A stretch of DNA of 64,000 bases, taken from contig CP047880.1 in the NCBI GenBank assembly GCA_009911715.1, positions 1 to 64,000 of the forward strand, given 5' to 3'. The position numbers were made by a program, and so were the translations under genes. How positions within the stretch are numbered: position 1 is the first letter of the stretch; each line of letters begins with the position of its first letter. This DNA is from Methanomassiliicoccaceae archaeon DOK. GTDB lineage: Archaea > Thermoplasmatota > Thermoplasmata > Methanomassiliicoccales > Methanomethylophilaceae. This document shows positions 1 to 64,000 of this stretch, piece by piece. Below the pieces are notes generated by a model, which worked only from the letters and a program-made list of their open reading frames with translations, did no database searches and was not told the origin of the DNA.

Positions 1-120
1 AAAGATCAGAAGACAGCGGTATCCGATGGTTCGAGACCTTCTCGAAACACTTATAATCAGGTCCTCGTTACACAGGAAAGAAATTCGGAAAGCGGTATTT
101 TCCGATGAAAAGGGATCGGG

Positions 121-1356
121 ATGACGGAGAACAATATCTTCACACAGTACATGCAAAAAAGGAATGTCATAGTGAAGAACAAGAAGATTCTTCAGTCGTC
201 CTACACTCCAGAGAACCTTCCCCACAGGATGGACAAGATCAAGGAGATAGTCGAAATCATAGCGCCTGCCCTGAACAAGGACAAGCCATCCAACATCCTG
301 ATCTTCGGGAAGACCGGAACAGGGAAGACCGCGGTCATGAACTTCGTCGGGAAGGAACTGAAGAAAGCCGATGAAGTGCAGCAGAACTGCTGTTTCATCT
401 ATGTGAACTGTGAAGTCGTCGACACGACGTACGGGATACTGTACAACATCTCCAATCAAATTATCACGGATCCGAGCAAGAGAATACCCTTCACCGGATG
501 GAGTCTTGACAAGATCCTCGCCGAACTCACGGACTACATCGACAAGCAGGACAAAGTGTTCATAATCGTTCTCGATGAGATCGACAGATCCTTCCAGAAA
601 AACGGGGATGACATATTCTATTACATGACGACAATCAACGAGGTCCTTCAGAACTCGAAGGTCTCCATTGTCGGTATAACAAACAATGCAAACTTCACAG
701 AACTTCTGGGACAGAGAGTGAAGAGCAGACTCGGTGAGGAAAAAATCATATTCCCTCCATACAACGTCGAACAACTGCAGGACATTCTGTATGACAGGGC
801 TAAAAACGCCTTTGACGAAGGTGTCCTCGATGATGATGTGATCCCATACTGCGCCGCACTGTCCGCCCAGGAGATGGGCGATGCGAGAAGGGCTCTGGAT
901 CTTCTGAGAATGGCTGCCGATTTTGCAGAGAGGAACGGTGACACAAAGGTCACCGGAGCCCATGTGCGTTATGCCAAGAACAAGATCGAGCTCGATGCCG
1001 TCTCCGAAGTCGTGAAGACTCTCACGATTCAGTCCAAGATCGTTCTGATGAGCATAATCAGGAACACGGACGAGGGTATGACCACCATGACGACCGGTGA
1101 TGTCTACGCGACATACAAGTTCATCTCGGAGGCGATCGGTCAATCCGTTCTCACACAGAGAAGGATCGCTGGTCTAATCTCAGAGCTAGATATGCTGGGT
1201 ATAATCCACGCCAGGGTGAAATCCTTCGGAAGAGCCGGTCGTACCAAGGAAATTGAGCTTAGCACACCTAAGGAAATAATCTCGATGATCAAGAACGATG
1301 AGATCTTCAAGGGATTTGAAGCTGTCAAGCCCAAGAAGCAGACGACTCTGATGTGA
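121..1356 (+). CDS. cdc6: Orc1/Cdc6 replication initiator
   Basis: This 411-residue protein is an archaeal Orc1/Cdc6 initiator, which binds origin recognition boxes and loads MCM. It has a Walker A motif GKTGTGKT at residues 63-70 and a Walker B stretch IVLDEID near 149-155. The arginine-rich sensor region (ARRALDLLRMAADFAE) follows, and a C-terminal winged-helix domain lies at about 290-400. The length is normal for the family. The ATG at 121 has a purine-rich AAAGGGA just upstream, and a TATA-like CTTATAATC lies near 50-58. A strong origin-recognition-box sequence lies about 180 bp downstream, the usual arrangement of an archaeal origin beside its initiator gene. Another paralogue elsewhere in the genome cannot be excluded. 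Confidence 0.96.
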   Translation: MTENNIFTQYMQKRNVIVKNKKILQSSYTPENLPHRMDKIKEIVEIIAPALNKDKPSNILIFGKTGTGKTAVMNFVGKELKKADEVQQNCCFIYVNCEVVDTTYGILYNISNQIITDPSKRIPFTGWSLDKILAELTDYIDKQDKVFIIVLDEIDRSFQKNGDDIFYYMTTINEVLQNSKVSIVGITNNANFTELLGQRVKSRLGEEKIIFPPYNVEQLQDILYDRAKNAFDEGVLDDDVIPYCAALSAQEMGDARRALDLLRMAADFAERNGDTKVTGAHVRYAKNKIELDAVSEVVKTLTIQSKIVLMSIIRNTDEGMTTMTTGDVYATYKFISEAIGQSVLTQRRIAGLISELDMLGIIHARVKSFGRAGRTKEIELSTPKEIISMIKNDEIFKGFEAVKPKKQTTLM

Positions 1357-1580
1357 TTCCATCGTTTTCATAGGAAATCCATCTCGTTTCATTAGGTTCC
1401 GTTCGTTCCGAATGGAAACGCATCTGATTCGTTCATTTTTTCATCGATTTTCATCGTTTTTACATGAGGTTTGGGATTTTTTGCGCCCTTTCAGGCATTT
1501 TTGACGAGGATGCGGAATGACCCCATACCTTTTTCCCGTTTCCAGTGGAAATGTAGGGGTGGGGGGCTTCATCTTTTGGT
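1357..1580. other. candidate replication origin region
   Basis: This non-coding stretch follows cdc6 and is richer in A and T than its surroundings. It has several repeats of the form CGTTTTCAT/CGTTTCAT, a dyad TTCCGAATGGAAACG at 1406-1420, and runs of T. It ends with a strong origin recognition box. Archaeal origins are typically an AT-rich unwinding element flanked by such boxes next to an orc1/cdc6 gene, so a replication origin is the best reading. Only one convincing box is visible, and no box of equal quality was seen upstream of cdc6, so origin activity is inferred. Confidence 0.6.
1538..1566 (+). promoter_or_regulatory. origin recognition box (ORB)
   Basis: The sequence contains the dyad TTTCCAGTGGAAA followed by TGTAGGGG and a further G run. 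This matches the known archaeal origin-recognition-box layout: a short dyad contacted by the winged helix, then a G-rich string contacted by the AAA+ domain of Orc1/Cdc6. It lies about 180 bp from the cdc6 stop codon. The dyad plus G-string makes a chance match unlikely. Confidence 0.75.
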
Positions 1581-1601
1581 TCTTCGGGATTGAGGGTAGA
1601 T
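1581..1601 (+). repeat. left copy of 21-bp inverted repeat
   Basis: The sequence begins TCTTCGGGATTGAGG and is the perfect reverse complement of 2890-2910. The two copies flank the tnpB gene. It lies 14 bp from the ORB G-string. Confidence 0.85.
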
Positions 1602-1628
1602 AGCCACCCGATCCCATGTCGTCCGGTG

Positions 1629-2768
1629 TCACCCGGACGGTTCTGCGGATCCCCGCAGGGTTCCCATGCCGGAACCCAGGATGTTCAGCGCCGCGTTATG
1701 GTCGCGGTCCATCTCGAGCCCGCAACGCGGGCACGAGAACACCCTCCGAGTCAGAGGCATTTTCTCACCCACTAGCCCGCAGCACGAGCATGTGCGTGTG
1801 GTGTACGCCGGGTCGACCTTGACCAGGGGGATGCAAGCTCTTTCAGCCTTCGCCTCCACCTTCCTCACAAGGATTCCCAGAGCGGCCTCCGTGAACAGTT
1901 TCCTTCTCGGAGCGGGACAGTCGTCCCGCTCCATCATCCTCCTAAGCCTGAGGTCCTCCAGGATCACGGCCGAGTGGCCGGACACCATGCGGTTGGCGAC
2001 CCCATCGAGGTATCCGTCGCGTCTGCGACGGATCCTCTCGTGCAGTGCGGAGAGGCGTCTCTGCTTCTTCCTGCGCTTCGGTCCGTCCTCCATCGACTCG
2101 ATCTGCCTCTGGAGCCTGGCGATCTCGTTCTCGCACTCGGCGTAGAAGTCGGGGGCCTCGATCTTCTCCCCTTTGGAATCGGTGATGATGTCGCAGAGAC
2201 CGAGGTCGAAGGCCTCGGGCTGCGCGGGTTCTGACAGGTCGATCTCGCTGCGGTATCTTTTGTCGGCCTCGAAGGTGATGTGCACATACCACCTGCCGCT
2301 CCTCCTGCGGACGATCCTGGCAGTCACGACCTTTCCACCCTTCGGCCGGTGGAGCATGCGCCTCCCGTCGAACCTAACGCCCCTCGGATCGATGGCCAGG
2401 GAACGGTATCTGGACTCGGACTTGAAGCGGGGGAGCCGCAGCTCCCCCGACCTCGCAGACAGCTTCGCGAACCTCGTCATGGCCGCATGCACTCTCAGGG
2501 GCGCGTCCCTGAGGGTGAACACGGCCACCGACCTCAGTTCTTCATCCTGGCCCCTCATAACGGTGATCCCCTTGTTCATCTCCCTCGGGGTCGGGAACCT
2601 GCCCCCCTCCATGACGTCGGTGATGCATTCCGCGAGGAGATGGTTGTAAAGGTCGCGGACGACGTCGAGCGTCCTCAGGAGCTCGCGCTCCTGAGCGCCG
2701 TTCGGGTATGCAGGGTACACTACTGTGACGTGCCCCTTCTCTGCGGATCCCCCCTCCATTTCTTCCAT
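1629..2768 (-). CDS. tnpB: TnpB, RNA-guided nuclease of IS605 family
   Basis: This TnpB-type nuclease is about 379 residues from the chosen ATG at 2768. Its RuvC-I motif is AFDLGLCDIITD with Asp188, and its RuvC-II motif is VILEDLRL with Glu271. The zinc ribbon has Cys327/Cys330 and Cys346/Cys349, and RuvC-III is DRDHNAALNIL near 354-364. All catalytic motifs are present, so the protein looks active. TnpB uses an RNA made from the 3' end of its own element to cut DNA next to a short flanking motif, which favours retention of the element. The start was chosen because a palindromic TATA-like GGCTTATAAGCC near 2789-2800 sits about 27 bp upstream. The reading frame stays open to 2891 and an ATG at 2786 is an alternative. 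No tnpA is adjacent. Confidence 0.9.
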   Translation of the reverse strand: MEEMEGGSAEKGHVTVVYPAYPNGAQERELLRTLDVVRDLYNHLLAECITDVMEGGRFPTPREMNKGITVMRGQDEELRSVAVFTLRDAPLRVHAAMTRFAKLSARSGELRLPRFKSESRYRSLAIDPRGVRFDGRRMLHRPKGGKVVTARIVRRRSGRWYVHITFEADKRYRSEIDLSEPAQPEAFDLGLCDIITDSKGEKIEAPDFYAECENEIARLQRQIESMEDGPKRRKKQRRLSALHERIRRRRDGYLDGVANRMVSGHSAVILEDLRLRRMMERDDCPAPRRKLFTEAALGILVRKVEAKAERACIPLVKVDPAYTTRTCSCCGLVGEKMPLTRRVFSCPRCGLEMDRDHNAALNILGSGMGTLRGSAEPSG

Positions 2769-2889
2769 GATATCCCGACCGACCATCCGGCTTATAAGCC
2801 TCACAAGGGGAGGTCTCCGAACAAGGTCCCCTCTCCAGGGACGCCTGGCTATGCCTGTTGAGGGCCGAATACACCTCCGGTATGGGGTC

Positions 2890-2910
2890 ATCTACCCTCA
2901 ATCCCGAAGA
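2890..2910 (-). repeat. right copy of 21-bp inverted repeat
   Basis: This is the perfect reverse complement of 1581-1601, lying directly between the tnpB upstream region and the stop codon of the signal peptidase gene at 2913. It overlaps by two bases a second 13-bp inverted match: 2879-2891 is the reverse complement of 1517-1529, which lies outside the other end. Confidence 0.85.
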
Positions 2911-2912
2911 GC

Positions 2913-3764
2913 TCATCTTTTCCACTGGCCGATCTTGTCCAGTCTTTCCCTGATGCTCCTCTCGTTCCTGAACATGCTGAATGCGTCCACCAGTATCAGG
3001 AGACCGAATATCGTGAGGAAGAACATCACGAACGAGGGCAGGCTGTTCGGGACGTACTCGAGGTTGTTCCCGCCATTAACCAGGATTTTCAGCGTTCCGA
3101 GCCAGGGTATCTCCATCACCGGGACGGACCTGATGTCTTCATACGAGATCGTATGATCCACGATGTTCGGCTGATCGAAGTTGGGATTGGTCTCGCTGTT
3201 GTCACCCATCGTCAGGAACCCGCTGCTCTTCTCGAGAGTGTCCAGGTCTATGCTCACGTCCTTCTGGGATACCGTTATGTCCTCGAAGTAGAGGGTCCCG
3301 CGGATGTTGTTGAAATCCGTCTCGTTCCTCACGGGTTGGCCGTTCTCGTCGTAGTATATCGAGTACCATCTGCCGTCGTAGTTCTCGAGACTCGGAGCGC
3401 TCCATGTGTCGCTCTCCTCGTTGTATTCCAGCCACACGATCGCGCGGTGAATGACCGGGTTCTGGTTGTCACCCCTGTTGTAGATGATGACGGACCCGTA
3501 GTCACCGAATGTGCTGTACCCGTTTTGGGTGCCCTCGACATAGCTCTGGATATCCACCTTGTCGGGTTCCCTGACTATGACGATGTCCCCGGTGTCTATG
3601 CTGCCGATGGTGGACTGATCCGGATCGTGCTGCATGCTCTGGGACATGACTATGCTGAACGGGGATGTCATGCCTGTGTAGACGACCAGGCTGGCGTAAC
3701 CTCCTACGAAAACTATCACGATGACCCCGATGGAGATCAGGAGGTTCCTGTCGGCCTTGTTCAC
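2913..3764 (-). CDS. signal peptidase I (archaeal/ER type)
   Basis: This 283-residue membrane protease removes signal peptides from secreted proteins. An N-terminal membrane helix covers about residues 9-30. The catalytic Ser43 is in SQSMQH and the partner His106 is in NPVIHRAI. The Ser-His pair, in place of the bacterial Ser-Lys pair, marks the archaeal/eukaryotic Sec11 type. A second hydrophobic helix lies near 244-266, with a basic tail. The insert between the two boxes is long and acidic. It is transcribed divergently from the dCMP deaminase gene, and its 3' end abuts the TnpB element. Likely substrates include the giant secreted protein at 51.9 kb. Confidence 0.9.
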
Positions 3765-3851
3765 GACCGGGGATGGTCTACTCTATTAAAGTTAATTTCG
3801 GGCTTCCTTATGTACGAAGGGTTGAATAATCGGTCATGTATTCGACATGAC

Positions 3852-4310
3852 ATGGAAAGACCCAGCACTGACGAGTACTTCATGGAGATGGCACGTCTAG
3901 TCTCGACGAGATCCACATGTCTCAGGAGGAGGGTCGGAGCCGTCATCGTCAAGGACAAGAGGGTCCTGTCCACCGGGTACAACGGGTCCCCCCGCGGAAC
4001 CAGGCACTGCGAGGAGCTCGGATGCATAAGGGAGCAGATGCATGTGCCATCCGGAACCAGGCACGAGCTGTGCAGGGGTGTCCATGCGGAGCAGAACGCG
4101 GTGACCCAGGCAGCCTACTTCGGGGTAAGCGTCAACGGTGCCACGATCTACACGACGACGTTCCCGTGCTCGATGTGCGCCAAGATCCTGATCAATGCCG
4201 GGATAAAGGAGATCGTGTACGACGAGGGCTATGTGGATGACCTTTCCAAGAGCCTTCTCGACGAAACCGAGATAGTCGTCCGCGAATTCCATCCAGAAAA
4301 GGAGTTCTGA
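3852..4310 (+). CDS. deoxycytidylate (dCMP) deaminase
   Basis: This zinc-dependent cytidine/deoxycytidylate deaminase family protein has 152 residues and likely makes dUMP from dCMP for dTMP synthesis. The zinc and proton-shuttle motif GVHAEQNAV has His78 and Glu80, and the second zinc motif FPCSMCAK has Cys106 and Cys109. The extended N-terminal region with an NGSPRG-type loop is typical of ComEB/dCMP deaminases. The reading frame continues upstream but the family homology begins at the ATG at 3852. It is divergent from signal peptidase I and followed by the ATP synthase operon promoter. Confidence 0.9.
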
Positions 4311-4353
4311 CTGCGGAATCCAGTGTTCCATCCTATCTATTATTTTAGTTTTC

Positions 4354-4417
4354 TTTATATACAAAGGCATTAGAGTTAAGTACCACTCCCAGGATACGAT
4401 AGCAGGGTCGGGGAGTG
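4354..4417 (+). promoter_or_regulatory. ATP synthase operon promoter and leader hairpin
   Basis: A TATA box TTTATATA at 4354-4361 places transcription start near 4384. The leader then has a perfect 7-bp inverted repeat: CACTCCC at 4384-4390 pairs with GGGAGTG at 4411-4417. The 3' arm contains the Shine-Dalgarno-like GGGAG that precedes the TTG start at 4423, so the hairpin could limit ribosome access. The regulation is inferred from the pairing alone. Confidence 0.6.
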
Positions 4418-4422
4418 TTAAT

Positions 4423-4741
4423 TTGAGCCGAACTGACATACTTTCGGAAATAAAGAAAGCGGAGGCGGACGCTGATGCCAAGGTCGCACAGGCCGAGGCA
4501 GACAAGAAGGCCGCCATCGCTGAGGCTCGCAGGAATTCTGTGAAGAAGATTCAGGACGCTGAGGCTCAGATGCGCAGCTCTTACGAATCCGCGGTGGCCA
4601 AGGAATCCGAGGTCCTCGCTGCCAAGCGTGACGAGATGCTTGCCGAAGGCAAGAAGATCGCCGCCGACATCGAGGCCAGGTCCGAGGCAAGAATGCAGGA
4701 AGTTAGAGACTATCTCAACAAAGAAATAGAGAGGACCCTAA

Positions 4742-4755
<14 letters not shown>
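4423..4755 (+). CDS. ahaH: A-type ATP synthase subunit H
   Basis: This 110-residue peripheral-stalk subunit of the archaeal ATP synthase pairs with subunit E to form the stator. The sequence is almost wholly an alanine- and charge-rich coiled coil (SEIKKAEADADAKVAQAEAD), typical of AhaH. The start is TTG at 4423, supported by GGGGAG eight bases upstream. It is the first gene of the aha operon and overlaps ahaI by 14 bases. Confidence 0.9.
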
Positions 4756-7059
<2,304 letters not shown>

Positions 7060-7078
7060 GCCGTCGAGAGGTATTCTC

Positions 7079-7636
7079 ATGGCACTAGCGAACGTAACTC
7101 TGGAGATCCTCAGGGACGCCGACGACAAGGCTGCCGCCCTCAAGGCGGAGGCCGATGCCGAGATCGTCAAGATCAACGCCGACGCGGACGTGAAGATCGC
7201 CGAGTTGAAAGAGAAAGAGGAAAAGAGGCTCAAAGAGGCAATTGAGCGTCTCGACCGCCAGGAGATGTCCAGCGCAGAGCTGGAGAGCAAGAAGGTCGTC
7301 CTGGCCAAGAAGAAGGAGGTCCTCGCTGAGGCCTTCAACAGTGCACTCGAGGGTCTTGAGAAGGCTCCCAGCGATGTCAAGCTGAGGCAGTACAAGGCCA
7401 TGGTCGAGAGCGCCAAGAAGATCATCGAGAACCCCACCGCCCTCATGTCCCAGAACGACAAGTTCACCGCTGAGGACCTCGGCGTCAGGGCCGTCAAGAC
7501 CGACAGCAGGATCTCGTCCGGACTCATCCTCCAGAACGAGGATGGGACCATCGAGGTCGACATGCAGTACGAGACCCTCCTCCAGACCATCTGGGACCGC
7601 GACGTGAAGGCTGTGTCCGACATTCTGTTCGGGTGA
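7079..7636 (+). CDS. ahaE: A-type ATP synthase subunit E
   Basis: This 185-residue peripheral-stalk subunit partners subunit H. The N-terminal half is a highly charged coiled coil rich in Ala, Lys and Glu. The C-terminal globular part, from about residue 95, contacts the A/B head. Start ATG at 7079 follows a GAGAGG-like ribosome site. Its stop overlaps the upstream region of ahaC. Confidence 0.93.
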   Translation: MALANVTLEILRDADDKAAALKAEADAEIVKINADADVKIAELKEKEEKRLKEAIERLDRQEMSSAELESKKVVLAKKKEVLAEAFNSALEGLEKAPSDVKLRQYKAMVESAKKIIENPTALMSQNDKFTAEDLGVRAVKTDSRISSGLILQNEDGTIEVDMQYETLLQTIWDRDVKAVSDILFG

Positions 7637-7641
7637 GACCC

Positions 7642-8697
7642 ATGTTCAACCGCAGCGGAAGAACAGGAAACTACGCGTACACCGTGTCCAGGGTGAAGGC
7701 CAAGAAGGCCCAGCTCCTTAAGGAAGAGGACTACAACAAGATGTTGCAGCTGAGCGTCCCCGAGATCTCCCGTTACATCAGTGAGACCGGCTACCAGAAG
7801 GAGGTCGTCGATCTCGCCTCGAGGTACGAGGGAATCAACCTCGTGGAGCACGCGACGTATGCCAACATGGCTAAGGTGTTCGGCAGTATCCTTGGGTCAT
7901 CACAGGGTGAGCTCAAGACGATGGTGGCAGCATATCTCGAGAGATGGGATATCTGGAACCTCAAAGTCATCCTCCGCGGTAAATCCTACGGTCTTGACGT
8001 CGAATCCATCAAGGACGACCTCGTCCCTGCTGGAAGTCTCAAGATGGAAGATCTGGATAAGCTGGTCTCCCTCGACTCCAACGAAGACCTGCTCTCGAAC
8101 TACGCCCGCATGGTCGGTATCCCACAGCATGACATCGTCAATGCTTTCAAGAGCACCGACAACGGCGTCGGAGAGGTTGAGGACTTCCTCGACAAGTACT
8201 ACTACATCAGGCTACTGTCGAGCATCAACCCCACATCCAGGCCCGGACGTATGTTCCAGGATTATGTCAGGATGGAGATCGATGCGAAGAACCTCGAGAC
8301 CATCCTCAAGCTGAAGGCTGAGGGGGTCTACGGTGAGATCGTGATGAAGTACATGATCCCCGGAGGCAAAGAGATCGACAAGAGGGTGGCGACACAGCTC
8401 GCCAACTCGGAGACTATTGCGGCCGTCGTCAACGATTCGGCCCAGCTGCAGTTCTCGGAATTCGTCAAACCCCTCGTCGAGGACGACAGGGTCCTGATCA
8501 GGGACGTCGTCCACGAGATGAAGAAGTACGAGATCGCACAGGCGAAGAAGTTCGCTCACATGTACCCCCTGTCCGTCGTGCCTGTTATCGACTACATGAT
8601 CCACAAGGAGATTGAGGTCAACAACATCAGGACGGTCGCCCGGGGAATCGAGAGCGGACTGGACAAAGACATCATAAAAGGACTGCTGGTGATCTGA
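7642..8697 (+). CDS. ahaC: A-type ATP synthase subunit C
   Basis: This 351-residue V-type subunit d/AC39 homologue couples the central stalk to the rotor ring. Typical motifs include GNYAYTVSRVKAKK at the N terminus and the repeated three-helix bundles of the family. The ATG at 7642 is preferred because GGGTGAG lies five bases upstream. An in-frame GTG at 7633 overlapping the ahaE stop is an alternative. It ends in a TGATG overlap with ahaF. Confidence 0.94.
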   Translation: MFNRSGRTGNYAYTVSRVKAKKAQLLKEEDYNKMLQLSVPEISRYISETGYQKEVVDLASRYEGINLVEHATYANMAKVFGSILGSSQGELKTMVAAYLERWDIWNLKVILRGKSYGLDVESIKDDLVPAGSLKMEDLDKLVSLDSNEDLLSNYARMVGIPQHDIVNAFKSTDNGVGEVEDFLDKYYYIRLLSSINPTSRPGRMFQDYVRMEIDAKNLETILKLKAEGVYGEIVMKYMIPGGKEIDKRVATQLANSETIAAVVNDSAQLQFSEFVKPLVEDDRVLIRDVVHEMKKYEIAQAKKFAHMYPLSVVPVIDYMIHKEIEVNNIRTVARGIESGLDKDIIKGLLVI

Positions 8698-9002
8698 TGG
8701 AAATCGCAGTGATTGGAAGCGACGAGTTCACGCTCGGGTTCAGGCTAGCCGGAATCAGGCGTGTGTTCGTGGCGAACTCAGAAAACTACCAGGAGAAGAT
8801 ACTGGAAGCACTTTCCCAGTCCACAATTGGTATCCTCGCAGTGGATGCGAAGGATCTCGACAATCTCTCTTACACAGTCAGGAACAGGGTAATGGACTCC
8901 ATCCAGCCTGTGGTCGTGCCCGTTGGTGGTGACGAGAGCGACCTTCGTGAGAAGGTCAAGAGAGTGATTGGCGTTGACTTATACAAATCAGAGGATGAAT
9001 AA
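8697..9002 (+). CDS. ahaF: A-type ATP synthase subunit F
   Basis: This 101-residue central-stalk subunit has the CheY-like fold of AhaF, with the N-terminal strand EIAVIGSDEFTLGFRLAG typical of the family. It contacts subunit D and the catalytic head. The start codon overlaps the stop of ahaC (TGATG), which suggests translational coupling. The next gene begins directly after its stop. Confidence 0.94.
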   Translation: MEIAVIGSDEFTLGFRLAGIRRVFVANSENYQEKILEALSQSTIGILAVDAKDLDNLSYTVRNRVMDSIQPVVVPVGGDESDLREKVKRVIGVDLYKSEDE

Positions 9003-10733
9003 ATGAGCACTGAAGGTGTAATTTACAGGGTCGCCGGACCCGTGGTGACTGCCACCGGTATCTCGCCCAAAATGTACGACGTCGTGCATGTTGGAAACGA
9101 GCAGCTGATGGGAGAGGTCATCAAGATCGTCGGCGACTATTCCATCATCCAGGTTTACGAGGACACCTCGGGAATCAAACCCGGGGAGCCGGTCACAAAC
9201 ACCGGTAAGCCTCTCTCCGTTGAGCTCGGACCCGGTCTCCTCACCTCCGTTTACGACGGAATCCAGAGGCCCCTTCCCGTCCTCAGGGAGAAGATGGGAG
9301 ACTTCATCTACCGCGGAGTCTCCGCGCCTGGACTGGATCACGCGAAGAAATGGGATTTCACCCCCGTAGTCAAAGTGGGGGACACTGTCACCGCAGGACA
9401 GGTCCTCGGTACCGTCCAGGAGGGCCCCATGGTCCACAAGATCATGGTCCCCGTCAGCATCGAGAAAGGAAAGGTCGAGTCCATCCTCCCCGGTTCCTTC
9501 ACAGTCGACGAGACCATCGCCCTGATCGACGGAAAAGAGGTCTCCATGATCCAGTACTGGCCCGTCCGTGTGCCCAGGCCCGTCGCCGAGAAGTACCAGC
9601 CCGACGTCCCCCTGATCACCGGACTCAGGGTCCTCGACACCATGTTCCCCCTCGCCAAGGGAGGAGCCGCGGCCATCCCCGGTGCGTTCGGTACCGGAAA
9701 GACCGTCACTCAGCAGTCCCTGGCCAAGTTCTCCGATGCGGACATCGTCGTCTACATCGGATGCGGAGAGCGTGGAAACGAGATGACCGAGGTTCTCACA
9801 GAGTTCCCCGAGCTGGACGACCCCAGGACCGGAGAGAAGCTCATGAAGAGGACCGTCCTGATCGCCAACACATCCAACATGCCTGTGGCCGCTCGTGAGG
9901 CTTCCGTCTACACCGGAATGACCATCGCCGAGTACTTCAGGGACATGGGATACAACGTGGCTCTCATGGCCGACTCCACCTCCAGGTGGGCCGAGGCCAT
10001 GCGTGAGATCTCCTCCAGGCTCGAAGAGATGCCCGGAGAAGAGGGATACCCCGCGTACCTGGCCGGACGTCTGTCCGAGTTCTACGAGCGTGCCTGCCGT
10101 GCCAAAGCGCTGTGCGGCGACGACGGATCCATCTCCGTCATCGGAGCCGTCTCTCCTCCCGGAGGAGACCTGTCCGAGCCCGTCACGCAGAACACCCTCC
10201 GTATCGTCCGTGTCTTCTGGGCGCTGGACACCAAGCTGAGGGAGAGGAGGCACTTCCCCACCATCAACTGGCTGACCTCGTACACCATGTACGACAAACA
10301 GCTGCTCCAGTGGTACAAGGACAACGTCTCCGAGGACTTCCCCGCACTGAGGGCCTGGGCCATGGGAATCCTGCAGAAGGAGTCCGAGCTCCAGGAGGTC
10401 GTGCAGATGGTCGGATCCGACTCCCTGCCCGACGAGCAGAAGGTCACTCTCGAGGTCGCCAAGATGATCCGTGAGATCTTCCTGCAGCAGAACGCGTACG
10501 ATGAGGTCGATATGTACTGCCCCATCCAGAGGCAGTACGTCATGATGAGCCTCATCAGGAAGTACTCCGACCTGGCCGACAAGGCCCTCGCAGCCGGAGT
10601 GCAGGTCGACAAGATCGCCACCCTCCCCGTCAAGACCAGGTTCAACCAGGCCAAGTACGAGAAGACGATCGACGAGGAACTGAAGGCCGTGTCCGAGGAC
10701 ATGGACAAGCAGTTCGCCGAGCTTGGAGTGTGA
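9003..10733 (+). CDS. ahaA: A-type ATP synthase catalytic subunit A
   Basis: This 576-residue catalytic subunit hydrolyses or makes ATP. The P-loop is GAFGTGKT at residues 227-234. Many A-type enzymes have GPFGSGKT here, so Ala replaces Pro and Thr replaces Ser, still within Walker A rules. The non-homologous insert that separates A subunits from B subunits lies at about 115-190. The catalytic Glu region [17 protein letters not shown] and Walker B region [15 protein letters not shown] are present. No intein is seen. Start ATG at 9003 abuts the ahaF stop. Confidence 0.98.
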
Positions 10734-10738
10734 TTCGA

Positions 10739-12118
10739 ATGGCAGACATTACCAAAGAGTACAAGACGATCTCCCAGATCGCCGGACCTCTCGTCTACGT
10801 CAAGAACACCGACCCCGTTGGATACAAGGAGATGGTCAACGTCAGGCTGTCCGATGGATCCATCAGGAGGGGACAGGTTCTGGACACATCCGACGACATC
10901 GTCGTCATCCAGGTGTTCGAGGGAACCACCGGTATCGACAGGGACGCATCCGTGCGCTTCCTGGGCGACACCATGAAGATGCCCGTCTCCAGGGACATGA
11001 TCGGAAGGATCCTGTCCGGATCCGGAGAGCCCCTCGACGGAGGAGCCAGGATCGTTCCCGAGAAGGAGCTGGACATCGAGGGAGGAGCCATCAACCCCTG
11101 GGCAAGGGACAGTCCTTCCGATTTCATCCAGACCGGAATCTCCACCATCGACGGAATGAACACCCTGGTCAGGGGTCAGAAGCTGCCTATCTTCTCCCAG
11201 TCGGGACTTCCCCACAACGAGATGGCTCTTCAGATCGCCAGGCAGGCCAAGGTCCGCGGTGAGAACGAGGAGTTCGCTGTGGTGTTCATCGCCATGGGTA
11301 TCACCAACGAAGAGAAGCAGATGTTCATGAAGGAGTTCGAGAGGACCGGTGCCCTGAAGAGCGCCGTGGTCTTCCTGAACCTGGCTGACGACCCCGCAGT
11401 CGAGAGGACCCTGACTCCCCGTCTCGGTCTGACCACCGCGGAGTACATGGCCTTCGACCTCGGAATGCAGGTGCTGGTCATCATGACCGATGTCACCAAC
11501 TACTGCGAGGCCCTCCGTCAGATCGGAGCCGCCCGTGATGAGGTGCCCGGAAGGCGTGGATACCCCGGTTACATGTACACCGACCTCGCTCAGCTGTACG
11601 AGCGTGCCGGAAGGATCAAGGGCAAGAAGGGTTCCATCACCCAGATCCCCATCCTGACCATGCCCAGCGGTGACATCACCCACCCGATCCCCGACCTCTC
11701 CGGTTACATCACCGAGGGTCAGATCGTTCTGTCCATGGAGCTCCACAGGGCCGGAATCTACCCGCCCGTGAACGTCTCCTCGTCCCTCAGCAGGCTGATG
11801 GGAGGAGGAACCGGAGCCGGCAAGACCCGTGAGGACCACAAGAACGTGTCCGATCAGCTCTACGCGTCCTACGCCGAGGGTAAGGATCTCCGCGGTCTCG
11901 TGGCCATCGTCGGAAAGGACTCCCTCTCCGCCAAGGACAGGAAGCTCCTCGACTTCGCCGACATCTTCGAGGACAGGATCGTCCGTCAGGGAATCGACGA
12001 GGACCGTTCCATCGAGGAGACCCTGGACATCGCCTGGGAGATCTTCACCGAGCTCGACCTCGACCAGCTGACAAGGATCAGCCGCAAGTACCTCGAGAAG
12101 TACCTGCCCAAGAAGTGA
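10739..12118 (+). CDS. ahaB: A-type ATP synthase regulatory subunit B
   Basis: This 459-residue non-catalytic partner alternates with subunit A in the head. It lacks a true P-loop, as expected for B subunits, and carries typical stretches such as [14 protein letters not shown] and [19 protein letters not shown]. The start is ATG at 10739 with GGAG about ten bases upstream. A GTG nine bases earlier is less likely. It is followed five bases later by ahaD. Confidence 0.97.
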
Positions 12119-12123
12119 TTGCC

Positions 12124-12759
12124 ATGGCTGCACACGATGTCACCCCCAACCGCTCGGTCCTCCTGGACCTGAAGAGAAGGATCAAGCTCACCAAGAGCGG
12201 ATACAAGATCCTGAAGATGAAGAGAGATGGTCTCATCATCGAGTTCTTCGAGGTCCTGGAGAAGGCCAGGAAGATGCGTGAAGGAGTCTCCGCCGACTAC
12301 GATGTCGCGATGGAGAAGATCACCATCGCCAGGGCTGTCGAGGGAGAGATCGCCGTGAGAAGCGCGGCATACGCCCTGAAGGCAGACCCGCAGGTGAAGC
12401 TCAGCAGCAAGAGCATCATGGGAATGATGGTTCCCAAGGTCGAGGCAGACTGGGTGCACACGAACATGACCGAGAAGGGATACGGAGTCATCTCCACATC
12501 CCCCTACATCGAGGGTGCCTCGAACGCGTTCGAGAAGCTCCTCGACACGATCATCCGTGCCGCCGAGGTCGAGACCACGATGAAGAAGCTGCTGGATGAG
12601 ATCGAGAAGACCAAGAGGCGTGTCAACGCCCTTGAGTACAAGATCATCCCCGAGCTGCAGGAGGCAGAGAGGTTCGTCAAGTTCAGTCTCGAAGAGATGG
12701 ACAGGGAGAACACCACCCGCCTCAAGCACCTGAAGAGCAAAGGAGCCGCGGAAGAGTGA
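12124..12759 (+). CDS. ahaD: A-type ATP synthase subunit D
   Basis: This 211-residue central rotor shaft protein, like V-ATPase subunit D, has two long helices forming the axle. The N-terminal motif VTPNRSVLLDLKRRIKLTKS and the C-terminal KRRVNALEYKIIPEL are diagnostic. The ATG at 12124 is chosen over a GTG at 12115. Its stop codon overlaps the GTG start of a tiny downstream gene (GTGA). Confidence 0.96.
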   Translation: MAAHDVTPNRSVLLDLKRRIKLTKSGYKILKMKRDGLIIEFFEVLEKARKMREGVSADYDVAMEKITIARAVEGEIAVRSAAYALKADPQVKLSSKSIMGMMVPKVEADWVHTNMTEKGYGVISTSPYIEGASNAFEKLLDTIIRAAEVETTMKKLLDEIEKTKRRVNALEYKIIPELQEAERFVKFSLEEMDRENTTRLKHLKSKGAAEE

Positions 12760-12905
12760 AATCCATCGAAGAGCGTCTGGAGGAGATACAGGAGGACCCT
12801 GTCAAGCTGAAGAGGTCCTTCAACCTAATCTGGATCGTCTCTTACGGGATGCTCTTGCTCGGTGCCTTCATCATCATCGCGGTGCTGATCCAGGATCGTC
12901 TCTAA
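12756..12905 (+). CDS. small membrane protein ending aha operon
   Basis: This 49-residue open frame begins with GTG overlapping the ahaD stop by four bases. It has a charged N-terminal segment (KSIEERLEEIQEDP), then one membrane helix at about residues 24-45, and ends in QDRL. The overlap, the good codon use and the position before the operon terminator support translation. A small gene named ahaG is known at this place in the Methanosarcina aha operon. Homology with it is not shown here, so an assembly or accessory role is inference. Confidence 0.7.
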   Translation: MKSIEERLEEIQEDPVKLKRSFNLIWIVSYGMLLLGAFIIIAVLIQDRL

Positions 12906-12930
12906 ACCCCTTAAGAAACTCCATTTCAAC

Positions 12931-12960
12931 ACCGGGCCTTTGGGCCCGGTTACTTTTTTT
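12931..12960 (+). terminator. hairpin terminator of aha operon
   Basis: An 8-bp GC-rich stem (ACCGGGCC at 12931-12938 with GGCCCGGT at 12943-12950) is followed by a run of seven T at 12954-12960. It lies between the convergent aha operon and the DP1 gene. Confidence 0.8.
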
Positions 12961-13019
12961 AAACATTCTGTCGTCGGATCCCGTTCGAGAACAGTGTCAA
13001 AATTAGGATTGATTGCAGG

Positions 13020-14453
13020 TCACTCGTGGAAGTTGTGCATCCTGATCTGGCCGTTGCCAAGGTCGACCACGGGCATGATTCCCGGGTCCGGGTTGAAGTT
13101 GTGCTGTCTCTGGTACTCCGTCTGCGACTGCCAGGTGGAGGCGTTGATCATCCTGACTCCGTTGTAGATCTCCTCGCCGACTCCGTGGACGTGTCCGGTG
13201 ACGAAGATGTCCGGCACGTACTCCATGGCCATGTAGTCCTTCTTCTCAGGGGCCAGGGCGTTCCTCTGACCGTAGATCGGTGCAAGGTGTCTCCTCACGC
13301 ACATCTGCTTCATGGTGTCGAGGGGGTTCTCGTACGTCAGGTACTGGACGGCCGCGATCCAGTCGTCGAGGCTCTTCCCGTGGTAGGTGAGCACCGTGCG
13401 CCCCTCCACGCTGAGGTACACTGGGTTGCCGACCATGATTATGTTCGAGTCGAAGTTCTTGGTGAACCTCAGGTTGAGTGCGGGCTGCGGTTCCGCAAGG
13501 CGTGCGGCATCGTGGTTGCCGGGGTGCACGACCATCTTGATGTGATCGGGGATCTCTTTGAGGTTCTCCGCCAGTGTCTCGTACTGCTGGTCGATGTCCT
13601 TGATGTTGAGCTCCTTGTCCTGATCGGGGAACACGCCGATCCCGTCTACGACATCGCCCGGGAACACGAGGTAGTTTATGCATTCCGCTTCTGCATTGTG
13701 TTTCAGCCACTCGATCATCCTGCGCCAATCGTTTTCAAGGAACGTTGCGCTTCCGACATGCACATCGGAAAGGAAGGCGATTTTGGACGGGGTGTCGGAG
13801 ACCTCCCACGTGTGGTTGCGGGGGATGTCGGGACGGTATATCTTCTCGGGGATGATCATGGACCTCTGGACGTTCGGCCTTCCGAGGACTCCGATCACCT
13901 CGTCGTTGACGAAGGTCTCGGAGCTCAGGGGGGAGTCCTTGGAGATGAACACCTTTGCCGTCCCGGTGTCATCCTCTATGGTGAGCATCGTGTGCCCGTT
14001 CTTGGTGGTCGAGCAGTCGTAGACGATGCCTGTGACCTTGACGTCCCTGTCGAGGGTCATCGCCCTGGAGATGTCCATCGCCCTGCCGAAGTCGTTGCGC
14101 TTCTCCACGAGCCTCTTGAGCGTGAAGAAGCGGCTCCGGAAGTAGTTGGCGAAGTCGTTGATCTTGCCCTCGCAGGTGGACTCGCCGGTGATGTCGGTCC
14201 CCTTCATGACTGTGAGGTCCGAAGTGAACCTGTTCTTCGGCTTGACCTCCTTGGGGGCCTGGAACAGGGTCTTGTCCCCCGCTATGCAGTCCATGATGTC
14301 CTGCTTGTTCACGAACATCATGTTCGACGAGAGGTGGGCGAACACCGTGTTGGTGAACGCCATCGGGTCGTTGTTCGAGAGGATCATCTCCATGGCGTCC
14401 GGAGAGAAGAAAATCTTTCTCTTCGCAGCTGCAGACAGGATCTCCTCCTTCAT
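13020..14453 (-). CDS. polB: DNA polymerase D small subunit (DP1)
   Basis: This 477-residue small subunit of the euryarchaeal replicative polymerase PolD acts as the proofreading 3'-5' exonuclease. An OB-fold region spans about 130-200. The calcineurin-like phosphodiesterase motifs are intact: LSDVHVGS (Asp230, His232), GDVVD at 266-270, GNHD at 312-315 and GHVHG at 420-424. An N-terminal helical domain occupies residues 1-60. The large subunit DP2 is not in the window. It converges on the aha operon and starts divergently from the UPF0201 gene. Confidence 0.95.
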   Translation of the reverse strand: MKEEILSAAAKRKIFFSPDAMEMILSNNDPMAFTNTVFAHLSSNMMFVNKQDIMDCIAGDKTLFQAPKEVKPKNRFTSDLTVMKGTDITGESTCEGKINDFANYFRSRFFTLKRLVEKRNDFGRAMDISRAMTLDRDVKVTGIVYDCSTTKNGHTMLTIEDDTGTAKVFISKDSPLSSETFVNDEVIGVLGRPNVQRSMIIPEKIYRPDIPRNHTWEVSDTPSKIAFLSDVHVGSATFLENDWRRMIEWLKHNAEAECINYLVFPGDVVDGIGVFPDQDKELNIKDIDQQYETLAENLKEIPDHIKMVVHPGNHDAARLAEPQPALNLRFTKNFDSNIIMVGNPVYLSVEGRTVLTYHGKSLDDWIAAVQYLTYENPLDTMKQMCVRRHLAPIYGQRNALAPEKKDYMAMEYVPDIFVTGHVHGVGEEIYNGVRMINASTWQSQTEYQRQHNFNPDPGIMPVVDLGNGQIRMHNFHE

Positions 14454-14556
14454 GTCCGAAGGGATGTTGCACTAGGCTATATTCGTTTGCGCCCCACTTC
14501 GAAACGCGCGGGAACATGCATCCGCATTGGTATTCACACAGGCTCCTCTTATCCAG

Positions 14557-14566
14557 TTTATATATC
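14557..14566 (+). promoter_or_regulatory. TATA box for 14588 operon
   Basis: TTTATATATC is centred about 26 bp before the ATG at 14588. This predicts a leaderless transcript and supports that start over an ATG further upstream. Confidence 0.7.
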
Positions 14567-14587
14567 ATCAGATGTCTAGAGAACCGC

Positions 14588-14977
14588 ATGACCTCTGTTA
14601 CAATCTCCTGTCCGGTCAATCCGAGCGAGGACCCCGACAAGGTGCGTTCGGCAGTCCTGGCTATATTCCCCGATGCGGAGCTCGAACCGGTCGAAGGCGG
14701 TTTCGAGGGCATCGTGCCCTCCCTCGACAGCTTCGGGAAGCTGATCCGCAGGCAGAGGATCCTCGATGCGGCCCGTGCCGTCCTCATCTCCAATATGCGC
14801 GGCCACAGGACCAGGATGAGCCTGAACAAGCAGGTGGCGACCGTCGGGAAGATCTCTTTCGCCGACAGGAACCCTGTGCTGGGGGCCATCGAGATCTCAG
14901 TCGAGGACGACGACCTCGTCGCATTGATCGACAGGGTGGCACCCATGACGGTCGACGGCGAGGAGGTCAAGCAATGA
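14588..14977 (+). CDS. UPF0201 family RNA-binding-like protein
   Basis: This 129-residue protein resembles the archaeal UPF0201 family (DUF54, ribosomal L5-like fold), often considered exosome- or RNA-associated. It begins with strand VTISCPVNPSEDPDKVRSAV, has a central RRQRILDAARAVL segment, and ends with an acidic ISVEDDDLVALIDRVAP. The ATG at 14588 is supported by the TATA box spacing. Its stop overlaps the ATG of the next gene (ATGA), so the two are likely translated together. Confidence 0.75.
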   Translation: MTSVTISCPVNPSEDPDKVRSAVLAIFPDAELEPVEGGFEGIVPSLDSFGKLIRRQRILDAARAVLISNMRGHRTRMSLNKQVATVGKISFADRNPVLGAIEISVEDDDLVALIDRVAPMTVDGEEVKQ

Positions 14978-15732
14978 TCGGGATGTCCTGCACCCACTTC
15001 AGCAACAGTCCGCTGTCGGACTGGGTCGACCCTGTCTCGGAGACCTTCCGTCACTGGGAGATCTTCTCGGAGATAGACCATTCCGTCATCAACAGGGAGG
15101 CGGAGATCGAGGACCTCGTGTCAGCCGCCGGCATATCGTGCTCGGTGCACGCACCGATATGCGATTTGAACGTGGCCTCATTCTCCGACAGGCTCCGGGA
15201 TGCGTCGGTCGCCGAGACCTGCGCGGTCATAGCCTCGTCGGCGGAGATCGGCGCGAAGACCGTCACCGTCCACCCGGGTCTGGCATCCATGTCGGTCCAC
15301 GGTACGGCGGAACGCGCCGCCGAGAGGGCTAAGAGGTCCATGCGTGTTTTCGAAATGATGCAGAGGGAGTACGGCGTCCCCGTGGCGATAGAGAACATGC
15401 CCGACGTCCCGATATTCCTGGGCATATCCGCCTCCGCTCTGGCCGACATCGTGGACGGCACGGATCTCGGGATATGCTTCGACATCGGTCATGCCAACAC
15501 GTCGGGACAGATCGATGCGATGATCGACACGTTCGGGGACAGGATCGTCAACATCCACATCCACGACAACAACGGGCAGAGGGACGAGCATCTGACGATC
15601 GGCGACGGGAACATAGACTTCCCGAAGGTGCTGTCGCGCCTCTCCCGCTACGGCGGCAACTTCATCATAGAGGCCAAGAGCCTCGAGTCCGCCAGGGCCT
15701 CTCAGTCACGCCTGGAGAAGATGCTCTCCTGA
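14974..15732 (+). CDS. xylose-isomerase-like TIM-barrel protein
   Basis: This 252-residue protein of the AP endonuclease 2/sugar isomerase TIM-barrel superfamily has likely metal ligands in HAPICDL, TVHPG, IENMPD, FDIGHAN, HIHDNNG and IEAKS, in the expected order at strand ends. The exact substrate cannot be told: relatives include endonuclease IV, sugar isomerases and inositol catabolic enzymes. The short length and His-rich metal site fit archaeal sugar phosphate isomerase/epimerase annotations. It is coupled to the UPF0201 gene by ATGA. Its 3' end overlaps the convergent CPBP gene by 31 bases. Confidence 0.8.
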   Translation: MIGMSCTHFSNSPLSDWVDPVSETFRHWEIFSEIDHSVINREAEIEDLVSAAGISCSVHAPICDLNVASFSDRLRDASVAETCAVIASSAEIGAKTVTVHPGLASMSVHGTAERAAERAKRSMRVFEMMQREYGVPVAIENMPDVPIFLGISASALADIVDGTDLGICFDIGHANTSGQIDAMIDTFGDRIVNIHIHDNNGQRDEHLTIGDGNIDFPKVLSRLSRYGGNFIIEAKSLESARASQSRLEKMLS

Positions 15733-16811
15733 TCCGGCGGGACGATGTTGGGCATTCCCTTCACAGCCTCCGGGGTACGGAGCAGCTTCCTGGCTATCTC
15801 GATGAGCGACGGGATTCCCGATATTATGATGACCATCAGGATAGCGGACACCAGCAGCGCCGTGGAACCGCTTGCGAGGACGGCCATGTAGTCCACGATG
15901 AAGTGGAACACTATGGATGCGTGAACCCCGAAGCGGACGTACAGGTACCCCATCGCCAGACCGGAGATTAACGTGGGGACCACCTTCCACAGACCCCATC
16001 CGGACAGATGGCCGAACCCGAATATGACGGATGAGATCACGATCAGGACCAACGCCGCACGGCTCATCCCGAATCCCCCGACGAGGTACTTCAGGGCGTC
16101 CTTCTTCTTGCACAGCAGTCCGAGCACTGCCATCGGCACACCGATCCACACGATGCGGGTGATGACCTCCTCCCAGACAGCCGCATTGGCGTAGGCGTAC
16201 AGGGCCTCGGGGATGAATCCGATGTCGGAGTCCGTCGGCAGGTTGACCTCGTCGATCTGTATCACGACGCAGACCACGTTCAGGAACAGCGCAGCTCCGA
16301 GCAGCATCGCGACCCAGTACAGCGGGGTCTTCGAGAACTCCTCCGCCACCTTCTCCCTGGGAGTCTTCAGTGCGGGTAGGGTCTGGTAGAGGACGAGGGC
16401 CACCGAGGCCACTATGGCCGCCACGATGACTATCCAGAACAGCTGCAGCCCGGTTCCGCCGAGGGCGCCGATCGATACCAGCTTGGGTACGAGCAGCAGG
16501 ACATCGTAGGATGCGCCCGACGCCCAGTTCCAGACAGCCTCTATGCCCAGGAGCATGGCGCAGAACTCAGCGAGCAGCAGGACGGCCACCAGCACGGAGG
16601 TGCCGATGATGACGCTCCTGAGGACGTTCCATTGGGAGGATGTCCGTGGCTCGGCCTGAACCGTATGCAGCGGCCTTCCGCAGGAGGCGCAGTACGCGTA
16701 CCCCGCCTCCCTGGATTCCTCGCAGTGCGGGCAGGAGTCGAGCGGCTCTCCGCAGTGGATGCAGTAAGTGTATCCGTTCTCGCGGCATTCCTCGCATTTG
16801 TCGCATGACAT
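15702..16811 (-). CDS. zinc-ribbon CPBP-family membrane protease
   Basis: This 369-residue protein has two zinc-ribbon-like Cys clusters at residues 3-44 (CxxC pairs near 17/20, 27/30 and 41/44) and then about eight membrane helices. The CPBP (CAAX protease/bacteriocin-processing) motifs are present: EEVITR at 214-219, FGFGHL with His268, and HFIVD with His303. The family is membrane glutamic-type proteases used in protein processing, stress response or peptide immunity. The fused N-terminal zinc ribbons suggest binding of a protein or nucleic acid. It lies six bases after the unknown gene and is third in an operon headed by an HTH regulator. No substrate is evident. Confidence 0.85.
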   Translation of the reverse strand: MSCDKCEECRENGYTYCIHCGEPLDSCPHCEESREAGYAYCASCGRPLHTVQAEPRTSSQWNVLRSVIIGTSVLVAVLLLAEFCAMLLGIEAVWNWASGASYDVLLLVPKLVSIGALGGTGLQLFWIVIVAAIVASVALVLYQTLPALKTPREKVAEEFSKTPLYWVAMLLGAALFLNVVCVVIQIDEVNLPTDSDIGFIPEALYAYANAAVWEEVITRIVWIGVPMAVLGLLCKKKDALKYLVGGFGMSRAALVLIVISSVIFGFGHLSGWGLWKVVPTLISGLAMGYLYVRFGVHASIVFHFIVDYMAVLASGSTALLVSAILMVIIISGIPSLIEIARKLLRTPEAVKGMPNIVPPDQESIFSRRD

Positions 16812-16817
16812 GATGGC

Positions 16818-17429
16818 TCACCTCAGGAGTCTGGCTATGTTCTCGGCACGTTCGACCTCGATCACGGCGAGCAGGCTCCTCTTGTACCTGGCGACGTCCC
16901 TTATCTGGTCGGCTATGTACGCCTCCCTCTTCTCGGAGACCTGCCTGTATCCCTTGACCTCGTGGATGAAGGAGTCCCATTCTACGGCGAACGACGCAGG
17001 GTCGGTCGACTTGAATCTGTGTTTCATGCCCTTCTTGGCGAGGCGGTGCTCCTTCACGAAGTCCCATGCCTTCACGGTGTCGCAGTACATCTCCGTGAAG
17101 TCCGCGTCGTTCATGTCAAGGGCGATGGCGTTCTTGCCCTCCTTGGAGCAGAGGTCCACCAGCACGCACATGGCGGGGGACGGGATCTCGACCTGCTCCC
17201 CCGTGAGCTGCTCCATCCTCTGGGCGTATGCTATGTCGAGTTCGCTCACCTCGAAGTCGTCCTGGAGCTGAACGCGGTTCTTGATGGCCTGGATGCCCTC
17301 GATCCCGAGGGAGACGCCGTAGGCCTCGAACCCGCCGTATGCTGCCTCGACCTTCGCGGTCTCGGACAGGATGCCGTTCACGACGGGCAGTATGCAAACC
17401 CTGCAGTCTCCGACCGGGAGCTCGATCAT
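16818..17429 (-). CDS. unknown protein, possible degenerate TraB-like
   Basis: This 203-residue protein of unknown function starts at the ATG at 17429, overlapping the stop of the HTH regulator gene by four bases. No membrane helix or signal peptide is visible. The overall outline loosely recalls TraB/PrgY proteins: an N-terminal strand ending in SETAKVEAAY and a C-terminal REAYIADQIRDVA helix followed by a hydrophobic strand LLAVIEVE. The conserved GT-H and GxGH residues of TraB are absent, so this is only a weak suggestion. Its place between a regulator and a CPBP protease suggests it works with them. Confidence 0.6.
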   Translation of the reverse strand: MIELPVGDCRVCILPVVNGILSETAKVEAAYGGFEAYGVSLGIEGIQAIKNRVQLQDDFEVSELDIAYAQRMEQLTGEQVEIPSPAMCVLVDLCSKEGKNAIALDMNDADFTEMYCDTVKAWDFVKEHRLAKKGMKHRFKSTDPASFAVEWDSFIHEVKGYRQVSEKREAYIADQIRDVARYKRSLLAVIEVERAENIARLLR

Positions 17430-18370
17430 TTCCTGGTCCCCCTGGAGGCCACGAGGTCCGTGAGGTCCTCCGGGGCGTCGATCTTCTTCAGCTCGTCGTT
17501 GGAGACGACGGCGGTGGAGTCGATGTTGTCGCGGTCGTGCTTGCACTCCACTATCAGGACGGAGAAACGGTCCATGATGCGGGCTATGTCGGAGGCGACG
17601 ACCGCCTTCTGGATGAGTTTGGCGTCATCCGTGCCGAGTCCGGTGAGCATCAGCGCCTTGCTGTTGTGGCTCACGGCCTCGAACGGGCTCTTGATCACGG
17701 GGGTGACGGAGAAGCCGAGGTTGCAGAGCTGGTTGACCGCGAACGTGTCTATCGGCTCGCGTCCCGTGCGCTCCTCCCTGCTGCGCTCCTCGCTCTTGAA
17801 CTCGAACGGGTCTATCGGCTCTATGACTGGGAGTCCGAGGTACTCCTCGATGCGGAGCGCCGCGTCTATCATGGCGCCCATGCCCGACTCGTACATCTGT
17901 ATGGTCCTGCGGGAGACCCCAGCGGTCTCCGCCAGGGCGCCGAGGCTGATGCCGCGGTCCTCCCTGATGGACTTCAGGAGGTCGCCGTCCAGCTTGACGT
18001 ACAGGCCGCCGGGCGCCGCGAAGATGAACGGTGGCGCCTCCTCCAGCAGGAGGTCGGCCAGCGTCTCGTTGGAGACGATGGATATGTTGAATCTGGAGTA
18101 GACGATGCCGGGTTCGAGCGCTCCCGAACTGGAACGCTCGCCCACGACCATGGGCGTCGCGCTCAGCGCCTCCGCGAGGACCTTCATCTCCTCGGCGTTC
18201 TCCTTGGAGAACGCGTCGATGTTGCTGAGGACCTTGATGATCAGGACCTTCTGGTCCAGCCTCGCGACCACGTCGAAGCACACGCCTCTGATCGTCAGGG
18301 CGGAAGACACGTCGAACCCCGCCTTCGCTAGGATGGCTCTGGTGGTGTTGATTAGGTCGTTCCTGCCCAT
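17426..18370 (-). CDS. archaeal XRE-type HTH regulator
   Basis: This 314-residue protein resembles the archaeal putative HTH-type regulators of the MJ0272 family. An N-terminal alpha/beta domain recalls a nuclease-like fold, a Cro/C1-type HTH lies near 130-185 (ISLGALAETAGVSRRTIQMYESG), and a C-terminal domain repeats the N-terminal style. The ATG at 18370 is preferred because a minus-strand TATA (TTTTATATAG) is centred about 26 bp upstream. A TTG nine bases earlier is in frame. It heads the operon with the unknown protein and CPBP protease. Repeats around its own TATA suggest autoregulation. Confidence 0.8.
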   Translation of the reverse strand: MGRNDLINTTRAILAKAGFDVSSALTIRGVCFDVVARLDQKVLIIKVLSNIDAFSKENAEEMKVLAEALSATPMVVGERSSSGALEPGIVYSRFNISIVSNETLADLLLEEAPPFIFAAPGGLYVKLDGDLLKSIREDRGISLGALAETAGVSRRTIQMYESGMGAMIDAALRIEEYLGLPVIEPIDPFEFKSEERSREERTGREPIDTFAVNQLCNLGFSVTPVIKSPFEAVSHNSKALMLTGLGTDDAKLIQKAVVASDIARIMDRFSVLIVECKHDRDNIDSTAVVSNDELKKIDAPEDLTDLVASRGTRK

Positions 18371-18374
18371 GTTT

Positions 18375-18413
18375 GACAAAGTGTCAGACCTTCTATATAA
18401 AAGGGTGCCAGAC
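18375..18413 (-). promoter_or_regulatory. promoter with operator-like repeats
   Basis: The minus-strand TATA lies near 18393-18402. Between it and the start is a dyad TGACA-AAG-TGTCA, and a direct repeat GTGTCAGAC/GTGCCAGAC flanks the TATA with 23-bp spacing. Such an arrangement would let the HTH protein block its own promoter. Binding is inferred. Confidence 0.5.
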
Positions 18414-18442
18414 TCTCCCAGAATGGTTGGAAGGGCCCGGTG

Positions 18443-18463
18443 AGGGGGCGGGATCCCGCCCCC
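18443..18463 (-). terminator. GC palindrome downstream of hsp20
   Basis: A near-perfect palindrome centred on GGGATCCC, flanked by GGGGGC and GCCCCC, lies just after the hsp20 stop codon. No T run follows on the minus strand, so its role as a transcription or RNA 3' end is only likely. Confidence 0.45.
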
Positions 18464-18470
18464 GGTGCGA

Positions 18471-18959
18471 TCAGGCGATGCTGATCGTCTTTCCCTCGTG
18501 GGACGGCGACACCTTGTTAAGTGTCACCTCCAGGAGGCCGTTGTTGTACTCCGCCTTGGCGGAGTCCACGTCGACGTCGCAGGGCAGGGCGAGGTCCTTC
18601 TCGAACCTCCTGCCCGGGGTGTCGACCTTGATGGAGAGCATGTTCCCGGTGCATCTGAGGGTGATGTCCTCTTTGGCGACCCCGGGGATCTCGGCAACCG
18701 CCCTGACCACGGAGTCCTCCTCGGTCACGTCGGTGAAGAACTCCCTGGTGTCGCCGGAGCTCAGCGCGTTCAGCCTGCTGCCGGAGTTGCCGAACTCCTT
18801 GACGTGCCTCACGCCGTCGGGTCCCTGGTACATGGTGTATCCGTACGTCTTCACGTCGGGACCGGTCATGTCCATCTGCGAGAACATGTCCTCGATCCTT
18901 CTGTTCAGGCTCTCGAAACCTCCGAAGAGGTCGTTCCAGATGTCATCTGCTGCGCTCAT
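18471..18959 (-). CDS. hsp20: Hsp20 small heat-shock protein
   Basis: This 162-residue alpha-crystallin-type chaperone has the alpha-crystallin domain at about residues 75-155, with AEIPGVAKEDITLRCTGNML and NGLLEVTLNK, and the C-terminal I-x-I motif ISI. The N-terminal region is FGGFESLNRRIEDMFSQ, typical of oligomerising arms. The ATG at 18959 follows GGGAGG; an upstream in-frame TTG is less likely. It lies 94 bp downstream of the Cdc48 gene, last in a three-gene stress operon. It holds unfolded proteins, possibly for the neighbouring unfoldase. Confidence 0.92.
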   Translation of the reverse strand: MSAADDIWNDLFGGFESLNRRIEDMFSQMDMTGPDVKTYGYTMYQGPDGVRHVKEFGNSGSRLNALSSGDTREFFTDVTEEDSVVRAVAEIPGVAKEDITLRCTGNMLSIKVDTPGRRFEKDLALPCDVDVDSAKAEYNNGLLEVTLNKVSPSHEGKTISIA

Positions 18960-19053
18960 AGTCAATTCCTCCCTTGTCGATTTTCCTTGATTCCAGTGTT
19001 CTGGCTTTTTCTCTTTCTCATGTTTTCGTTAAAGTGTTTGAGGAGGGGAGGGA

Positions 19054-21216
19054 TCACTCCTTCCCGTACTCCTTCAGCTCCTCCCTGGCCTTGGGTCCGA
19101 ACTTCTCGAGTGCCTTCTCGAAGTCCTCCCTGTCGACCTTGCAGGCGGCGATGTCGTCGTCGCTGGGGTTCGGGTTCGTCGAGACCAGCTTCCTCACCGC
19201 GTTCATGACCGCCTCGTTGCAGATGGCGGCGATGTCCGCTCCGGTGCACCCGTCGGTCCTCTCGGAGAGGTCGTCGAGGTCCACGTCGTCCGCCAGCGGG
19301 CGGCCCTTGGTGTGGATGCCGAAGATCGACTTCCTGGACTCCTTGTCCGGAGGTCCGATGAAGATCGACTTGTCGAATCTCCCGGGCCTGAGCAGGGCGG
19401 GGTCCATGATGTCCGGGCGGTTCGTCGCCGCGATGACCACGACGTTGTTCAGGCTCTCGAGGCCGTCCATCTCGGTCAGCATCTGGGATATGACCCTCTC
19501 GGTGACGTTGCTGTCCCCGTTTCCGGATCCCCTCTCCGGTGCGATCGAGTCGATCTCGTCCATGAAGATGACGCAGGGCGATGCCTGCCTCGCCTTCCTG
19601 AACGTCTCCCTCACGGCCTTCTCGGACTCTCCGACCCATTTGTTGAGGAACTCCGGGCCCTTGACCGCGATGAAGTTCGCCTCCGACTCTGTCGCCACCG
19701 CCTTGGCCAGCATGGTCTTTCCGGTGCCGGGCGGTCCGTAGAGCAGGATCCCCTTTGGGGGCTTGGCGTTCATGTGGTCGAAGACCTTGCCGAACTTCAG
19801 GGGCCACTCCACAGCCTCCTTCAGCTCCTGCTTGGCGTCCTCGAGGGCTCCGATGTCCTCCCATCTGACGTTGGGCTTCTCGATCAGGACCTCCCTCATG
19901 GTCGAGGGCTGCATGTCCTTCAGGGCGTTCTTGAAGTCGTCCTTCGTGACGCTGATGGAGTTCAGCACCTCCCTGGGGATCTCCTCGGCCTCGAGGTCCA
20001 CGTCCGGCAGCACCCTCCTGAGCGCGGCCATGGCGGCCTCCTTGGTGAGAGCCGACAGGTCGGCTCCGGAGTATCCGTGGGTCCTGTCCGCGAGCCACTT
20101 CAGGTCGACGTCCTCCGCGAGGGGCATGCCCCTGGTGTGGATCTCCAGGATCTCGAGCCTTCCGTCCCTGTCCGGGATTCCGATCTCGATCTCCCTGTCG
20201 AACCTGCCGGGCCTCCTAAGTGCCTCGTCGATGGAGTTGGGCCTGTTCGTGGCTCCGATGACCACGACCTTTCCCCTGGAGTTCAGGCCGTCCATCAGCG
20301 ACAGGAGCTGGGCGACGATACGCCTCTCCTCCTCGCCGTTGACCTCCTCCCTCTTGGGGGCGATCGAGTCGATCTCATCGATGAAGATGATGCTCGGCGC
20401 GTTCTCCTCGGCCTCCTTGAAGATCTCCCTCAGCTTGCCCTCGGACTCACCGTAGAACTTGCTGACGATCTCCGGGCCGCCGATGGAGATGAAGTTGCTG
20501 CTCGTCTCCCCTGCGACCGCTTTGGCCAGCATGGTCTTCCCTGTTCCTGGTGGTCCGTGGAGCAGCACCCCCTTGGGAGCCTCCACGCCCAGCCTCTTGA
20601 AGAGTTCGGGGTGCCTGAGCGGCAGCTCGACCATCTCACGGATCTTCCTGACCGCGTCCCCCAGACCTCCGATGTCGTCGTACGAGACCTTCGGGACGTC
20701 GCCGTTGTTCGCGGCGGGCTTGTCGGAGACCTTCACCTCGGTGGTGTTGGCCATCAGCACGGCCTCTCCCGACGGAGCGAAGGACGTGACTACCAGGTCG
20801 ATCTTGTTGCCCATCACGTTCAGCGTGATGGTGTCGCCTTTGGCGAGGGCCCTTCCCTCGAGGACCTGCCTGAGGTACTCCTCGCCTCCCTGCAGCCTCA
20901 GCTGCTCGGTCGGTGCGAACGTTATCTTCTCGGCGTTCTTCGCGGCCACCTTCTTGACCGCGACCCTCTCGTCGAGGGAGACCCCCGCGTTGCGCCTGGT
21001 CGATCCGTCGATCCTTATGATCCCGCGGTTCGCGTCCTCGGGAGCGCCCCTGAGGACCTTCGCGACGGTCTTCCTGTTACCGTCTATCTGCACTATGTCG
21101 CCGACTTTGATTCCGAGGATGTCCATCAGCTCGGGGTCGAGTCTGGCTATTCCCCTGCCAGTCTCGCCGGGCTTCAACTCGGCGACCTTGATCGCTTTCT
21201 CGTTTACCATACTCAT
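19054..21216 (-). CDS. Cdc48/VCP-like AAA+ unfoldase
   Basis: This 720-residue double-AAA ATPase unfolds proteins, often feeding the proteasome. An N domain (double-psi barrel and four-stranded part) spans 1-180. D1 has Walker A GPPGTGKT at 221-228 and Walker B IIFIDEID near 276-283. D2 has Walker A at 494-501 and Walker B VIFMDEID near 549-556. Both arginine-finger regions (RRPGRFD and LRPGRFD) are present. The C terminus is EELKEYGKE, with no HbYX proteasome-docking motif visible. Its start overlaps the stop of the ArsR-like gene by four bases, so it is translationally coupled to that regulator. Confidence 0.97.
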
Positions 21217-21719
21217 ACCTCCCTTTCGATTGTCATCTGTTCGATGTTCCCATCCGTGCCCTGTTCCTCCGTCTCGGATTCCGCGAACGCCTCAGCGATC
21301 GCGTTCCTCTCCGAGACCAGAGCGGCGCGCTCCTTGTCGAGCTCCTTAATCCTTGAGTCTATCTCTTGGATGCGTTCGGACGCCTCCTCCGCGGTCATTC
21401 CGGTCGGGGTGTCGACGATGACTCTCTCGGACCCGATGACCTTGGCGGAGAACATGCTCCTGTGCATCTCCACGACCAGAGTGAACTCCGTGTTTGGGGT
21501 GTAGACGATCCTCATGGGACCCATGGAGCTGTCGACGCGGCTGCTGACCACGAGGCCGTTCTGCTCCATCAGTGCCAGATTCTTCATCACGGCCTGCTGG
21601 CTCACCCCCAGCTCCTTGGACAGGCGCAGGGGATAGCTCGGCTCGCGTACCAGCGATTCCAGTATGCGTCTCCGGGTGGGGTTCTCCACCATGGAGAGCA
21701 GGATGTCGATGTCGTCCAT
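21213..21719 (-). CDS. ArsR-like winged-helix regulator of stress operon
   Basis: This 168-residue protein has an ArsR-type winged helix at residues 5-75 ([28 protein letters not shown]) and a C-terminal coiled coil at about 110-150 ([20 protein letters not shown]), probably for dimerising. It is the first gene of the ArsR-Cdc48-Hsp20 operon. In Pyrococcus the ArsR-like Phr represses genes for an AAA+ ATPase and Hsp20, so a heat-shock repressor role here is a reasonable inference, though orthology is not shown. TATA-like sequences lie within 60 bp upstream. Confidence 0.82.
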
Positions 21720-21875
21720 GTTATCCCTCGGTTGTCAACCCTTAGTTCACTACCACAGTATATGCAAGAACTTCTATAAAAAACTATCTTAAATGCATCG
21801 ATACGGGGCCTTTCACCACTCTGTACGCTGATGAACAATAACATTCGTTCAGAATCAAATATATTGTATAATAAA

Positions 21876-21907
21876 GTACATTCTCTAACCATTATGTACA
21901 TATATAT
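21876..21907 (+). promoter_or_regulatory. trpB2 promoter with TGTACA box
   Basis: A TATA element (CATATATAT) near 21899-21907 sits about 25 bp before the ATG at 21927, predicting a leaderless mRNA. Overlapping it is TGTACA at 21895-21900, the known TRP-box core bound by TrpY in Methanothermobacter. It is part of an inverted repeat GTACAT (21876-21881) / ATGTAC (21894-21899). Confidence 0.55.
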
Positions 21908-21926
21908 CCAATGATTAGCATAACTC

Positions 21927-23258
21927 ATGGCAATACCGAAAGACGCACGCATCACACTCGACCCCGAGGAGATTCCCAAGAGATGGTACAACCTCGCGGC
22001 CGACCTTCCCGAGCCTCTGGCTCCGCCACTCAACCCCGTCACCAAGGAGCCCGCCAAGCCTGAGGACTTCGCCGCCATATTCTGCAAGCCCATCATCCAG
22101 CAGGAGGGCTCCACCGAGAGGTACATCGACATCCCCGAGGAGGTCCGTGACGCCCTGGTCAATCTGAACAGGCCCTCCCCCCTGCAGAGGGCATACCGCC
22201 TGGAGAGGTATCTCAAGACCCCTGCAAAGATCTACTTCAAGAGGGAGGACATGAGCCCTCTCGGAAGCCACAAGGGGAACACGGCTCTGGCACAGGCGTA
22301 CTACAACGCGGAGTCCGGAATCCACACCCTCACCACAGAGACCGGCGCCGGCCAGTGGGGGACAGCCCTGGCCATGGTGTCGAATCTGTTCGATATCGAC
22401 ACCACCGTGTTCATGGTCAAGGGCAGCTACAACCAGAAGCCCTTCAGGAAGACCCTGATGAACATGTACGGTGCGAAGGTGTACGCCTCCCCGTCCGAGT
22501 ACACGGAGTTCGGGAAGAAGATCCTCAAGGAGCATCCGGACACGACCGGGTCCCTGGGCATCGCGATCTCCGAGGCATGCGAGCTCGCGGTCAAGGACGA
22601 GGGAACATGCTACGCACTCGGCAGTGTCCTGAACCATGTGATGCTGCATCAGACCGTCATCGGGGAGGAAGCCATGCTCCAGATGCAGAAGGCCGAAATC
22701 GAACCGGATTACATGGTCGCGTGCGTCGGCGGAGGCTCCAACTTCGCGGGATTCACCTTCCCGATGATGGCGGAGAAGATCAAGGGCAAGAGCGAGACCG
22801 AGATCATCGCGGTAGAACCCAAGGCCGCACCGTCCCTCACAGAGGGGGAGTTCAGGTACGATTACGGCGACACGGGCGGAATCACGCCCCTCATCATGAT
22901 GTACACGCTCGGGTCCGAGTTCGTGCCCAAGAGCATCCACGCAGGAGGCCTCAGGTACCACGGCATGGCGCCGCTGGTCTCCGCCGCCTACGACCAGAAC
23001 CTGCTGAAGGCGGTGGCATACGACCAGACCGAGACCTTCGAGGCGGGTGTGACCTTCGCCAAGACGGAGGGCATCGTCGCCGCTCCCGAGTCGTGCCATG
23101 CCATCAAGGGCGCGATCGACAAGGCCCTGGAGTGCAAGGCAAACAACGAGGAGAAGACCATCGTGTTCTGCCTCTCCGGTCACGGGTTCCTCGACCTGTA
23201 CGGATACGAGCAGTACATGGAGGGCACCCTCCAGTCGTCCTCCCTCGACAACTACTGA
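21927..23258 (+). CDS. trpB2: tryptophan synthase beta-like TrpB2
   Basis: This 443-residue PLP enzyme belongs to the TrpB2 branch, recognisable by its long N-terminal region (KRWYNLAADLPEPL) and large inserts. The PLP lysine is in GSHKGNTA and the phosphate-binding loop is GGGSNFAG. TrpB2 makes tryptophan from indole and serine (or phosphoserine, as proposed for some). No trpA is adjacent, consistent with the stand-alone TrpB2 type. The start is fixed by the TATA spacing. It ends at a bidirectional hairpin shared with the nitroreductase gene. Confidence 0.93.
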   Translation: MAIPKDARITLDPEEIPKRWYNLAADLPEPLAPPLNPVTKEPAKPEDFAAIFCKPIIQQEGSTERYIDIPEEVRDALVNLNRPSPLQRAYRLERYLKTPAKIYFKREDMSPLGSHKGNTALAQAYYNAESGIHTLTTETGAGQWGTALAMVSNLFDIDTTVFMVKGSYNQKPFRKTLMNMYGAKVYASPSEYTEFGKKILKEHPDTTGSLGIAISEACELAVKDEGTCYALGSVLNHVMLHQTVIGEEAMLQMQKAEIEPDYMVACVGGGSNFAGFTFPMMAEKIKGKSETEIIAVEPKAAPSLTEGEFRYDYGDTGGITPLIMMYTLGSEFVPKSIHAGGLRYHGMAPLVSAAYDQNLLKAVAYDQTETFEAGVTFAKTEGIVAAPESCHAIKGAIDKALECKANNEEKTIVFCLSGHGFLDLYGYEQYMEGTLQSSSLDNY

Positions 23259-23269
23259 ACAGCCAAAAA

Positions 23270-23294
23270 CCCTCCCCGCATCTCGCGGGGAGGG
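23270..23294. terminator. bidirectional hairpin terminator
   Basis: A perfect 10-bp stem, CCCTCCCCGC with GCGGGGAGGG, lies between the convergent trpB2 and nitroreductase genes. A short A run precedes it on the plus strand, which gives U residues on the minus transcript. Confidence 0.7.
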
Positions 23295-23301
23295 ACCGGG
23301 C

Positions 23302-23961
23302 TCACGCCCACCTGAAGTTTTCCTTTCCGGCGCCGATCTCGAAGTGCAGCTTGGCTATTCCGAGGTCGACCGTCGCGTACGGCCCCTTGCCGGTCTCGGC
23401 CCTGACGCTTCCGTCGTCGTTGAGGGTGAATCTGAACTTCTGCTGGTTCATGGCGGTCGGTGCCAGCATCGCGGATTCCATCCCGTTCCTGAACCACTCG
23501 GGCATCTCCCCCGGGCAGACGCACAGGTCCCCCATGTCCTTGCTCTTGTGCGCCGTCCCCTGGTCGGAGCCGTACCCGAGGGCCAGGACGCAAACGAGCT
23601 TCTCATCGTCCTTGATCTGCACGTCGAGCTTCCTCTTCTTGTAAGTGAGTCCCACCCAGCATGTGTTGAGGCCCAGCATCTGCGCCTCGAGGACGACCTT
23701 CTCCCCGTAGTAGCCGACCTTCTCGTCGCTGTCCTCCTTCTTCCGGATCAGGGCAACGTAGTTCCCCACGTTGTCGAAGCCTCTGGCCATTATCCCCTCG
23801 AAGACTCCGGGGGCGTCCGTCACCAGCTGGAAATGGAGATGGCCCTCCGCGTTGCAGGTGTCGATCATGTTCTGAAGCTCTCTTCTGGTAGGCTCGTCGA
23901 TCCTTCTGTCGGTGTACTTCCTCACAGAGTTGCGTGTTTTCACTGCCTCAATGATGTCCAT
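23302..23961 (-). CDS. nitroreductase-family flavoprotein
   Basis: This 219-residue FMN-dependent nitroreductase superfamily protein starts with the N-terminal FMN-binding motif KTRNSVRKYTDRRID. The central GYYGEKVVLEAQMLGLNTCWVG helix is typical. The C-terminal half is the extended form seen in archaeal members with PTAMNQQKFRF. It likely reduces small aromatic or quinone-like compounds using NAD(P)H. It lies one base after the ArsR gene and is almost certainly under its control. Confidence 0.87.
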   Translation of the reverse strand: MDIIEAVKTRNSVRKYTDRRIDEPTRRELQNMIDTCNAEGHLHFQLVTDAPGVFEGIMARGFDNVGNYVALIRKKEDSDEKVGYYGEKVVLEAQMLGLNTCWVGLTYKKRKLDVQIKDDEKLVCVLALGYGSDQGTAHKSKDMGDLCVCPGEMPEWFRNGMESAMLAPTAMNQQKFRFTLNDDGSVRAETGKGPYATVDLGIAKLHFEIGAGKENFRWA

Positions 23962-23962
23962 G

Positions 23963-24334
23963 TCATCTCTCCTCGGGTACGATCGGGAATCCGTTGGCTC
24001 TGATCCTGTCTATCACCGCGCACACCTCACCGGTTATGTCGTGGAGGCGGTGCCAGACATCGGACTGTATGTCCAGGCAGTACAGGTTCGAGGTCCCTCT
24101 GCGGTGCATGGTCACGATCCCCGCCTGCCTCAGCGTCTTCAGATGGTAGGACACTGCCGGTCTCGAGAGGCCGACGCACTCGGTGATCTCCTGGACGCTC
24201 AGCCCGTAGCACCTGTTCTCCAGCAGGAGCAGGATTATCCTCTGCCTGTGGGGGTCTCCCAGCACGGTCAGGCTCTCGCAGCTCTTTCTGAAGTCCTCCG
24301 TCAGCCTCTCCCGGGCTTCCTCGTACTCGTCCAT
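23963..24334 (-). CDS. ArsR-family repressor
   Basis: This 123-residue ArsR/SmtB winged-helix protein has the core DPHRQRIILLLLENRCYGLSVQEI, then recognition helix SRPAVSYHLKTLRQAGIV and wing RRGTSNLYCLD. No clear metal-binding CxC motif is present, so redox or small-molecule sensing is as likely as metal sensing. It is co-transcribed with the nitroreductase. The palindromic promoter repeats directly upstream are a likely autoregulatory operator. Confidence 0.87.
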   Translation of the reverse strand: MDEYEEARERLTEDFRKSCESLTVLGDPHRQRIILLLLENRCYGLSVQEITECVGLSRPAVSYHLKTLRQAGIVTMHRRGTSNLYCLDIQSDVWHRLHDITGEVCAVIDRIRANGFPIVPEER

Positions 24335-24346
24335 AATGGTTCATTC

Positions 24347-24366
24347 GTTTAAACATTTAAACATAT
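24347..24366 (-). promoter_or_regulatory. palindromic operator/promoter of arsR
   Basis: Two overlapping AT-rich palindromes, GTTTAAAC and ATTTAAAC(AT), form a near-continuous dyad directly upstream of the ArsR gene, covering its TATA-like TTTAAATG. ArsR proteins bind such dyads at their own promoter. Confidence 0.55.
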
Positions 24367-24442
24367 TTGCAGGACCTTCCGCCAGGGCCGAAGCGATGGC
24401 GCCCCTGCCTCCGTTATATACATGGACAATCTACTCGGCACG

Positions 24443-25495
24443 ATGGCAGGCCAACTAGTCGACGACATCGTTGAGGTCAGGGACCAGAGCGAGGGAAGCA
24501 GGCTTTACACCAGGGGCAACTTCGGATACCCGCGCAGCGGGGGCGGGGTCGACCTGGACCTCGTAGAGGCCACGTACCTCGTCGAGTGCAGGAGGCTTGA
24601 GGTGGAGGGTCCGGAGGGCCCGATGCCATACGACGATCTGTTCCGCCATTCCGCCAAGGTCGTCGAGGGCTTCGACATCAAGTATCTCGTCTACCGCGAT
24701 CTCAGGCAGCGCGGTTTCATCGCCAAGTACGAGACCGGCGACTACGACATCTCCGTGTTCCCCAGAGGGAAGACCATGAGTAACTCCAGGCCCGAGTTCC
24801 TGGTGCGCGCCGTGTCGGAGAGGAACGCCATCGACGTAGCCACACTGATCAGGGAGACGTCCGAGACCAAGGACAGGAAGAAGAAGCTCCTGTACGGTGT
24901 CGTCGACGAGGAGGGGGATCTGACATACTACATCATGTCGATCCGCGACCCCGCGGGAAAGGTCTTCCCGGAGCCCATCGGCAGGAAGCCGGTCGGAAGG
25001 CTGATCCGCGACAGGGTCTTCGTCTTCGACAGGGACGACGCCGAGGCGCTGAGGGCCTACGGCTACTACGGGAAGTCCATCGTGGACGCGCTCCAGCTCT
25101 CGCTCATCGAGAGCTGTCATCTCGTGGGGAAGGGCAGGCTGACAGTCCTGGACCAGGACGACAACATCCTCTCGTTCGACGACCTGCTGGACTTCGGCAA
25201 CTCCATGCAGGACGAGTTCCGCGTCAGATACCTCGTGTTCTCGGATCTGCGCGAAAGGGGTCTGGTCGTCAAGACCGGGTTCAAGTACGGCACCCATTTC
25301 AGGGTGTACCAGTCGTCGCCCGACGAGTGCCACGCGAGGTACCTGGTCCATGCGATGACCGATGACGGGCTCAGGATGTGGCCCGAGATCTCCAGGACCG
25401 TGAGGCTGTCAGGCGGTGTGAAGAAGGAGATTCTCTTCGGACGCGTCAGGAAGAACGACATCACGTATCTGGAGTTCAAGTGGTTCAAGCCTTGA
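24443..25495 (+). CDS. endA: tRNA-splicing endonuclease EndA (fused dimer form)
   Basis: This protein of about 350 residues contains two endonuclease units in tandem, the fused form that assembles as an alpha-2 enzyme. The C-terminal unit keeps the catalytic Tyr and His in FKYGTHFRVY and the Lys in GGVKKEILFG. The N-terminal unit is the degenerate structural copy. It cuts bulge-helix-bulge motifs in pre-tRNA and pre-rRNA. A TATA box TTATATA at 24414-24420 lies too close to the ATG at 24422. The ATG at 24443, which begins MAGQLVDDIVEV like other EndA proteins, has ideal leaderless spacing and is chosen. It converges on a small winged-helix gene with an 11-base overlap. Confidence 0.92.
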   Translation: MAGQLVDDIVEVRDQSEGSRLYTRGNFGYPRSGGGVDLDLVEATYLVECRRLEVEGPEGPMPYDDLFRHSAKVVEGFDIKYLVYRDLRQRGFIAKYETGDYDISVFPRGKTMSNSRPEFLVRAVSERNAIDVATLIRETSETKDRKKKLLYGVVDEEGDLTYYIMSIRDPAGKVFPEPIGRKPVGRLIRDRVFVFDRDDAEALRAYGYYGKSIVDALQLSLIESCHLVGKGRLTVLDQDDNILSFDDLLDFGNSMQDEFRVRYLVFSDLRERGLVVKTGFKYGTHFRVYQSSPDECHARYLVHAMTDDGLRMWPEISRTVRLSGGVKKEILFGRVRKNDITYLEFKWFKP

Positions 25496-25826
25496 TCAGG
25501 CTCTCCAGGAAGCGTGCGAGGTCCCTGAACCTGCCGGCGTTGAGGAAGTAGACGTGGTCGGGGCCATCCCTGCGCGACGAGATCAGTCCCGCCTCCTTCA
25601 TCTTCCTGATGGCCGCGTTCGTCCGGGGGCCGTCCATGCCGAACAGTCCGTCCGGGAACGGGGAGCGCGCCTCCTCTCTCGCCAGCCCTCTGACCAGCGT
25701 GAGCACGTCCTTGTCCGCAAGGGCGGACAGCATGTCGAACTCGGGGTCGTCCGAGATGCCGAGTGCGTGCCTGTTGGTCAGGCAGATGTGCTTGCTCGCC
25801 TTCTGCACGGGCTGTTCGTCGCTCAT
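25485..25826 (-). CDS. small winged-helix protein
   Basis: This 113-residue protein has a C-terminal winged-helix-like pattern: helix LTLVRGLAREEA, helix PRTNAAIRKMKEAGLI, and wing SSRRDGPDHVYFLN. That suggests DNA or protein binding. The N-terminal 30 residues are polar and unlike known domains. A minus-strand TATA-like TATAAGATTT near 25848-25857 supports a leaderless start at 25826. It is a single-gene unit between endA and tfb. Function is unknown. Confidence 0.7.
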   Translation of the reverse strand: MSDEQPVQKASKHICLTNRHALGISDDPEFDMLSALADKDVLTLVRGLAREEARSPFPDGLFGMDGPRTNAAIRKMKEAGLISSRRDGPDHVYFLNAGRFRDLARFLESLIKA

Positions 25827-25927
25827 GGAGCAGGTTAAGTCACTCCTAAATCTTATAGGTTGTCACATCTGGGTAAATTTGAAAAGAATGGAAACTGGGG
25901 CGCCTTCCGGCACCCCGAATCGGTTTG

Positions 25928-26860
25928 TCAGAGCTGGATCTCGATTCCGAGTTTCTCGGTGAGCTCCTTGTAGCGGTTCCTGATGGTGACCTCGGTCACT
26001 CCCGCCACATCGGCCACCTCCCTCTGGGTCCTGCGCTCGTTGCACAGGATCGAGGAGATGTAGATTGCCGCGGCGGCGACGCCGGTGGGTCCCCTTCCGG
26101 AGGTGAGCTCCTTCTCGGACGCGTCCTTGAGGATCTCGGCCGCCTTGCTCTGTACCTCTCCGCTCAGCTTCAGCTCGGAGCAGAACCTCTGGACGTAGTC
26201 CTGGGGCTTCGTGGGCATGAGCTTGAGCTTCAGCTCACGGGTCATGAACCTGTACGTCCTTCCGATCTCCTTCCTTCCGACGCGGCTGGAGTTGGCGACC
26301 TCGTCGAGCGTCCTGGGCACACCGCACTGCCTGCACGCTGCGTAGAGCGACGCTGCCACGACGCCCTCAATGGACCTTCCTCTGATGAGGTTCTTGTTGA
26401 CGGCCTTCCTGTAGATCATGGCCGCGGTCTCCCTCACGTTTCTGGGGAGTCCCATTGCCGATGCCATCCTGTCGAGCTCCGAGAGTGCGAATGCCAGGTT
26501 CCTCTCGGTAGCGTTGGATACACGGATCCTCCTCTGCCACTTCCTCAGCCTGTACAGCTGGGCCCTGTTCCTGGTGGGGATGCTCTTGCCGTAGCTGTCC
26601 TTGTTCTTCCAGGAGATCTCGGTGGACAGCCCCTTGTCGTGGATGGTGTACGTCATCGGGGCACCGGTACGGGCGCGCTTCTCGCCCTGCTCCACGTCGA
26701 ACGCCCTCCACTCGGGCCCCTGGTCGATGAACTGGTCGTCCAGGACGAGTCCGCAGTCCTCGCACAGGAGCTCTCCGCGCTCGTAGTCGCGGACGAGGTG
26801 GTGGCTGCCGCACTCAGGACACACCTCAATCTCTTCTGTTCCTTCTCTTACCTTTGGCAT
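25928..26860 (-). CDS. tfb: transcription initiation factor TFB
   Basis: This 310-residue archaeal TFIIB homologue recruits RNA polymerase to TBP-bound promoters. The N-terminal zinc ribbon has Cys14, Cys17, Cys33 and Cys36. The B-reader/linker region around GPEWRAFD follows, then two cyclin-like repeats at about 115-205 and 210-305. The final recognition helix [15 protein letters not shown] binds the BRE. Its start lies inside the gar1 gene (35-base overlap), so the two are co-transcribed. Confidence 0.97.
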
Positions 26861-27086
26861 TCTGCTTGTTCCCCCTTATGTAAGTTTGAGTGCCGATCCT
26901 CGCCGGCCCACCCTCCGGTGTAACGGATGCGTAAGGTCCGTCGACGGGGCCGAAAACCCTGCCGACCGTGCCGAGCTTCTTCTGTTTCTCGTCGAAAACA
27001 GGCGTCCCGATGTCGGGAAGTTCGTCACAGCGAACGATCATCCTCCCATCGCAGGTGACTTCTTCAACGATACCCAGAACGTCCAT
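26826..27086 (-). CDS. gar1: H/ACA RNP protein Gar1
   Basis: This 86-residue Gar1 homologue is part of the box H/ACA RNP that guides pseudouridylation. It has the six-stranded barrel region [11 protein letters not shown]-like start, the GTPVFD and [18 protein letters not shown] segments, and a basic tail ([13 protein letters not shown]) that runs into tfb. gar1-tfb is a known gene pair in euryarchaea. TATA-like sequences and a direct repeat AATGACTGT lie upstream. Confidence 0.93.
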
Positions 27087-27182
27087 CAGCTCGAATCACT
27101 CCAACGTGAAGATGATGTTCACGGAATGACTGTCCCAATATTTAAAAAATTGCATATACTTTATAAACAATGACTGTTCACG

Positions 27183-27204
27183 CCGTTTTCTAGAATATAA
27201 ACGG
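27183..27204 (+). promoter_or_regulatory. promoter enclosed by inverted repeat
   Basis: CCGTTT and AAACGG form an inverted repeat around a TATA-like GAATATA at 27193-27199. Transcription would start near 27222. The dyad around the TATA looks like an operator. Confidence 0.5.
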
Positions 27205-27221
27205 TTCGGCTATGTAACCTA

Positions 27222-27421
27222 TGGATGGATACCATCTCCATCATAGGGGTCGTGACCGTTTCCGATCGCCAGGAGGCGAATCGGGACACATCGCAGGCCC
27301 TGGCCGGAACCCCGGGGGAGCGCCCCTGTGTCTGGGGTTGCAGCCCACCCACATGTGCCGTCCCGGGGAGGGGCCTGTCGGGTGGGACAGACGTCCGCAC
27401 AGCCAGCACAAGATTAAATAA
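27222..27421 (+). other. unexplained GC-rich transcribed locus
   Basis: This 200-bp GC-rich segment follows its own TATA box and precedes a second promoter (AGATTAAATA near 27411-27420). It can form several hairpins: GATGG/CCATC near the 5' end; CCGAT-CGCC with GGCG-A-ATCGG around 27263-27284; AACCCC/GGGGTT; and CCCACCC/GGGTGGG closed by GTCTG/CAGAC at about 27330-27391. Alternatively, the ATG at 27225 opens a frame starting IIGVVTVSDRQEANRDTSQ, which recalls the first strand and helix of MoaB/MogA proteins. It then loses all similarity and has no sensible stop. It is either a structured non-coding RNA or the remnant of a moaB-like gene. No known RNA family signature (SRP, RNase P, tRNA) was recognised. 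Confidence 0.4.
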
Positions 27422-27448
27422 TAGTCAAAGGGTTCCTGTGCACAACAG

Positions 27449-27462
27449 CCCGCACCTGCGGG
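27449..27462 (+). promoter_or_regulatory. leader hairpin
   Basis: CCCGCA-CC-TGCGGG lies between the second promoter and the GGAGG ribosome site of the 102-residue membrane protein. It could act as a small leader control element. Confidence 0.4.
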
Positions 27463-27483
27463 TATCAAAAACGGAGGCTAAAA

Positions 27484-27792
27484 ATGGATATTACAATCAT
27501 GTCCTTTCTGACCCTCGTGGTGTTCGCGTTTGCCCTCGTCATGCTCGTGGCGGGCATCTTCGCGGCGTACTTCGGCTCTGGAAAGAGCAAAGCCGCCGGC
27601 GGCGCGATGGCCATCATCGGTCTTATCGTGGGAATCGTCTGGGCATATCTCGTCGGATTCAGCGACATCTCGCCCTTCTGTGACGTCAACACATGGGACA
27701 CAGTCTACGTCGCCATCATCAGCCTGATCGGAATCCTGATCGGTGCTCTTGTCGCCGTGGGCATCTTCCTCGTCGTCGTTCTCAAGAGCTGA
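27484..27792 (+). CDS. small hydrophobic membrane protein
   Basis: This 102-residue protein has three predicted membrane helices, near residues 5-30, 37-58 and 76-100, with a short Gly/Lys-rich cytoplasmic loop ([11 protein letters not shown]) between the first two. One Cys lies in the loop before helix 3. The ATG at 27484 follows ACGGAGG. No family is recognised. It is probably a single-gene unit with the hairpin leader upstream. Confidence 0.75.
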
Positions 27793-27880
27793 ACGACAAG
27801 GAAAAAACCCCTTCCAAACCCCAACCCCTTCACGCACCTTCTCGATATCCTTTTTAAGAGAATGCACTCTCGTACCATCA

Positions 27881-28360
27881 ATGTCAAGGGTCTCCATCAT
27901 TTTGGGAAGCAAGAGCGACATGCCCGTGGCCGAGAAGGCCATCACGATCCTGAAGAAGTTCAACATCGAGTACGACATCGCCGTGGCGTCGGCCCACAGG
28001 ACCCCCGCCAGGGTAGAGGAGCTCGTCACCGGAAGCAAATCCGATGTCTTCATAGCCATCGCGGGACTCTCCGCGGCTCTGCCCGGCTCCGTTGCCGCGC
28101 TGACCGTCAAGCCCGTCATCGGCGTGCCCGTGAGCGGTGCCCTCAATCTGGACGCCATCCTGTCCATCGTGCAGCTGCCCCCGGGCATCCCCGTGGCCGC
28201 AGTCGGTCTCGACCGCGGAGACAACGCCGCCATCCTGGCCGCAGAGATCCTCGCGGTCACCGATGCCACTGTCAGGGAGGCCCTCCTGAACTACAGGCAG
28301 GCGCAGGCCGCCAAGGTGATCGCAGACTCCGAGAAGGTGGTTGCCGATGCTGGGTGTTGA
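27881..28360 (+). CDS. purE: N5-carboxyaminoimidazole ribonucleotide mutase/AIR carboxylase PurE
   Basis: This 159-residue PurE catalyses the carboxylation step of purine synthesis that forms CAIR. The motifs [15 protein letters not shown] and the C-terminal LNYRQAQ are diagnostic. No purK was seen beside it. Whether it works as class I mutase or class II carboxylase cannot be decided from sequence by eye. A TATA-like TTTTTAAGAG at about 27850-27859 predicts a leaderless start at 27881. Its 3' end overlaps the next gene, so purE and a GMP synthase subunit form one purine operon. Confidence 0.94.
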
Positions 28361-29294
28361 GGACTTCATAGACGAGGCCGTCGAGGACATCAGGCAGAGG
28401 ATCCCCGGCAAGGCCATCATCGCCTGCTCCGGCGGCGTCGACAGCATGGTCGCCGCCACCCTTGCCAGCAGGGCCATCGGCGACAGGCTTCTCGCCGTGT
28501 ACGTCGACAACGGGCTCATGAGGAAGGGCGAGACCGAGGAGGTCGAGGGGATGCTCAAGGAGATGGGCATCAACTACAGGATCGCCGATGCGGGCGCCGA
28601 GTTCTTCGAGGCGCTCAAGGGGGTCACGGAGCCCGAGCAGAAGAGGAAGATCATCGGCGAGAAGTTCATCCGCGTGTTCGAGAGGATCGCCAGGGAGTTC
28701 GGGGCGGAGTGCCTCGTCCAGGGTACAATCGCCCCCGACTGGATCGAGTCCGGGGACGGGGTGAGGGACACGATCAAGTCCCACCACAACGTCGGAGGCC
28801 TCCCCAAGGACCTCGGGATGACCCTCGTCGAGCCCCTGAGGGACCTGTACAAGGACGAGGTCCGCGATGTCGCCAGGACACTGGGCGTCAGGGCGTCCGA
28901 GAGGCAGCCATTCCCCGGACCCGCGCTCGCGGTCAGGTGCCTGGGCGAGGTCAACCCCGAGAGCATCGCCATCGTCCGCGAGGCCTGCCACATCGTCGAG
29001 GACGAGATCCAGAAGGCGGCCGCGGCAGGGAAGATGGAGCTTCCCTGGCAGTACTTCGCGGTCCTGCTGCCGTCCAAGTCCGTCGGCGTGCAGGGAGACA
29101 GGAGGGCGTACGGCAGGACCATCGCAATCAGGGCGGTTGCGTCCGTCGACGGCATGACAGCCACCTACGCGAGGATCCCCCTCGAAGTGCTGGACGCCAT
29201 GTCCACGCGCATCACCAACACCATGAAGGACTCTGTGAACCGCGTGGTCTACGACATCACCAACAAACCCCCGGCGACGATCGAGTGGGAGTGA
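28347..29294 (+). CDS. guaAB: GMP synthase subunit B, archaeal type
   Basis: This 315-residue ATP pyrophosphatase subunit of the split archaeal GMP synthase converts XMP to GMP with ammonia from the glutaminase subunit. The PP-loop SGGVDS is at residues 28-33. The [13 protein letters not shown] and [16 protein letters not shown] segments and the C-terminal [18 protein letters not shown] are intact. The form [15 protein letters not shown] is typical of archaeal subunits. The ATG at 28347 overlaps the end of purE; a TTG two codons earlier is also in frame. A second, different paralogue follows at 29387. Confidence 0.93.
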
Positions 29295-29324
29295 GCCCTC
29301 TCCGACCGTCTTCCAATCCAAACC

Positions 29325-29351
29325 GGGGTCCGGGGCCTTCTCCCGGACCCC
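29325..29351 (+). terminator. strong hairpin between the two guaAB genes
   Basis: A perfect 10-bp GC stem GGGGTCCGGG with CCCGGACCCC encloses a 7-base loop. It separates the purE-guaAB unit from the second guaAB gene, so the latter likely has its own promoter. Confidence 0.65.
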
Positions 29352-29386
29352 CTCCAGTTAAACGTGATGACCGCGTAACACCATCC

Positions 29387-30373
29387 ATGAACGCTAACGG
29401 AAACAAACGTCCGGACGACATGGTGAGGATCACCACCCCCGAGCTCGCCAATGCCTTCATCGACGAGAAGGTCGCGGAGATCAGGGCCCAGGTCGGCGAC
29501 GGGAAGGTGCTGCTGGCACTCAGCGGAGGGGTGGACTCCTCCGTGGTCGCCGCCCTGCTCATACGCGCCATAGGGAAGAACCTGGTGTGCGTGCACGTCA
29601 ACCACGGGCTCCTCAGGAAGGGGGAGCCGGAGCAGGTGGTGGAGGTGTTCCGTAACCAGATGGACGCCAACCTCGTGTACGTCGACGCCGTCGACCGCTT
29701 CCTCTCGAAGCTGGAGGGCGTCGCCGAGCCCGAGCAGAAGAGGAAGATCATCGGAGCGGAGTTCATCCGCGTGTTCGAGGAGGAGGCCAGGAAACAGGAG
29801 GGTGTCGACTTCCTCGCACAGGGGACCATCTACCCCGACATCCTCGAGAGCGGCACCGTGAAGGCTCACCACAACGTCGGAGGCCTCCCGGAGGATCTGA
29901 AATTCGAGCTCGTGGAGCCGGTGAAGCTCCTCTTCAAGGATGAGGTCCGTGTGGTCGGGAAGGCCCTCGGTCTGCCCGACTCGATGGTCTACCGCCAGCC
30001 GTTCCCCGGCCCCGGACTGGGCGTCCGCTGTCTCGGAGCGATCACCCGCGACAGGCTCGAGATGGTCAGGGAGTCCGATGCGATCCTCCGCGAGGAGTTC
30101 GCCGCCAACGGGCTCGAGGGCAAGGTCTGGCAGTACTTCACCATCGTCCCCGACTTCAGGTCCGTCGGTGTCCGCGACGGCAAGCGCACATTCGAGAGGC
30201 CGGTCATCATACGCGCGGTCAACACCACCGATGCCATGACGGCGGAGGTCGAGGAGGTCCCGTACCCCCTGCTCAAGAGGATCGCCGCCCGCATCACCGC
30301 CGAGGTGCCCGGAGTGAACCGTGTGGTCTACGACCTCACCGCGAAGCCGCCGGGAACCATCGAGTGGGAGTGA
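29387..30373 (+). CDS. second GMP synthase ATP-PPase subunit
   Basis: This 328-residue paralogue of the preceding gene has PP-loop SGGVDS at residues 46-51, [44 protein letters not shown] and a C-terminal [18 protein letters not shown]. All catalytic motifs are intact. Phrases such as [15 protein letters not shown] and [18 protein letters not shown] resemble the bacterial single-chain GuaA C-terminal domain more than the neighbouring archaeal-type subunit. That hints at separate origin, though only a phylogeny could show it. It may be a spare GMP synthase or act on a related substrate. The separate glutaminase subunit is at 32482. Confidence 0.88.
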
Positions 30374-30391
30374 CAGGAGACAGAAGAAAAC

Positions 30392-30425
30392 GGTCCGGGG
30401 GTTTCTCCCCGGACCAATCATTTTG
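30392..30425. terminator. hairpin terminator after second guaAB
   Basis: A perfect 9-bp stem GGTCCGGGG with CCCCGGACC and a 6-base loop is followed by AATCATTTTG and T-rich sequence. It lies between the convergent guaAB-like and PH-domain genes. Confidence 0.7.
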
Positions 30426-30442
30426 TTCGTTTTTATCCAGAA

Positions 30443-30820
30443 TCAGTCCAGGATGCACTCGCTGATGCACCTGCAGATCTTGCTCACGTCGGTCCTGCAC
30501 GTGAACTCGAACTTGACCTGACCCATGCCGCTGAACCAGAGGTACAGTTCGCTGTCCAGGTCGATGACGCCGGCGGTCTCCACGGAGAACGCCTGGACCC
30601 TGTCGTAGGGGAGGATGGTGATCGTCTTCTTCTTCCCGGTTATGCCCTGTATGTTGATCGCGATCAGGCGCCTGTTGGTGAAGACCAGTCCGTCGCGGAC
30701 GCTCTTGTACGTGTGGATGATGCTCTCGCCGCTCACCAGGATGCCGTTGATGAGGTCGGCGTACTCGTCGTTGTCCGACTCCTTCAGCTTCAGGTACTCC
30801 TTGTTCTCGAAGTCGATCAT
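30443..30820 (-). CDS. bacterial-type PH-domain protein
   Basis: This 125-residue protein is almost entirely one pleckstrin-homology-like domain of the PF08000 (bPH_1) type. Strand YKSVRDGLVFTNRRLIAINIQGITGKKK, then IPYDRV-like LPYDRVQAFSVETAG, acidic LDSELYLWFSG and the C-terminal helix are in the family order. The family forms ring-like oligomers in bacteria and its role is not settled. The ATG at 30820 is chosen because a minus-strand TTAAATAC sits about 27 bp upstream, although the frame is open further. Two Cys pairs lie in the last 20 residues. It is divergent from the aldehyde dehydrogenase gene. Confidence 0.8.
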   Translation of the reverse strand: MIDFENKEYLKLKESDNDEYADLINGILVSGESIIHTYKSVRDGLVFTNRRLIAINIQGITGKKKTITILPYDRVQAFSVETAGVIDLDSELYLWFSGMGQVKFEFTCRTDVSKICRCISECILD

Positions 30821-30927
30821 AAGGCGCGAATGGCGTTCCGTATTTAACATACAATCCGTCCAACCGATTTCGGAGTTCCTTAAAGCTTTATCAACCCAAA
30901 ACCAGATTCTCAAGCAGGAGGCTTATC

Positions 30928-32409
30928 TTGGCAATCACACTCGATAAAGAATACGGCCTGTACATCGACGGAAAATGGGTTCCCGCTTCCGACGGCGGGA
31001 AGTTCGCGGTCTACGATCCTGCCAACGGAGAGCAGATCGCGGAGTGTGCCGAGGCGACCAAAGAGGACGTGGACGCAGCCGTGAATGCGGCATGGAAGGC
31101 GTTCCCGGCATGGAAGGCCGTCGACCCGTCCGTGAGGTCGAAGATCCTTCTGGACATCGCGGACGCCATCGAGGCCAACGCGGAGCGTCTGGCCACCGTG
31201 GAGTCTATGGACAACGGGAAGCCCATCCGCGAGACCATGAGCATCGACGTCCCCCTAGCCGTGGACCACTTCCGCTATTTCGCCGGCGTCCTCCGCTCGG
31301 AGGAGGGCAGCGCGACCGTGCTCGACGGCGACCTGCTGAGCATCATCCTGCGCGAGCCCATAGGCGTCGTGGGGATGATCGTCCCATGGAACTTCCCGTT
31401 CCTGATGGTCGCATGGAAGCTCGCCCCCGCCCTCGCCGCAGGGGACTGCATAGTTCTGAAGAGCTCCTCGTCCACACCTCTGAGCGCGTTCGAGCTCATG
31501 AAGGTCATCGGGGACCTCCTGCCGCCCGGAGTCGTCAACATCCTCACGGGAAAGGGCTCCAAGTCCGGACAGTACATGCTGGACCACCCCGGCTTCCGCA
31601 AGCTCGCCTTCACCGGATCCACTGAGGTGGGACTCAGCGTCAGCCGCGCCGCCGCGGACAAGCTCATCCCGGCGACCCTCGAGCTCGGAGGGAAGAGCGC
31701 CAACATCTACTTCGAGGACTGCCAGTGGGACAAGGCCATCGACGGCCTGCAGCTCGGCATCCTGTTCAACCAGGGACAGGTCTGCTGCGCCGGGTCCCGT
31801 GTGTTCGTACAGGACACGATCTACGACAAGTTCGTCGAGGCGGCCGTCGAGGCGTTCAAGAAGGTGAAGGTCGGCGACCCGCTGGACCCCGCCACCCAGA
31901 TGGGCGCGCTGGTCAACGAGCACCAGCTCAAGATCGTCCAGAGCTACGTGGACATCGGCGTGCAGGAGGGTGCCAAGCTCGCCTGCGGGGGAAAGCGCAA
32001 GACCGACGGCGACTGCGCCAAGGGAGTGTTCTACGAGCCCACGCTGCTGGTGGACGTGACGAACGACATGCGTGTGGCGCAGGAGGAGATATTCGGACCC
32101 GTCGCGGTGGTCATCAAGTTCCACTCCGAGGAGGAGGTCATCGCCATGGCCAACGACTCCGTGTACGGACTCGGAGGCGCCGTCTGGACCAGGGACATCA
32201 ACAGGGCCATCCGCGTCGCACGCGGCGTCGAGACCGGGCGCATGTGGGTCAACTGCTACAACCAGCTGCCCGCGGGAATGCCCTTCGGCGGATACAAGCA
32301 GTCCGGAATCGGCCGTGAGACCCACAAGGTCATCATGTCCGCGTACACCCAGCAGAAGAACATCGTCATCGACCTCAAGGAGACCCCCTCGGGATTCTAC
32401 CCCCAGTGA
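30928..32409 (+). CDS. NAD(P)-dependent aldehyde dehydrogenase
   Basis: This 493-residue aldehyde dehydrogenase has the catalytic Cys286 in NQGQVCCAGSR and the general-base Glu252 in LELGGKSA. The cofactor-binding VPWNFPF and FTGSTEVG segments are present. It resembles bacterial acetaldehyde/broad-range enzymes in length and motifs. The TTG start at 30928 is preceded by GGAGG and TATA-like TTTATC near 30885. It is a single-gene unit ending in a hairpin. It may detoxify aldehydes or form acetate; the physiological substrate is not evident. Confidence 0.93.
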   Translation: MAITLDKEYGLYIDGKWVPASDGGKFAVYDPANGEQIAECAEATKEDVDAAVNAAWKAFPAWKAVDPSVRSKILLDIADAIEANAERLATVESMDNGKPIRETMSIDVPLAVDHFRYFAGVLRSEEGSATVLDGDLLSIILREPIGVVGMIVPWNFPFLMVAWKLAPALAAGDCIVLKSSSSTPLSAFELMKVIGDLLPPGVVNILTGKGSKSGQYMLDHPGFRKLAFTGSTEVGLSVSRAAADKLIPATLELGGKSANIYFEDCQWDKAIDGLQLGILFNQGQVCCAGSRVFVQDTIYDKFVEAAVEAFKKVKVGDPLDPATQMGALVNEHQLKIVQSYVDIGVQEGAKLACGGKRKTDGDCAKGVFYEPTLLVDVTNDMRVAQEEIFGPVAVVIKFHSEEEVIAMANDSVYGLGGAVWTRDINRAIRVARGVETGRMWVNCYNQLPAGMPFGGYKQSGIGRETHKVIMSAYTQQKNIVIDLKETPSGFYPQ

Positions 32410-32422
32410 CGAACGTCAAAAC

Positions 32423-32441
32423 GGGGGCCTCATCGGCCCCC
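32423..32441 (+). terminator. hairpin terminator after aldehyde dehydrogenase
   Basis: GGGGGCC pairs with GGCCCCC around a 5-base loop, followed within ten bases by TTTTT. The T run also belongs to the TATA-like TTTTTATC of the next gene. Confidence 0.7.
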
Positions 32442-32481
32442 TTCCCAATGTTTTTATCATGTCGCGGACTACGACCGTCCG

Positions 32482-33057
32482 ATGAAAGTCTACGTCGTTG
32501 ACAACGGGGGCCAGTGGACCCATCGCGAGTGGCGCGTTCTGAGATACCTCAAAGTGGAGACCAAGATCATTCCCAACACGACCCCGTTCGACGAGATCAA
32601 GGACGTCGACGGCCTCATCCTGTCCGGAGGGGCCCCCAGCGTCGCCACGGATGCGGGACGCATGGGCAACAACGGCGAGTACCTGGACAAGGCGGACTTC
32701 CCCATCTTCGGAATCTGCGCGGGAATGCAGTTCCTGTGCGAGCACTTCGGCGGCAAGCTCGGCCCTGGCTCCACCCCCGAGTTCGGAGGCGTCACGCTCA
32801 GGGTCAACTCCCACGACGATCTGTTCAAGGGGCTCCCCGACGAGTTCCAGGTCTGGGCGTCCCACAACGACGAGGTCAAGACGATCCCCGCCGGATTCGA
32901 GGTCACGGCGTCCTCTGAGACCTGCCCCCACGAGGCGGTGAGGTGCATCGACAGGCCGATCTTCGGGGTGCAGTTCCATCCCGAGGTCGAGAACACCGAG
33001 CACGGGCCGGAGATATTCCAGAACTTCCTTGACATTGTGGCGGAGCAGCGCCGTTGA
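32482..33057 (+). CDS. guaAA: GMP synthase glutaminase subunit A
   Basis: This 191-residue class I glutamine amidotransferase supplies ammonia to the GMP synthase B subunit. The catalytic Cys79 is in GICAGMQ and the His166/Glu168 pair is in VQFHPEVE. The N-terminal VYVVDNGGQW is the classic GuaA glutaminase start. It is separated from both B-subunit genes by the PH and aldehyde dehydrogenase genes. A TATA-like TTTTTATC near 32450-32458 predicts a leaderless start at 32482. Confidence 0.95.
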   Translation: MKVYVVDNGGQWTHREWRVLRYLKVETKIIPNTTPFDEIKDVDGLILSGGAPSVATDAGRMGNNGEYLDKADFPIFGICAGMQFLCEHFGGKLGPGSTPEFGGVTLRVNSHDDLFKGLPDEFQVWASHNDEVKTIPAGFEVTASSETCPHEAVRCIDRPIFGVQFHPEVENTEHGPEIFQNFLDIVAEQRR

Positions 33058-33070
33058 CCGGCGCCGCTCC
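33042..33070 (+). terminator. hairpin overlapping guaAA stop
   Basis: A 12-bp stem with one mismatch (GGAGCAGCGCCG against CGGCGCCGCTCC) has its loop on the stop codon of guaAA. It is followed by TAAAACAGGAAAAAG. It may mark the 3' end for both converging transcripts. Confidence 0.5.
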
Positions 33071-33095
33071 TAAAACAGGAAAAAGTGATTATTGA

Positions 33096-33353
33096 TCAGT
33101 TCTGCTGGCTGAGGACCTCGAGCTGGCTGATGACGTTCCAGATGATGGTCCTTCCGTGCAGAGGGATGTTGGGGTCGTTGGCGAGGTCGTCGAGGATGAC
33201 GATGGCGCCGGTGGCGCGGACGTCCATGGCCTCCTTGGTGTCGAGGAGCCTGGCCTTCGCGTCTGTCGCACCCTTCCTGATGTTGCGGGGGATCGAGGTG
33301 TCCTCGGCGAGCATGTCGAGGACGTCGGTAATCTGCTTGATCTTGTCTGCCAT
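33096..33353 (-). CDS. UPF0147 family protein
   Basis: This 85-residue all-helical protein matches the archaeal UPF0147 family: ITDVLDMLAEDTSIPRNIRK and LDDLANDPNIPLHGRTIIWN are its hallmark stretches. The family is conserved in archaea and has no settled function. It lies 14 bp downstream of a 54-residue gene on the same strand and is probably co-transcribed with it. Confidence 0.85.
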   Translation of the reverse strand: MADKIKQITDVLDMLAEDTSIPRNIRKGATDAKARLLDTKEAMDVRATGAIVILDDLANDPNIPLHGRTIIWNVISQLEVLSQQN

Positions 33354-33367
33354 GGGAATCACTCCGA

Positions 33368-33532
33368 TCAGAGGGTCTCGAACTCTTCCTGAAGATCCTG
33401 CACGAGCTGCTCGAGGACCTCCTCGAAGCTGGTGGACCTGTACTCCCTGACTCCGCCCAGGTCGCTCTGGATCTTGATGACAAAATCGTTGTTCTCTTTG
33501 ACGAGCTCTACGTTGCAAAGCACTTCTTCCAT
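33368..33532 (-). CDS. 54-residue acidic protein upstream of UPF0147
   Basis: This short frame reads MEEVLCNVELVKENNDFVIK and continues with a Q/E-rich helix ending EEFETL. It has a clear ATG with a GGGGGT ribosome site and a TATA-like TTTATATG about 55 bp upstream. It is tightly linked to the UPF0147 gene. A beta-beta-helix pattern is suggested by alternating hydrophobics followed by a long amphipathic helix. No family is recognised. Confidence 0.7.
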   Translation of the reverse strand: MEEVLCNVELVKENNDFVIKIQSDLGGVREYRSTSFEEVLEQLVQDLQEEFETL

Positions 33533-33817
33533 TCTAAATTACCCCCTAAAAGGTTCTATGCAAAACGGTACCCGCATCTCATATAAAGCCGTTCTGTTAT
33601 GTCGGAAGTTTGACAGCACTGTCGTCCAACACGGTCCGTTCCGCCCGTTGCGGACATAGCCAGACATTCTTCCGGGCGTCTGGCGGCATGTCGCCTTTTT
33701 GTCGCGAATCGACGAAAGCTTTAAAATAGGAACATGATTAAGGGGCATTCCCTGCGTTATTATATCAGTGGTAACGAGGGAACTGGTCCGCGGCCCCCGC
33801 GGATGGAGAACGATACA
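33533..33817. promoter_or_regulatory. divergent intergenic region before secE
   Basis: This 285-bp region holds the minus-strand promoter of the 54-residue gene (TTTATATG near 33583) and two plus-strand TATA candidates (TTTAAAATAG near 33720 and TTATTATATC near 33756) for the secE-spt5-rpl11 operon. It also has a stem GCCAGAC/GTCTGGC near 33658-33684 and CCGCGG-CCC-CCGCGG just upstream of the secE start. No coding frame is convincing except a possible in-frame ATG at 33734. Confidence 0.5.
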
Positions 33818-34042
33818 ATGGCTGAAGAAGAGTCCATGGCCTACGAGCTCCAGGACGAGTTCGAATCCAAGGCCCGCGGTTTCGGAAAGGGAAAGTACGG
33901 CAGGATCCTCAAGATGGCACGCACCCCCAGCAGGGAGGAGTACGTGAAGACGCTGTACATCACCGGTCTCGGAATCATCATCATCGGTGCCGCAGGCTTC
34001 GTCATCTGGTGGCTTATGACCATTCTCCCCACCTATTTCTGA
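33818..34042 (+). CDS. secE: SecE/Sec61-gamma translocase subunit
   Basis: This 74-residue single-span subunit of the SecYE channel has the amphipathic cytoplasmic helix in KMARTPSREEYVKTLYITGL followed by one membrane helix (GIIIIGAAGFVIWWLM). The ATG at 33818 follows a GATGGAG ribosome site. In-frame ATGs at 33734 and 33803 would add an N-terminal extension of low complexity. secE-spt5-rpl11 is the usual archaeal order. Confidence 0.92.
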   Translation: MAEEESMAYELQDEFESKARGFGKGKYGRILKMARTPSREEYVKTLYITGLGIIIIGAAGFVIWWLMTILPTYF

Positions 34043-34054
34043 GGAGGAACAGCG

Positions 34055-34867
34055 ATGAGTCCCAGCATTTCCGGCGAGAACAACCTGCAGAGGGTGCATG
34101 CCGGCGGCAAGGTAGAATGGCCGTTCAGCGTCTCCGCTGAAGCGTCTGAGGTGAAGATCTCGTTCTCCATCATCACAGGCCCCGACGCGGACAACGCTCC
34201 CGAGTGGAACGTCACACTGTACGACAACGCCAACGGGGAGCTCTGGAGCAACTACCGCAGCAGGACCGAGATCTCTGTCGACCTGCCCGGAAGGAACCCC
34301 AAGGAGTTCGTCCTCGAGGTCATCTGCCCCAAGGGTGCCAGGTACGGCGACACCGTCGAGACCGAGGTCATCGCCGACGACGGCACATCGACGAACTCGA
34401 TGCGCTTCAAGGCCGTTGCAACACAGTCCATTATGGTCCTCAAGACCCAGATCGACCAGGAGAGGAGCGTCGCAGACTCTCTCGCCTCCAAGGCCACTTC
34501 CGGTGAGAAGGACATATATGCGATCCTGAGCCCCTCCGGACTCAGGGGATACGTGTTCGTGGAAGGCATGAACACGGACCGTCTCCGTGAGAAGACCCGC
34601 GACATCAAGAAAGCGAGGTCCTTCATAGACGGAGAGACCAACATCGATGAGATCGGACCCTACCTCATCCCGATGTCCGCCGTTGTCGGTATCGTCGAGG
34701 GCGACATAGTCGAACTCGTCAACGGACCGTTCAAGGGCGAGAAAGCAAGGGTCCAGCAGATAGACCAGGCCAAGGAGGAGATCACAGTCGAACTCATCGA
34801 GGCCATGGTCCCCATACCCGTCACCGTCAAAGGAGACAGCGTGAGGGTTATCGAAAAGGAGAGATGA
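34055..34867 (+). CDS. spt5: Spt5 (NusG) with extra N-terminal domain
   Basis: This 270-residue transcription elongation factor has the standard archaeal NGN domain at about residues 123-205 (SIMVLKTQIDQERSVADSLA, IYAILSPSGLRGYVFVEG) and a KOW domain at about 208-262 (IVEGDIVELVNGPFKGEKARV). Archaeal Spt5 is normally about 150 residues. Here residues 1-120 form an added domain rich in beta strands (VEWPFSVSAEASEVKISFSI, EWNVTLYDNANGELW, KEFVLEVICPKGAR). Its look is that of an Ig-like sandwich, and it carries no signal peptide. The start has an excellent GAGGAGG site. Partner is Spt4; function of the extension is unknown. Confidence 0.92.
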   Translation: MSPSISGENNLQRVHAGGKVEWPFSVSAEASEVKISFSIITGPDADNAPEWNVTLYDNANGELWSNYRSRTEISVDLPGRNPKEFVLEVICPKGARYGDTVETEVIADDGTSTNSMRFKAVATQSIMVLKTQIDQERSVADSLASKATSGEKDIYAILSPSGLRGYVFVEGMNTDRLREKTRDIKKARSFIDGETNIDEIGPYLIPMSAVVGIVEGDIVELVNGPFKGEKARVQQIDQAKEEITVELIEAMVPIPVTVKGDSVRVIEKER

Positions 34868-34870
34868 ACA

Positions 34871-35341
34871 ATGGTAGATACTGTTGAGGCATTGGTTGAT
34901 GGAGGCAGGGCCTCCGCAGGTCCGCCCCTTGGACCCGCTCTGGGACCCAAAGGTGTCAACATCGGACAGGTCATCGCTAAGATCAACGAGAAGACAAAGG
35001 CGTTCGAGGGAATGAAGGTCCCCGTCAAGGTCCTTATCAACGACGACAAGACCTTCGACATCAAGGTCGGAACCCCTCCGATGTCCGCTCTGATCAAGGG
35101 AGAGCTCGGAGTCGAGTCCGGAGCCCACAACGCCAAGACCGAGAAGGTCGGAAACCTGACTCTCGAGCAGGCCAAGAAGATCGCCACCATGAAGCAGGAC
35201 GATCTCCTCGGAGCCGACCTGAAGGCGAAGGTCCTGGAGGTCGCAGGAAACTGCGTGTCCGTCGGAGTCACCATCGACGGAAAGAACCCCAAGGACTTCA
35301 CCAAGGCGGTCAAGGCCGGCGAGTACGACGGCCAGTTCTGA
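34871..35341 (+). CDS. rpl11: ribosomal protein L11
   Basis: This 156-residue L11 of the GTPase-associated centre has the proline-rich N terminus SAGPPLGPALGPKGVNIGQV and C-terminal RNA-binding half KKIATMKQDDLLGADLKAKV. It lies three bases after spt5. In most archaea rpl11 is followed by rpl1-rplP0-rpl12; here a toxin-antitoxin pair on the other strand intervenes. Confidence 0.97.
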   Translation: MVDTVEALVDGGRASAGPPLGPALGPKGVNIGQVIAKINEKTKAFEGMKVPVKVLINDDKTFDIKVGTPPMSALIKGELGVESGAHNAKTEKVGNLTLEQAKKIATMKQDDLLGADLKAKVLEVAGNCVSVGVTIDGKNPKDFTKAVKAGEYDGQF

Positions 35342-35353
35342 TCAAACTTCACA

Positions 35354-35371
35354 GGGGAGGGAAACCTCCCC
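35354..35371. terminator. GAAA-tetraloop hairpin
   Basis: GGGGAGG-GAAA-CCTCCCC forms a perfect 7-bp stem with a GNRA tetraloop between the convergent rpl11 and abiEii genes. T-rich sequence follows at 35373-35388. Confidence 0.7.
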
Positions 35372-35378
35372 TTCATTC

Positions 35379-36242
35379 TCATTTTTCAAGCACTGAAATC
35401 CTGTCGGCCAGGGCCTTGAACGGTTCCGGTCCCCACTCACCGAGTTGCGACGGATCGATGAAGTTTATCACATCGCTTTTGGCAGATTCCCAGTCGAGAG
35501 TGTCGAATCTCTTCTTCAGTATGGTGACCAGTGTTTCGCGGTCGAGTCCCGTGGTGGGTTCGCACTTCTTGTCCAGTTGGGATTCGAGGCACCTTATGTC
35601 GATGGGGATGCCGTGCTCGATGTACCATCTGAAGTCGTAGAAATCCCTGCCCTTCACGCGGTTGCCCCAGTGGCGACAGAGGACCGCCGCCGTCTTCCCC
35701 GCGAACAGGACGGGGAGTGGTTCGGTCCGTACGGAATAGCACAGTGGGGAAGTCTTGCTGATAATCTCGCTTCTGGAGTACGGCGCCGGGTCCAGATCCA
35801 CATCCAGCTTCACGGTCACCAACTCCTGCGAGTGGGCATCTTCGACAACATTTTCAGAGAATCCCGCTGTTCTCAGTGCGTTCCGGAGGTTCATCTTGAT
35901 CTTGGCGGAGTACACCATCATCTCCCCTTTTGGTGGGCGGGTCTTGTACGACGGTTCGAAACCGAGGTCCTCTAGGTTCGAGCAGGTCCTCTCCAGATGC
36001 GGTCCGAAGTCGAAGCCGTAGTCCTTCTGGACAAGAGAGAAATCGAGATCCTCCGAGAATCTGTCAAGGCCGTACAGGATGCGCAGACAGGTTCCCCCGT
36101 GGAAGACCGCACAATCCGAGAAACCGCTCTCAGCCAGACCTGACAGGATCAGTTCCTGGAGTCCTTCTCTGAGCAGGTTCACGGCGGTGTCGAGGTCTTT
36201 CACACCGACGGGACAAAACAGTTCGGACGTATCTGGCTTCAT
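35379..36242 (-). CDS. AbiEii-type nucleotidyltransferase toxin
   Basis: This 287-residue protein has the nucleotidyltransferase motifs of the AbiEii/AbiGii toxin family: FHGGTCLRILYGLDRFSEDLDFSL-type core at residues 48-71 (GG, then S-x-DLDF), a third acidic VKLDVDLDP, and the later lysine motif AGKTAAVLCRHWGNRVKGRDFYD. Such toxins transfer nucleotides to RNA or GTP-binding targets and give phage abortive infection. It overlaps its antitoxin gene by four bases. Base composition is lower in GC than the ribosomal genes around it, consistent with transfer. Confidence 0.9.
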   Translation of the reverse strand: MKPDTSELFCPVGVKDLDTAVNLLREGLQELILSGLAESGFSDCAVFHGGTCLRILYGLDRFSEDLDFSLVQKDYGFDFGPHLERTCSNLEDLGFEPSYKTRPPKGEMMVYSAKIKMNLRNALRTAGFSENVVEDAHSQELVTVKLDVDLDPAPYSRSEIISKTSPLCYSVRTEPLPVLFAGKTAAVLCRHWGNRVKGRDFYDFRWYIEHGIPIDIRCLESQLDKKCEPTTGLDRETLVTILKKRFDTLDWESAKSDVINFIDPSQLGEWGPEPFKALADRISVLEK

Positions 36243-36826
36243 GAATGCTCCTGTAGGTAATGTCCGAGGGTTCTCAGGGTTGTGCAGTGGTAGAGTGAGG
36301 CGTAGTCCAGGATTGTACGTGCATCGAGTTCAAGTATGGCGTCCTCATCGAAGCGGAGGTCCTCGAACATCAGCGCTTCCAATCCTGTGTAGGATCTCGT
36401 CGGGGGCATCTTGGACAGCTTGTCGCATACAGCCTTCGCCGCCGATGCAATCGGGTAGCTGCGGTCTCCGTCTCCCCAGTATTCGATGCCGACAGGAAAG
36501 GCATTCTCCGGAATGTCGTAGTATACGAAATTGCCGAGTGCGTTACTGTACCTCTTGGTTTTGCGCTTGCCATATGTCGCGCTGGTGATCCAGACCACGC
36601 GCTCCGGGATTATGCTGTGTCTCATCAGTGCGTACTCGAACGAGATGTACGATGGCTCGCAGATGTGACTAGCCACAAGGTATGGCGGGGTTTCCGGATC
36701 CGTCTCATAAAGGTCGCGTCTCAGTCTGACAACCTCTCCGTTCTCGACCATGCGTCCGAGCTTGCAGGCCGGGCTCGAGTACGAGTCCGACAGTGAGTCG
36801 ATCATCAATTCCCCTTTGACAATCAT
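36239..36826 (-). CDS. AbiEi-type antitoxin/regulator
   Basis: This 195-residue protein resembles AbiEi antitoxins: an N-terminal winged-helix-like part (LGRMVENGEVVRLRRDLYET) followed by the CELL/AbiEi C-terminal domain with YISFEYALMRHSIIP, the YGKRKTKRYSN segment and LEALMFEDLR. These proteins bind inverted repeats in their own promoter and silence the toxin. The ATG at 36826 abuts a nested inverted repeat and has leaderless spacing to the central TATA; an ATG at 36805 is an alternative. Confidence 0.85.
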   Translation of the reverse strand: MIVKGELMIDSLSDSYSSPACKLGRMVENGEVVRLRRDLYETDPETPPYLVASHICEPSYISFEYALMRHSIIPERVVWITSATYGKRKTKRYSNALGNFVYYDIPENAFPVGIEYWGDGDRSYPIASAAKAVCDKLSKMPPTRSYTGLEALMFEDLRFDEDAILELDARTILDYASLYHCTTLRTLGHYLQEHS

Positions 36827-36870
36827 AATTGCTCAACACAATTTAATGATTTAAAATTGATGGAGCAATT
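36827..36870 (-). promoter_or_regulatory. abiE promoter with nested inverted repeats
   Basis: Outer arms AATTGCTC (36827-36834) and GAGCAATT (36863-36870) and inner arms CAATTT (36839-36844) and AAATTG (36854-36859) are concentric around the TATA-like TTTTAAATC on the minus strand. This fits the known autoregulation of AbiE systems by AbiEi. Confidence 0.65.
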
Positions 36871-36992
36871 ACACAGGCATAATCACAATCATAGTATTCA
36901 TGGCAGTGTAGGAACGACGGCCGAGAGCCTCATGGTCGCCGAGGTGTTACCTTTAAATACTACCCCCTTATTAGCCATCCTTACTTGTAGGA

Positions 36993-37006
36993 GAGTCGCA
37001 AGACTC
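36993..37006 (+). promoter_or_regulatory. hairpin in rpl1 leader
   Basis: GAGTC-GCAA-GACTC is a 5-bp stem with GNRA tetraloop 25 bases before the TTG start of rpl1. Archaeal L1 represses its own operon by binding its mRNA, so this leader is a place to look, but a match to the L1 site was not established. Confidence 0.4.
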
Positions 37007-37031
37007 GCATGAACTACGAGGAGGAATTGTA

Positions 37032-37670
37032 TTGGCAGAAAAACCAACCGTAATGGCTGTGCAGAAGGCACTCGAGAGTGCGAAGAAGCGCAATTTTACT
37101 GAGACGGTTGAGTTGGCCATCAATCTCAAAGATGTCGATCTGACCATCCCGAAGAACCGTATCACCGAGGACATCATCCTCCCGAGCGGACGCGGGAAGG
37201 CAGTGAAGATCTGCGTGATTGGTGGTGGCGAACTAGCCTTGAAAGCCAAAGACGTGGCCGACATCGTGATCACCCCCGAGGAACTCGGAGCGATCGCAGA
37301 TGACAAGAAACAGGCAAAGAAGATCGCGAACAGCACCGACTACTTCATCGCCGAGGCGCCCCTCATGGCCGTCGTCGGTAAGAGACTCGGTACCGTTCTC
37401 GGTCCCCGCGGAAAGATGCCGAAGCCCATCGCCCCCGGAGCAGATCCGGCCGCGATGATCGACAGCCTCCGCAAGTCTGTGACCATCAGGACGAAAGACA
37501 GGAAGACCTTCCACGCCCCCGTCGGGACCGTGGATATGACCGCTGAGGAGATCGCCGAGAACGTCGATCTCATCCTCAAGCGTGTCGAGTCCCACCTGGA
37601 GAAGGGGAAGCACAACATCGCTTCCGCGTACGTCAAGACCACCATGGGCCCCTCGGAGAGGGTGTTGTAA
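37032..37670 (+). CDS. rpl1: ribosomal protein L1
   Basis: This 212-residue L1 stalk protein has the RNA-binding FTETVELAINLKDVDL near the N terminus and the signature GKRLGTVLGPRGKMPKPIAP. It starts with TTG at 37032, preceded by GAGGAGG. It heads the rpl1-rplP0-rpl12 operon, which lost direct contact with rpl11 through the AbiE insertion. Confidence 0.97.
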   Translation: MAEKPTVMAVQKALESAKKRNFTETVELAINLKDVDLTIPKNRITEDIILPSGRGKAVKICVIGGGELALKAKDVADIVITPEELGAIADDKKQAKKIANSTDYFIAEAPLMAVVGKRLGTVLGPRGKMPKPIAPGADPAAMIDSLRKSVTIRTKDRKTFHAPVGTVDMTAEEIAENVDLILKRVESHLEKGKHNIASAYVKTTMGPSERVL

Positions 37671-37682
37671 GGAGGTTAAAAG

Positions 37683-38690
37683 ATGGCACACGTCGCAGCT
37701 TGGAAGAAGGACATGGTAAGCGAGCTGGTACAGGACATGCGCGAGTACCCCGTCGTCGCAGTTGTCGACATGGCGGGCATTCCCGGTCAGCAGGTCCAGT
37801 CTATGAGGGCCGGACTCAGGGCTCACGCCAAACTCAAGATGACCAAGAACAACCTCATGCTCCTGGCCATCGAGGAGGCGGCGAAAGAGAAACCCGAGAT
37901 CATCGGACTCAAAGACTCGATTCACGGACAGTGTGCGATTGTCACCACGGACATCGACCCCTTCAAGCTCTTCAAGAAGCTCGAGGCGACGATGACCCCC
38001 GCCCCCGCTAAGGAGGGACAGCTCGCACCGTTCGACATCGTCGTACCCAAGGGACCGACCCCGTTCGGACCCGGCCCGATTATCGGTGAACTTCAGAAAA
38101 TTGGGCTCCCTGCCGCCATCGAGGCAGGGAAGATTGTAGTCAAGAAGGACACGACGCTCGTGAAGGAGGGGGAGCCGATCCCCGGACCCGTCGCAGCGAT
38201 GCTGCCCAAGCTCGAGATTCTCCCCATGGTCGTAGGAATGGACCTCAGGGCCGCCTACGAGGACGGAGTGATCTACAGCAAGGATGTCCTGGACATCCCG
38301 GAGGACTACTACTCTACTATGTTCGCTACGGCCGCATACAACGCTCTGGCACTCGGTGTCTCGATTGCGTTCCCGACTAAGGAGACAATCGTCCCGCTCA
38401 TCGCCAAGGCGTTCAGGGAGACTATGAACCTCTCTGTTGAGGCCGCGATACCGACCAAAGAGAACATCGACATCCTCCTGGCGAAGGCCGACGCCCAGAT
38501 GCTGGCCCTCGCATCCGCAAGCGGATACACCAGCGACGAGATCGCGGCGAGGCTCAGCTCCGCCGCCGCTGCAGCCACCGTTGCAGCCCCCGCCGCCGAG
38601 GCCGCCCCTGCTCAGGAGACCGTCGAAGAGGAAGAAGAAGAGGTCAGCGAGGAAGAAGCAGCCGCTGGCCTTAGTGCATTATTCGGCTAA
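37683..38690 (+). CDS. rplP0: ribosomal protein L10 (P0)
   Basis: This 335-residue acidic stalk base protein has an N-terminal rRNA-binding domain ([24 protein letters not shown]), an archaeal insertion domain, and long C-terminal helices that dock L12 dimers. The Ala-rich hinge and acidic end [12 protein letters not shown] are the same as in L12, as expected for archaeal P0. The ATG follows GGAGG. Confidence 0.97.
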
Positions 38691-38709
38691 ATTAAAGGAG
38701 TTGAATCAG

Positions 38710-39027
38710 ATGGAGTATATCTACAGCGCTATGGTGCTCTACTCTGCCGGCAAAGACATCACCGAGGACGCTATCAACGCTATCCTCACCGCCGCCGGAG
38801 TCGAGGCTGACGCAGCTAAGATCAAAGCACTGGTCGCTTCTCTCGAGGGAGTTGACATCAAGGAGGCCATCGCAAGCGCCGCTATCTCTGCCGCGCCTGC
38901 TGCCGCCGCAGCCCCCGCAGCCGCCGCAGCTGCCGCAGACGCCCCTGCCGCAGCCGCCGACGAGCCCGAAGAGGAAGCTGTCAGTGAGGAAGAGGCCGCT
39001 GCCGGTCTCTCCGCTCTGTTCGGATGA
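38710..39027 (+). CDS. rpl12: ribosomal protein L12 (P1)
   Basis: This 105-residue stalk protein has the N-terminal dimerisation helices [20 protein letters not shown], an Ala/Pro hinge (residues about 60-85), and the acidic tail ending SALFG that recruits translation factors. The ribosome site AAAGGAG lies nine bases upstream. Confidence 0.97.
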
Positions 39028-39100
39028 ACGGTTGGTCTTAAGCTGACAACACAAACCTTTTACCCAACCCCTTTCCTTTTCGTGACAGGACGGTTTTCAG

Positions 39101-39400
39101 ATGGATTCGGACCAAAAGGTCATCGTGAGGCTCTCTTCCGAGACCGTGGGCGTTCTCCGCGCACTCGTCGACGAGGGGGAGTTCCGCTCGCTCTCCGACG
39201 CTGTCCGCTCCGTCCTGGACGGCTATGCGTCCGAGCGTCTGGCACAGGGTGTGAGGCCCGCGCCGGAGCACGGGGACGACGCGCTCAGCATCGAGGACCT
39301 CACCATCGACGGGTCCACGCTGGACGACGCGGTCAGGTCCGCTGCACGCGACTACGTCCGCCAGAGGACGAACCCAGGGGAGCGCCCATGGGGGATGTGA
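39101..39400 (+). CDS. ribbon-helix-helix protein coupled to FtsZ-like gene
   Basis: This 99-residue protein has an N-terminal ribbon-helix-helix fold: strand KVIVRLSSET, helix VGVLRALVDEG, then EFRSLSDAVRSVLDGYASERL. It has a hydrophilic C-terminal extension of about 45 residues with a second acidic helix. RHH proteins bind DNA as dimers. Its gene overlaps the FtsZ-like gene by 13 bases. In haloarchaea the RHH regulator CdrS is encoded in an operon with ftsZ2 and controls cell division. That is a suggestive parallel, but orthology is not shown. Confidence 0.82.
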   Translation: MDSDQKVIVRLSSETVGVLRALVDEGEFRSLSDAVRSVLDGYASERLAQGVRPAPEHGDDALSIEDLTIDGSTLDDAVRSAARDYVRQRTNPGERPWGM

Positions 39401-40206
39401 CCCTCTTCGTATGCGGAGGCGGCGCGAGGGCGATCCTGTCCGACGCGACCGAGGCCCCCGGCGTCCCGACGGTCTTCATGAACTCCAACAGCAGCAGCAC
39501 CATATCCATGGTGCCGGAGGACATGCCAGGCGCCTACGGGGACCCGTTCCTGGCCTACAGCCTGACCCTGGACAACAGCGACGAGATCCGCGAGAGGCTG
39601 CAGGGTGTCCGCGTCGTGATTCTCTTCTCCATACTCGGCGGCGGTTCCGGCATCGGCATGCCGCTGGGGATATCGGAGATAGCCCACGAGATGGGGTGCA
39701 GGGTCGTGTCCGTGATCGGACTCCCCATGGCCTTCGAGCTGGAGCGTCGCAAGAGGGCGATGGCGGTGCTGCCCCAGGTCCTGGACTACTCCGACCGCGT
39801 ATTCATCCTCGACATGGGGTCCATAAACAGGATCTACCCGGATGTGAAGTTCATCCACATCCTCAGGATGGCCTCACGCTCGATCGTGTTCGCAGTGGAC
39901 AATCTGGCACATATGATGGAGGGGCCGTTCTTCAGCACCTTCCCCAAGAAGATCTACACGTTCGCCTACACCAACGACCTGGACCCGTCGAAGGCGGTCA
40001 CCAGGGCGATGGACTCCACGATGTTCGAGACCAGCCCCGACTTCGGGAAGATGATAGTGCTCGTCAGCTCAGGCTTCGGCACCGCGCAGACCGAGTCGAT
40101 CTACTACACCATCGTGAGTATGACCGGCATCGTCCCGGACATCGTCAAGAGGGATGACAGGGAGGACACGAAGGTCCTGGTCTTCCTGCCGGTTCACGGG
40201 CTCTGA
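39388..40206 (+). CDS. compact divergent FtsZ/tubulin-superfamily protein
   Basis: This 272-residue protein keeps the FtsZ outline. It has a T1-like loop VCGGGARA at residues 8-15, then the tubulin signature GGGSGIGMP at 84-92 preceded by the hydrophobic strand VVILFSIL. After it come EIAHEMGCRVVSVIGLPMAFE and RRKRAMAVLPQVLDYSDRVFILD, as in FtsZ S5-H6. A C-terminal half ends in VLVSSGFGTAQTES and TKVLVFLPVHGL, like the FtsZ C-terminal domain. It is about 100 residues shorter than FtsZ, and no clear T7 NxDxxD loop is seen, so GTPase stimulation between subunits may be lost. It likely binds nucleotide; role in division or membrane shaping is inference. Confidence 0.75.
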   Translation: MGDVTLFVCGGGARAILSDATEAPGVPTVFMNSNSSSTISMVPEDMPGAYGDPFLAYSLTLDNSDEIRERLQGVRVVILFSILGGGSGIGMPLGISEIAHEMGCRVVSVIGLPMAFELERRKRAMAVLPQVLDYSDRVFILDMGSINRIYPDVKFIHILRMASRSIVFAVDNLAHMMEGPFFSTFPKKIYTFAYTNDLDPSKAVTRAMDSTMFETSPDFGKMIVLVSSGFGTAQTESIYYTIVSMTGIVPDIVKRDDREDTKVLVFLPVHGL

Positions 40207-40931
40207 CCCTTCTTCTCCCAGGGCTTGCCGTACCTCACGATCTTGGCCGCGTCGCCGAAGACCCCCATGATCGTGTTGTACTCGTACTTGGTCGGGAGCG
40301 CGCGCCCCATCATGCGCCTGAACATGACGGTGGTCATCTCCCTCCTGTTCGGCGGGTACTCGATGCCGTCCATGAGGTCGCCGAAGAACTCGAACATCAG
40401 CTCCTTCTCGTGCCTGTCCGCCGGCTCCGACCTCCTGGGCGTGTGCTCGGCCTGGAAGAACTCGTACATCACTATGTTGGCCGCGTGGGACAGGTTGAGG
40501 ATTGGGTACTCCTCGCCGGCGGGGATCGTGATGAGGACGTCGCACAGGTTCAGCTCGTCCTGCAGGAGCCCGATGTCCTCGCGTCCGAACAGGATCGCGA
40601 TCTTCTCGGGGTATCCGCGGCAGTGCTCGGCGAACTCGCGCACGGGCACGGGTATGCGGGTGTAGTTCCTGTCGCCCTTGGTCGTCACGCCGCTGGTCCC
40701 GACCACCAGGAAGACGCCTTCCAGCGCCTCCTCCAGCGTGTCGACGATGTGGACGTCGTCAAGGAGCCCGGAGCCGTGCTTGGCTCTGCGGTAGGCGTCG
40801 TCACCGAGCTCGCAGGGGTTGACCAGGTAGAGCTCGCTGACGTCGAAGTTGGCCATCGAACGGGCGATGGCGCCCACGTTACCCTCGTATTTCGGACCGA
40901 CGACGACGATGCGGATGTCAGGCATGCCCAT
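40194..40931 (-). CDS. TrmJ-like tRNA 2'-O-methyltransferase (SPOUT)
   Basis: This 245-residue SpoU/TrmJ-type RNA methyltransferase has the VVVGPKYEGNVGAIARSM start and the knot motifs VVGTSG, ILFGREDIGL and IPAGEEYPILNLSHAANIVMYE. Archaeal TrmJ methylates position 32 of tRNA. The ATG at 40931 is chosen because the family begins with this strand; an ATG at 40925 is also possible. Its 3' end overlaps the FtsZ-like gene by 13 bases and it is divergent from the pantoate ligase operon. Confidence 0.9.
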   Translation of the reverse strand: MGMPDIRIVVVGPKYEGNVGAIARSMANFDVSELYLVNPCELGDDAYRRAKHGSGLLDDVHIVDTLEEALEGVFLVVGTSGVTTKGDRNYTRIPVPVREFAEHCRGYPEKIAILFGREDIGLLQDELNLCDVLITIPAGEEYPILNLSHAANIVMYEFFQAEHTPRRSEPADRHEKELMFEFFGDLMDGIEYPPNRREMTTVMFRRMMGRALPTKYEYNTIMGVFGDAAKIVRYGKPWEKKGQSP

Positions 40932-41007
40932 GGCATCGGACTCAACTACTTGGTTCTGTGGGTCAGGATGGCAATCTATTAGGGGAGCGTCCGCAATCGC
41001 AGCGGAC

Positions 41008-41766
41008 GTGGACATTCCTAAGAGTCATCCAAGATACAAATCGCTCATGACCAGGGAGCGTCTGGCCGAGATGGTCCAGGCGGGCCTGGTCACCCCGACC
41101 GGCCTGATCTCCCACGGCAGGGGCGAGGCCTACGACTACCTGATGGGGGAGAGGAGCACCGAGGCGGCGCTGGAGGCCGAGAGGGCCGCTGCCGCATATC
41201 TCCTGAACGCCGAGAACCCGGTCATCTGCGTCAACGGCAACGCCGCCGCACTGGACCCGGAGGGCATAATCGCACTGGCGAAGCAGGTCCCGGCGAAGAT
41301 CGAGGTCAACCTGTTCCACCGCACACCCGAGCGCATGGAGGGCCTGATATCCTACCTGGAGTCCAAGGGCGCCGAGGGCGTCCTCGGCAGGGACCCCGAC
41401 AGCAGGATCCAGGGTCTGGAGCACGACCGCGCCCTGTGCACCTCCGAGGGCATCTACGGTAGCGACGTCATCCTGGTCCCGATCGAGGACGGGGACCGCG
41501 CCGAGGCCCTGGTCGCCATGGGGAAGAAGGTCATCTCCATAGACCTCAACCCGCTCTCGCGCACATCCAAGGCCGCGACAGTGCCCGTATGCGACGAGAT
41601 CTCCCGCGCCATAGAGAACATCTCGCGCTTCGTGGAGGAGCTCCGCGGGGACCGTGAAACAATAATTAAGACGTTGGACGACTTCTCCAACCAGGAGAAC
41701 CGCCGCCGCACCGTCGAGAGGATCTGCAGGTTCCTGATGGACGGGCTGGACGGAGGAGATGATTGA
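41008..41766 (+). CDS. 4-phosphopantoate--beta-alanine ligase (archaeal PPS)
   Basis: This 252-residue archaeal phosphopantothenate synthetase makes 4'-phosphopantothenate for coenzyme A. The N-terminal IPKSHPRYKSL and the GLISHGRGEAYDYLMGE block are the family's hallmark; NVNLFHRT-like VNLFHRTPERM and the late IDLNPLSRTSKAA follow. The GTG at 41008 gives the proper N terminus and lies at leaderless distance from a TATA-like CTATTAGG near 40976. It is the first gene of a five-gene operon. Confidence 0.9.
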   Translation: MDIPKSHPRYKSLMTRERLAEMVQAGLVTPTGLISHGRGEAYDYLMGERSTEAALEAERAAAAYLLNAENPVICVNGNAAALDPEGIIALAKQVPAKIEVNLFHRTPERMEGLISYLESKGAEGVLGRDPDSRIQGLEHDRALCTSEGIYGSDVILVPIEDGDRAEALVAMGKKVISIDLNPLSRTSKAATVPVCDEISRAIENISRFVEELRGDRETIIKTLDDFSNQENRRRTVERICRFLMDGLDGGDD

Positions 41767-43005
41767 ATGGACGAACTTGTCAAGAAAGGGTCCCTGAGGC
41801 TGCACTGGGTCGAGACCCACATGCCCGTCCTCATGGACATCCGCAGGCGCTTCATCGACGAGCAGCCCCTCGCCGGGCTGAAGATCGGCATGGCCCTGCA
41901 CACCGAGGCGAAGACCGGGATGCTGGCGGTCACACTTGCCGACGCCGGCGCCAAGATCCGCCTCGCGAGCTGCAACCCCCTCTCCACCGACGACTCCGTC
42001 GCCGCAGCGCTAAGGGAGGAGTACGGGCTCGACGTGTACGCGAAGAAATGGGAGTCATCCCAGGAATACTACAACAACCTCAACACCGTCCTGAACATGG
42101 CGCCTGACTTCCTCATCGACGACGGGGCCGACCTCATCGCCATGGCGCACACGTCCAGGAAGGACATCCTGCCCAACATCAAGGCCGCCAACGAGGAGAC
42201 GACCACCGGTGTCGTCAGGCTCAGGGCCATGGCCAAGGACAAGGCGCTGAAGTTCCCCGTCCTGGACGTCAACGACGCCAAGATGAAGTTCCTGTTCGAC
42301 AACAGGTACGGGACCGGCCAGTCCGCCTTCGACGGCTGGATGAACGCCACCAACCTGATCGTCGCCGGGAAGAGGCTCGTGGTCGCAGGCTACGGTTGGT
42401 GCGGGAAGGGCGTCGCCATGAGGGCCAAGGGTCTGGGCGCGTCCGTCATCGTGACGGAGGTAGACCCCGTCAAGGCCATCGAGGCCAAGATGGACGGGTA
42501 CGAGGTCATGAGGATGATCGACGCCGTGAAGGTCGCGGACATCATCATCACAGTCACTGGATGCAAGGACATCATCACCGCCGACCATCTGGCCGTGATG
42601 AAGGACGGATGCATCATGGGCAACGTCGGTCACTTCGACAACGAGATCAACAAGAACGCCCTGGACGAGATGTCGGACTCCAAGGTCAGGGTCCGCGACT
42701 TCATCGACGAGTACAGGATGAAGGACGGCAGGTCCCTGTATCTCATCGCGGAGGGCAGGCTGATGAACCTGGCCGCCGGTCAGGGGCACCCCGCGGAGAT
42801 CATGGACATGAGCTTCGCCACCCAGGCGCTGGGAATCGTCCACATGACCCGCAACTACGACAGGATGGACAACGAGGTCTACGCCGTCCCGGCGGAGATC
42901 GACATGCAGATCGCCACCCTCAAGCTGAAGTCCATGGGCGTCACCATCGACACCCTGACGGACGAGCAGGTAAAGTACGTCACCGGCTGGGAGGAAGGCA
43001 CCTGA
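41767..43005 (+). CDS. ahcY: adenosylhomocysteinase (SAH hydrolase)
   Basis: This 412-residue enzyme splits S-adenosylhomocysteine into homocysteine and adenosine. The substrate-binding LASCNPLSTDDSVAAAL and the NAD-binding VVAGYGWCGKGVAMRAKGLGA are intact. In some methanogens related enzymes use S-inosylhomocysteine, which cannot be excluded. It starts directly after the PPS stop and is followed by a PfkB kinase that could phosphorylate the released nucleoside. Confidence 0.95.
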   Translation: MDELVKKGSLRLHWVETHMPVLMDIRRRFIDEQPLAGLKIGMALHTEAKTGMLAVTLADAGAKIRLASCNPLSTDDSVAAALREEYGLDVYAKKWESSQEYYNNLNTVLNMAPDFLIDDGADLIAMAHTSRKDILPNIKAANEETTTGVVRLRAMAKDKALKFPVLDVNDAKMKFLFDNRYGTGQSAFDGWMNATNLIVAGKRLVVAGYGWCGKGVAMRAKGLGASVIVTEVDPVKAIEAKMDGYEVMRMIDAVKVADIIITVTGCKDIITADHLAVMKDGCIMGNVGHFDNEINKNALDEMSDSKVRVRDFIDEYRMKDGRSLYLIAEGRLMNLAAGQGHPAEIMDMSFATQALGIVHMTRNYDRMDNEVYAVPAEIDMQIATLKLKSMGVTIDTLTDEQVKYVTGWEEGT

Positions 43006-43922
43006 GCGACCCCTTTCTGTCGGTCTACGGCCACGTGACCGTCGACCAGATCCTGTCCATCGACAGGTTCCTGGACCCGGGGATCACCGCCGACGCGCTG
43101 TCCAAGAAGACGACGCTCGGCGGCACCGGCCCCAACATCGCCGTCTCGGCGGCGAGGCTGGGGTGCCCCACTGCGCTCTGCGCTTTCGTGGGCCCGGACT
43201 TCCCCGCCAAGTACATGGAGTTCATGGAGTCCTCGGGGCTCATCATGGACGAGGTCGTCACCCTCGACGGCGAGGAGACCTCGACCTGCGTCATCATCAA
43301 CGACCGCGACCTGGTCACCAGGGTCTTCTTCTACCAGGGACCCCAGGGCCACGCGGACAGGACCGGCGTGAGGCTGGACCGGATGGCCAGGGCCTCCGCC
43401 AACGTGCACTTCTGCACGGGCCAGCCCTCCTACTACATCTCCCTGATGGAGGATCTGAGGGGCGGCAGGAGGATCGCCCTGGATCCGGCGCAGGAGGTCC
43501 ACCGCGTGTGGAACGCGGATCTCGTGGGGCAGGCGCTCCCTCTGTCGGACGCGCTCTTCTGCAACGACCTCGAGGCGGCGACGATCTGCAGGTACCTTCA
43601 GCTCGACGACGTCATGGAGGTCGACCTGCCGCTGGTCGTCCGCACCGAGGGGGACAAGGGCAGCACGGCCAAGGTCGGCGACGAGGTCATGCACATACCG
43701 GCCGTGAAGGCGGACAGGGTCGTTGACGTCACCGGCGCCGGCGACAACTACCGTGCGGGCTTCTACGCTGCGACCTACAGGGGCGTGGACGTGCCCGAGG
43801 CGCTGGTCATCGCATCGGCGGTCTCGTCCTTCGCGGTCGAGGAGGTCGGGGCCCTCAACAACATCCCGACTTGGGACGCCGTCCTGGAGAGGGCCGAGCC
43901 CTATCTCGGGATGATCTCATGA
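43002..43922 (+). CDS. PfkB-family (ribokinase-like) kinase
   Basis: This kinase of about 306 residues has the PfkB motifs: N-terminal TTLGGTGPNIAVSAARLG and C-terminal VVDVTGAGDNYRAGFYA with the catalytic Asp. The substrate may be a nucleoside, since the gene follows SAH hydrolase, whose product adenosine needs salvage; sugar kinases of the family remain possible. The frame has no ATG, GTG or TTG at the expected place. The best start is CTG at 43002, overlapping the ahcY stop (CTGA) with GGAGG seven bases upstream. CTG starts are rare. It ends with an ATGA overlap into the next gene. Confidence 0.88.
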   Translation: MSDPFLSVYGHVTVDQILSIDRFLDPGITADALSKKTTLGGTGPNIAVSAARLGCPTALCAFVGPDFPAKYMEFMESSGLIMDEVVTLDGEETSTCVIINDRDLVTRVFFYQGPQGHADRTGVRLDRMARASANVHFCTGQPSYYISLMEDLRGGRRIALDPAQEVHRVWNADLVGQALPLSDALFCNDLEAATICRYLQLDDVMEVDLPLVVRTEGDKGSTAKVGDEVMHIPAVKADRVVDVTGAGDNYRAGFYAATYRGVDVPEALVIASAVSSFAVEEVGALNNIPTWDAVLERAEPYLGMIS

Positions 43923-44452
43923 CGCTCTACGCGCTGACCGGCACACCCGGCACAGGGAAGTCCTCCGTGTCGGAGGAGCTCCGCACCCGCGGATACGACG
44001 TCGTCGACGGGAAGCGCTTCATAATCGAGCACGGCCTGATGGGCGAGCTGGACGAGGAGAGGGACACCCACGAGGTGGATCTGGACCTCCTGAACGACGC
44101 GCTGGAGCCCTTCAGGGCCTCGGAGGGGCTGGTCATACTGGACAGCCACCTGTCGCACTTCATGGACTCCCATGGGATAATCGTCCTCCGCTGCGCGCCG
44201 GACGTCCTCGCCGGACGTCTGGAAGCCAGGGGCTACGGCCCGGAGAAGGTGAGGGAGAACGTGCAGGCTGAGGTCCTGGACGTGATTCTCTGCGAGGCCA
44301 CGGAATCCGACATCCCGGTGTACGAGGTGGACTGCACATCGTGCACCGTGTCCGAGTCCGCGGACGCCGTGGAGAAAATCGTAAAAGGGGATGGTGCGGA
44401 TTACCTCCCCGGAAAGACCGACTGGTCAGGGGAGATGGACAGATGGTTCTAG
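43919..44452 (+). CDS. adenylate kinase 6 (Fap7/hCINAP)-like NTPase
   Basis: This 177-residue P-loop kinase-like protein has Walker A GTPGTGKS near the N terminus, a switch region YDVVDGKRFIIEHGL, SHLSHFM and a lid segment RLEARGYGPEKVRENVQAEVLD. This matches the AK6/Fap7 family involved in small-subunit ribosome maturation and adenylate kinase activity. It is coupled by overlaps on both sides (ATGA with the PfkB gene, ten bases with the phosphatidyltransferase gene). Confidence 0.9.
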   Translation: MTLYALTGTPGTGKSSVSEELRTRGYDVVDGKRFIIEHGLMGELDEERDTHEVDLDLLNDALEPFRASEGLVILDSHLSHFMDSHGIIVLRCAPDVLAGRLEARGYGPEKVRENVQAEVLDVILCEATESDIPVYEVDCTSCTVSESADAVEKIVKGDGADYLPGKTDWSGEMDRWF

Positions 44453-45117
44453 ACGGACAGAGAGCGAGGGTCGATTTCGCGCTGACCCCGGTCGCGAGAA
44501 AGCTGATAAACGTGAATCCCAACACGATCTCCTGGATCGGGCTGATCCTGGCGCTTGTGTGCGGTGCGATCTTCTACTTCAGCGGCTACGAAGGATACGA
44601 CTGGCTCCTGATAGTCGGGGCCGTGATGGTCATCGTGTCGGGCTACTTCGACGCCCTCGACGGGAAGGTGGCCAAGCTGTCCGGCAAGGCGGGCCCCAAG
44701 GGCGACTACCTGGACCACGTCTTCGACAGGTACGCCGACGTCTTCATGATCGGCGGGATCGCGTTCTGCGCCACCTGGTGCAACCCGTACCTCGGCATGC
44801 TCGCCCTCGTCGGTGTCTTGCTCACTTCCTACATGGGCACACAGGCCCAGGCCATCGGCGCCCCGCGCCTCTACGCCGGGCTCCTCGGGAGGGCCGACAG
44901 GGTCGTCCTGTCCACGCTGTTCCCAATCATCCAGTACGTCATGATCCAGGTCGGCTACGGGTCGTTCCAGGTCGGCGGTATCGACATCTGCTGGATGGAG
45001 ATCATGATGCTGTGGTTCGCCGTCGTCGGCAACGCCACCGCCATCCAGAGGGCGATCATCACCTGGAGGAACCTGGGCAAGATGTACCCCGAATCCGACG
45101 AGGGGAAGGAGGACTGA
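44443..45117 (+). CDS. CDP-alcohol phosphatidyltransferase (archaetidylinositol-phosphate synthase-like)
   Basis: This 224-residue membrane enzyme has the CDP-alcohol motif spread over YFDALDGKVAKLSGK and KGDYLDHVFDRYAD, which supplies the four Asp residues in the D-DG-A-G-D-D pattern. It has about six membrane helices. It transfers a phosphoalcohol onto CDP-archaeol; archaetidylinositol phosphate synthase is the closest style, but glycerol or serine acceptors are possible. It is the last gene of the operon. Confidence 0.87.
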   Translation: MVLDGQRARVDFALTPVARKLINVNPNTISWIGLILALVCGAIFYFSGYEGYDWLLIVGAVMVIVSGYFDALDGKVAKLSGKAGPKGDYLDHVFDRYADVFMIGGIAFCATWCNPYLGMLALVGVLLTSYMGTQAQAIGAPRLYAGLLGRADRVVLSTLFPIIQYVMIQVGYGSFQVGGIDICWMEIMMLWFAVVGNATAIQRAIITWRNLGKMYPESDEGKED

Positions 45118-45186
45118 GGTCCCCTCCCCCTTTCAAATCATTTTCACACTCTGGCACTTTCGACCGTTGGCCTTTTTTGGACGGTT

Positions 45187-46284
45187 TCATTGGTCGTTTT
45201 TCGGCCGGTTTCCGGACTGCCCCTGTGGCTGCGCCTGCTGCTGGGCGGCCTGCCCGCTCCTCTTCTCGGCGTCGCGCATCTTGACCCTGTAGTACGAGAG
45301 GGGATGGTTCATCCACTCCTGCTGGCACAGAGTGTCCGGGTTGTGGCAGAGGCCGTTCGTCTTCATGGTCTTGCACTCCGGCGGGCTGTACCCCTCCGTC
45401 CCGCTGAGCTCCCCGGTGATGTGCTTGATCTGGTATCCGGCGATCTCCTCGTTGAAGTCCGGGGACTCGGAGAAAACCCTGATGATCCCGTCGTAGTCGA
45501 GGCCGAGGGCGTGCAGGAACGTGACCAGGGCGAACCTGGCGCTGTGGGGCAGGTTCATGCCGCGTCTGGACATGTCCAGGATGTGCACTAGGCACGGCGG
45601 GAGGAACTCGTTCTTCATCCCCTCGCCCCCCGTGGGGCTGTACCTGGCCTTGGCCTCCTCGAGGGCCATGGACACCTTGTCGACCGCGCCGCGGAGATAC
45701 CTCCTGTACTCCTCGGGGGTCATCAGCGGGAGCTCCGACTCGATCTTGTCCTGCAGGGCGTTCTGCATCAGACGGCTGAACTTCTCCTGCGGAAGGTACA
45801 CCAGGCCGGAGTGGATGTCGCAGTTGATCAGCTTCCAGTCGACGCTCTTGAGCCTGTTGGCCAGCCTGAGGTAGTCGGGGAACCCCATGCGGATGATGCC
45901 GTCCGCGTCCACCGTCGATGTCACGCCGAGCTCCTCCGAGACCACCAGGAGGGTCTCCCTGTCCTCCCCCGTGAGGATCTTGTTCATCCTGACGGCCTCC
46001 GCCAGGGCGTACCTCTTGGTCAGGAAGCGGTCCCCGACCATCGACACGATCATCCTGGCGTACGGGTAGGACATGACCTCGATGAGCCTGTCGTAGTCGT
46101 TCATCAGGGGCTTGTAGGTAACCTCTGAGTTCTCCAGGGCGTCCATCACCCTGGCGACACCGCGCTCGCGGGCGGGCTCGAAGGACGGCGACGTTATCAG
46201 GGCCTCCAGGTCTGCGTTGTTCTGCTCCGCGAACTCTGCGGACTCCTTCAGAAACGGGAACTTGGCCGCGCGTCCTGTGTCCAT
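45187..46284 (-). CDS. priL: DNA primase large subunit PriL
   Basis: This 365-residue large primase subunit has the C-terminal iron-sulfur domain, with four likely ligand Cys in PCLVHI, PECKTM, GLCHNP and LCQQEW. The N-terminal half is the helical PriS-contacting domain. It regulates primer length with the PriS catalytic subunit, which is not in the window. It ends with a low-complexity Gln-rich tail (QAAQQQAQPQGQ). It converges on the phosphatidyltransferase gene. Confidence 0.93.
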   Translation of the reverse strand: MDTGRAAKFPFLKESAEFAEQNNADLEALITSPSFEPARERGVARVMDALENSEVTYKPLMNDYDRLIEVMSYPYARMIVSMVGDRFLTKRYALAEAVRMNKILTGEDRETLLVVSEELGVTSTVDADGIIRMGFPDYLRLANRLKSVDWKLINCDIHSGLVYLPQEKFSRLMQNALQDKIESELPLMTPEEYRRYLRGAVDKVSMALEEAKARYSPTGGEGMKNEFLPPCLVHILDMSRRGMNLPHSARFALVTFLHALGLDYDGIIRVFSESPDFNEEIAGYQIKHITGELSGTEGYSPPECKTMKTNGLCHNPDTLCQQEWMNHPLSYYRVKMRDAEKRSGQAAQQQAQPQGQSGNRPKNDQ

Positions 46285-46410
46285 GTCCCACCGTAGGGCG
46301 CGGGGATTGAAAAAGAAGAGGTTAAGGTCGCAACACCTCAGGCTTCCCGGGGAATCCGGTAATCGATAGTATATACGTGGGGGTCATCCCCTCACTCAAG
46401 AGGTCCGAAC

Positions 46411-46893
46411 ATGTCCGTTTTCAAGAAGAAGGAGAACAGGGTCCGCGTGCTGTTCGTGGACGAGAAGAACGACTTCGCCTCACAGATGGCCGAGTACTTC
46501 ACGATGAAGTTCTACCCGGACCAGTACGAGGCGTTCAGCGCCGGTCCGGAGCCCGACATCATCGACTGCGAGCTCATCTCCGCGATGTACCAGAACGGGG
46601 AGGACATGAGGAGGCAGGTCTCCAAGAACTTCGAGAACGAGGACTACCTGCCCAAGGACAAGACCTATGATTACGTGGTCTACACCGAGAAGGACGTCTT
46701 CGACAGGCTCTCGGGCAATCCCGAGTGGAAGGGGAAGCAGATCCTGGCCCCCATGAGGTCCAGGCTGGACTACGCCGCCACCGACGACCTGGAGCTCTAC
46801 CAGGAGTACGTCCGTTCGATGGAGGAGGTCAGGGAGTGGGTGAAGGAGAACATGGCCGACCCCTCCAAGCTGGCCTCGATGGTATCCGCATGA
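46411..46893 (+). CDS. LMW-phosphatase/ArsC-like protein lacking catalytic Cys
   Basis: This 160-residue protein has the fold outline of low-molecular-weight protein tyrosine phosphatase/arsenate reductase: VRVLFVDEKNDFASQMAEYF at residues 11-30, then EAFSAGPEP and the late YDYVVYTEKDV. In active members the loop reads CTGNxCRS; here it is DEKNDFAS, so the nucleophilic Cys and the Arg are gone. A binding or regulatory role replaces catalysis. A TATA GTATATAC at about 46370 precedes it. It overlaps the tsr3 gene by four bases. Confidence 0.75.
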   Translation: MSVFKKKENRVRVLFVDEKNDFASQMAEYFTMKFYPDQYEAFSAGPEPDIIDCELISAMYQNGEDMRRQVSKNFENEDYLPKDKTYDYVVYTEKDVFDRLSGNPEWKGKQILAPMRSRLDYAATDDLELYQEYVRSMEEVREWVKENMADPSKLASMVSA

Positions 46894-47459
46894 TCCCGGT
46901 CATCATCTACGACAAGTGCCAGTGCGACCCGAAGAAGTGCACCGCCAAGCGGATGCTGAAGTTCGGTCTCGGCAGGGAGGCCAAGACCCTGGGCGCGATC
47001 CCGTCCGGGTCCATCGTCCTCTCCCCCTTCTCGGACAGGGCTCTGTCGCCGGCCGACATCGGCCACGCGCACAAGGGTTTGGTCGTGATGGACCTGACCT
47101 GGACCAACATCGACGAGTTCCCAAGGCTCAGGAGGGTGGAGGAGAGGGCGCTGCCCTACCTCCTGGCGTCGAACCCCATCAACTGGGGCAGGCCGATGGA
47201 GCTGAACAGCGCCGAGGCCGTCATGGCCGCCCTGATCATCCTCGGTCAGAGGGAGCAGGCCGAGACGTTCATGGGCAGGTTCAACTGGGCTCCGGAGTTC
47301 ATGAGGCTCAACGGCGCGATGCTCGACGACTACTCGAAGGCGAAGGACAGCACCGAGGTCGTCAGGATCCAGAACGAGTACATCGAGTCCGTGACCGGCG
47401 GGAACAGCGGATCGGACGACAGTAGCGATCGAGAATCGCGTCAGAGCAGCAGTTCTTGA
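46890..47459 (+). CDS. tsr3: Tsr3-like 18S/16S rRNA aminocarboxypropyltransferase
   Basis: This 189-residue SAM-dependent enzyme of the DUF367/Tsr3 family adds an aminocarboxypropyl group to a small-subunit rRNA nucleotide. The family motifs are IYDKCQCDPKKCTAKRML, VVMDLTWTNID, LPYLLASNPINWGRPMELN and ILGQREQAETFMGRFNW. The C-terminal 20 residues are low-complexity Ser/Arg. It starts with ATGA overlap after the LMW-phosphatase-like gene. Confidence 0.92.
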   Translation: MIPVIIYDKCQCDPKKCTAKRMLKFGLGREAKTLGAIPSGSIVLSPFSDRALSPADIGHAHKGLVVMDLTWTNIDEFPRLRRVEERALPYLLASNPINWGRPMELNSAEAVMAALIILGQREQAETFMGRFNWAPEFMRLNGAMLDDYSKAKDSTEVVRIQNEYIESVTGGNSGSDDSSDRESRQSSSS

Positions 47460-47514
47460 GAAAATCAAAAGGGAAATGGTTTCCAGGCCGTCTTCCGACG
47501 GCTCAGGGACGGCA

Positions 47515-47679
47515 TCACTCGGTGATGGCGCTGGAGGGGCACTCGTCGATGCAGGCGCCGCAGTCGATGCATTTGCCGGCATCGATGACCGCGATGTCCT
47601 CGCAGGTGATAGCGCCCTCGGGGCAGACGTCCACGCATGCACCGCATGCGACACACTCGGAAGCGTTGACTGTAACCAT
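47515..47679 (-). CDS. 2[4Fe-4S] ferredoxin
   Basis: This 54-residue bacterial-type ferredoxin has two clusters: Cys9, 12, 15, 19 and Cys37, 40, 43, 47, each in CxxCxxCxxxCP arrangement. An extra Cys26 lies between. It is a soluble low-potential electron carrier, as used throughout methanogen metabolism. A minus-strand TATA (TTTTTATACAC near 47713-47723) precedes it. Confidence 0.95.
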   Translation of the reverse strand: MVTVNASECVACGACVDVCPEGAITCEDIAVIDAGKCIDCGACIDECPSSAITE

Positions 47680-47918
47680 CTTGATTACCTCTGAGGGGGA
47701 AAACCCGCAAAGGTGTATAAAAAGGTGAGTAAACAGCGTTTAGGAGTGGTTAAAAATTAGTGTCCGCAATTCGGCGCGCCTCACAATCCGCAACCCCAGG
47801 TTTCGGACATCTGGCACTGTCGTCTCCCTTCGGTTCCGCACCCGGTTCGGTCCTCATCGGCATGGAGGAGGTCCTAAACAGGGGCGCACTCCGACGCACG
47901 CGTGCGCGCAGGCACGAT

Positions 47919-47926
47919 GTTTAAAT
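47919..47926 (+). promoter_or_regulatory. TATA box of wHTH-mcm operon
   Basis: TTTAAATC is centred about 26 bp before the ATG at 47950, predicting a leaderless mRNA and excluding longer N-terminal versions. A palindrome GCACGCGTGC lies about 20 bp further upstream. Confidence 0.6.
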
Positions 47927-47949
47927 CATGGTCGGCGATGGTCGGGGCG

Positions 47950-48183
47950 ATGACCTCAGACGACCTTCTTCCGATGATATGGGACGCGCTAGGCGCCGAC
48001 CGCCTCACCACGCTCGAGGCGACAGACAGGCTGGAGGACCTCTTCAAGTACAGGTGCCCCGACGACCTGGCGAAGACCCTGATGAAGTTCAGGAAGGCCG
48101 GACTGATCAAGGGGGAGATCTCCATGGACCGCGGCGGATGGGTCTGGTGGGTCGACGACGAGTGCCGCTCGAAGGGGGTCTGA
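47950..48183 (+). CDS. small winged-helix protein upstream of MCM
   Basis: This 77-residue protein has helices in SDDLLPMIWDALGADRLTTLE and FKYRCPDDLAKTLMKFRKAG and a short wing ISMDRGGWVWWVDD, a minimal winged-helix pattern. Its stop is two bases before the TTG start of mcm, so the two are one operon. It may be a replication-associated DNA- or MCM-binding factor; no family was recognised. The start is fixed by TATA spacing. Confidence 0.65.
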   Translation: MTSDDLLPMIWDALGADRLTTLEATDRLEDLFKYRCPDDLAKTLMKFRKAGLIKGEISMDRGGWVWWVDDECRSKGV

Positions 48184-48185
48184 CA

Positions 48186-50279
48186 TTGGCGGTGAACTTC
48201 CAGGACAGCGAGATCCAGGCCGCCTGGAACGACGTGTTCTCCAGGGACAAGTACCGCATCATGATCTCGTGCATCGCGGACAACTTCCCCCAGAAGAAGA
48301 GCCTCATGGTGGACTACGCCGACATCAACACCTACAACGTGGACTTCGCCATGTACGTCCTCGACAACCCGGACAAGTGCTTCGAGATCGCCAGGAAGAC
48401 CGTCATGTCCCTGGTGCCCAACATCAGCCGTCCGGGGGAGAACATCAACGTCAGGATATTCAACCTCCCGAGGGATGCGAAGGTGGACATCCGCAACCTG
48501 CGCGCCGACCACCTCAGGAGGCTCATCGCGGTGGAGGGCCTGGCCAGGAAGGTCACCACCGTCAAGCCCCGCATGACCGTGGCGCTTTTCAGGTGCGCCA
48601 GGTGCGGCACCGAGATGTGGGTGGACCAGCCCGGGATGATCCTCAAGGAGCCGATGATGTGCTCCAACCCCGAGGGCAGCTGCAACAAGCAGGCCACCCG
48701 CTTCATCCTGGACGACAAGGCGTCCGTCTTCATCGACACGCAGAAGATCGAGATCCAGGAGAGCCCCGAGGGGCTCAGGGGAGGCGCACAGCCGGAGAGG
48801 CTCACCGGATACGTGGAGGACGACATCGCCGGTGAGGTCACCGCGGGCAACAGGATCACCCTGAACGGGGTGCTCAGGTCCGTGGAGAAGTCCGACAGGG
48901 ACAAGTCGACGGTGTTCGAGACCTTCCTCGACGTCATCTCCGTGGAGTTCGAGCAGCACGAGTACGACGAGATCCAGATCACCGAGGAGGACGAGAAGGA
49001 GATCCTCCGCATGTCCAAGGACCCGGACCTCTTCGACAACATCGTCAAGTCGATATCGCCGTCCATCTACGGGCTGGACTCCGTGAAGAAGGCCATCGCC
49101 CTGCAGCTGTTCGGCGGTTGCCACAAGGAGATGGACGACGGGACCGTGATGAGGGGCGACATGCACATCCTGCTGATGGGAGACCCCGGAGTCGCGAAGT
49201 CGCAGCTCCTGAGGTACATGAGCATGCTGGCGCCCAGAGGGATATACGCCTCCGGGAAGTCCGCGTCGGCGGCGGGACTGACCGCCGCGGCGGTGAGGGA
49301 CGACTTCGGGGACGGCAGGTGGACCCTGGAGGCCGGGGCACTGGTCCTGGCGGACAAGGGTCTGGCCTGCATCGACGAGCTGGACAAGATGACGGACCAG
49401 GACAGGTCCTCGCTGCACGAGGCGATGGAGTCCCAGAGGATCTCCGTCGCCAAGGCTGGCATAACCGCCACGCTGCAGTGCAGGTGCTCGATGCTGGCCG
49501 CCGCGAACCCCAAGTACGGGAGGTTCGAGGAGGACACGCCCATCGCGGACCAGATCGACCTGCCCCCGGCGCTCATGTCCCGTTTCGATCTCATATTCGT
49601 GCTGACGGACAAGCCCGAGAAGAGGAAGGACACGGCGATCACCGAGCACATCCTCAAGGCACACCAGCGCGGGCAGGTCAGGATGATGCCCGAGGGGACG
49701 CACATAGACGGCGTGGACCCCAAGAGGATCCTGGAGAACACCGACAACATCCGCCCGGTCTACGACGTGGAGATCCTCAGGAAGTACGTGGCGTACTCCA
49801 AGAGGATGACCCCGGTCATGACCGAGGAGGCCAAGAGCATCATCGAGAGGAGCTACCTGAGGATCAGGGCCATGGGCGGGGACGGGAGCTCCGTACCGAT
49901 CACGGCCAGGCAGCTGGAGGCGTTCGTGCGCCTGTCCGAGGCGTCGGCGAAGATGTGCCTGAGCTCCGTCGTGACCGACGTGGACGCCAACCGCGCCGTG
50001 GACCTGGTGGAGGACTACCTCAGGAGGATCGCCGGCTCCGACGACGGCGGGTTCGACATCGACAAGATCGCCACCGGAATCAGCTCCAAGGACAGGAACA
50101 AGATGGACGTGGTCAGGGAGATCATGAGGGACTTCGGCGGCGACGGCCTCACCGAGGACGAGTTCGTCCAGCACGGCGAGTCCCAGGGCATCCCCGAGTC
50201 CGAGGTCCGCAGGGCGCTCAAGCAGCTGCACGACGCCGGAGAGTTCTACAAGGCCGGAAACCTTTACAAGAGGGTGTGA
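48186..50279 (+). CDS. mcm: MCM replicative helicase
   Basis: This 697-residue archaeal MCM unwinds DNA at forks. The N-terminal zinc site uses FRCARCG and MCSNPEGSC. The AAA+ domain has Walker A GDPGVAKS, Walker B CIDELDKM and the arginine finger region MSRFDL. A C-terminal winged helix spans about the last 75 residues (EIMRDFGGDGLTEDEFVQHG). No intein is seen. The start is TTG at 48186 (a GTG two codons on is possible) after AAGGGG. Confidence 0.97.
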   Translation: MAVNFQDSEIQAAWNDVFSRDKYRIMISCIADNFPQKKSLMVDYADINTYNVDFAMYVLDNPDKCFEIARKTVMSLVPNISRPGENINVRIFNLPRDAKVDIRNLRADHLRRLIAVEGLARKVTTVKPRMTVALFRCARCGTEMWVDQPGMILKEPMMCSNPEGSCNKQATRFILDDKASVFIDTQKIEIQESPEGLRGGAQPERLTGYVEDDIAGEVTAGNRITLNGVLRSVEKSDRDKSTVFETFLDVISVEFEQHEYDEIQITEEDEKEILRMSKDPDLFDNIVKSISPSIYGLDSVKKAIALQLFGGCHKEMDDGTVMRGDMHILLMGDPGVAKSQLLRYMSMLAPRGIYASGKSASAAGLTAAAVRDDFGDGRWTLEAGALVLADKGLACIDELDKMTDQDRSSLHEAMESQRISVAKAGITATLQCRCSMLAAANPKYGRFEEDTPIADQIDLPPALMSRFDLIFVLTDKPEKRKDTAITEHILKAHQRGQVRMMPEGTHIDGVDPKRILENTDNIRPVYDVEILRKYVAYSKRMTPVMTEEAKSIIERSYLRIRAMGGDGSSVPITARQLEAFVRLSEASAKMCLSSVVTDVDANRAVDLVEDYLRRIAGSDDGGFDIDKIATGISSKDRNKMDVVREIMRDFGGDGLTEDEFVQHGESQGIPESEVRRALKQLHDAGEFYKAGNLYKRV

Positions 50280-50283
50280 GGAC

Positions 50284-50574
50284 ATGTTCGTAAGGATACA
50301 CACGCACGGGAACGAGGTCATCCTCGCGGCATGCGACGAGGACCTCATCGGAAGGACCTTCGAGGGCGGGGGCGCCAGGCTGAGGGTCAGCGAGACGTTC
50401 TACAGGGGGGAGTCGATTCCCGCCGAGGCGTTCATCGAGAGGATGAAGTCGGTCACCATCATGAACCTGGTCGGAGAGGAGGTCGTGTCCATCGCCATAG
50501 CGGAGGGCAAGGTGTCGCCGGACAACGTCATGGAGATCGGCGGCGTGAAGCACGCCCAGGTGGTGCTGCTGTGA
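50284..50574 (+). CDS. DUF424 family protein
   Basis: This 96-residue protein matches the archaeal DUF424 family (strand FVRIHTHGNEVILAACDEDLIGRTF, then LRVSETFYRGE and NLVGEEVVSIAI). DUF424 genes often sit next to NMD3 or translation factors, as here. Function is unknown. Its stop overlaps the GTG start of nmd3. Confidence 0.87.
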   Translation: MFVRIHTHGNEVILAACDEDLIGRTFEGGGARLRVSETFYRGESIPAEAFIERMKSVTIMNLVGEEVVSIAIAEGKVSPDNVMEIGGVKHAQVVLL

Positions 50575-51599
50575 GCTTCTGCGTCAAATGCGGCAGGGAC
50601 TGCGAGGAGTCTCTGGACGGCCTGTGCATAGACTGCTGGCTGGACGGCAGGAAGCTGACGTCCCTCCCCCACCACGTGGACCTGAGGGTCTGCACGAACT
50701 GCGGCGAGTACGAGTTCGGGGACAGGTGGCTCAGGAGGGAGAAGGCCGTCGCAGTGCAGGACGCGGCGGCGGACGCGCTGGCGGTGATCAGGGACGCCGT
50801 GCCGGTGTCCGTCTCGACGCAGGCCGTGGAGCAGGACCCGCACGTGTACTCCGTGACCGTCCGCACCACGTGCGACGTCATGGGCTACGAGGCCGAGGAC
50901 GAGGCCACGACCATCGTGAGGATCAAGAACACCGTCTGCAGGAGGTGCTCCAGGCAGCTGGGGAGCTACTACGAGGCGATTCTGCAGATCAGGACGGGCT
51001 CCGGCAGGCTGTCCGAGGAGGACAGGGAGGAGACCCTGGTCATGGTGGAGAACTCCGTGGCCAGGCAGGCGGCCACCAACAGGTCGCTGTTCATCACGAA
51101 GATGGAGCTCGTGACAGGCGGGGTGGACGTGTACCTCTCGTCGATGTCCCTGGGGAAGAGCCTGGCAAGGGAGCTGGCGGACTTCTACTGCGCGGAGACC
51201 AAGGAGTCCCCGAAGCTGGTTGGACAGACCACCGACGGCCAGGACATGTACAGGATCACGTACCTGGTCAGGCTGCCCGAGTACCATGTGGGCGACGTGG
51301 TCCTGTTCCAGGGCCACCACTGCAAGCTCACCAGGGTCAACGGCAACGGCGGGAGGCTCATGGACCTGATGGATTTCAGGGAGAGGGCGGTTCGCAGGGC
51401 GGACATGTCCGACATCAGGGTCTACGAGAAGGCGGAGGATCTGAGGGAGGCGACGGTCGTCAGCAGGTCCGGGTCGGAGATCCAGGTGCTGCATCCGGAC
51501 AACTACTCCACGGTGGACCTGAGGGTGCCGGAGGACGCGGACATAGGGGATTCGGTGAGGGTCGTGGCCATAGACGATGTCCTCTACTTCGTGCCGTGA
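50571..51599 (+). CDS. nmd3: NMD3-like ribosome export/maturation factor
   Basis: This 342-residue archaeal NMD3 homologue has Cys-rich zinc motifs CVKCGRDCEESLDGLCIDC and VCTNCGEY at the N terminus and VCRRCSRQ later. The following eIF5A-like and L22-like domains match the family. It acts in large-subunit maturation. The GTG start at 50571 overlaps the DUF424 stop (GTGA). It is the last gene of the wHTH-mcm-DUF424-nmd3 operon. Confidence 0.9.
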   Translation: MSFCVKCGRDCEESLDGLCIDCWLDGRKLTSLPHHVDLRVCTNCGEYEFGDRWLRREKAVAVQDAAADALAVIRDAVPVSVSTQAVEQDPHVYSVTVRTTCDVMGYEAEDEATTIVRIKNTVCRRCSRQLGSYYEAILQIRTGSGRLSEEDREETLVMVENSVARQAATNRSLFITKMELVTGGVDVYLSSMSLGKSLARELADFYCAETKESPKLVGQTTDGQDMYRITYLVRLPEYHVGDVVLFQGHHCKLTRVNGNGGRLMDLMDFRERAVRRADMSDIRVYEKAEDLREATVVSRSGSEIQVLHPDNYSTVDLRVPEDADIGDSVRVVAIDDVLYFVP

Positions 51600-51905
51600 C
51601 GTGCGGTATCTGGAGTTAACACCTCTACACGCAAAAACAACGTTTCGTTGACTAAATATCCAGTAGTATTTATAACTTGTATACACTGGAGCGCGTCCAA
51701 TTTTTCATTCCCTAATCGGGGATCTCAACATAGCCAGACTGTGAAGAATTCATCTGCCTTCGGGCATGTTGGATGCATAGTCGGATACTGTGTGGCTGGT
51801 TACTGTAAATTTATATGATTGATAGTTCTAAGAATATTACTATCAAAAACTTAAATACATGATTTAAGAATATTATATTCATAGAATAAGGAGGAATCCG
51901 TAGCT
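51600..51905 (+). promoter_or_regulatory. AT-rich adhesin promoter region
   Basis: This is a 306-bp non-coding stretch. A small hairpin CAACG-TTT-CGTTG at 51638-51650 may end the nmd3 transcript. Near the adhesin start are an inverted repeat TGATAGT (51820-51826)/ACTATCA (51839-51845) and a direct repeat TAAGAATATTA at 51829-51839 and 51865-51875. A TATA-like TTAAATAC lies at about 51851, with ribosome site AAGGAGG at about 51888. The repeats look like operators. No further gene is seen. Confidence 0.5.
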
Positions 51906-54900
51906 ATGTGGAGAAAAGCAATTGTGGTCATAGCTCTGGTTGCAATCGGAGCGATGCTACTGGTAACAGCATCGCCCGCCGCAGATGCAGAAAATGACAT
52001 TTTGTATGAGGATGAAGAAATAACAATTACTCTCGTTGATGTTGATGGCAGTAAAATTTTGTACGACACAGACGGTGAGAACAAAATAAAACAACATCTG
52101 CATGTTGCCTATAATTCGGGATCTGTTATAACAGATTACGATCTCACAGGTGCATTTACAGCTGTGGGGGAACAGACTTTCTCAGTTGTTATAGACAACA
52201 AGGTGTACCCTATCGAACTGACCATAGTTGAAAATAAAATCGAGTCATTGAAAAAGACTGAGGACTTTCCTACAAAAACATATCATTCTGGCGATTCTCT
52301 TGCGAGTGTGAGTCTGGACGTCAGAGATTATCTAATCGCAGTATTCTCTGATGGTAGTGAAAAAAGACTGGACGCATCTTACGATCTGTATGTTCAGGGT
52401 AGTCTCTACTCAGGCTCTGATGGTAGTAGAGATGATGCCGTGTTATCGGCATACATCAGATCCAACATTAACCATACAGTGAGTGATAATTTTATTCCTC
52501 TAGAATTCACAGTAAATATAACTCCTATGTACCCACATGGGATAACAGATGCTGATGCACCCAGTACATTCTATAGTGGGGATTTATTCAACGTAACTAG
52601 TTTGACAGTGTTGTTCTCATCTGATAAAGATGACATATATGCAGATATGTCCACACTAGATATTACACAATATGAAAATTACCTTAGTACGCTCTCATTC
52701 ACATATTATGATGAGAATGGAGAGGTGGTTAGCCTCGATGAGGGCAATCATCTCACAGTAGACGTCACAAAAGTGGAAGTAACCTACAAAGAAAACAATG
52801 TGACAACAAAACCTCGCGAATTCACTGTGGATGTGCTTCCGATAGAGGTTGATGTACCAATTCTTTACAACAATTCTGAAACCTACAATAGCACCTACCA
52901 TTCCACAACGGTATCCGGGTTCAACCCTGATTACATGGATATTACAAGCACTAACCTTTATTCTGATGAAAACGGCACCATTTTGACTGATGCCCTGTTA
53001 TCTGACAAAGAGACCTTTGAAGTCTATGCCAAGAATGCAGGCGATTACTTTATAACATTCGAATTAACTAATAACAACTACGTGTGGAAGGGTCTAGCAG
53101 AAACAGAACGTGAAGCAATCACAGATACATGGACGATTTTGAAAGCAACTTTCACAGGAGCATCGATAGAACTCAAAGGCTGGGAGTATTCTGATGCTGG
53201 CCCTCACAATCCGATCATAAAGGGAGTTCCAGACGATGCTTTTACCGACGACTCCACCTTCGAACCCGTGTACTATTATTGGGGTCAAGCCAACGATGGA
53301 ACAACAATACCTGAGACAGATGCTACAGATACACAGCCATCTTTAGCCGGAGAATGGTACGTGAAGATTACCATCGAGTCTGTCAACTACATAGGAGTTA
53401 CACTCTCCGATTCTTTTACGATTATCAAAAAAGAAATTCCTGCTGAAGATTATAATTTCAGTTTTGATTATACTGGATCAGTAATAGACCTGAGTACAAT
53501 TGTACAATCAAAGCCATTTTCCGTATCCACAGATGACGGGTACGTCTACAAGGCAGAAAACAAAGGCGAATACAAGGCACTTCTATCGCTGACAGATACA
53601 AACAATTACTGTTGGGTGCGTGGTGCGGAAACAGTCGATAAAGAAATCACATGGCATATAAACACGGCTCAAAACGAAGTAATTTCAAATACCATTTCCA
53701 TAGGCGACTGGACCTATCTCGACGAAAAGCTGAGCAAAGATGAATTACTGGATCTTCTCAAATCAAAAATCAAAGTCGAGTCAAAGTTCGATACAACATC
53801 TGAAATCAAATTGTATGAAGATTCTTACTTCAGCCAGGAGGCGAACATCAACGGAGACGGGCAGTATGATGCTGGCACATACTGGATCAAGATCGTATTT
53901 GACGCTGATAGATCAGGCAATGATAATTTCAGTGAATTGGAATGGAAATTCGAGAATTCTATAACTGTAAGCCCATGCCCTGTAGAGGCTCTTGACGATG
54001 TGGATGCCGGTTCTAAACCCTATACTGGTAAACCTCAACAATCGGATCTTTCCAGCGGCAGGTACTATACGGTAAAGCAGGAGCATCATGTGGATGCGGA
54101 CAGCTATCCCGTATACGTCACAATCAATCATAATTTCACATGGGATATGTCCAATCCGCCCGTCGACGGTACTCTCACTCTGTATTTTACAATCACCAAG
54201 ATAGATAGTTCGTACGATGTCATATGGGATGAGTGGACACCGCCCTCGGATTTAGTATACGGGAATACAGATTCTCTGACAGCCCCAACAGCGAATTCCG
54301 AATATGGAACTGTTGTGATTAAATTCTGGACTGTCGAGAATCCAGCTTCTTCATGGGACGGTACAATTCCACAAGATGCAAAAACATGGGACTCTGTGAC
54401 ACAACCCCATGATGCCGGAAACTACCGCGTAGTGGCGTATGTCGAAGAAACGAAGAATTACATCGCTGCATGCACATCGGATTTCAAGTCATTTACAATT
54501 TCTAAGAAGCCTGTAAACGTTCCCGTTTTCGATGAAGAATTCAACCCAGAGTACAACGGAACCGAAATCAAAATCACATCGGATGATTTCCAATCATGGA
54601 AGGAATTTTTCCAAATAATATCTGGAGACGAGTATGTAGATCACTCATCAACAGGATATGTTTTGAAAGTAAGGATTACTGACTCAAACTATCGTTGGTC
54701 GGAAGGCGAGGCCGATGTAGAAATCGAAGATGATGTTGCGAGCATCCCCTGGAACATATCCAAGCGCATAATCACACTTTCTACGAACGATGTGAGAAAT
54801 GTAGTCATATCTTCATCACAACCATATCCGACTCTGACTCTGGTCAACAACACTACCAGTCGTGAAACTTTGACATTCGGTGATGGGATCACCGTCAAAT

Positions 54901-57900
54901 GGAGTTCAGATAGTCCTGAAGTTGGCAAAGAAGTCTATGCAGTATTAACAATTGAGGATAGATTCACCAATAATTTTGAATGGGGCTTGACCGAACTAGA
55001 CTCTGATGATGAAAGAGACTACATCGAGGGCTATACACTGTATGCCAAGTATCTCTTCGTAAAAGACGATTTTACCATCACCGTGGAATGGAGTAGCACA
55101 ACTGAAACAACACTCCAATTCACATATGATAGTGAGGAACACAAATTCGTAAAGGATACAGATTTCAAAGTAACCGTGAACGATGGTAAGGGAACAATAC
55201 CTGAAATAGGGACCAATGTTGACAAGATATCGTATACCAGCTATTATAGAAACAGTGATGGTTCTTGGAGTGAAGCTGCAATCAAAAATGCAGGAGTATA
55301 CTCTATACGTTTCCAAACTGCCTCTAGTGAAAATTATGGAAGTGCAGAATACACTCTGTATGTATCGGTTGAGAAGAGGCAGATCGGTTCCTCAATAACC
55401 GACAATCTTGAGGAAACCTATGATGGGAAAGACCAGCTGGAGACATTTGTCAATGGAATGGTCTCCAATGTATGTGATGGAGATCAAAATAAGGTGGAAT
55501 GGAAATTCACTGACGTCGAAGGCAATCCTATCGAGTATCTTTCAGATGTTGTCGATAATAAGGCAATCAACTATACCATATCTGCAGGAGACAACTATCT
55601 TCCCTTCACAGGCGATTTCAGTGCAACTATCAATCCGTTTGAATTGGAGGTTTCAGCTGAAGATCCAAAACAACTGTCATCCGACTACGATGGGAATACA
55701 CCAGACTTGTCAGACGTAAAACTGATTTATACTGAGGGTAAGAATCCACGTGGTGATGATGAACCTCAGATAACAATATGCCTAGAACCCATCGATGGCA
55801 ACACACATGATGCACGCAAATATGTTATTGTGGCTAGTACTGACGACCCCAACTATACGGTCGTTTTCAATTCAAAACAGACGTATGTAATTAAAACAGA
55901 TACAATTGATGATAGCTGGGTCACTGTCAGCCCTGTCTTGAACCTGACATATAATGGATCCGGTCAGAGTGTCATCAGTTCTTATTCCATCGATACAGGC
56001 AGGACTAATGATGCTGCTTCGGAATTTGCCTGGTATGTTTGCGAAGGCGATGGCCAGTATGTCCCCATCGATAGCTTCTCAATTACTGATGCGGGACAGC
56101 ACAGCATAAAAGTCAAATTGATATCTGACAACTACAACGAATGGATTCACGAATACAAAGATTTCATTTATATCGACTATAGAGACCTGACTATTACAGC
56201 AAAAGACTACTCCATATACTATGGCGACTCTGAATTCTCTTATTCGGCGGAAGAATTCATCGAGTTCTCGATTCAAGGATTCGATTTCGACGAAGAAATT
56301 CCAGGTACGCTAGAAGTATCGGATGATTATGACTACAATGACCCCATATCGTCTGAAGGCGTCAGCTACAGTGTTACCCCTTCTGTTTCTGGAGATTCAA
56401 CCAATCGCATCATTGGAAATTACGAAGTTGAGTTCGTTAGTGGGGATCTGACTGTTAGTCCACGCCCTATTGTTCTGACATTCGATTATAGCTCGTTCTC
56501 AAGTGTTTATAGCGATATGTCGTATGCAGAGATAATCTCCAGTCTGTTCCAAGAATCAGAAGTAGTTTCCGGTATTTCCGGCTCTTCGGACATCTATGCT
56601 TTCGAACAATCCGAACAAGACGTTCTGAAGATATCTCTTGACTATGATTCAAACTACAGCACAGACGGTGAAGGCAATATTTGGTTGGACGCGGGCAACT
56701 ACCATGTGTCTGTGAGTGTTGATTCGAACTATGATCTAGACATCAATGTTAAAATCAAAAGCTTGGATTCAGAAGTGATTGTAGAATTTGATTCGGATCA
56801 ACACATGTACGTCGTGACGCCAAAGGCCCTTCCGGCCAGTGTCAATTCATCAGACATGGTGTACAACGGAGAGGATCACGAGGTCACTATCACAATAGCA
56901 GATGGCCCAGACGTTAGCTATTCGATTCAGTATCGTTATTACAATGATCAATATTGGGATGAAATAGAAGATGAGGATCTGGGCAATCTCACTGAATCAA
57001 AATGGGGTTCCTGGTCTATCGACAAACCAAATAATGCTGGAATATATCAGGCTAGGGCGGTTGTGGATGAGAACAGTAACTACAGTATCACGGTTTCCAA
57101 TGCTCAATTTAAAGTGACAAAGGCCACATTTGAAGGATTGACGGGTATCGAATATGATTTGGAAAGGCAATACGATCCCGATTCTAATTCTGGAGTAGAA
57201 ATATCTGGTCAGATCATTCTTGCAGTAGATACAGATGGGGACCAATACAAAGACAAGGGTGATGTGAATACATATCTCAAGCCAATCATCACATATCGGC
57301 AGAACGGGGAATTGACGACTCCCAGTGATGTCGGCACATATGATGTCACAATCACCTTTTCTTCACTTGACCAGAACTATAATGATCCAACAGATGTAAT
57401 AACGAAAACGTTTGTAATCAAGCCATGTGAAGTGAAGGCAATCTGGGCCCATGATGGTTCTTGGACGAAACCATACGATGGGAACGCATTATCGCCATCA
57501 ACTCTCATATCATATGTTCTTGGGCCGAGCGATTTACGTCTCCCCGAAGACGCTTACCAAGTTTCCAAGTTAAACTACGAAGAAATACGTGACTCTCAGG
57601 AATATACCGTCAAAGTAGAGTTGGTCGATAGCGAGAGTGGCAACTATTCCAAGAACTATACCATTGTCAACCCCGAATTTACTTTCTCGATTACGCCTGT
57701 GGAAATCGCTATTCAGGCGAATCAGGTGGACTCCAAATTTGGTGATGTGGTTTATGGTAAGGATAACTTACTGAATTATGGTTACTCATTCACAGACGGA
57801 ACCGATAAGGGCATTCGCGACCTGTTTGACAATGAACTAAAATCTGGCAAGGGTAACCTAAGCTATGCACTCGATCCCACGGTGCTGGAAGGGCATACTA

Positions 57901-60107
57901 CATTCAATGACTATGTGAATGCGAACGGCTATGGTGAAGTCTATTCTGATGCAATATTGGTTTCATACACTGGAAAGAACTTCAAGGTAACGTCGATTCC
58001 TGGTGACCTTTACATCAAGCCTCTTAGTGTCAAAATAGATCTGGAAGATCAGACATGTGCTTTGGATGAACTGGACGATAAGAGCGTCAGTAGCGACAAG
58101 ATGTTTTATAGTGTTGATTTAGAAGACCGTTTGTCTTCGTATTTGGACGTTAGAATCAGTCTTTTGAAGACAGACGATATAAACGGTATTGATGATATCA
58201 AGCATGCCGGTCGGTATGAATTGACCGCAACCTGTGCTAATCCCAACTACACACTGTATGTTGGTGAGAAGGGAGTGCTGGTTGTTACTTCTGCAACTAA
58301 TGACTGGGATATAGATGCAGGATTCCCGCAAGTCAACGGTTGGACGTATCTCGGATTCACCGATGAGAAGATCAAATGGCCAGTTTCGCTATACGGAACC
58401 GTCACCGCATCGATTCAGGACACGGACATAACCTTTACAAAGGATACTCAATCCGATGTTCTAATAGAACTTCCCGCAGGGGATTACACTTTGATGTTTT
58501 CTGTTGCTGCAGAGGGGATGGAGGATGGTTACTGTGACTATACCGGAATTACAGGTGTAACTCCGTTCAATTTTACTGTGGATAAGAAGCCTTTGTTGCC
58601 TAGCTGGGATGAGGATTACTTCGAATTCGACGAGAACTCTCACAAAGTGACATTGGAAAATTACGATTCCGATCTGATGTACTATGCAGCATTGGATGAA
58701 AACGTCGTCCCTATCGAAACAGATGAGGGCATAGTGATGGAAGCTATACTTGGGGGCACATATGGAATCGAGCTCTTCCTTAAGGATTCGGACAACTATT
58801 GTTGGGGCAGTCCTTTGGCAGAGGGGGAGGTTCTCAGGTTGGAGTGGAGTATCGGAGGTCAAATCGAGCTCACATGGGATGAGCAGAACATGCCGAGTAT
58901 TTCATCCACATGGGTGTTCGGAGATAATCCCGAATTCAATCCAGGATCTCTTGCAGGTGACTATGATCTGGAAATAAGATATGAGTACTATAAAACCGAG
59001 GGGGACATCTATTGCGGAATTGAAGTGCCAGCAGATGTCGGTACATATTACATGAAAGCGTTTGTCGAGGAGACTGACAGCTATAAGGGACTTGAGTTGA
59101 AGGTTGATTTTGAGATAACGACTCGTTATATTGATAGGCCCGTAGTGGACAGCACGCCATACCTGACCTTTGAAGAGGGTAAGGACGAATACGATCTTAC
59201 AGAAGAGGAATGGTTTGTCAACTGGTATGAGGATGTGGAGAATTACGTAAGCTACGCAGGTAACATCGCTTCGGGGCCTGGAAATTACACGATGTTGCTG
59301 TACATCAATGATTACGATAACTGCCAGTGGAGCCCTCTTACAAAATCTGCGGATGCTCCTGAAGTAATAAGCATACCTTGGGTCGTTTCGACAGGAGGGC
59401 CGTTATCGAAAGATATGTTCTCTGTTGATGTGTCAGACGAAATCTATACAGGACATCCGATTGTTAAGGAAGTGTCTTCGTCGCTGGTCGAAGGCAAAGA
59501 CTATGTCGTATCGTATTCGGACAATTCTGATGTAGGGCCTGTACTCATAACTATTACTGGGATAAATTCTTATGATTCACAACTCAACTACGAGTTCACA
59601 ATCATCCCAGCGACAGAGCAGCCGGAGTTCTACAACGAGCAGCTCAAGATGTACGTCGAGGACAGCTCGTTTTACAACGCGTTGCAGTTGCCCTCGTACA
59701 TCGACGAGAGTCTGCTCACCTACTCGAGCTCAGACCCGGCCATTGCCACCGTCGATCCCCAGACCGGGGCCATCACCATGAACGCCACGGGATCGGTCAC
59801 CATCACTGCGTCCTATCCCGGAACAGCGAACTACTCCGCGGGCTCGGCCACATACGAGCTCACGGTCTCCGACACCCCGGTGGAGGTCGTCGACCACGTC
59901 GTCTACATCAGGGTCCCGGTCACGGATCCCGACGACCCGGACGACCCCACCGACGACAAGCCCGAGGAACCGGCCATCGTGTACAAGAACGACAACACGC
60001 TGTACATCATCCTGCTGCTGGTGCTGGCGGCGGTCTGCGTCTGCTTCGCCGCGTACATCATGTACACCCACAGGAAGCAGGAGGACCAGGGAGGCGGGCA
60101 GATATGA
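51906..60107 (+). CDS. giant adhesin-like surface protein
   Basis: This 2733-residue secreted protein begins with a signal peptide (residues 1-28, cleavage after TASPAADA). It ends in an acidic Asp/Pro spacer (DPDDPDDPTDDKPEEP), a membrane helix near 2698-2721 and a short basic tail. The body is a series of about 80-120-residue beta-sandwich units of the MBG/YDG type. Recurring marks are Y-x-G, (D/N)AG-x-Y, (D/N)NY-x-W and W-x-(I/V), as in DNYCWGSPLAEGEVLRLEW. One BIG2-like Ig domain, with SSDPAIATVDPQTGAITMNA, precedes the anchor. The gene is AT-rich up to about 59600 and abruptly GC-rich after it. Related adhesin-like proteins occur in gut methanogens. Binding to host or microbial surfaces is inferred. 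Confidence 0.85.
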   Translation: MWRKAIVVIALVAIGAMLLVTASPAADAENDILYEDEEITITLVDVDGSKILYDTDGENKIKQHLHVAYNSGSVITDYDLTGAFTAVGEQTFSVVIDNKVYPIELTIVENKIESLKKTEDFPTKTYHSGDSLASVSLDVRDYLIAVFSDGSEKRLDASYDLYVQGSLYSGSDGSRDDAVLSAYIRSNINHTVSDNFIPLEFTVNITPMYPHGITDADAPSTFYSGDLFNVTSLTVLFSSDKDDIYADMSTLDITQYENYLSTLSFTYYDENGEVVSLDEGNHLTVDVTKVEVTYKENNVTTKPREFTVDVLPIEVDVPILYNNSETYNSTYHSTTVSGFNPDYMDITSTNLYSDENGTILTDALLSDKETFEVYAKNAGDYFITFELTNNNYVWKGLAETEREAITDTWTILKATFTGASIELKGWEYSDAGPHNPIIKGVPDDAFTDDSTFEPVYYYWGQANDGTTIPETDATDTQPSLAGEWYVKITIESVNYIGVTLSDSFTIIKKEIPAEDYNFSFDYTGSVIDLSTIVQSKPFSVSTDDGYVYKAENKGEYKALLSLTDTNNYCWVRGAETVDKEITWHINTAQNEVISNTISIGDWTYLDEKLSKDELLDLLKSKIKVESKFDTTSEIKLYEDSYFSQEANINGDGQYDAGTYWIKIVFDADRSGNDNFSELEWKFENSITVSPCPVEALDDVDAGSKPYTGKPQQSDLSSGRYYTVKQEHHVDADSYPVYVTINHNFTWDMSNPPVDGTLTLYFTITKIDSSYDVIWDEWTPPSDLVYGNTDSLTAPTANSEYGTVVIKFWTVENPASSWDGTIPQDAKTWDSVTQPHDAGNYRVVAYVEETKNYIAACTSDFKSFTISKKPVNVPVFDEEFNPEYNGTEIKITSDDFQSWKEFFQIISGDEYVDHSSTGYVLKVRITDSNYRWSEGEADVEIEDDVASIPWNISKRIITLSTNDVRNVVISSSQPYPTLTLVNNTTSRETLTFGDGITVKWSSDSPEVGKEVYAVLTIEDRFTNNFEWGLTELDSDDERDYIEGYTLYAKYLFVKDDFTITVEWSSTTETTLQFTYDSEEHKFVKDTDFKVTVNDGKGTIPEIGTNVDKISYTSYYRNSDGSWSEAAIKNAGVYSIRFQTASSENYGSAEYTLYVSVEKRQIGSSITDNLEETYDGKDQLETFVNGMVSNVCDGDQNKVEWKFTDVEGNPIEYLSDVVDNKAINYTISAGDNYLPFTGDFSATINPFELEVSAEDPKQLSSDYDGNTPDLSDVKLIYTEGKNPRGDDEPQITICLEPIDGNTHDARKYVIVASTDDPNYTVVFNSKQTYVIKTDTIDDSWVTVSPVLNLTYNGSGQSVISSYSIDTGRTNDAASEFAWYVCEGDGQYVPIDSFSITDAGQHSIKVKLISDNYNEWIHEYKDFIYIDYRDLTITAKDYSIYYGDSEFSYSAEEFIEFSIQGFDFDEEIPGTLEVSDDYDYNDPISSEGVSYSVTPSVSGDSTNRIIGNYEVEFVSGDLTVSPRPIVLTFDYSSFSSVYSDMSYAEIISSLFQESEVVSGISGSSDIYAFEQSEQDVLKISLDYDSNYSTDGEGNIWLDAGNYHVSVSVDSNYDLDINVKIKSLDSEVIVEFDSDQHMYVVTPKALPASVNSSDMVYNGEDHEVTITIADGPDVSYSIQYRYYNDQYWDEIEDEDLGNLTESKWGSWSIDKPNNAGIYQARAVVDENSNYSITVSNAQFKVTKATFEGLTGIEYDLERQYDPDSNSGVEISGQIILAVDTDGDQYKDKGDVNTYLKPIITYRQNGELTTPSDVGTYDVTITFSSLDQNYNDPTDVITKTFVIKPCEVKAIWAHDGSWTKPYDGNALSPSTLISYVLGPSDLRLPEDAYQVSKLNYEEIRDSQEYTVKVELVDSESGNYSKNYTIVNPEFTFSITPVEIAIQANQVDSKFGDVVYGKDNLLNYGYSFTDGTDKGIRDLFDNELKSGKGNLSYALDPTVLEGHTTFNDYVNANGYGEVYSDAILVSYTGKNFKVTSIPGDLYIKPLSVKIDLEDQTCALDELDDKSVSSDKMFYSVDLEDRLSSYLDVRISLLKTDDINGIDDIKHAGRYELTATCANPNYTLYVGEKGVLVVTSATNDWDIDAGFPQVNGWTYLGFTDEKIKWPVSLYGTVTASIQDTDITFTKDTQSDVLIELPAGDYTLMFSVAAEGMEDGYCDYTGITGVTPFNFTVDKKPLLPSWDEDYFEFDENSHKVTLENYDSDLMYYAALDENVVPIETDEGIVMEAILGGTYGIELFLKDSDNYCWGSPLAEGEVLRLEWSIGGQIELTWDEQNMPSISSTWVFGDNPEFNPGSLAGDYDLEIRYEYYKTEGDIYCGIEVPADVGTYYMKAFVEETDSYKGLELKVDFEITTRYIDRPVVDSTPYLTFEEGKDEYDLTEEEWFVNWYEDVENYVSYAGNIASGPGNYTMLLYINDYDNCQWSPLTKSADAPEVISIPWVVSTGGPLSKDMFSVDVSDEIYTGHPIVKEVSSSLVEGKDYVVSYSDNSDVGPVLITITGINSYDSQLNYEFTIIPATEQPEFYNEQLKMYVEDSSFYNALQLPSYIDESLLTYSSSDPAIATVDPQTGAITMNATGSVTITASYPGTANYSAGSATYELTVSDTPVEVVDHVVYIRVPVTDPDDPDDPTDDKPEEPAIVYKNDNTLYIILLLVLAAVCVCFAAYIMYTHRKQEDQGGGQI

Positions 60108-60406
60108 TCTCCCGTACCCAGTCCGTAGACGACGTCGGTGCCGACATCCTGGAGTCCAGCCACATGGTCTCCATAATGCTGTACCTGTACGGCTGCGGGG
60201 AGAGCCGCAAGAGCGACATCTACGACGCGGTCGGCAGGGGCAACAGGATGCCGGACAAGCTCGACTCGCTGAGGCAGCTCGGGCTGGTGGACTACGGCGG
60301 GACGTCAGACGCTCGCCCCACCATCGGGCTGACCGAGCTGGGGGCCGAGGTGGCCTCCATGCTCCACGCCATAGATCTGGCCATCAGGAACCGCGACACG
60401 GTCTGA
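60104..60406 (+). CDS. winged-helix protein overlapping adhesin stop
   Basis: This 100-residue protein has a winged-helix pattern (SIMLYLYGCGESRKSDIYDAVGRG, then KLDSLRQLGLVDYG, wing and a C-terminal helix GAEVASMLHAIDLAI). The ATG overlaps the adhesin stop codon by four bases, so it is co-transcribed and probably coupled. It may regulate the adhesin operon. Its GC-rich base use resembles the chromosome and the adhesin's C-terminal part, not the AT-rich repeats. Confidence 0.75.
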   Translation: MISRTQSVDDVGADILESSHMVSIMLYLYGCGESRKSDIYDAVGRGNRMPDKLDSLRQLGLVDYGGTSDARPTIGLTELGAEVASMLHAIDLAIRNRDTV

Positions 60407-60484
60407 CGGCCTCTCCAAACCCCTTACCCAAACCACTTCCGTTCCTTCTAAACATCCAAATATCCTTGCGTCGGTGACGTCGCA

Positions 60485-61360
60485 ATGACCGTGATCAAGC
60501 TCTCCGAACCCGTCGAGGACATCGTAGTGAACCTCCTGCGCCTGGCGAACACCAAGCTCCCAGCCGACGTCGGCTGGGCCCTGGAGGCCGCCGCGGGATG
60601 GGAGACCGGCGAGGTCGCGTACACCCAGCTGGGAGCGATCATGGAGAACGTCAAGAAGGCGGAGCACCTCGGGCTCCCGATGTGCCAGGACACGGGGATC
60701 CCCGTGTTCTACGTCAGGGGGAGGTTCGACTCCACCATCGCGAAGGGCATCGCCGACGGGGTGGCGAGGGCGACGAGGCAGATCCCGCTCAGGCCGAACA
60801 CCGTCGACCCGATCACCAGGGAGAACTACGGCGACAACCTCGGGGAGGGCATGCCCCTCATCCACTACATCCCGACCGACGACGACTTCACCGAGATCAC
60901 CGTCCTGCCCAAGGGCGCCGGCTCGGAGAACATGACGCGCCTCGTCATGCTCAACCCCGCCGACGGGGTCGAGGGCATCAGGAGGTTCGTCGTCGATGTC
61001 GTCCTGGACGCCGGCGGCCGCCCCTGCCCGCCGTCCATAGTCGGCGTGGGCATCGGCGGCACCTCCGACAGGTGCGTGGAGATGGCCAAGGAGGCCCTCC
61101 TCACGCCTCTGGACGAGGAGAACTCCGACCCGACATTGAGGAAGATGGAGGAGGACCTCTTCGTAGCGCTCAACGGCTCCGGACTGGGGCCGATGGGCTT
61201 GGGCGGAGCGACCACCGTCCTCGGCGTGAGGATCAGGAAGTGCGCCTGTCACACCGCCAGCCTGCCCGTGGCAGTCAACATCGGCTGCTGGGCCACCCGC
61301 CGCGCCTCCGCGAGGATCACCGATCACGGCGTGGAGTACTCCCAGGGGGTGAGGCTTTGA
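60485..61360 (+). CDS. class I fumarate hydratase, alpha subunit
   Basis: This 291-residue iron-sulfur subunit of the two-subunit class I fumarase/tartrate dehydratase family has LPMCQDTGIPVFYV near the N terminus and RKCACHTASLPVAVNIGCWATRR near the C terminus; these hold the cluster Cys residues. It hydrates fumarate to malate in the partial TCA cycle. Which of the fumarase-like substrates is used is not settled. Its stop overlaps the TTG start of the beta subunit. Confidence 0.92.
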   Translation: MTVIKLSEPVEDIVVNLLRLANTKLPADVGWALEAAAGWETGEVAYTQLGAIMENVKKAEHLGLPMCQDTGIPVFYVRGRFDSTIAKGIADGVARATRQIPLRPNTVDPITRENYGDNLGEGMPLIHYIPTDDDFTEITVLPKGAGSENMTRLVMLNPADGVEGIRRFVVDVVLDAGGRPCPPSIVGVGIGGTSDRCVEMAKEALLTPLDEENSDPTLRKMEEDLFVALNGSGLGPMGLGGATTVLGVRIRKCACHTASLPVAVNIGCWATRRASARITDHGVEYSQGVRL

Positions 61361-61926
61361 GGAACCTCAGGACGCCCCTGACGGAGGAGGACGTCAGGTC
61401 GCTGAAGCTGGGGGAGACCGTCTACCTCTCCGGACCCATCGTCACCGGCCGCGACGAGATGCACATCCGCGCTCTCGAGTACGCCGAGCAGGGGAAGGAC
61501 GTCCCAGAGTGCCTGAACGGCGCGGCGATCTTCCACTGCGGACCCATAATGAAGCAGAGGGACGACGGCACATGGGCGGTCGTCGCCGCCGGGCCCACCA
61601 CCTCCGCGAGGATGAACAAGCTCGAGCCGGAGATGATCCCCACCTACAACGTCCGCGCGATCATCGGCAAGGGCGGGATGTCCCGCGAGACGGCCGACGC
61701 CATGAGGGAGTACGGCTGCGTCTACCTCGCCGCCACCGGCGGCGCCGCGGCGTCGCTGGCCGAGGGCCTCGACAGGTGCGTCGGGTGCGAGTGGGAGGAC
61801 CTTGGGATGGCCGAGGCGATGTGGAGGTTCGAGGCGAGCAGGCTCGGGCCGCTCATAGTCGCGATAGACGCCAACGGCGAGAGCCTCTACGACAGGGTCA
61901 ACGCATCCCTGGTCAGGGACGCCTGA
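61357..61926 (+). CDS. class I fumarate hydratase, beta subunit
   Basis: This 189-residue partner has the family stretches VYLSGPIVTGRDEMH, NGAAIFHCGPIM, AGPTTSARM, IIGKGGMS and AATGGAAASLA. The TTG start at 61357 is within the alpha stop (TTGA overlap). Its last 14 bases overlap the convergent membrane protein gene. Confidence 0.93.
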   Translation: MRNLRTPLTEEDVRSLKLGETVYLSGPIVTGRDEMHIRALEYAEQGKDVPECLNGAAIFHCGPIMKQRDDGTWAVVAAGPTTSARMNKLEPEMIPTYNVRAIIGKGGMSRETADAMREYGCVYLAATGGAAASLAEGLDRCVGCEWEDLGMAEAMWRFEASRLGPLIVAIDANGESLYDRVNASLVRDA

Positions 61927-62854
61927 CCTCGTCCTCATCCTGCTGCTGCGTAAGGTCCTCGAGGTCGTTCATGAGGATCGGCTCGTCGCCGCGTCCCCTC
62001 CCCCTGACGTGCATCGCGGTGACCCCCACGATTATCAGTGCCAGCATCACCAGTCCGATGACCATTATGGAGTGGGTGATGTCCAGCCCGAGGACGAACT
62101 CGGAGGTGTTCTGGACCAGCGTCACCGAGTACGCCGAGCCGTGACCCGACTCGACGGCTATCGCCTCGGAGCTCTGGAACCCGGTGCAGCTGACCGTCAT
62201 GGTGTACCTGCCGGACGGGCAGTCTATGGAGAAGTATCCGTTGGCCCCGGTGGACGCGGAGTAGCTCATCCCGTCCTCGGACACTATGGTGACGGTGGCG
62301 CCGGAGAGGGCGAACGTCTCCCCGCCGGACTCTCCCTGGACGGTCCCGTAGACCGAGCCGGTTGTGACGGCCATGACGATCGCGTGGAGTCCGCCGGACT
62401 CCCCGGACAGGGCGTAGTCGCCCTCGCTGTCGACGGCGGTCTCGGCGGGGTCGAAGCTGACGAAGCCCTCGGAGTCCATGTCCATGCTGTCGGGCAGGGA
62501 CCTGACCGTGTATCCGGGGTACTCGAACGTCATGTAGTACGTGTCGCCCTCGGTGTGCATGAACGTGAACTCGAAGCGTCCGTTCGCGTCGGTCTTCACG
62601 GGGTTGGTCCCGGACGTGACCTGCACGACGTTCTTGTCGGAGTCATACAGGGTGACCTGCACCCCCTGGAGCGGCGTGTTCTCCTCCTGGTCGGACAGGT
62701 TGGCTATGAACCCGTATGCTGTCACCTCCGACGTGACGGGCTCCACGGGGTCCTCCCCCGAGGGCGGCGCCCATGCGGACTGCGACACCAGTGGGATCGA
62801 CAGCATTACCGCCAGTGCCAGAACGAGTGCGAGCTTCCCGCCGGAGGTTCTCAT
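61913..62854 (-). CDS. secreted/membrane-anchored beta-sandwich protein
   Basis: This 313-residue protein has a signal peptide (GKLALVLALAVMLSIPLVSQSAWA). Two carboxypeptidase-regulatory/CnaB-like beta-sandwich domains follow: one near residues 40-125 with PLQGVQVTLYDSDKNVV and TDANGRFEFTF, and one near 165-240 with LSGATVTIVSEDG and TGANGYFSIDCPSGRYTM. A membrane helix lies at about 255-280 (IMVIGLVMLALIIVG), with an acidic cytoplasmic tail. Minus-strand TATA GCATTATAAG near 62876-62884 supports a leaderless ATG at 62854. It is likely a surface structural or binding protein; substrate unknown. Confidence 0.8.
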   Translation of the reverse strand: MRTSGGKLALVLALAVMLSIPLVSQSAWAPPSGEDPVEPVTSEVTAYGFIANLSDQEENTPLQGVQVTLYDSDKNVVQVTSGTNPVKTDANGRFEFTFMHTEGDTYYMTFEYPGYTVRSLPDSMDMDSEGFVSFDPAETAVDSEGDYALSGESGGLHAIVMAVTTGSVYGTVQGESGGETFALSGATVTIVSEDGMSYSASTGANGYFSIDCPSGRYTMTVSCTGFQSSEAIAVESGHGSAYSVTLVQNTSEFVLGLDITHSIMVIGLVMLALIIVGVTAMHVRGRGRGDEPILMNDLEDLTQQQDEDEVRRP

Positions 62855-62875
62855 GCGTCTGGAATCCCGCCCAAG

Positions 62876-62950
62876 GCTTATAATGCCTTCCAGCGGACGC
62901 GCGGCACGTGTGGATGAGCCGTCCCACACTCTTTCTCGCAACCCTTAAAT
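62876..62950. promoter_or_regulatory. divergent promoters
   Basis: A minus-strand TATA (GCATTATAAG) serves the beta-sandwich membrane protein. A plus-strand TATA-like CCTTAAATC near 62943-62951 serves the Lhr-like helicase gene. Confidence 0.5.
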
Positions 62951-62986
62951 CGGACCCTATCATGGGACCTCCGATTGGTGGTCGAG

Positions 62987-64000
62987 ATGCTGGAGAGAGT
63001 TGACAAGACATACACCAAGGACGAGGTAATGGGCCTGATGGAGCCCCTCATATCCACCTGGTTCAACGAGAGGTTCGACGACCTGACGATCCCGCAGGCC
63101 AAGGCTATCCCCGTCATCCACCAGAGGAGGAACGTCCTCGTGTCGTCCCCGACCGGGTCGGGGAAGACTTTGACCGCGTTCACCAGCATCATCAACGAGC
63201 TCACCCGCTACTCCCGCGAGGGCACCCTGGAGGAGAGGGTATACTGCATCTACGTCTCCCCGCTCAAGGCCCTGGCGAACGACGTCAACCGCAACCTCAA
63301 CACGCCGCTCGCCGAGATGAGGGAGGTCGCGGCCGCCCACGGCATGGACGTCCCGGACATCAGGGTCGCCGTCCGCTCCGGGGACACCCCCCAGAACGAG
63401 AGGCAGAGGATGGTCCGCCATCCCCCGCACATCCTCATCACCACCCCCGAGAGCCTGGCGCTGATCCTGGCCGCCCCCAAGTTCAGGGAGGCGTTCAAGA
63501 AGGTCGAGTGGGTGATCCTGGACGAGATCCACGACATCTGCGACTCCAAGAGGGGCGCGTTCCTGTCGCTCACCCTGGAGCGCCTCAGGCATCACTGCGA
63601 GACGGACTTCGTGAGGATCGGATTGTCCGCCACCCTGGCGCCCATAGAGGCCATAGCCGGGTATCTGGTCGGATGCGAGCCGGACGGGCAGGTGCGCGAC
63701 GTGGTGCTCATTGAGTCGGGCTCCAAGAAGCAGCTCGACCTGAAGGTCATCTGTCCGACGGACGACATGACGACGCTGTCCTCGGACATAGTCAACTCGA
63801 TGATGTACGACACCCTGAAGGACCTGATCGACCAGCACGAGACCACGCTGGTCTTCACCAACACCAGGTCCGGTGCCGAGAGCGTCGTCTACAAGCTGAA
63901 GGAGCGCGGGCTGGAGAACATAGAGGTCCACCACAGCTCCCTGGGGAAGGAGATCAGGCTGGACGTGGAGGAGCGCCTCAAGAGGGGCGAGATCAAGTGC
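62987..64000 (+). CDS. Lhr-type superfamily 2 helicase (partial)
   Basis: This gene is cut by the window end; 338 residues are seen. The SF2 motifs are Q-like TIPQAKAIP, Walker A SSPTGSGKT, motif Ia YVSPLKALANDVNRN, ITTPESL, motif II DEIHD, motif III GLSATLAP and LVFTNTRSGAE. DEIH with the SPLKALANDV stretch is the Lhr/Lhr-core style, a 3'-5' helicase linked to DNA repair or RNA work. The ATG at 62987 lies about 35-40 bp from the TATA. Domains after the second RecA fold are outside the window. Confidence 0.88.
   Translation, partial: MLERVDKTYTKDEVMGLMEPLISTWFNERFDDLTIPQAKAIPVIHQRRNVLVSSPTGSGKTLTAFTSIINELTRYSREGTLEERVYCIYVSPLKALANDVNRNLNTPLAEMREVAAAHGMDVPDIRVAVRSGDTPQNERQRMVRHPPHILITTPESLALILAAPKFREAFKKVEWVILDEIHDICDSKRGAFLSLTLERLRHHCETDFVRIGLSATLAPIEAIAGYLVGCEPDGQVRDVVLIESGSKKQLDLKVICPTDDMTTLSSDIVNSMMYDTLKDLIDQHETTLVFTNTRSGAESVVYKLKERGLENIEVHHSSLGKEIRLDVEERLKRGEIKC

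Follow-up and report, generated by a model that had tools for sequence, protein, structure and literature searches.

The window, a stretch of 64,000 nucleotides of contig CP047880.1 (GCA_009911715.1) of Methanomassiliicoccaceae archaeon DOK, contains two overlapping genes on the plus strand. The first (39101–39400) encodes a 99-amino-acid ribbon-helix-helix (RHH) protein and the second (39388–40206) a 272-amino-acid FtsZ homologue, hereafter called B. The stop of the RHH gene and the start of B share 13 bases (39388–39400), an overlap that is also present in the two nearest relatives (loci L003 and L004). Upstream on the same strand are the genes for ribosomal proteins L10 (37683–38690) and L12 (38710–39027). 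Downstream lies a convergent TrmJ/SpoU-type methylase (40194–41015, minus strand; PF00588), the 3' end of which overlaps that of B by 13 bases (40194–40206). Further upstream, an AbiEii-type nucleotidyltransferase (35379–36826, minus strand; PF08843, 102.8 bits) and an adjacent 195-amino-acid ORF without a Pfam match are inserted between the ribosomal genes L11 and L1 and are probably a type IV toxin–antitoxin pair. A sigma-70 promoter scan was uninformative, as this is an archaeon.

B is a reduced FtsZ homologue

The resemblance of B to FtsZ exceeds chance. B scores 37.8 bits against the Pfam Tubulin model PF00091 (cut-off 33), while TIGR00065 (FtsZ) is matched only over model positions 76–207 of 353, at 52.6 bits, far below the curated cut-off of 295.2 bits. 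The best PDB sequence match is Methanocaldococcus jannaschii FtsZ1 (MjFtsZ1; E = 2e-9), and all named PDB hits are FtsZ rather than CetZ or TubZ. An AlphaFold2 model built from six sequences (pLDDT 71.5, pTM 0.76) has a predicted tubulin/FtsZ fold, with MjFtsZ1 (PDB entry 1w5a; see also 1fsz) again the best Foldseek match (E = 7.8e-11, TM 0.72) despite only 18% identity. The model lacks helix H8 and one late strand.

In the alignment with FtsZ, CGGGA (39412–39426) coincides with the T1 nucleotide loop and GGGSGIG (39637–39657) with the T4 tubulin signature, of which it is a variant (canonical GGGTGTG). The T7 loop NxDxxD and helix H8 are absent and are replaced by the short motif GPFFSTF (39922–39942), with about ten residues missing relative to full-length FtsZ2. 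GPFFS is found in most type B proteins. The retained part of the C-terminal domain (39946–40203) is not matched by PF12327 (FtsZ_C), which has no match in the protein or in the genome, and it ends right after the last strand, without a SepF-binding tail. B is 92 residues shorter than MjFtsZ1 and about 80 residues shorter than the syntenic full-length relative (352 amino acids). The gene is maintained under purifying selection (dN/dS about 0.09–0.16), with dN = 0.065 and dS = 0.76 against L003 and dN = 0.108 and dS = 0.68 against L004.

The assignment of the first gene is weaker by sequence. It scores 16.3 bits on RHH_1 (cut-off 20.5) and 18.4 bits on the CdrS model NF058555 (cut-off 100), whereas the gene at the same place in sister families, a CdrS-like tandem-RHH gene of which it is the diverged positional equivalent, scores 42.1 and 64.5 bits, respectively. 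The latter is its best score, although it too remains below the CdrS cut-off. The predicted structure has an RHH-like helix order but is of low confidence (pLDDT 66), and only weak Foldseek matches to ParD-type RHH domains were obtained. The gene has a dN/dS of 0.07–0.10.

The earlier note, which described an RHH gene overlapping a compact, divergent FtsZ/tubulin homologue without a visible T7 loop, is thus correct in what it observed. A toxin–antitoxin-like pair might be suspected from the small overlapping RHH-first arrangement and from the weak matches of the RHH protein to ParD-type antitoxins, as might a frameshift or misassembly of a normal ftsZ. Both are very unlikely, since no toxin family is matched, the partner is a clear FtsZ2 descendant at an ancestral locus (see below) and the same architecture is found in tens of independent genomes.

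The locus in Methanomethylophilaceae and sister families

The relatives found by sequence are Methanomethylophilaceae. In this family the gene occupies a fixed place, L10–L12–(RHH)–B, convergent with TrmJ, the neighbour that marks the locus across the order. In sister families of the order Methanomassiliicoccales (loci L160, L164, L168, L173, L178 and L179) the place next to TrmJ holds an RHH gene and a full-length FtsZ of 345–367 amino acids, homologous to B over the whole length, with an NLDFAD-type T7 loop and PF12327 (70 bits in L160). It lies about 2–3 kb from the cluster ftsZ-ftsZ-secE-nusG-L11-L1-L10. Published surveys state that archaeal ftsZ1 sits with translation genes and ftsZ2 with an RHH/parD gene (PMC8178401; PMC9871819), and the cdrS-ftsZ2 locus of haloarchaea and other Euryarchaeota has been described (PMC7439475). 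In a tree of 41 rows, the FtsZ1 clade, including an approximate MjFtsZ1 sequence that served only as an anchor, is separated from B, the sister TrmJ-linked FtsZ and a second FtsZ-derived protein, A, with 100/100 support, although no named FtsZ2 reference sequence was included. B is therefore the reduced FtsZ2 of this family. Whether A derives from FtsZ2 or from an earlier split is not resolved by the tree (AU p = 0.25).

The genome of the window (1.89 Mb, one contig, 99.8% complete) has two PF00091 matches: B and the gene for A, at 977476–977937 of the contig (locus L001, 1456–2163; 235 amino acids). A is a GTPase domain that keeps the T1–T6 loops and ends after helix H7, before T7. No C-domain lies downstream of A in any frame; because PF12327 does not recognize the C-domain of B, this was checked with profiles constructed for the purpose. 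All 50 A loci examined have an RHH gene upstream on the same strand, which looks two-domain. In the genus of the window (g1), A ends in a conserved PI..LISA/PI.AFINA motif. In viral contigs no relatives of B were found, and only generic FtsZ for A.

The earlier note had suggested examining whether canonical ftsZ1 or ftsZ2 exist elsewhere in the genome. They do not, in this genome or in the family. With TIGR00065, none of 63 Methanomethylophilaceae genomes exceeds the cut-off, while all 33 genomes of other families in the order do, with 4–10 matches each. The latter include a clade of long (389–470 amino acids) FtsZ1-type copies with NLDY[AS]D T7 loops and mostly disordered-looking tails ending in IDFVR-like motifs. 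In the class, 114 of 166 genomes exceed the cut-off; the remainder are all 39 Methanomethylophilaceae genomes, 11 genomes of another family, f21 (G176–G178, G183–G189 and G200), with no FtsZ match at all, which are possibly the FtsZ-less Thermoplasmatales named in PMC11188069, and, by subtraction, two more, most likely the f21 genomes G181 and G182, the best matches of which are strong but weaker than the rest. Incomplete assembly cannot explain the absence, as several Methanomethylophilaceae genomes are single contigs.

The NxDxxD motif is present in 32 of 32 sister FtsZ sequences and in 0 of 48 type B proteins. It occurs in three of 47 A tails (NDDGFD), which we take as chance since it lies in unconserved tails. 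The alignments give a graded series: sister FtsZ2 is intact; the protein of L008 (genome G062) is full-length but with T7 changed to SVGMSK; in genera g7 and g8, T7 and H8 are deleted but the nucleotide loops are intact; in parts of g1 and g6, T4 is lost (GGEFGTD, GGDMGAV); and in genera g2, g10 and g11, B is gone and the RHH gene abuts TrmJ. Of the 48 B proteins, 35 keep GGGxGxG and 13 lack it. This order is a reading of the alignment and not a dated history. In several g1 and g6 species (among them G036, G040, G044, G048 and G009) it is the RHH gene that is gone, and B follows L12 directly. A sister-family genome (G090, family f5; L172, 3458–4689) likewise has RHH directly against TrmJ with no FtsZ2 between, an independent loss in a genome that still has FtsZ1-type genes.

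The RHH gene and B are thus separable both ways, which argues against a fixed module. It also weighs against the possibility that B is a sensor or co-regulator of its RHH partner, with a complex of the two tuning transcription of division or ribosomal genes. The overlap conserved in near relatives, the ancient RHH–FtsZ adjacency and the role of CdrS as a global regulator in Haloferax (PMC8406309) would fit such a function, but we consider it unlikely. Long branches, the loss of the T4 loop in 13 of 48 B proteins, the absence of the gene in three genera and in G090 and the disappearance of SepF and PRC-barrel proteins (see below) could suggest that B is a relic of FtsZ2 on its way to loss, with little function left. 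This too is unlikely given the intact frames and low dN/dS, the conservation of GPFFS and the C-domain over very divergent N-domains and the synteny kept over most of the family.

SepF (PF04472) is strong in nearly all sister-family genomes and diverged in most Methanomethylophilaceae genera. A profile built from SepF of the family recovered diverged SepF in most other genera but not in g1 or g6, apart from marginal partial hits, one of them inside a 906-amino-acid frame of a g1 genome. PRC-barrel proteins (PF05239, the CdpB domain) show the same pattern, being absent in four of four g1 and four of four g6 genomes tested and present in the other 14 genomes. All A and B tails lack the GID-type motif that archaeal FtsZ uses to bind SepF, while GID/DIDF-type tails are seen in many sister FtsZ1-type proteins. 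ESCRT-III (PF03357) was not detected in 96 genomes of the order, which is weak evidence because this model responds only weakly even in Sulfolobus, and Vps4_C gave no match in this genome and only weak partial matches in relatives. Several Thermoplasmata with FtsZ but without SepF or PRC-barrel, and others with none of the three, have been reported, as have ESCRT-III or Vps4 in some genera (PMC11188069); no mention of truncated FtsZ was found in the text searched. Nor did we find, outside subscription papers, any paper linking this family with truncated FtsZ.

A possible role as a pseudo-FtsZ

Our analysis establishes that this is the CdrS-ftsZ2 locus of a Methanomethylophilaceae archaeon, that FtsZ2 is here reduced to a protein without T7 and H8 and with a shortened C-domain, and that no intact FtsZ, only A and B, was found in the family. 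The locus differs from the known CdrS-FtsZ2 locus in these deletions, in an RHH protein diverged far below the CdrS cut-off and in the separability of the two genes. Everything that concerns function, including nucleotide binding, GTP hydrolysis, polymerization, protein–protein interaction and expression, is inferred. The interpretation of the earlier note is therefore partly supported: the FtsZ homology, the resemblance to the haloarchaeal locus in which CdrS is encoded with ftsZ2 and the missing T7 loop hold, whereas a role as a division or membrane-shaping module with altered polymer or GTPase behaviour remains conjecture.

In FtsZ, the T7 loop of one subunit supplies the residues that hydrolyse GTP in the next. 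As A and B both lack T7, a canonical treadmilling Z-ring made from either is unlikely. The C-domain of B is strongly conserved within the clade of the window (nearly invariant DREDTKVLVFLPV) while the N-domain and even T4 vary, which points to a binding role for the C-domain, although it is not better conserved in every comparison (83% against 82% between the window and L004). A keeps its GTP-binding loops (T4 in 44 of 47). Most likely, with a probability of about 0.55, B is a pseudo-FtsZ that cannot drive T7-dependent GTP hydrolysis and serves as a binding or regulatory partner rather than as a Z-ring subunit. The graded decay of the locus, the purifying selection on B and the non-detection of SepF and PRC-barrel proteins in the same two genera fit this reading. 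In this view its C-domain, the face that in FtsZ touches the GTP of the neighbour, would dock onto another protein to cap or regulate it. A is the prime candidate, although binding to A is a guess, and A would act as a GTP-bound switch. B would be auxiliary, as it is missing in g2, g10 and g11 while A stays and is thus not essential for whatever A does, and some B proteins may still bind nucleotide. Force for division would come from something not yet identified. The RHH protein is probably an ancestral CdrS-type transcription regulator whose coupling to B is inherited and not obligatory.

Alternatively, A and B together could be a split FtsZ in which A supplies the GTP face and B the C-domain face, co-assembling into a heterofilament that still forms a division ring. 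Complementary domains are kept, both genes lie, or ancestrally lay, beside an RHH gene and both are under purifying selection. However, neither has a T7 loop, three genera keep A without B, and A has no bottom face on which to continue a filament, so we regard this as unlikely.

FtsZ is treated as near-universal in Euryarchaeota, and presence calls by Pfam count these fragments as FtsZ. Here, a family of human, ruminant and insect gut methanogens seems to lack any FtsZ able to hydrolyse GTP through T7. It is possible, though tentative, that the whole family divides without any FtsZ filament, having lost FtsZ1 and turned its FtsZ2-side genes into a GTP-switch fragment and a catalytically dead pseudo-FtsZ, and that at least two genera have also dropped the SepF and PRC-barrel anchors, so that division there runs on an undescribed machine. 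With its graded series of preserved intermediates, the family gives a natural test of which parts of FtsZ division needs, and it marks a lineage where a new division mechanism may be found.
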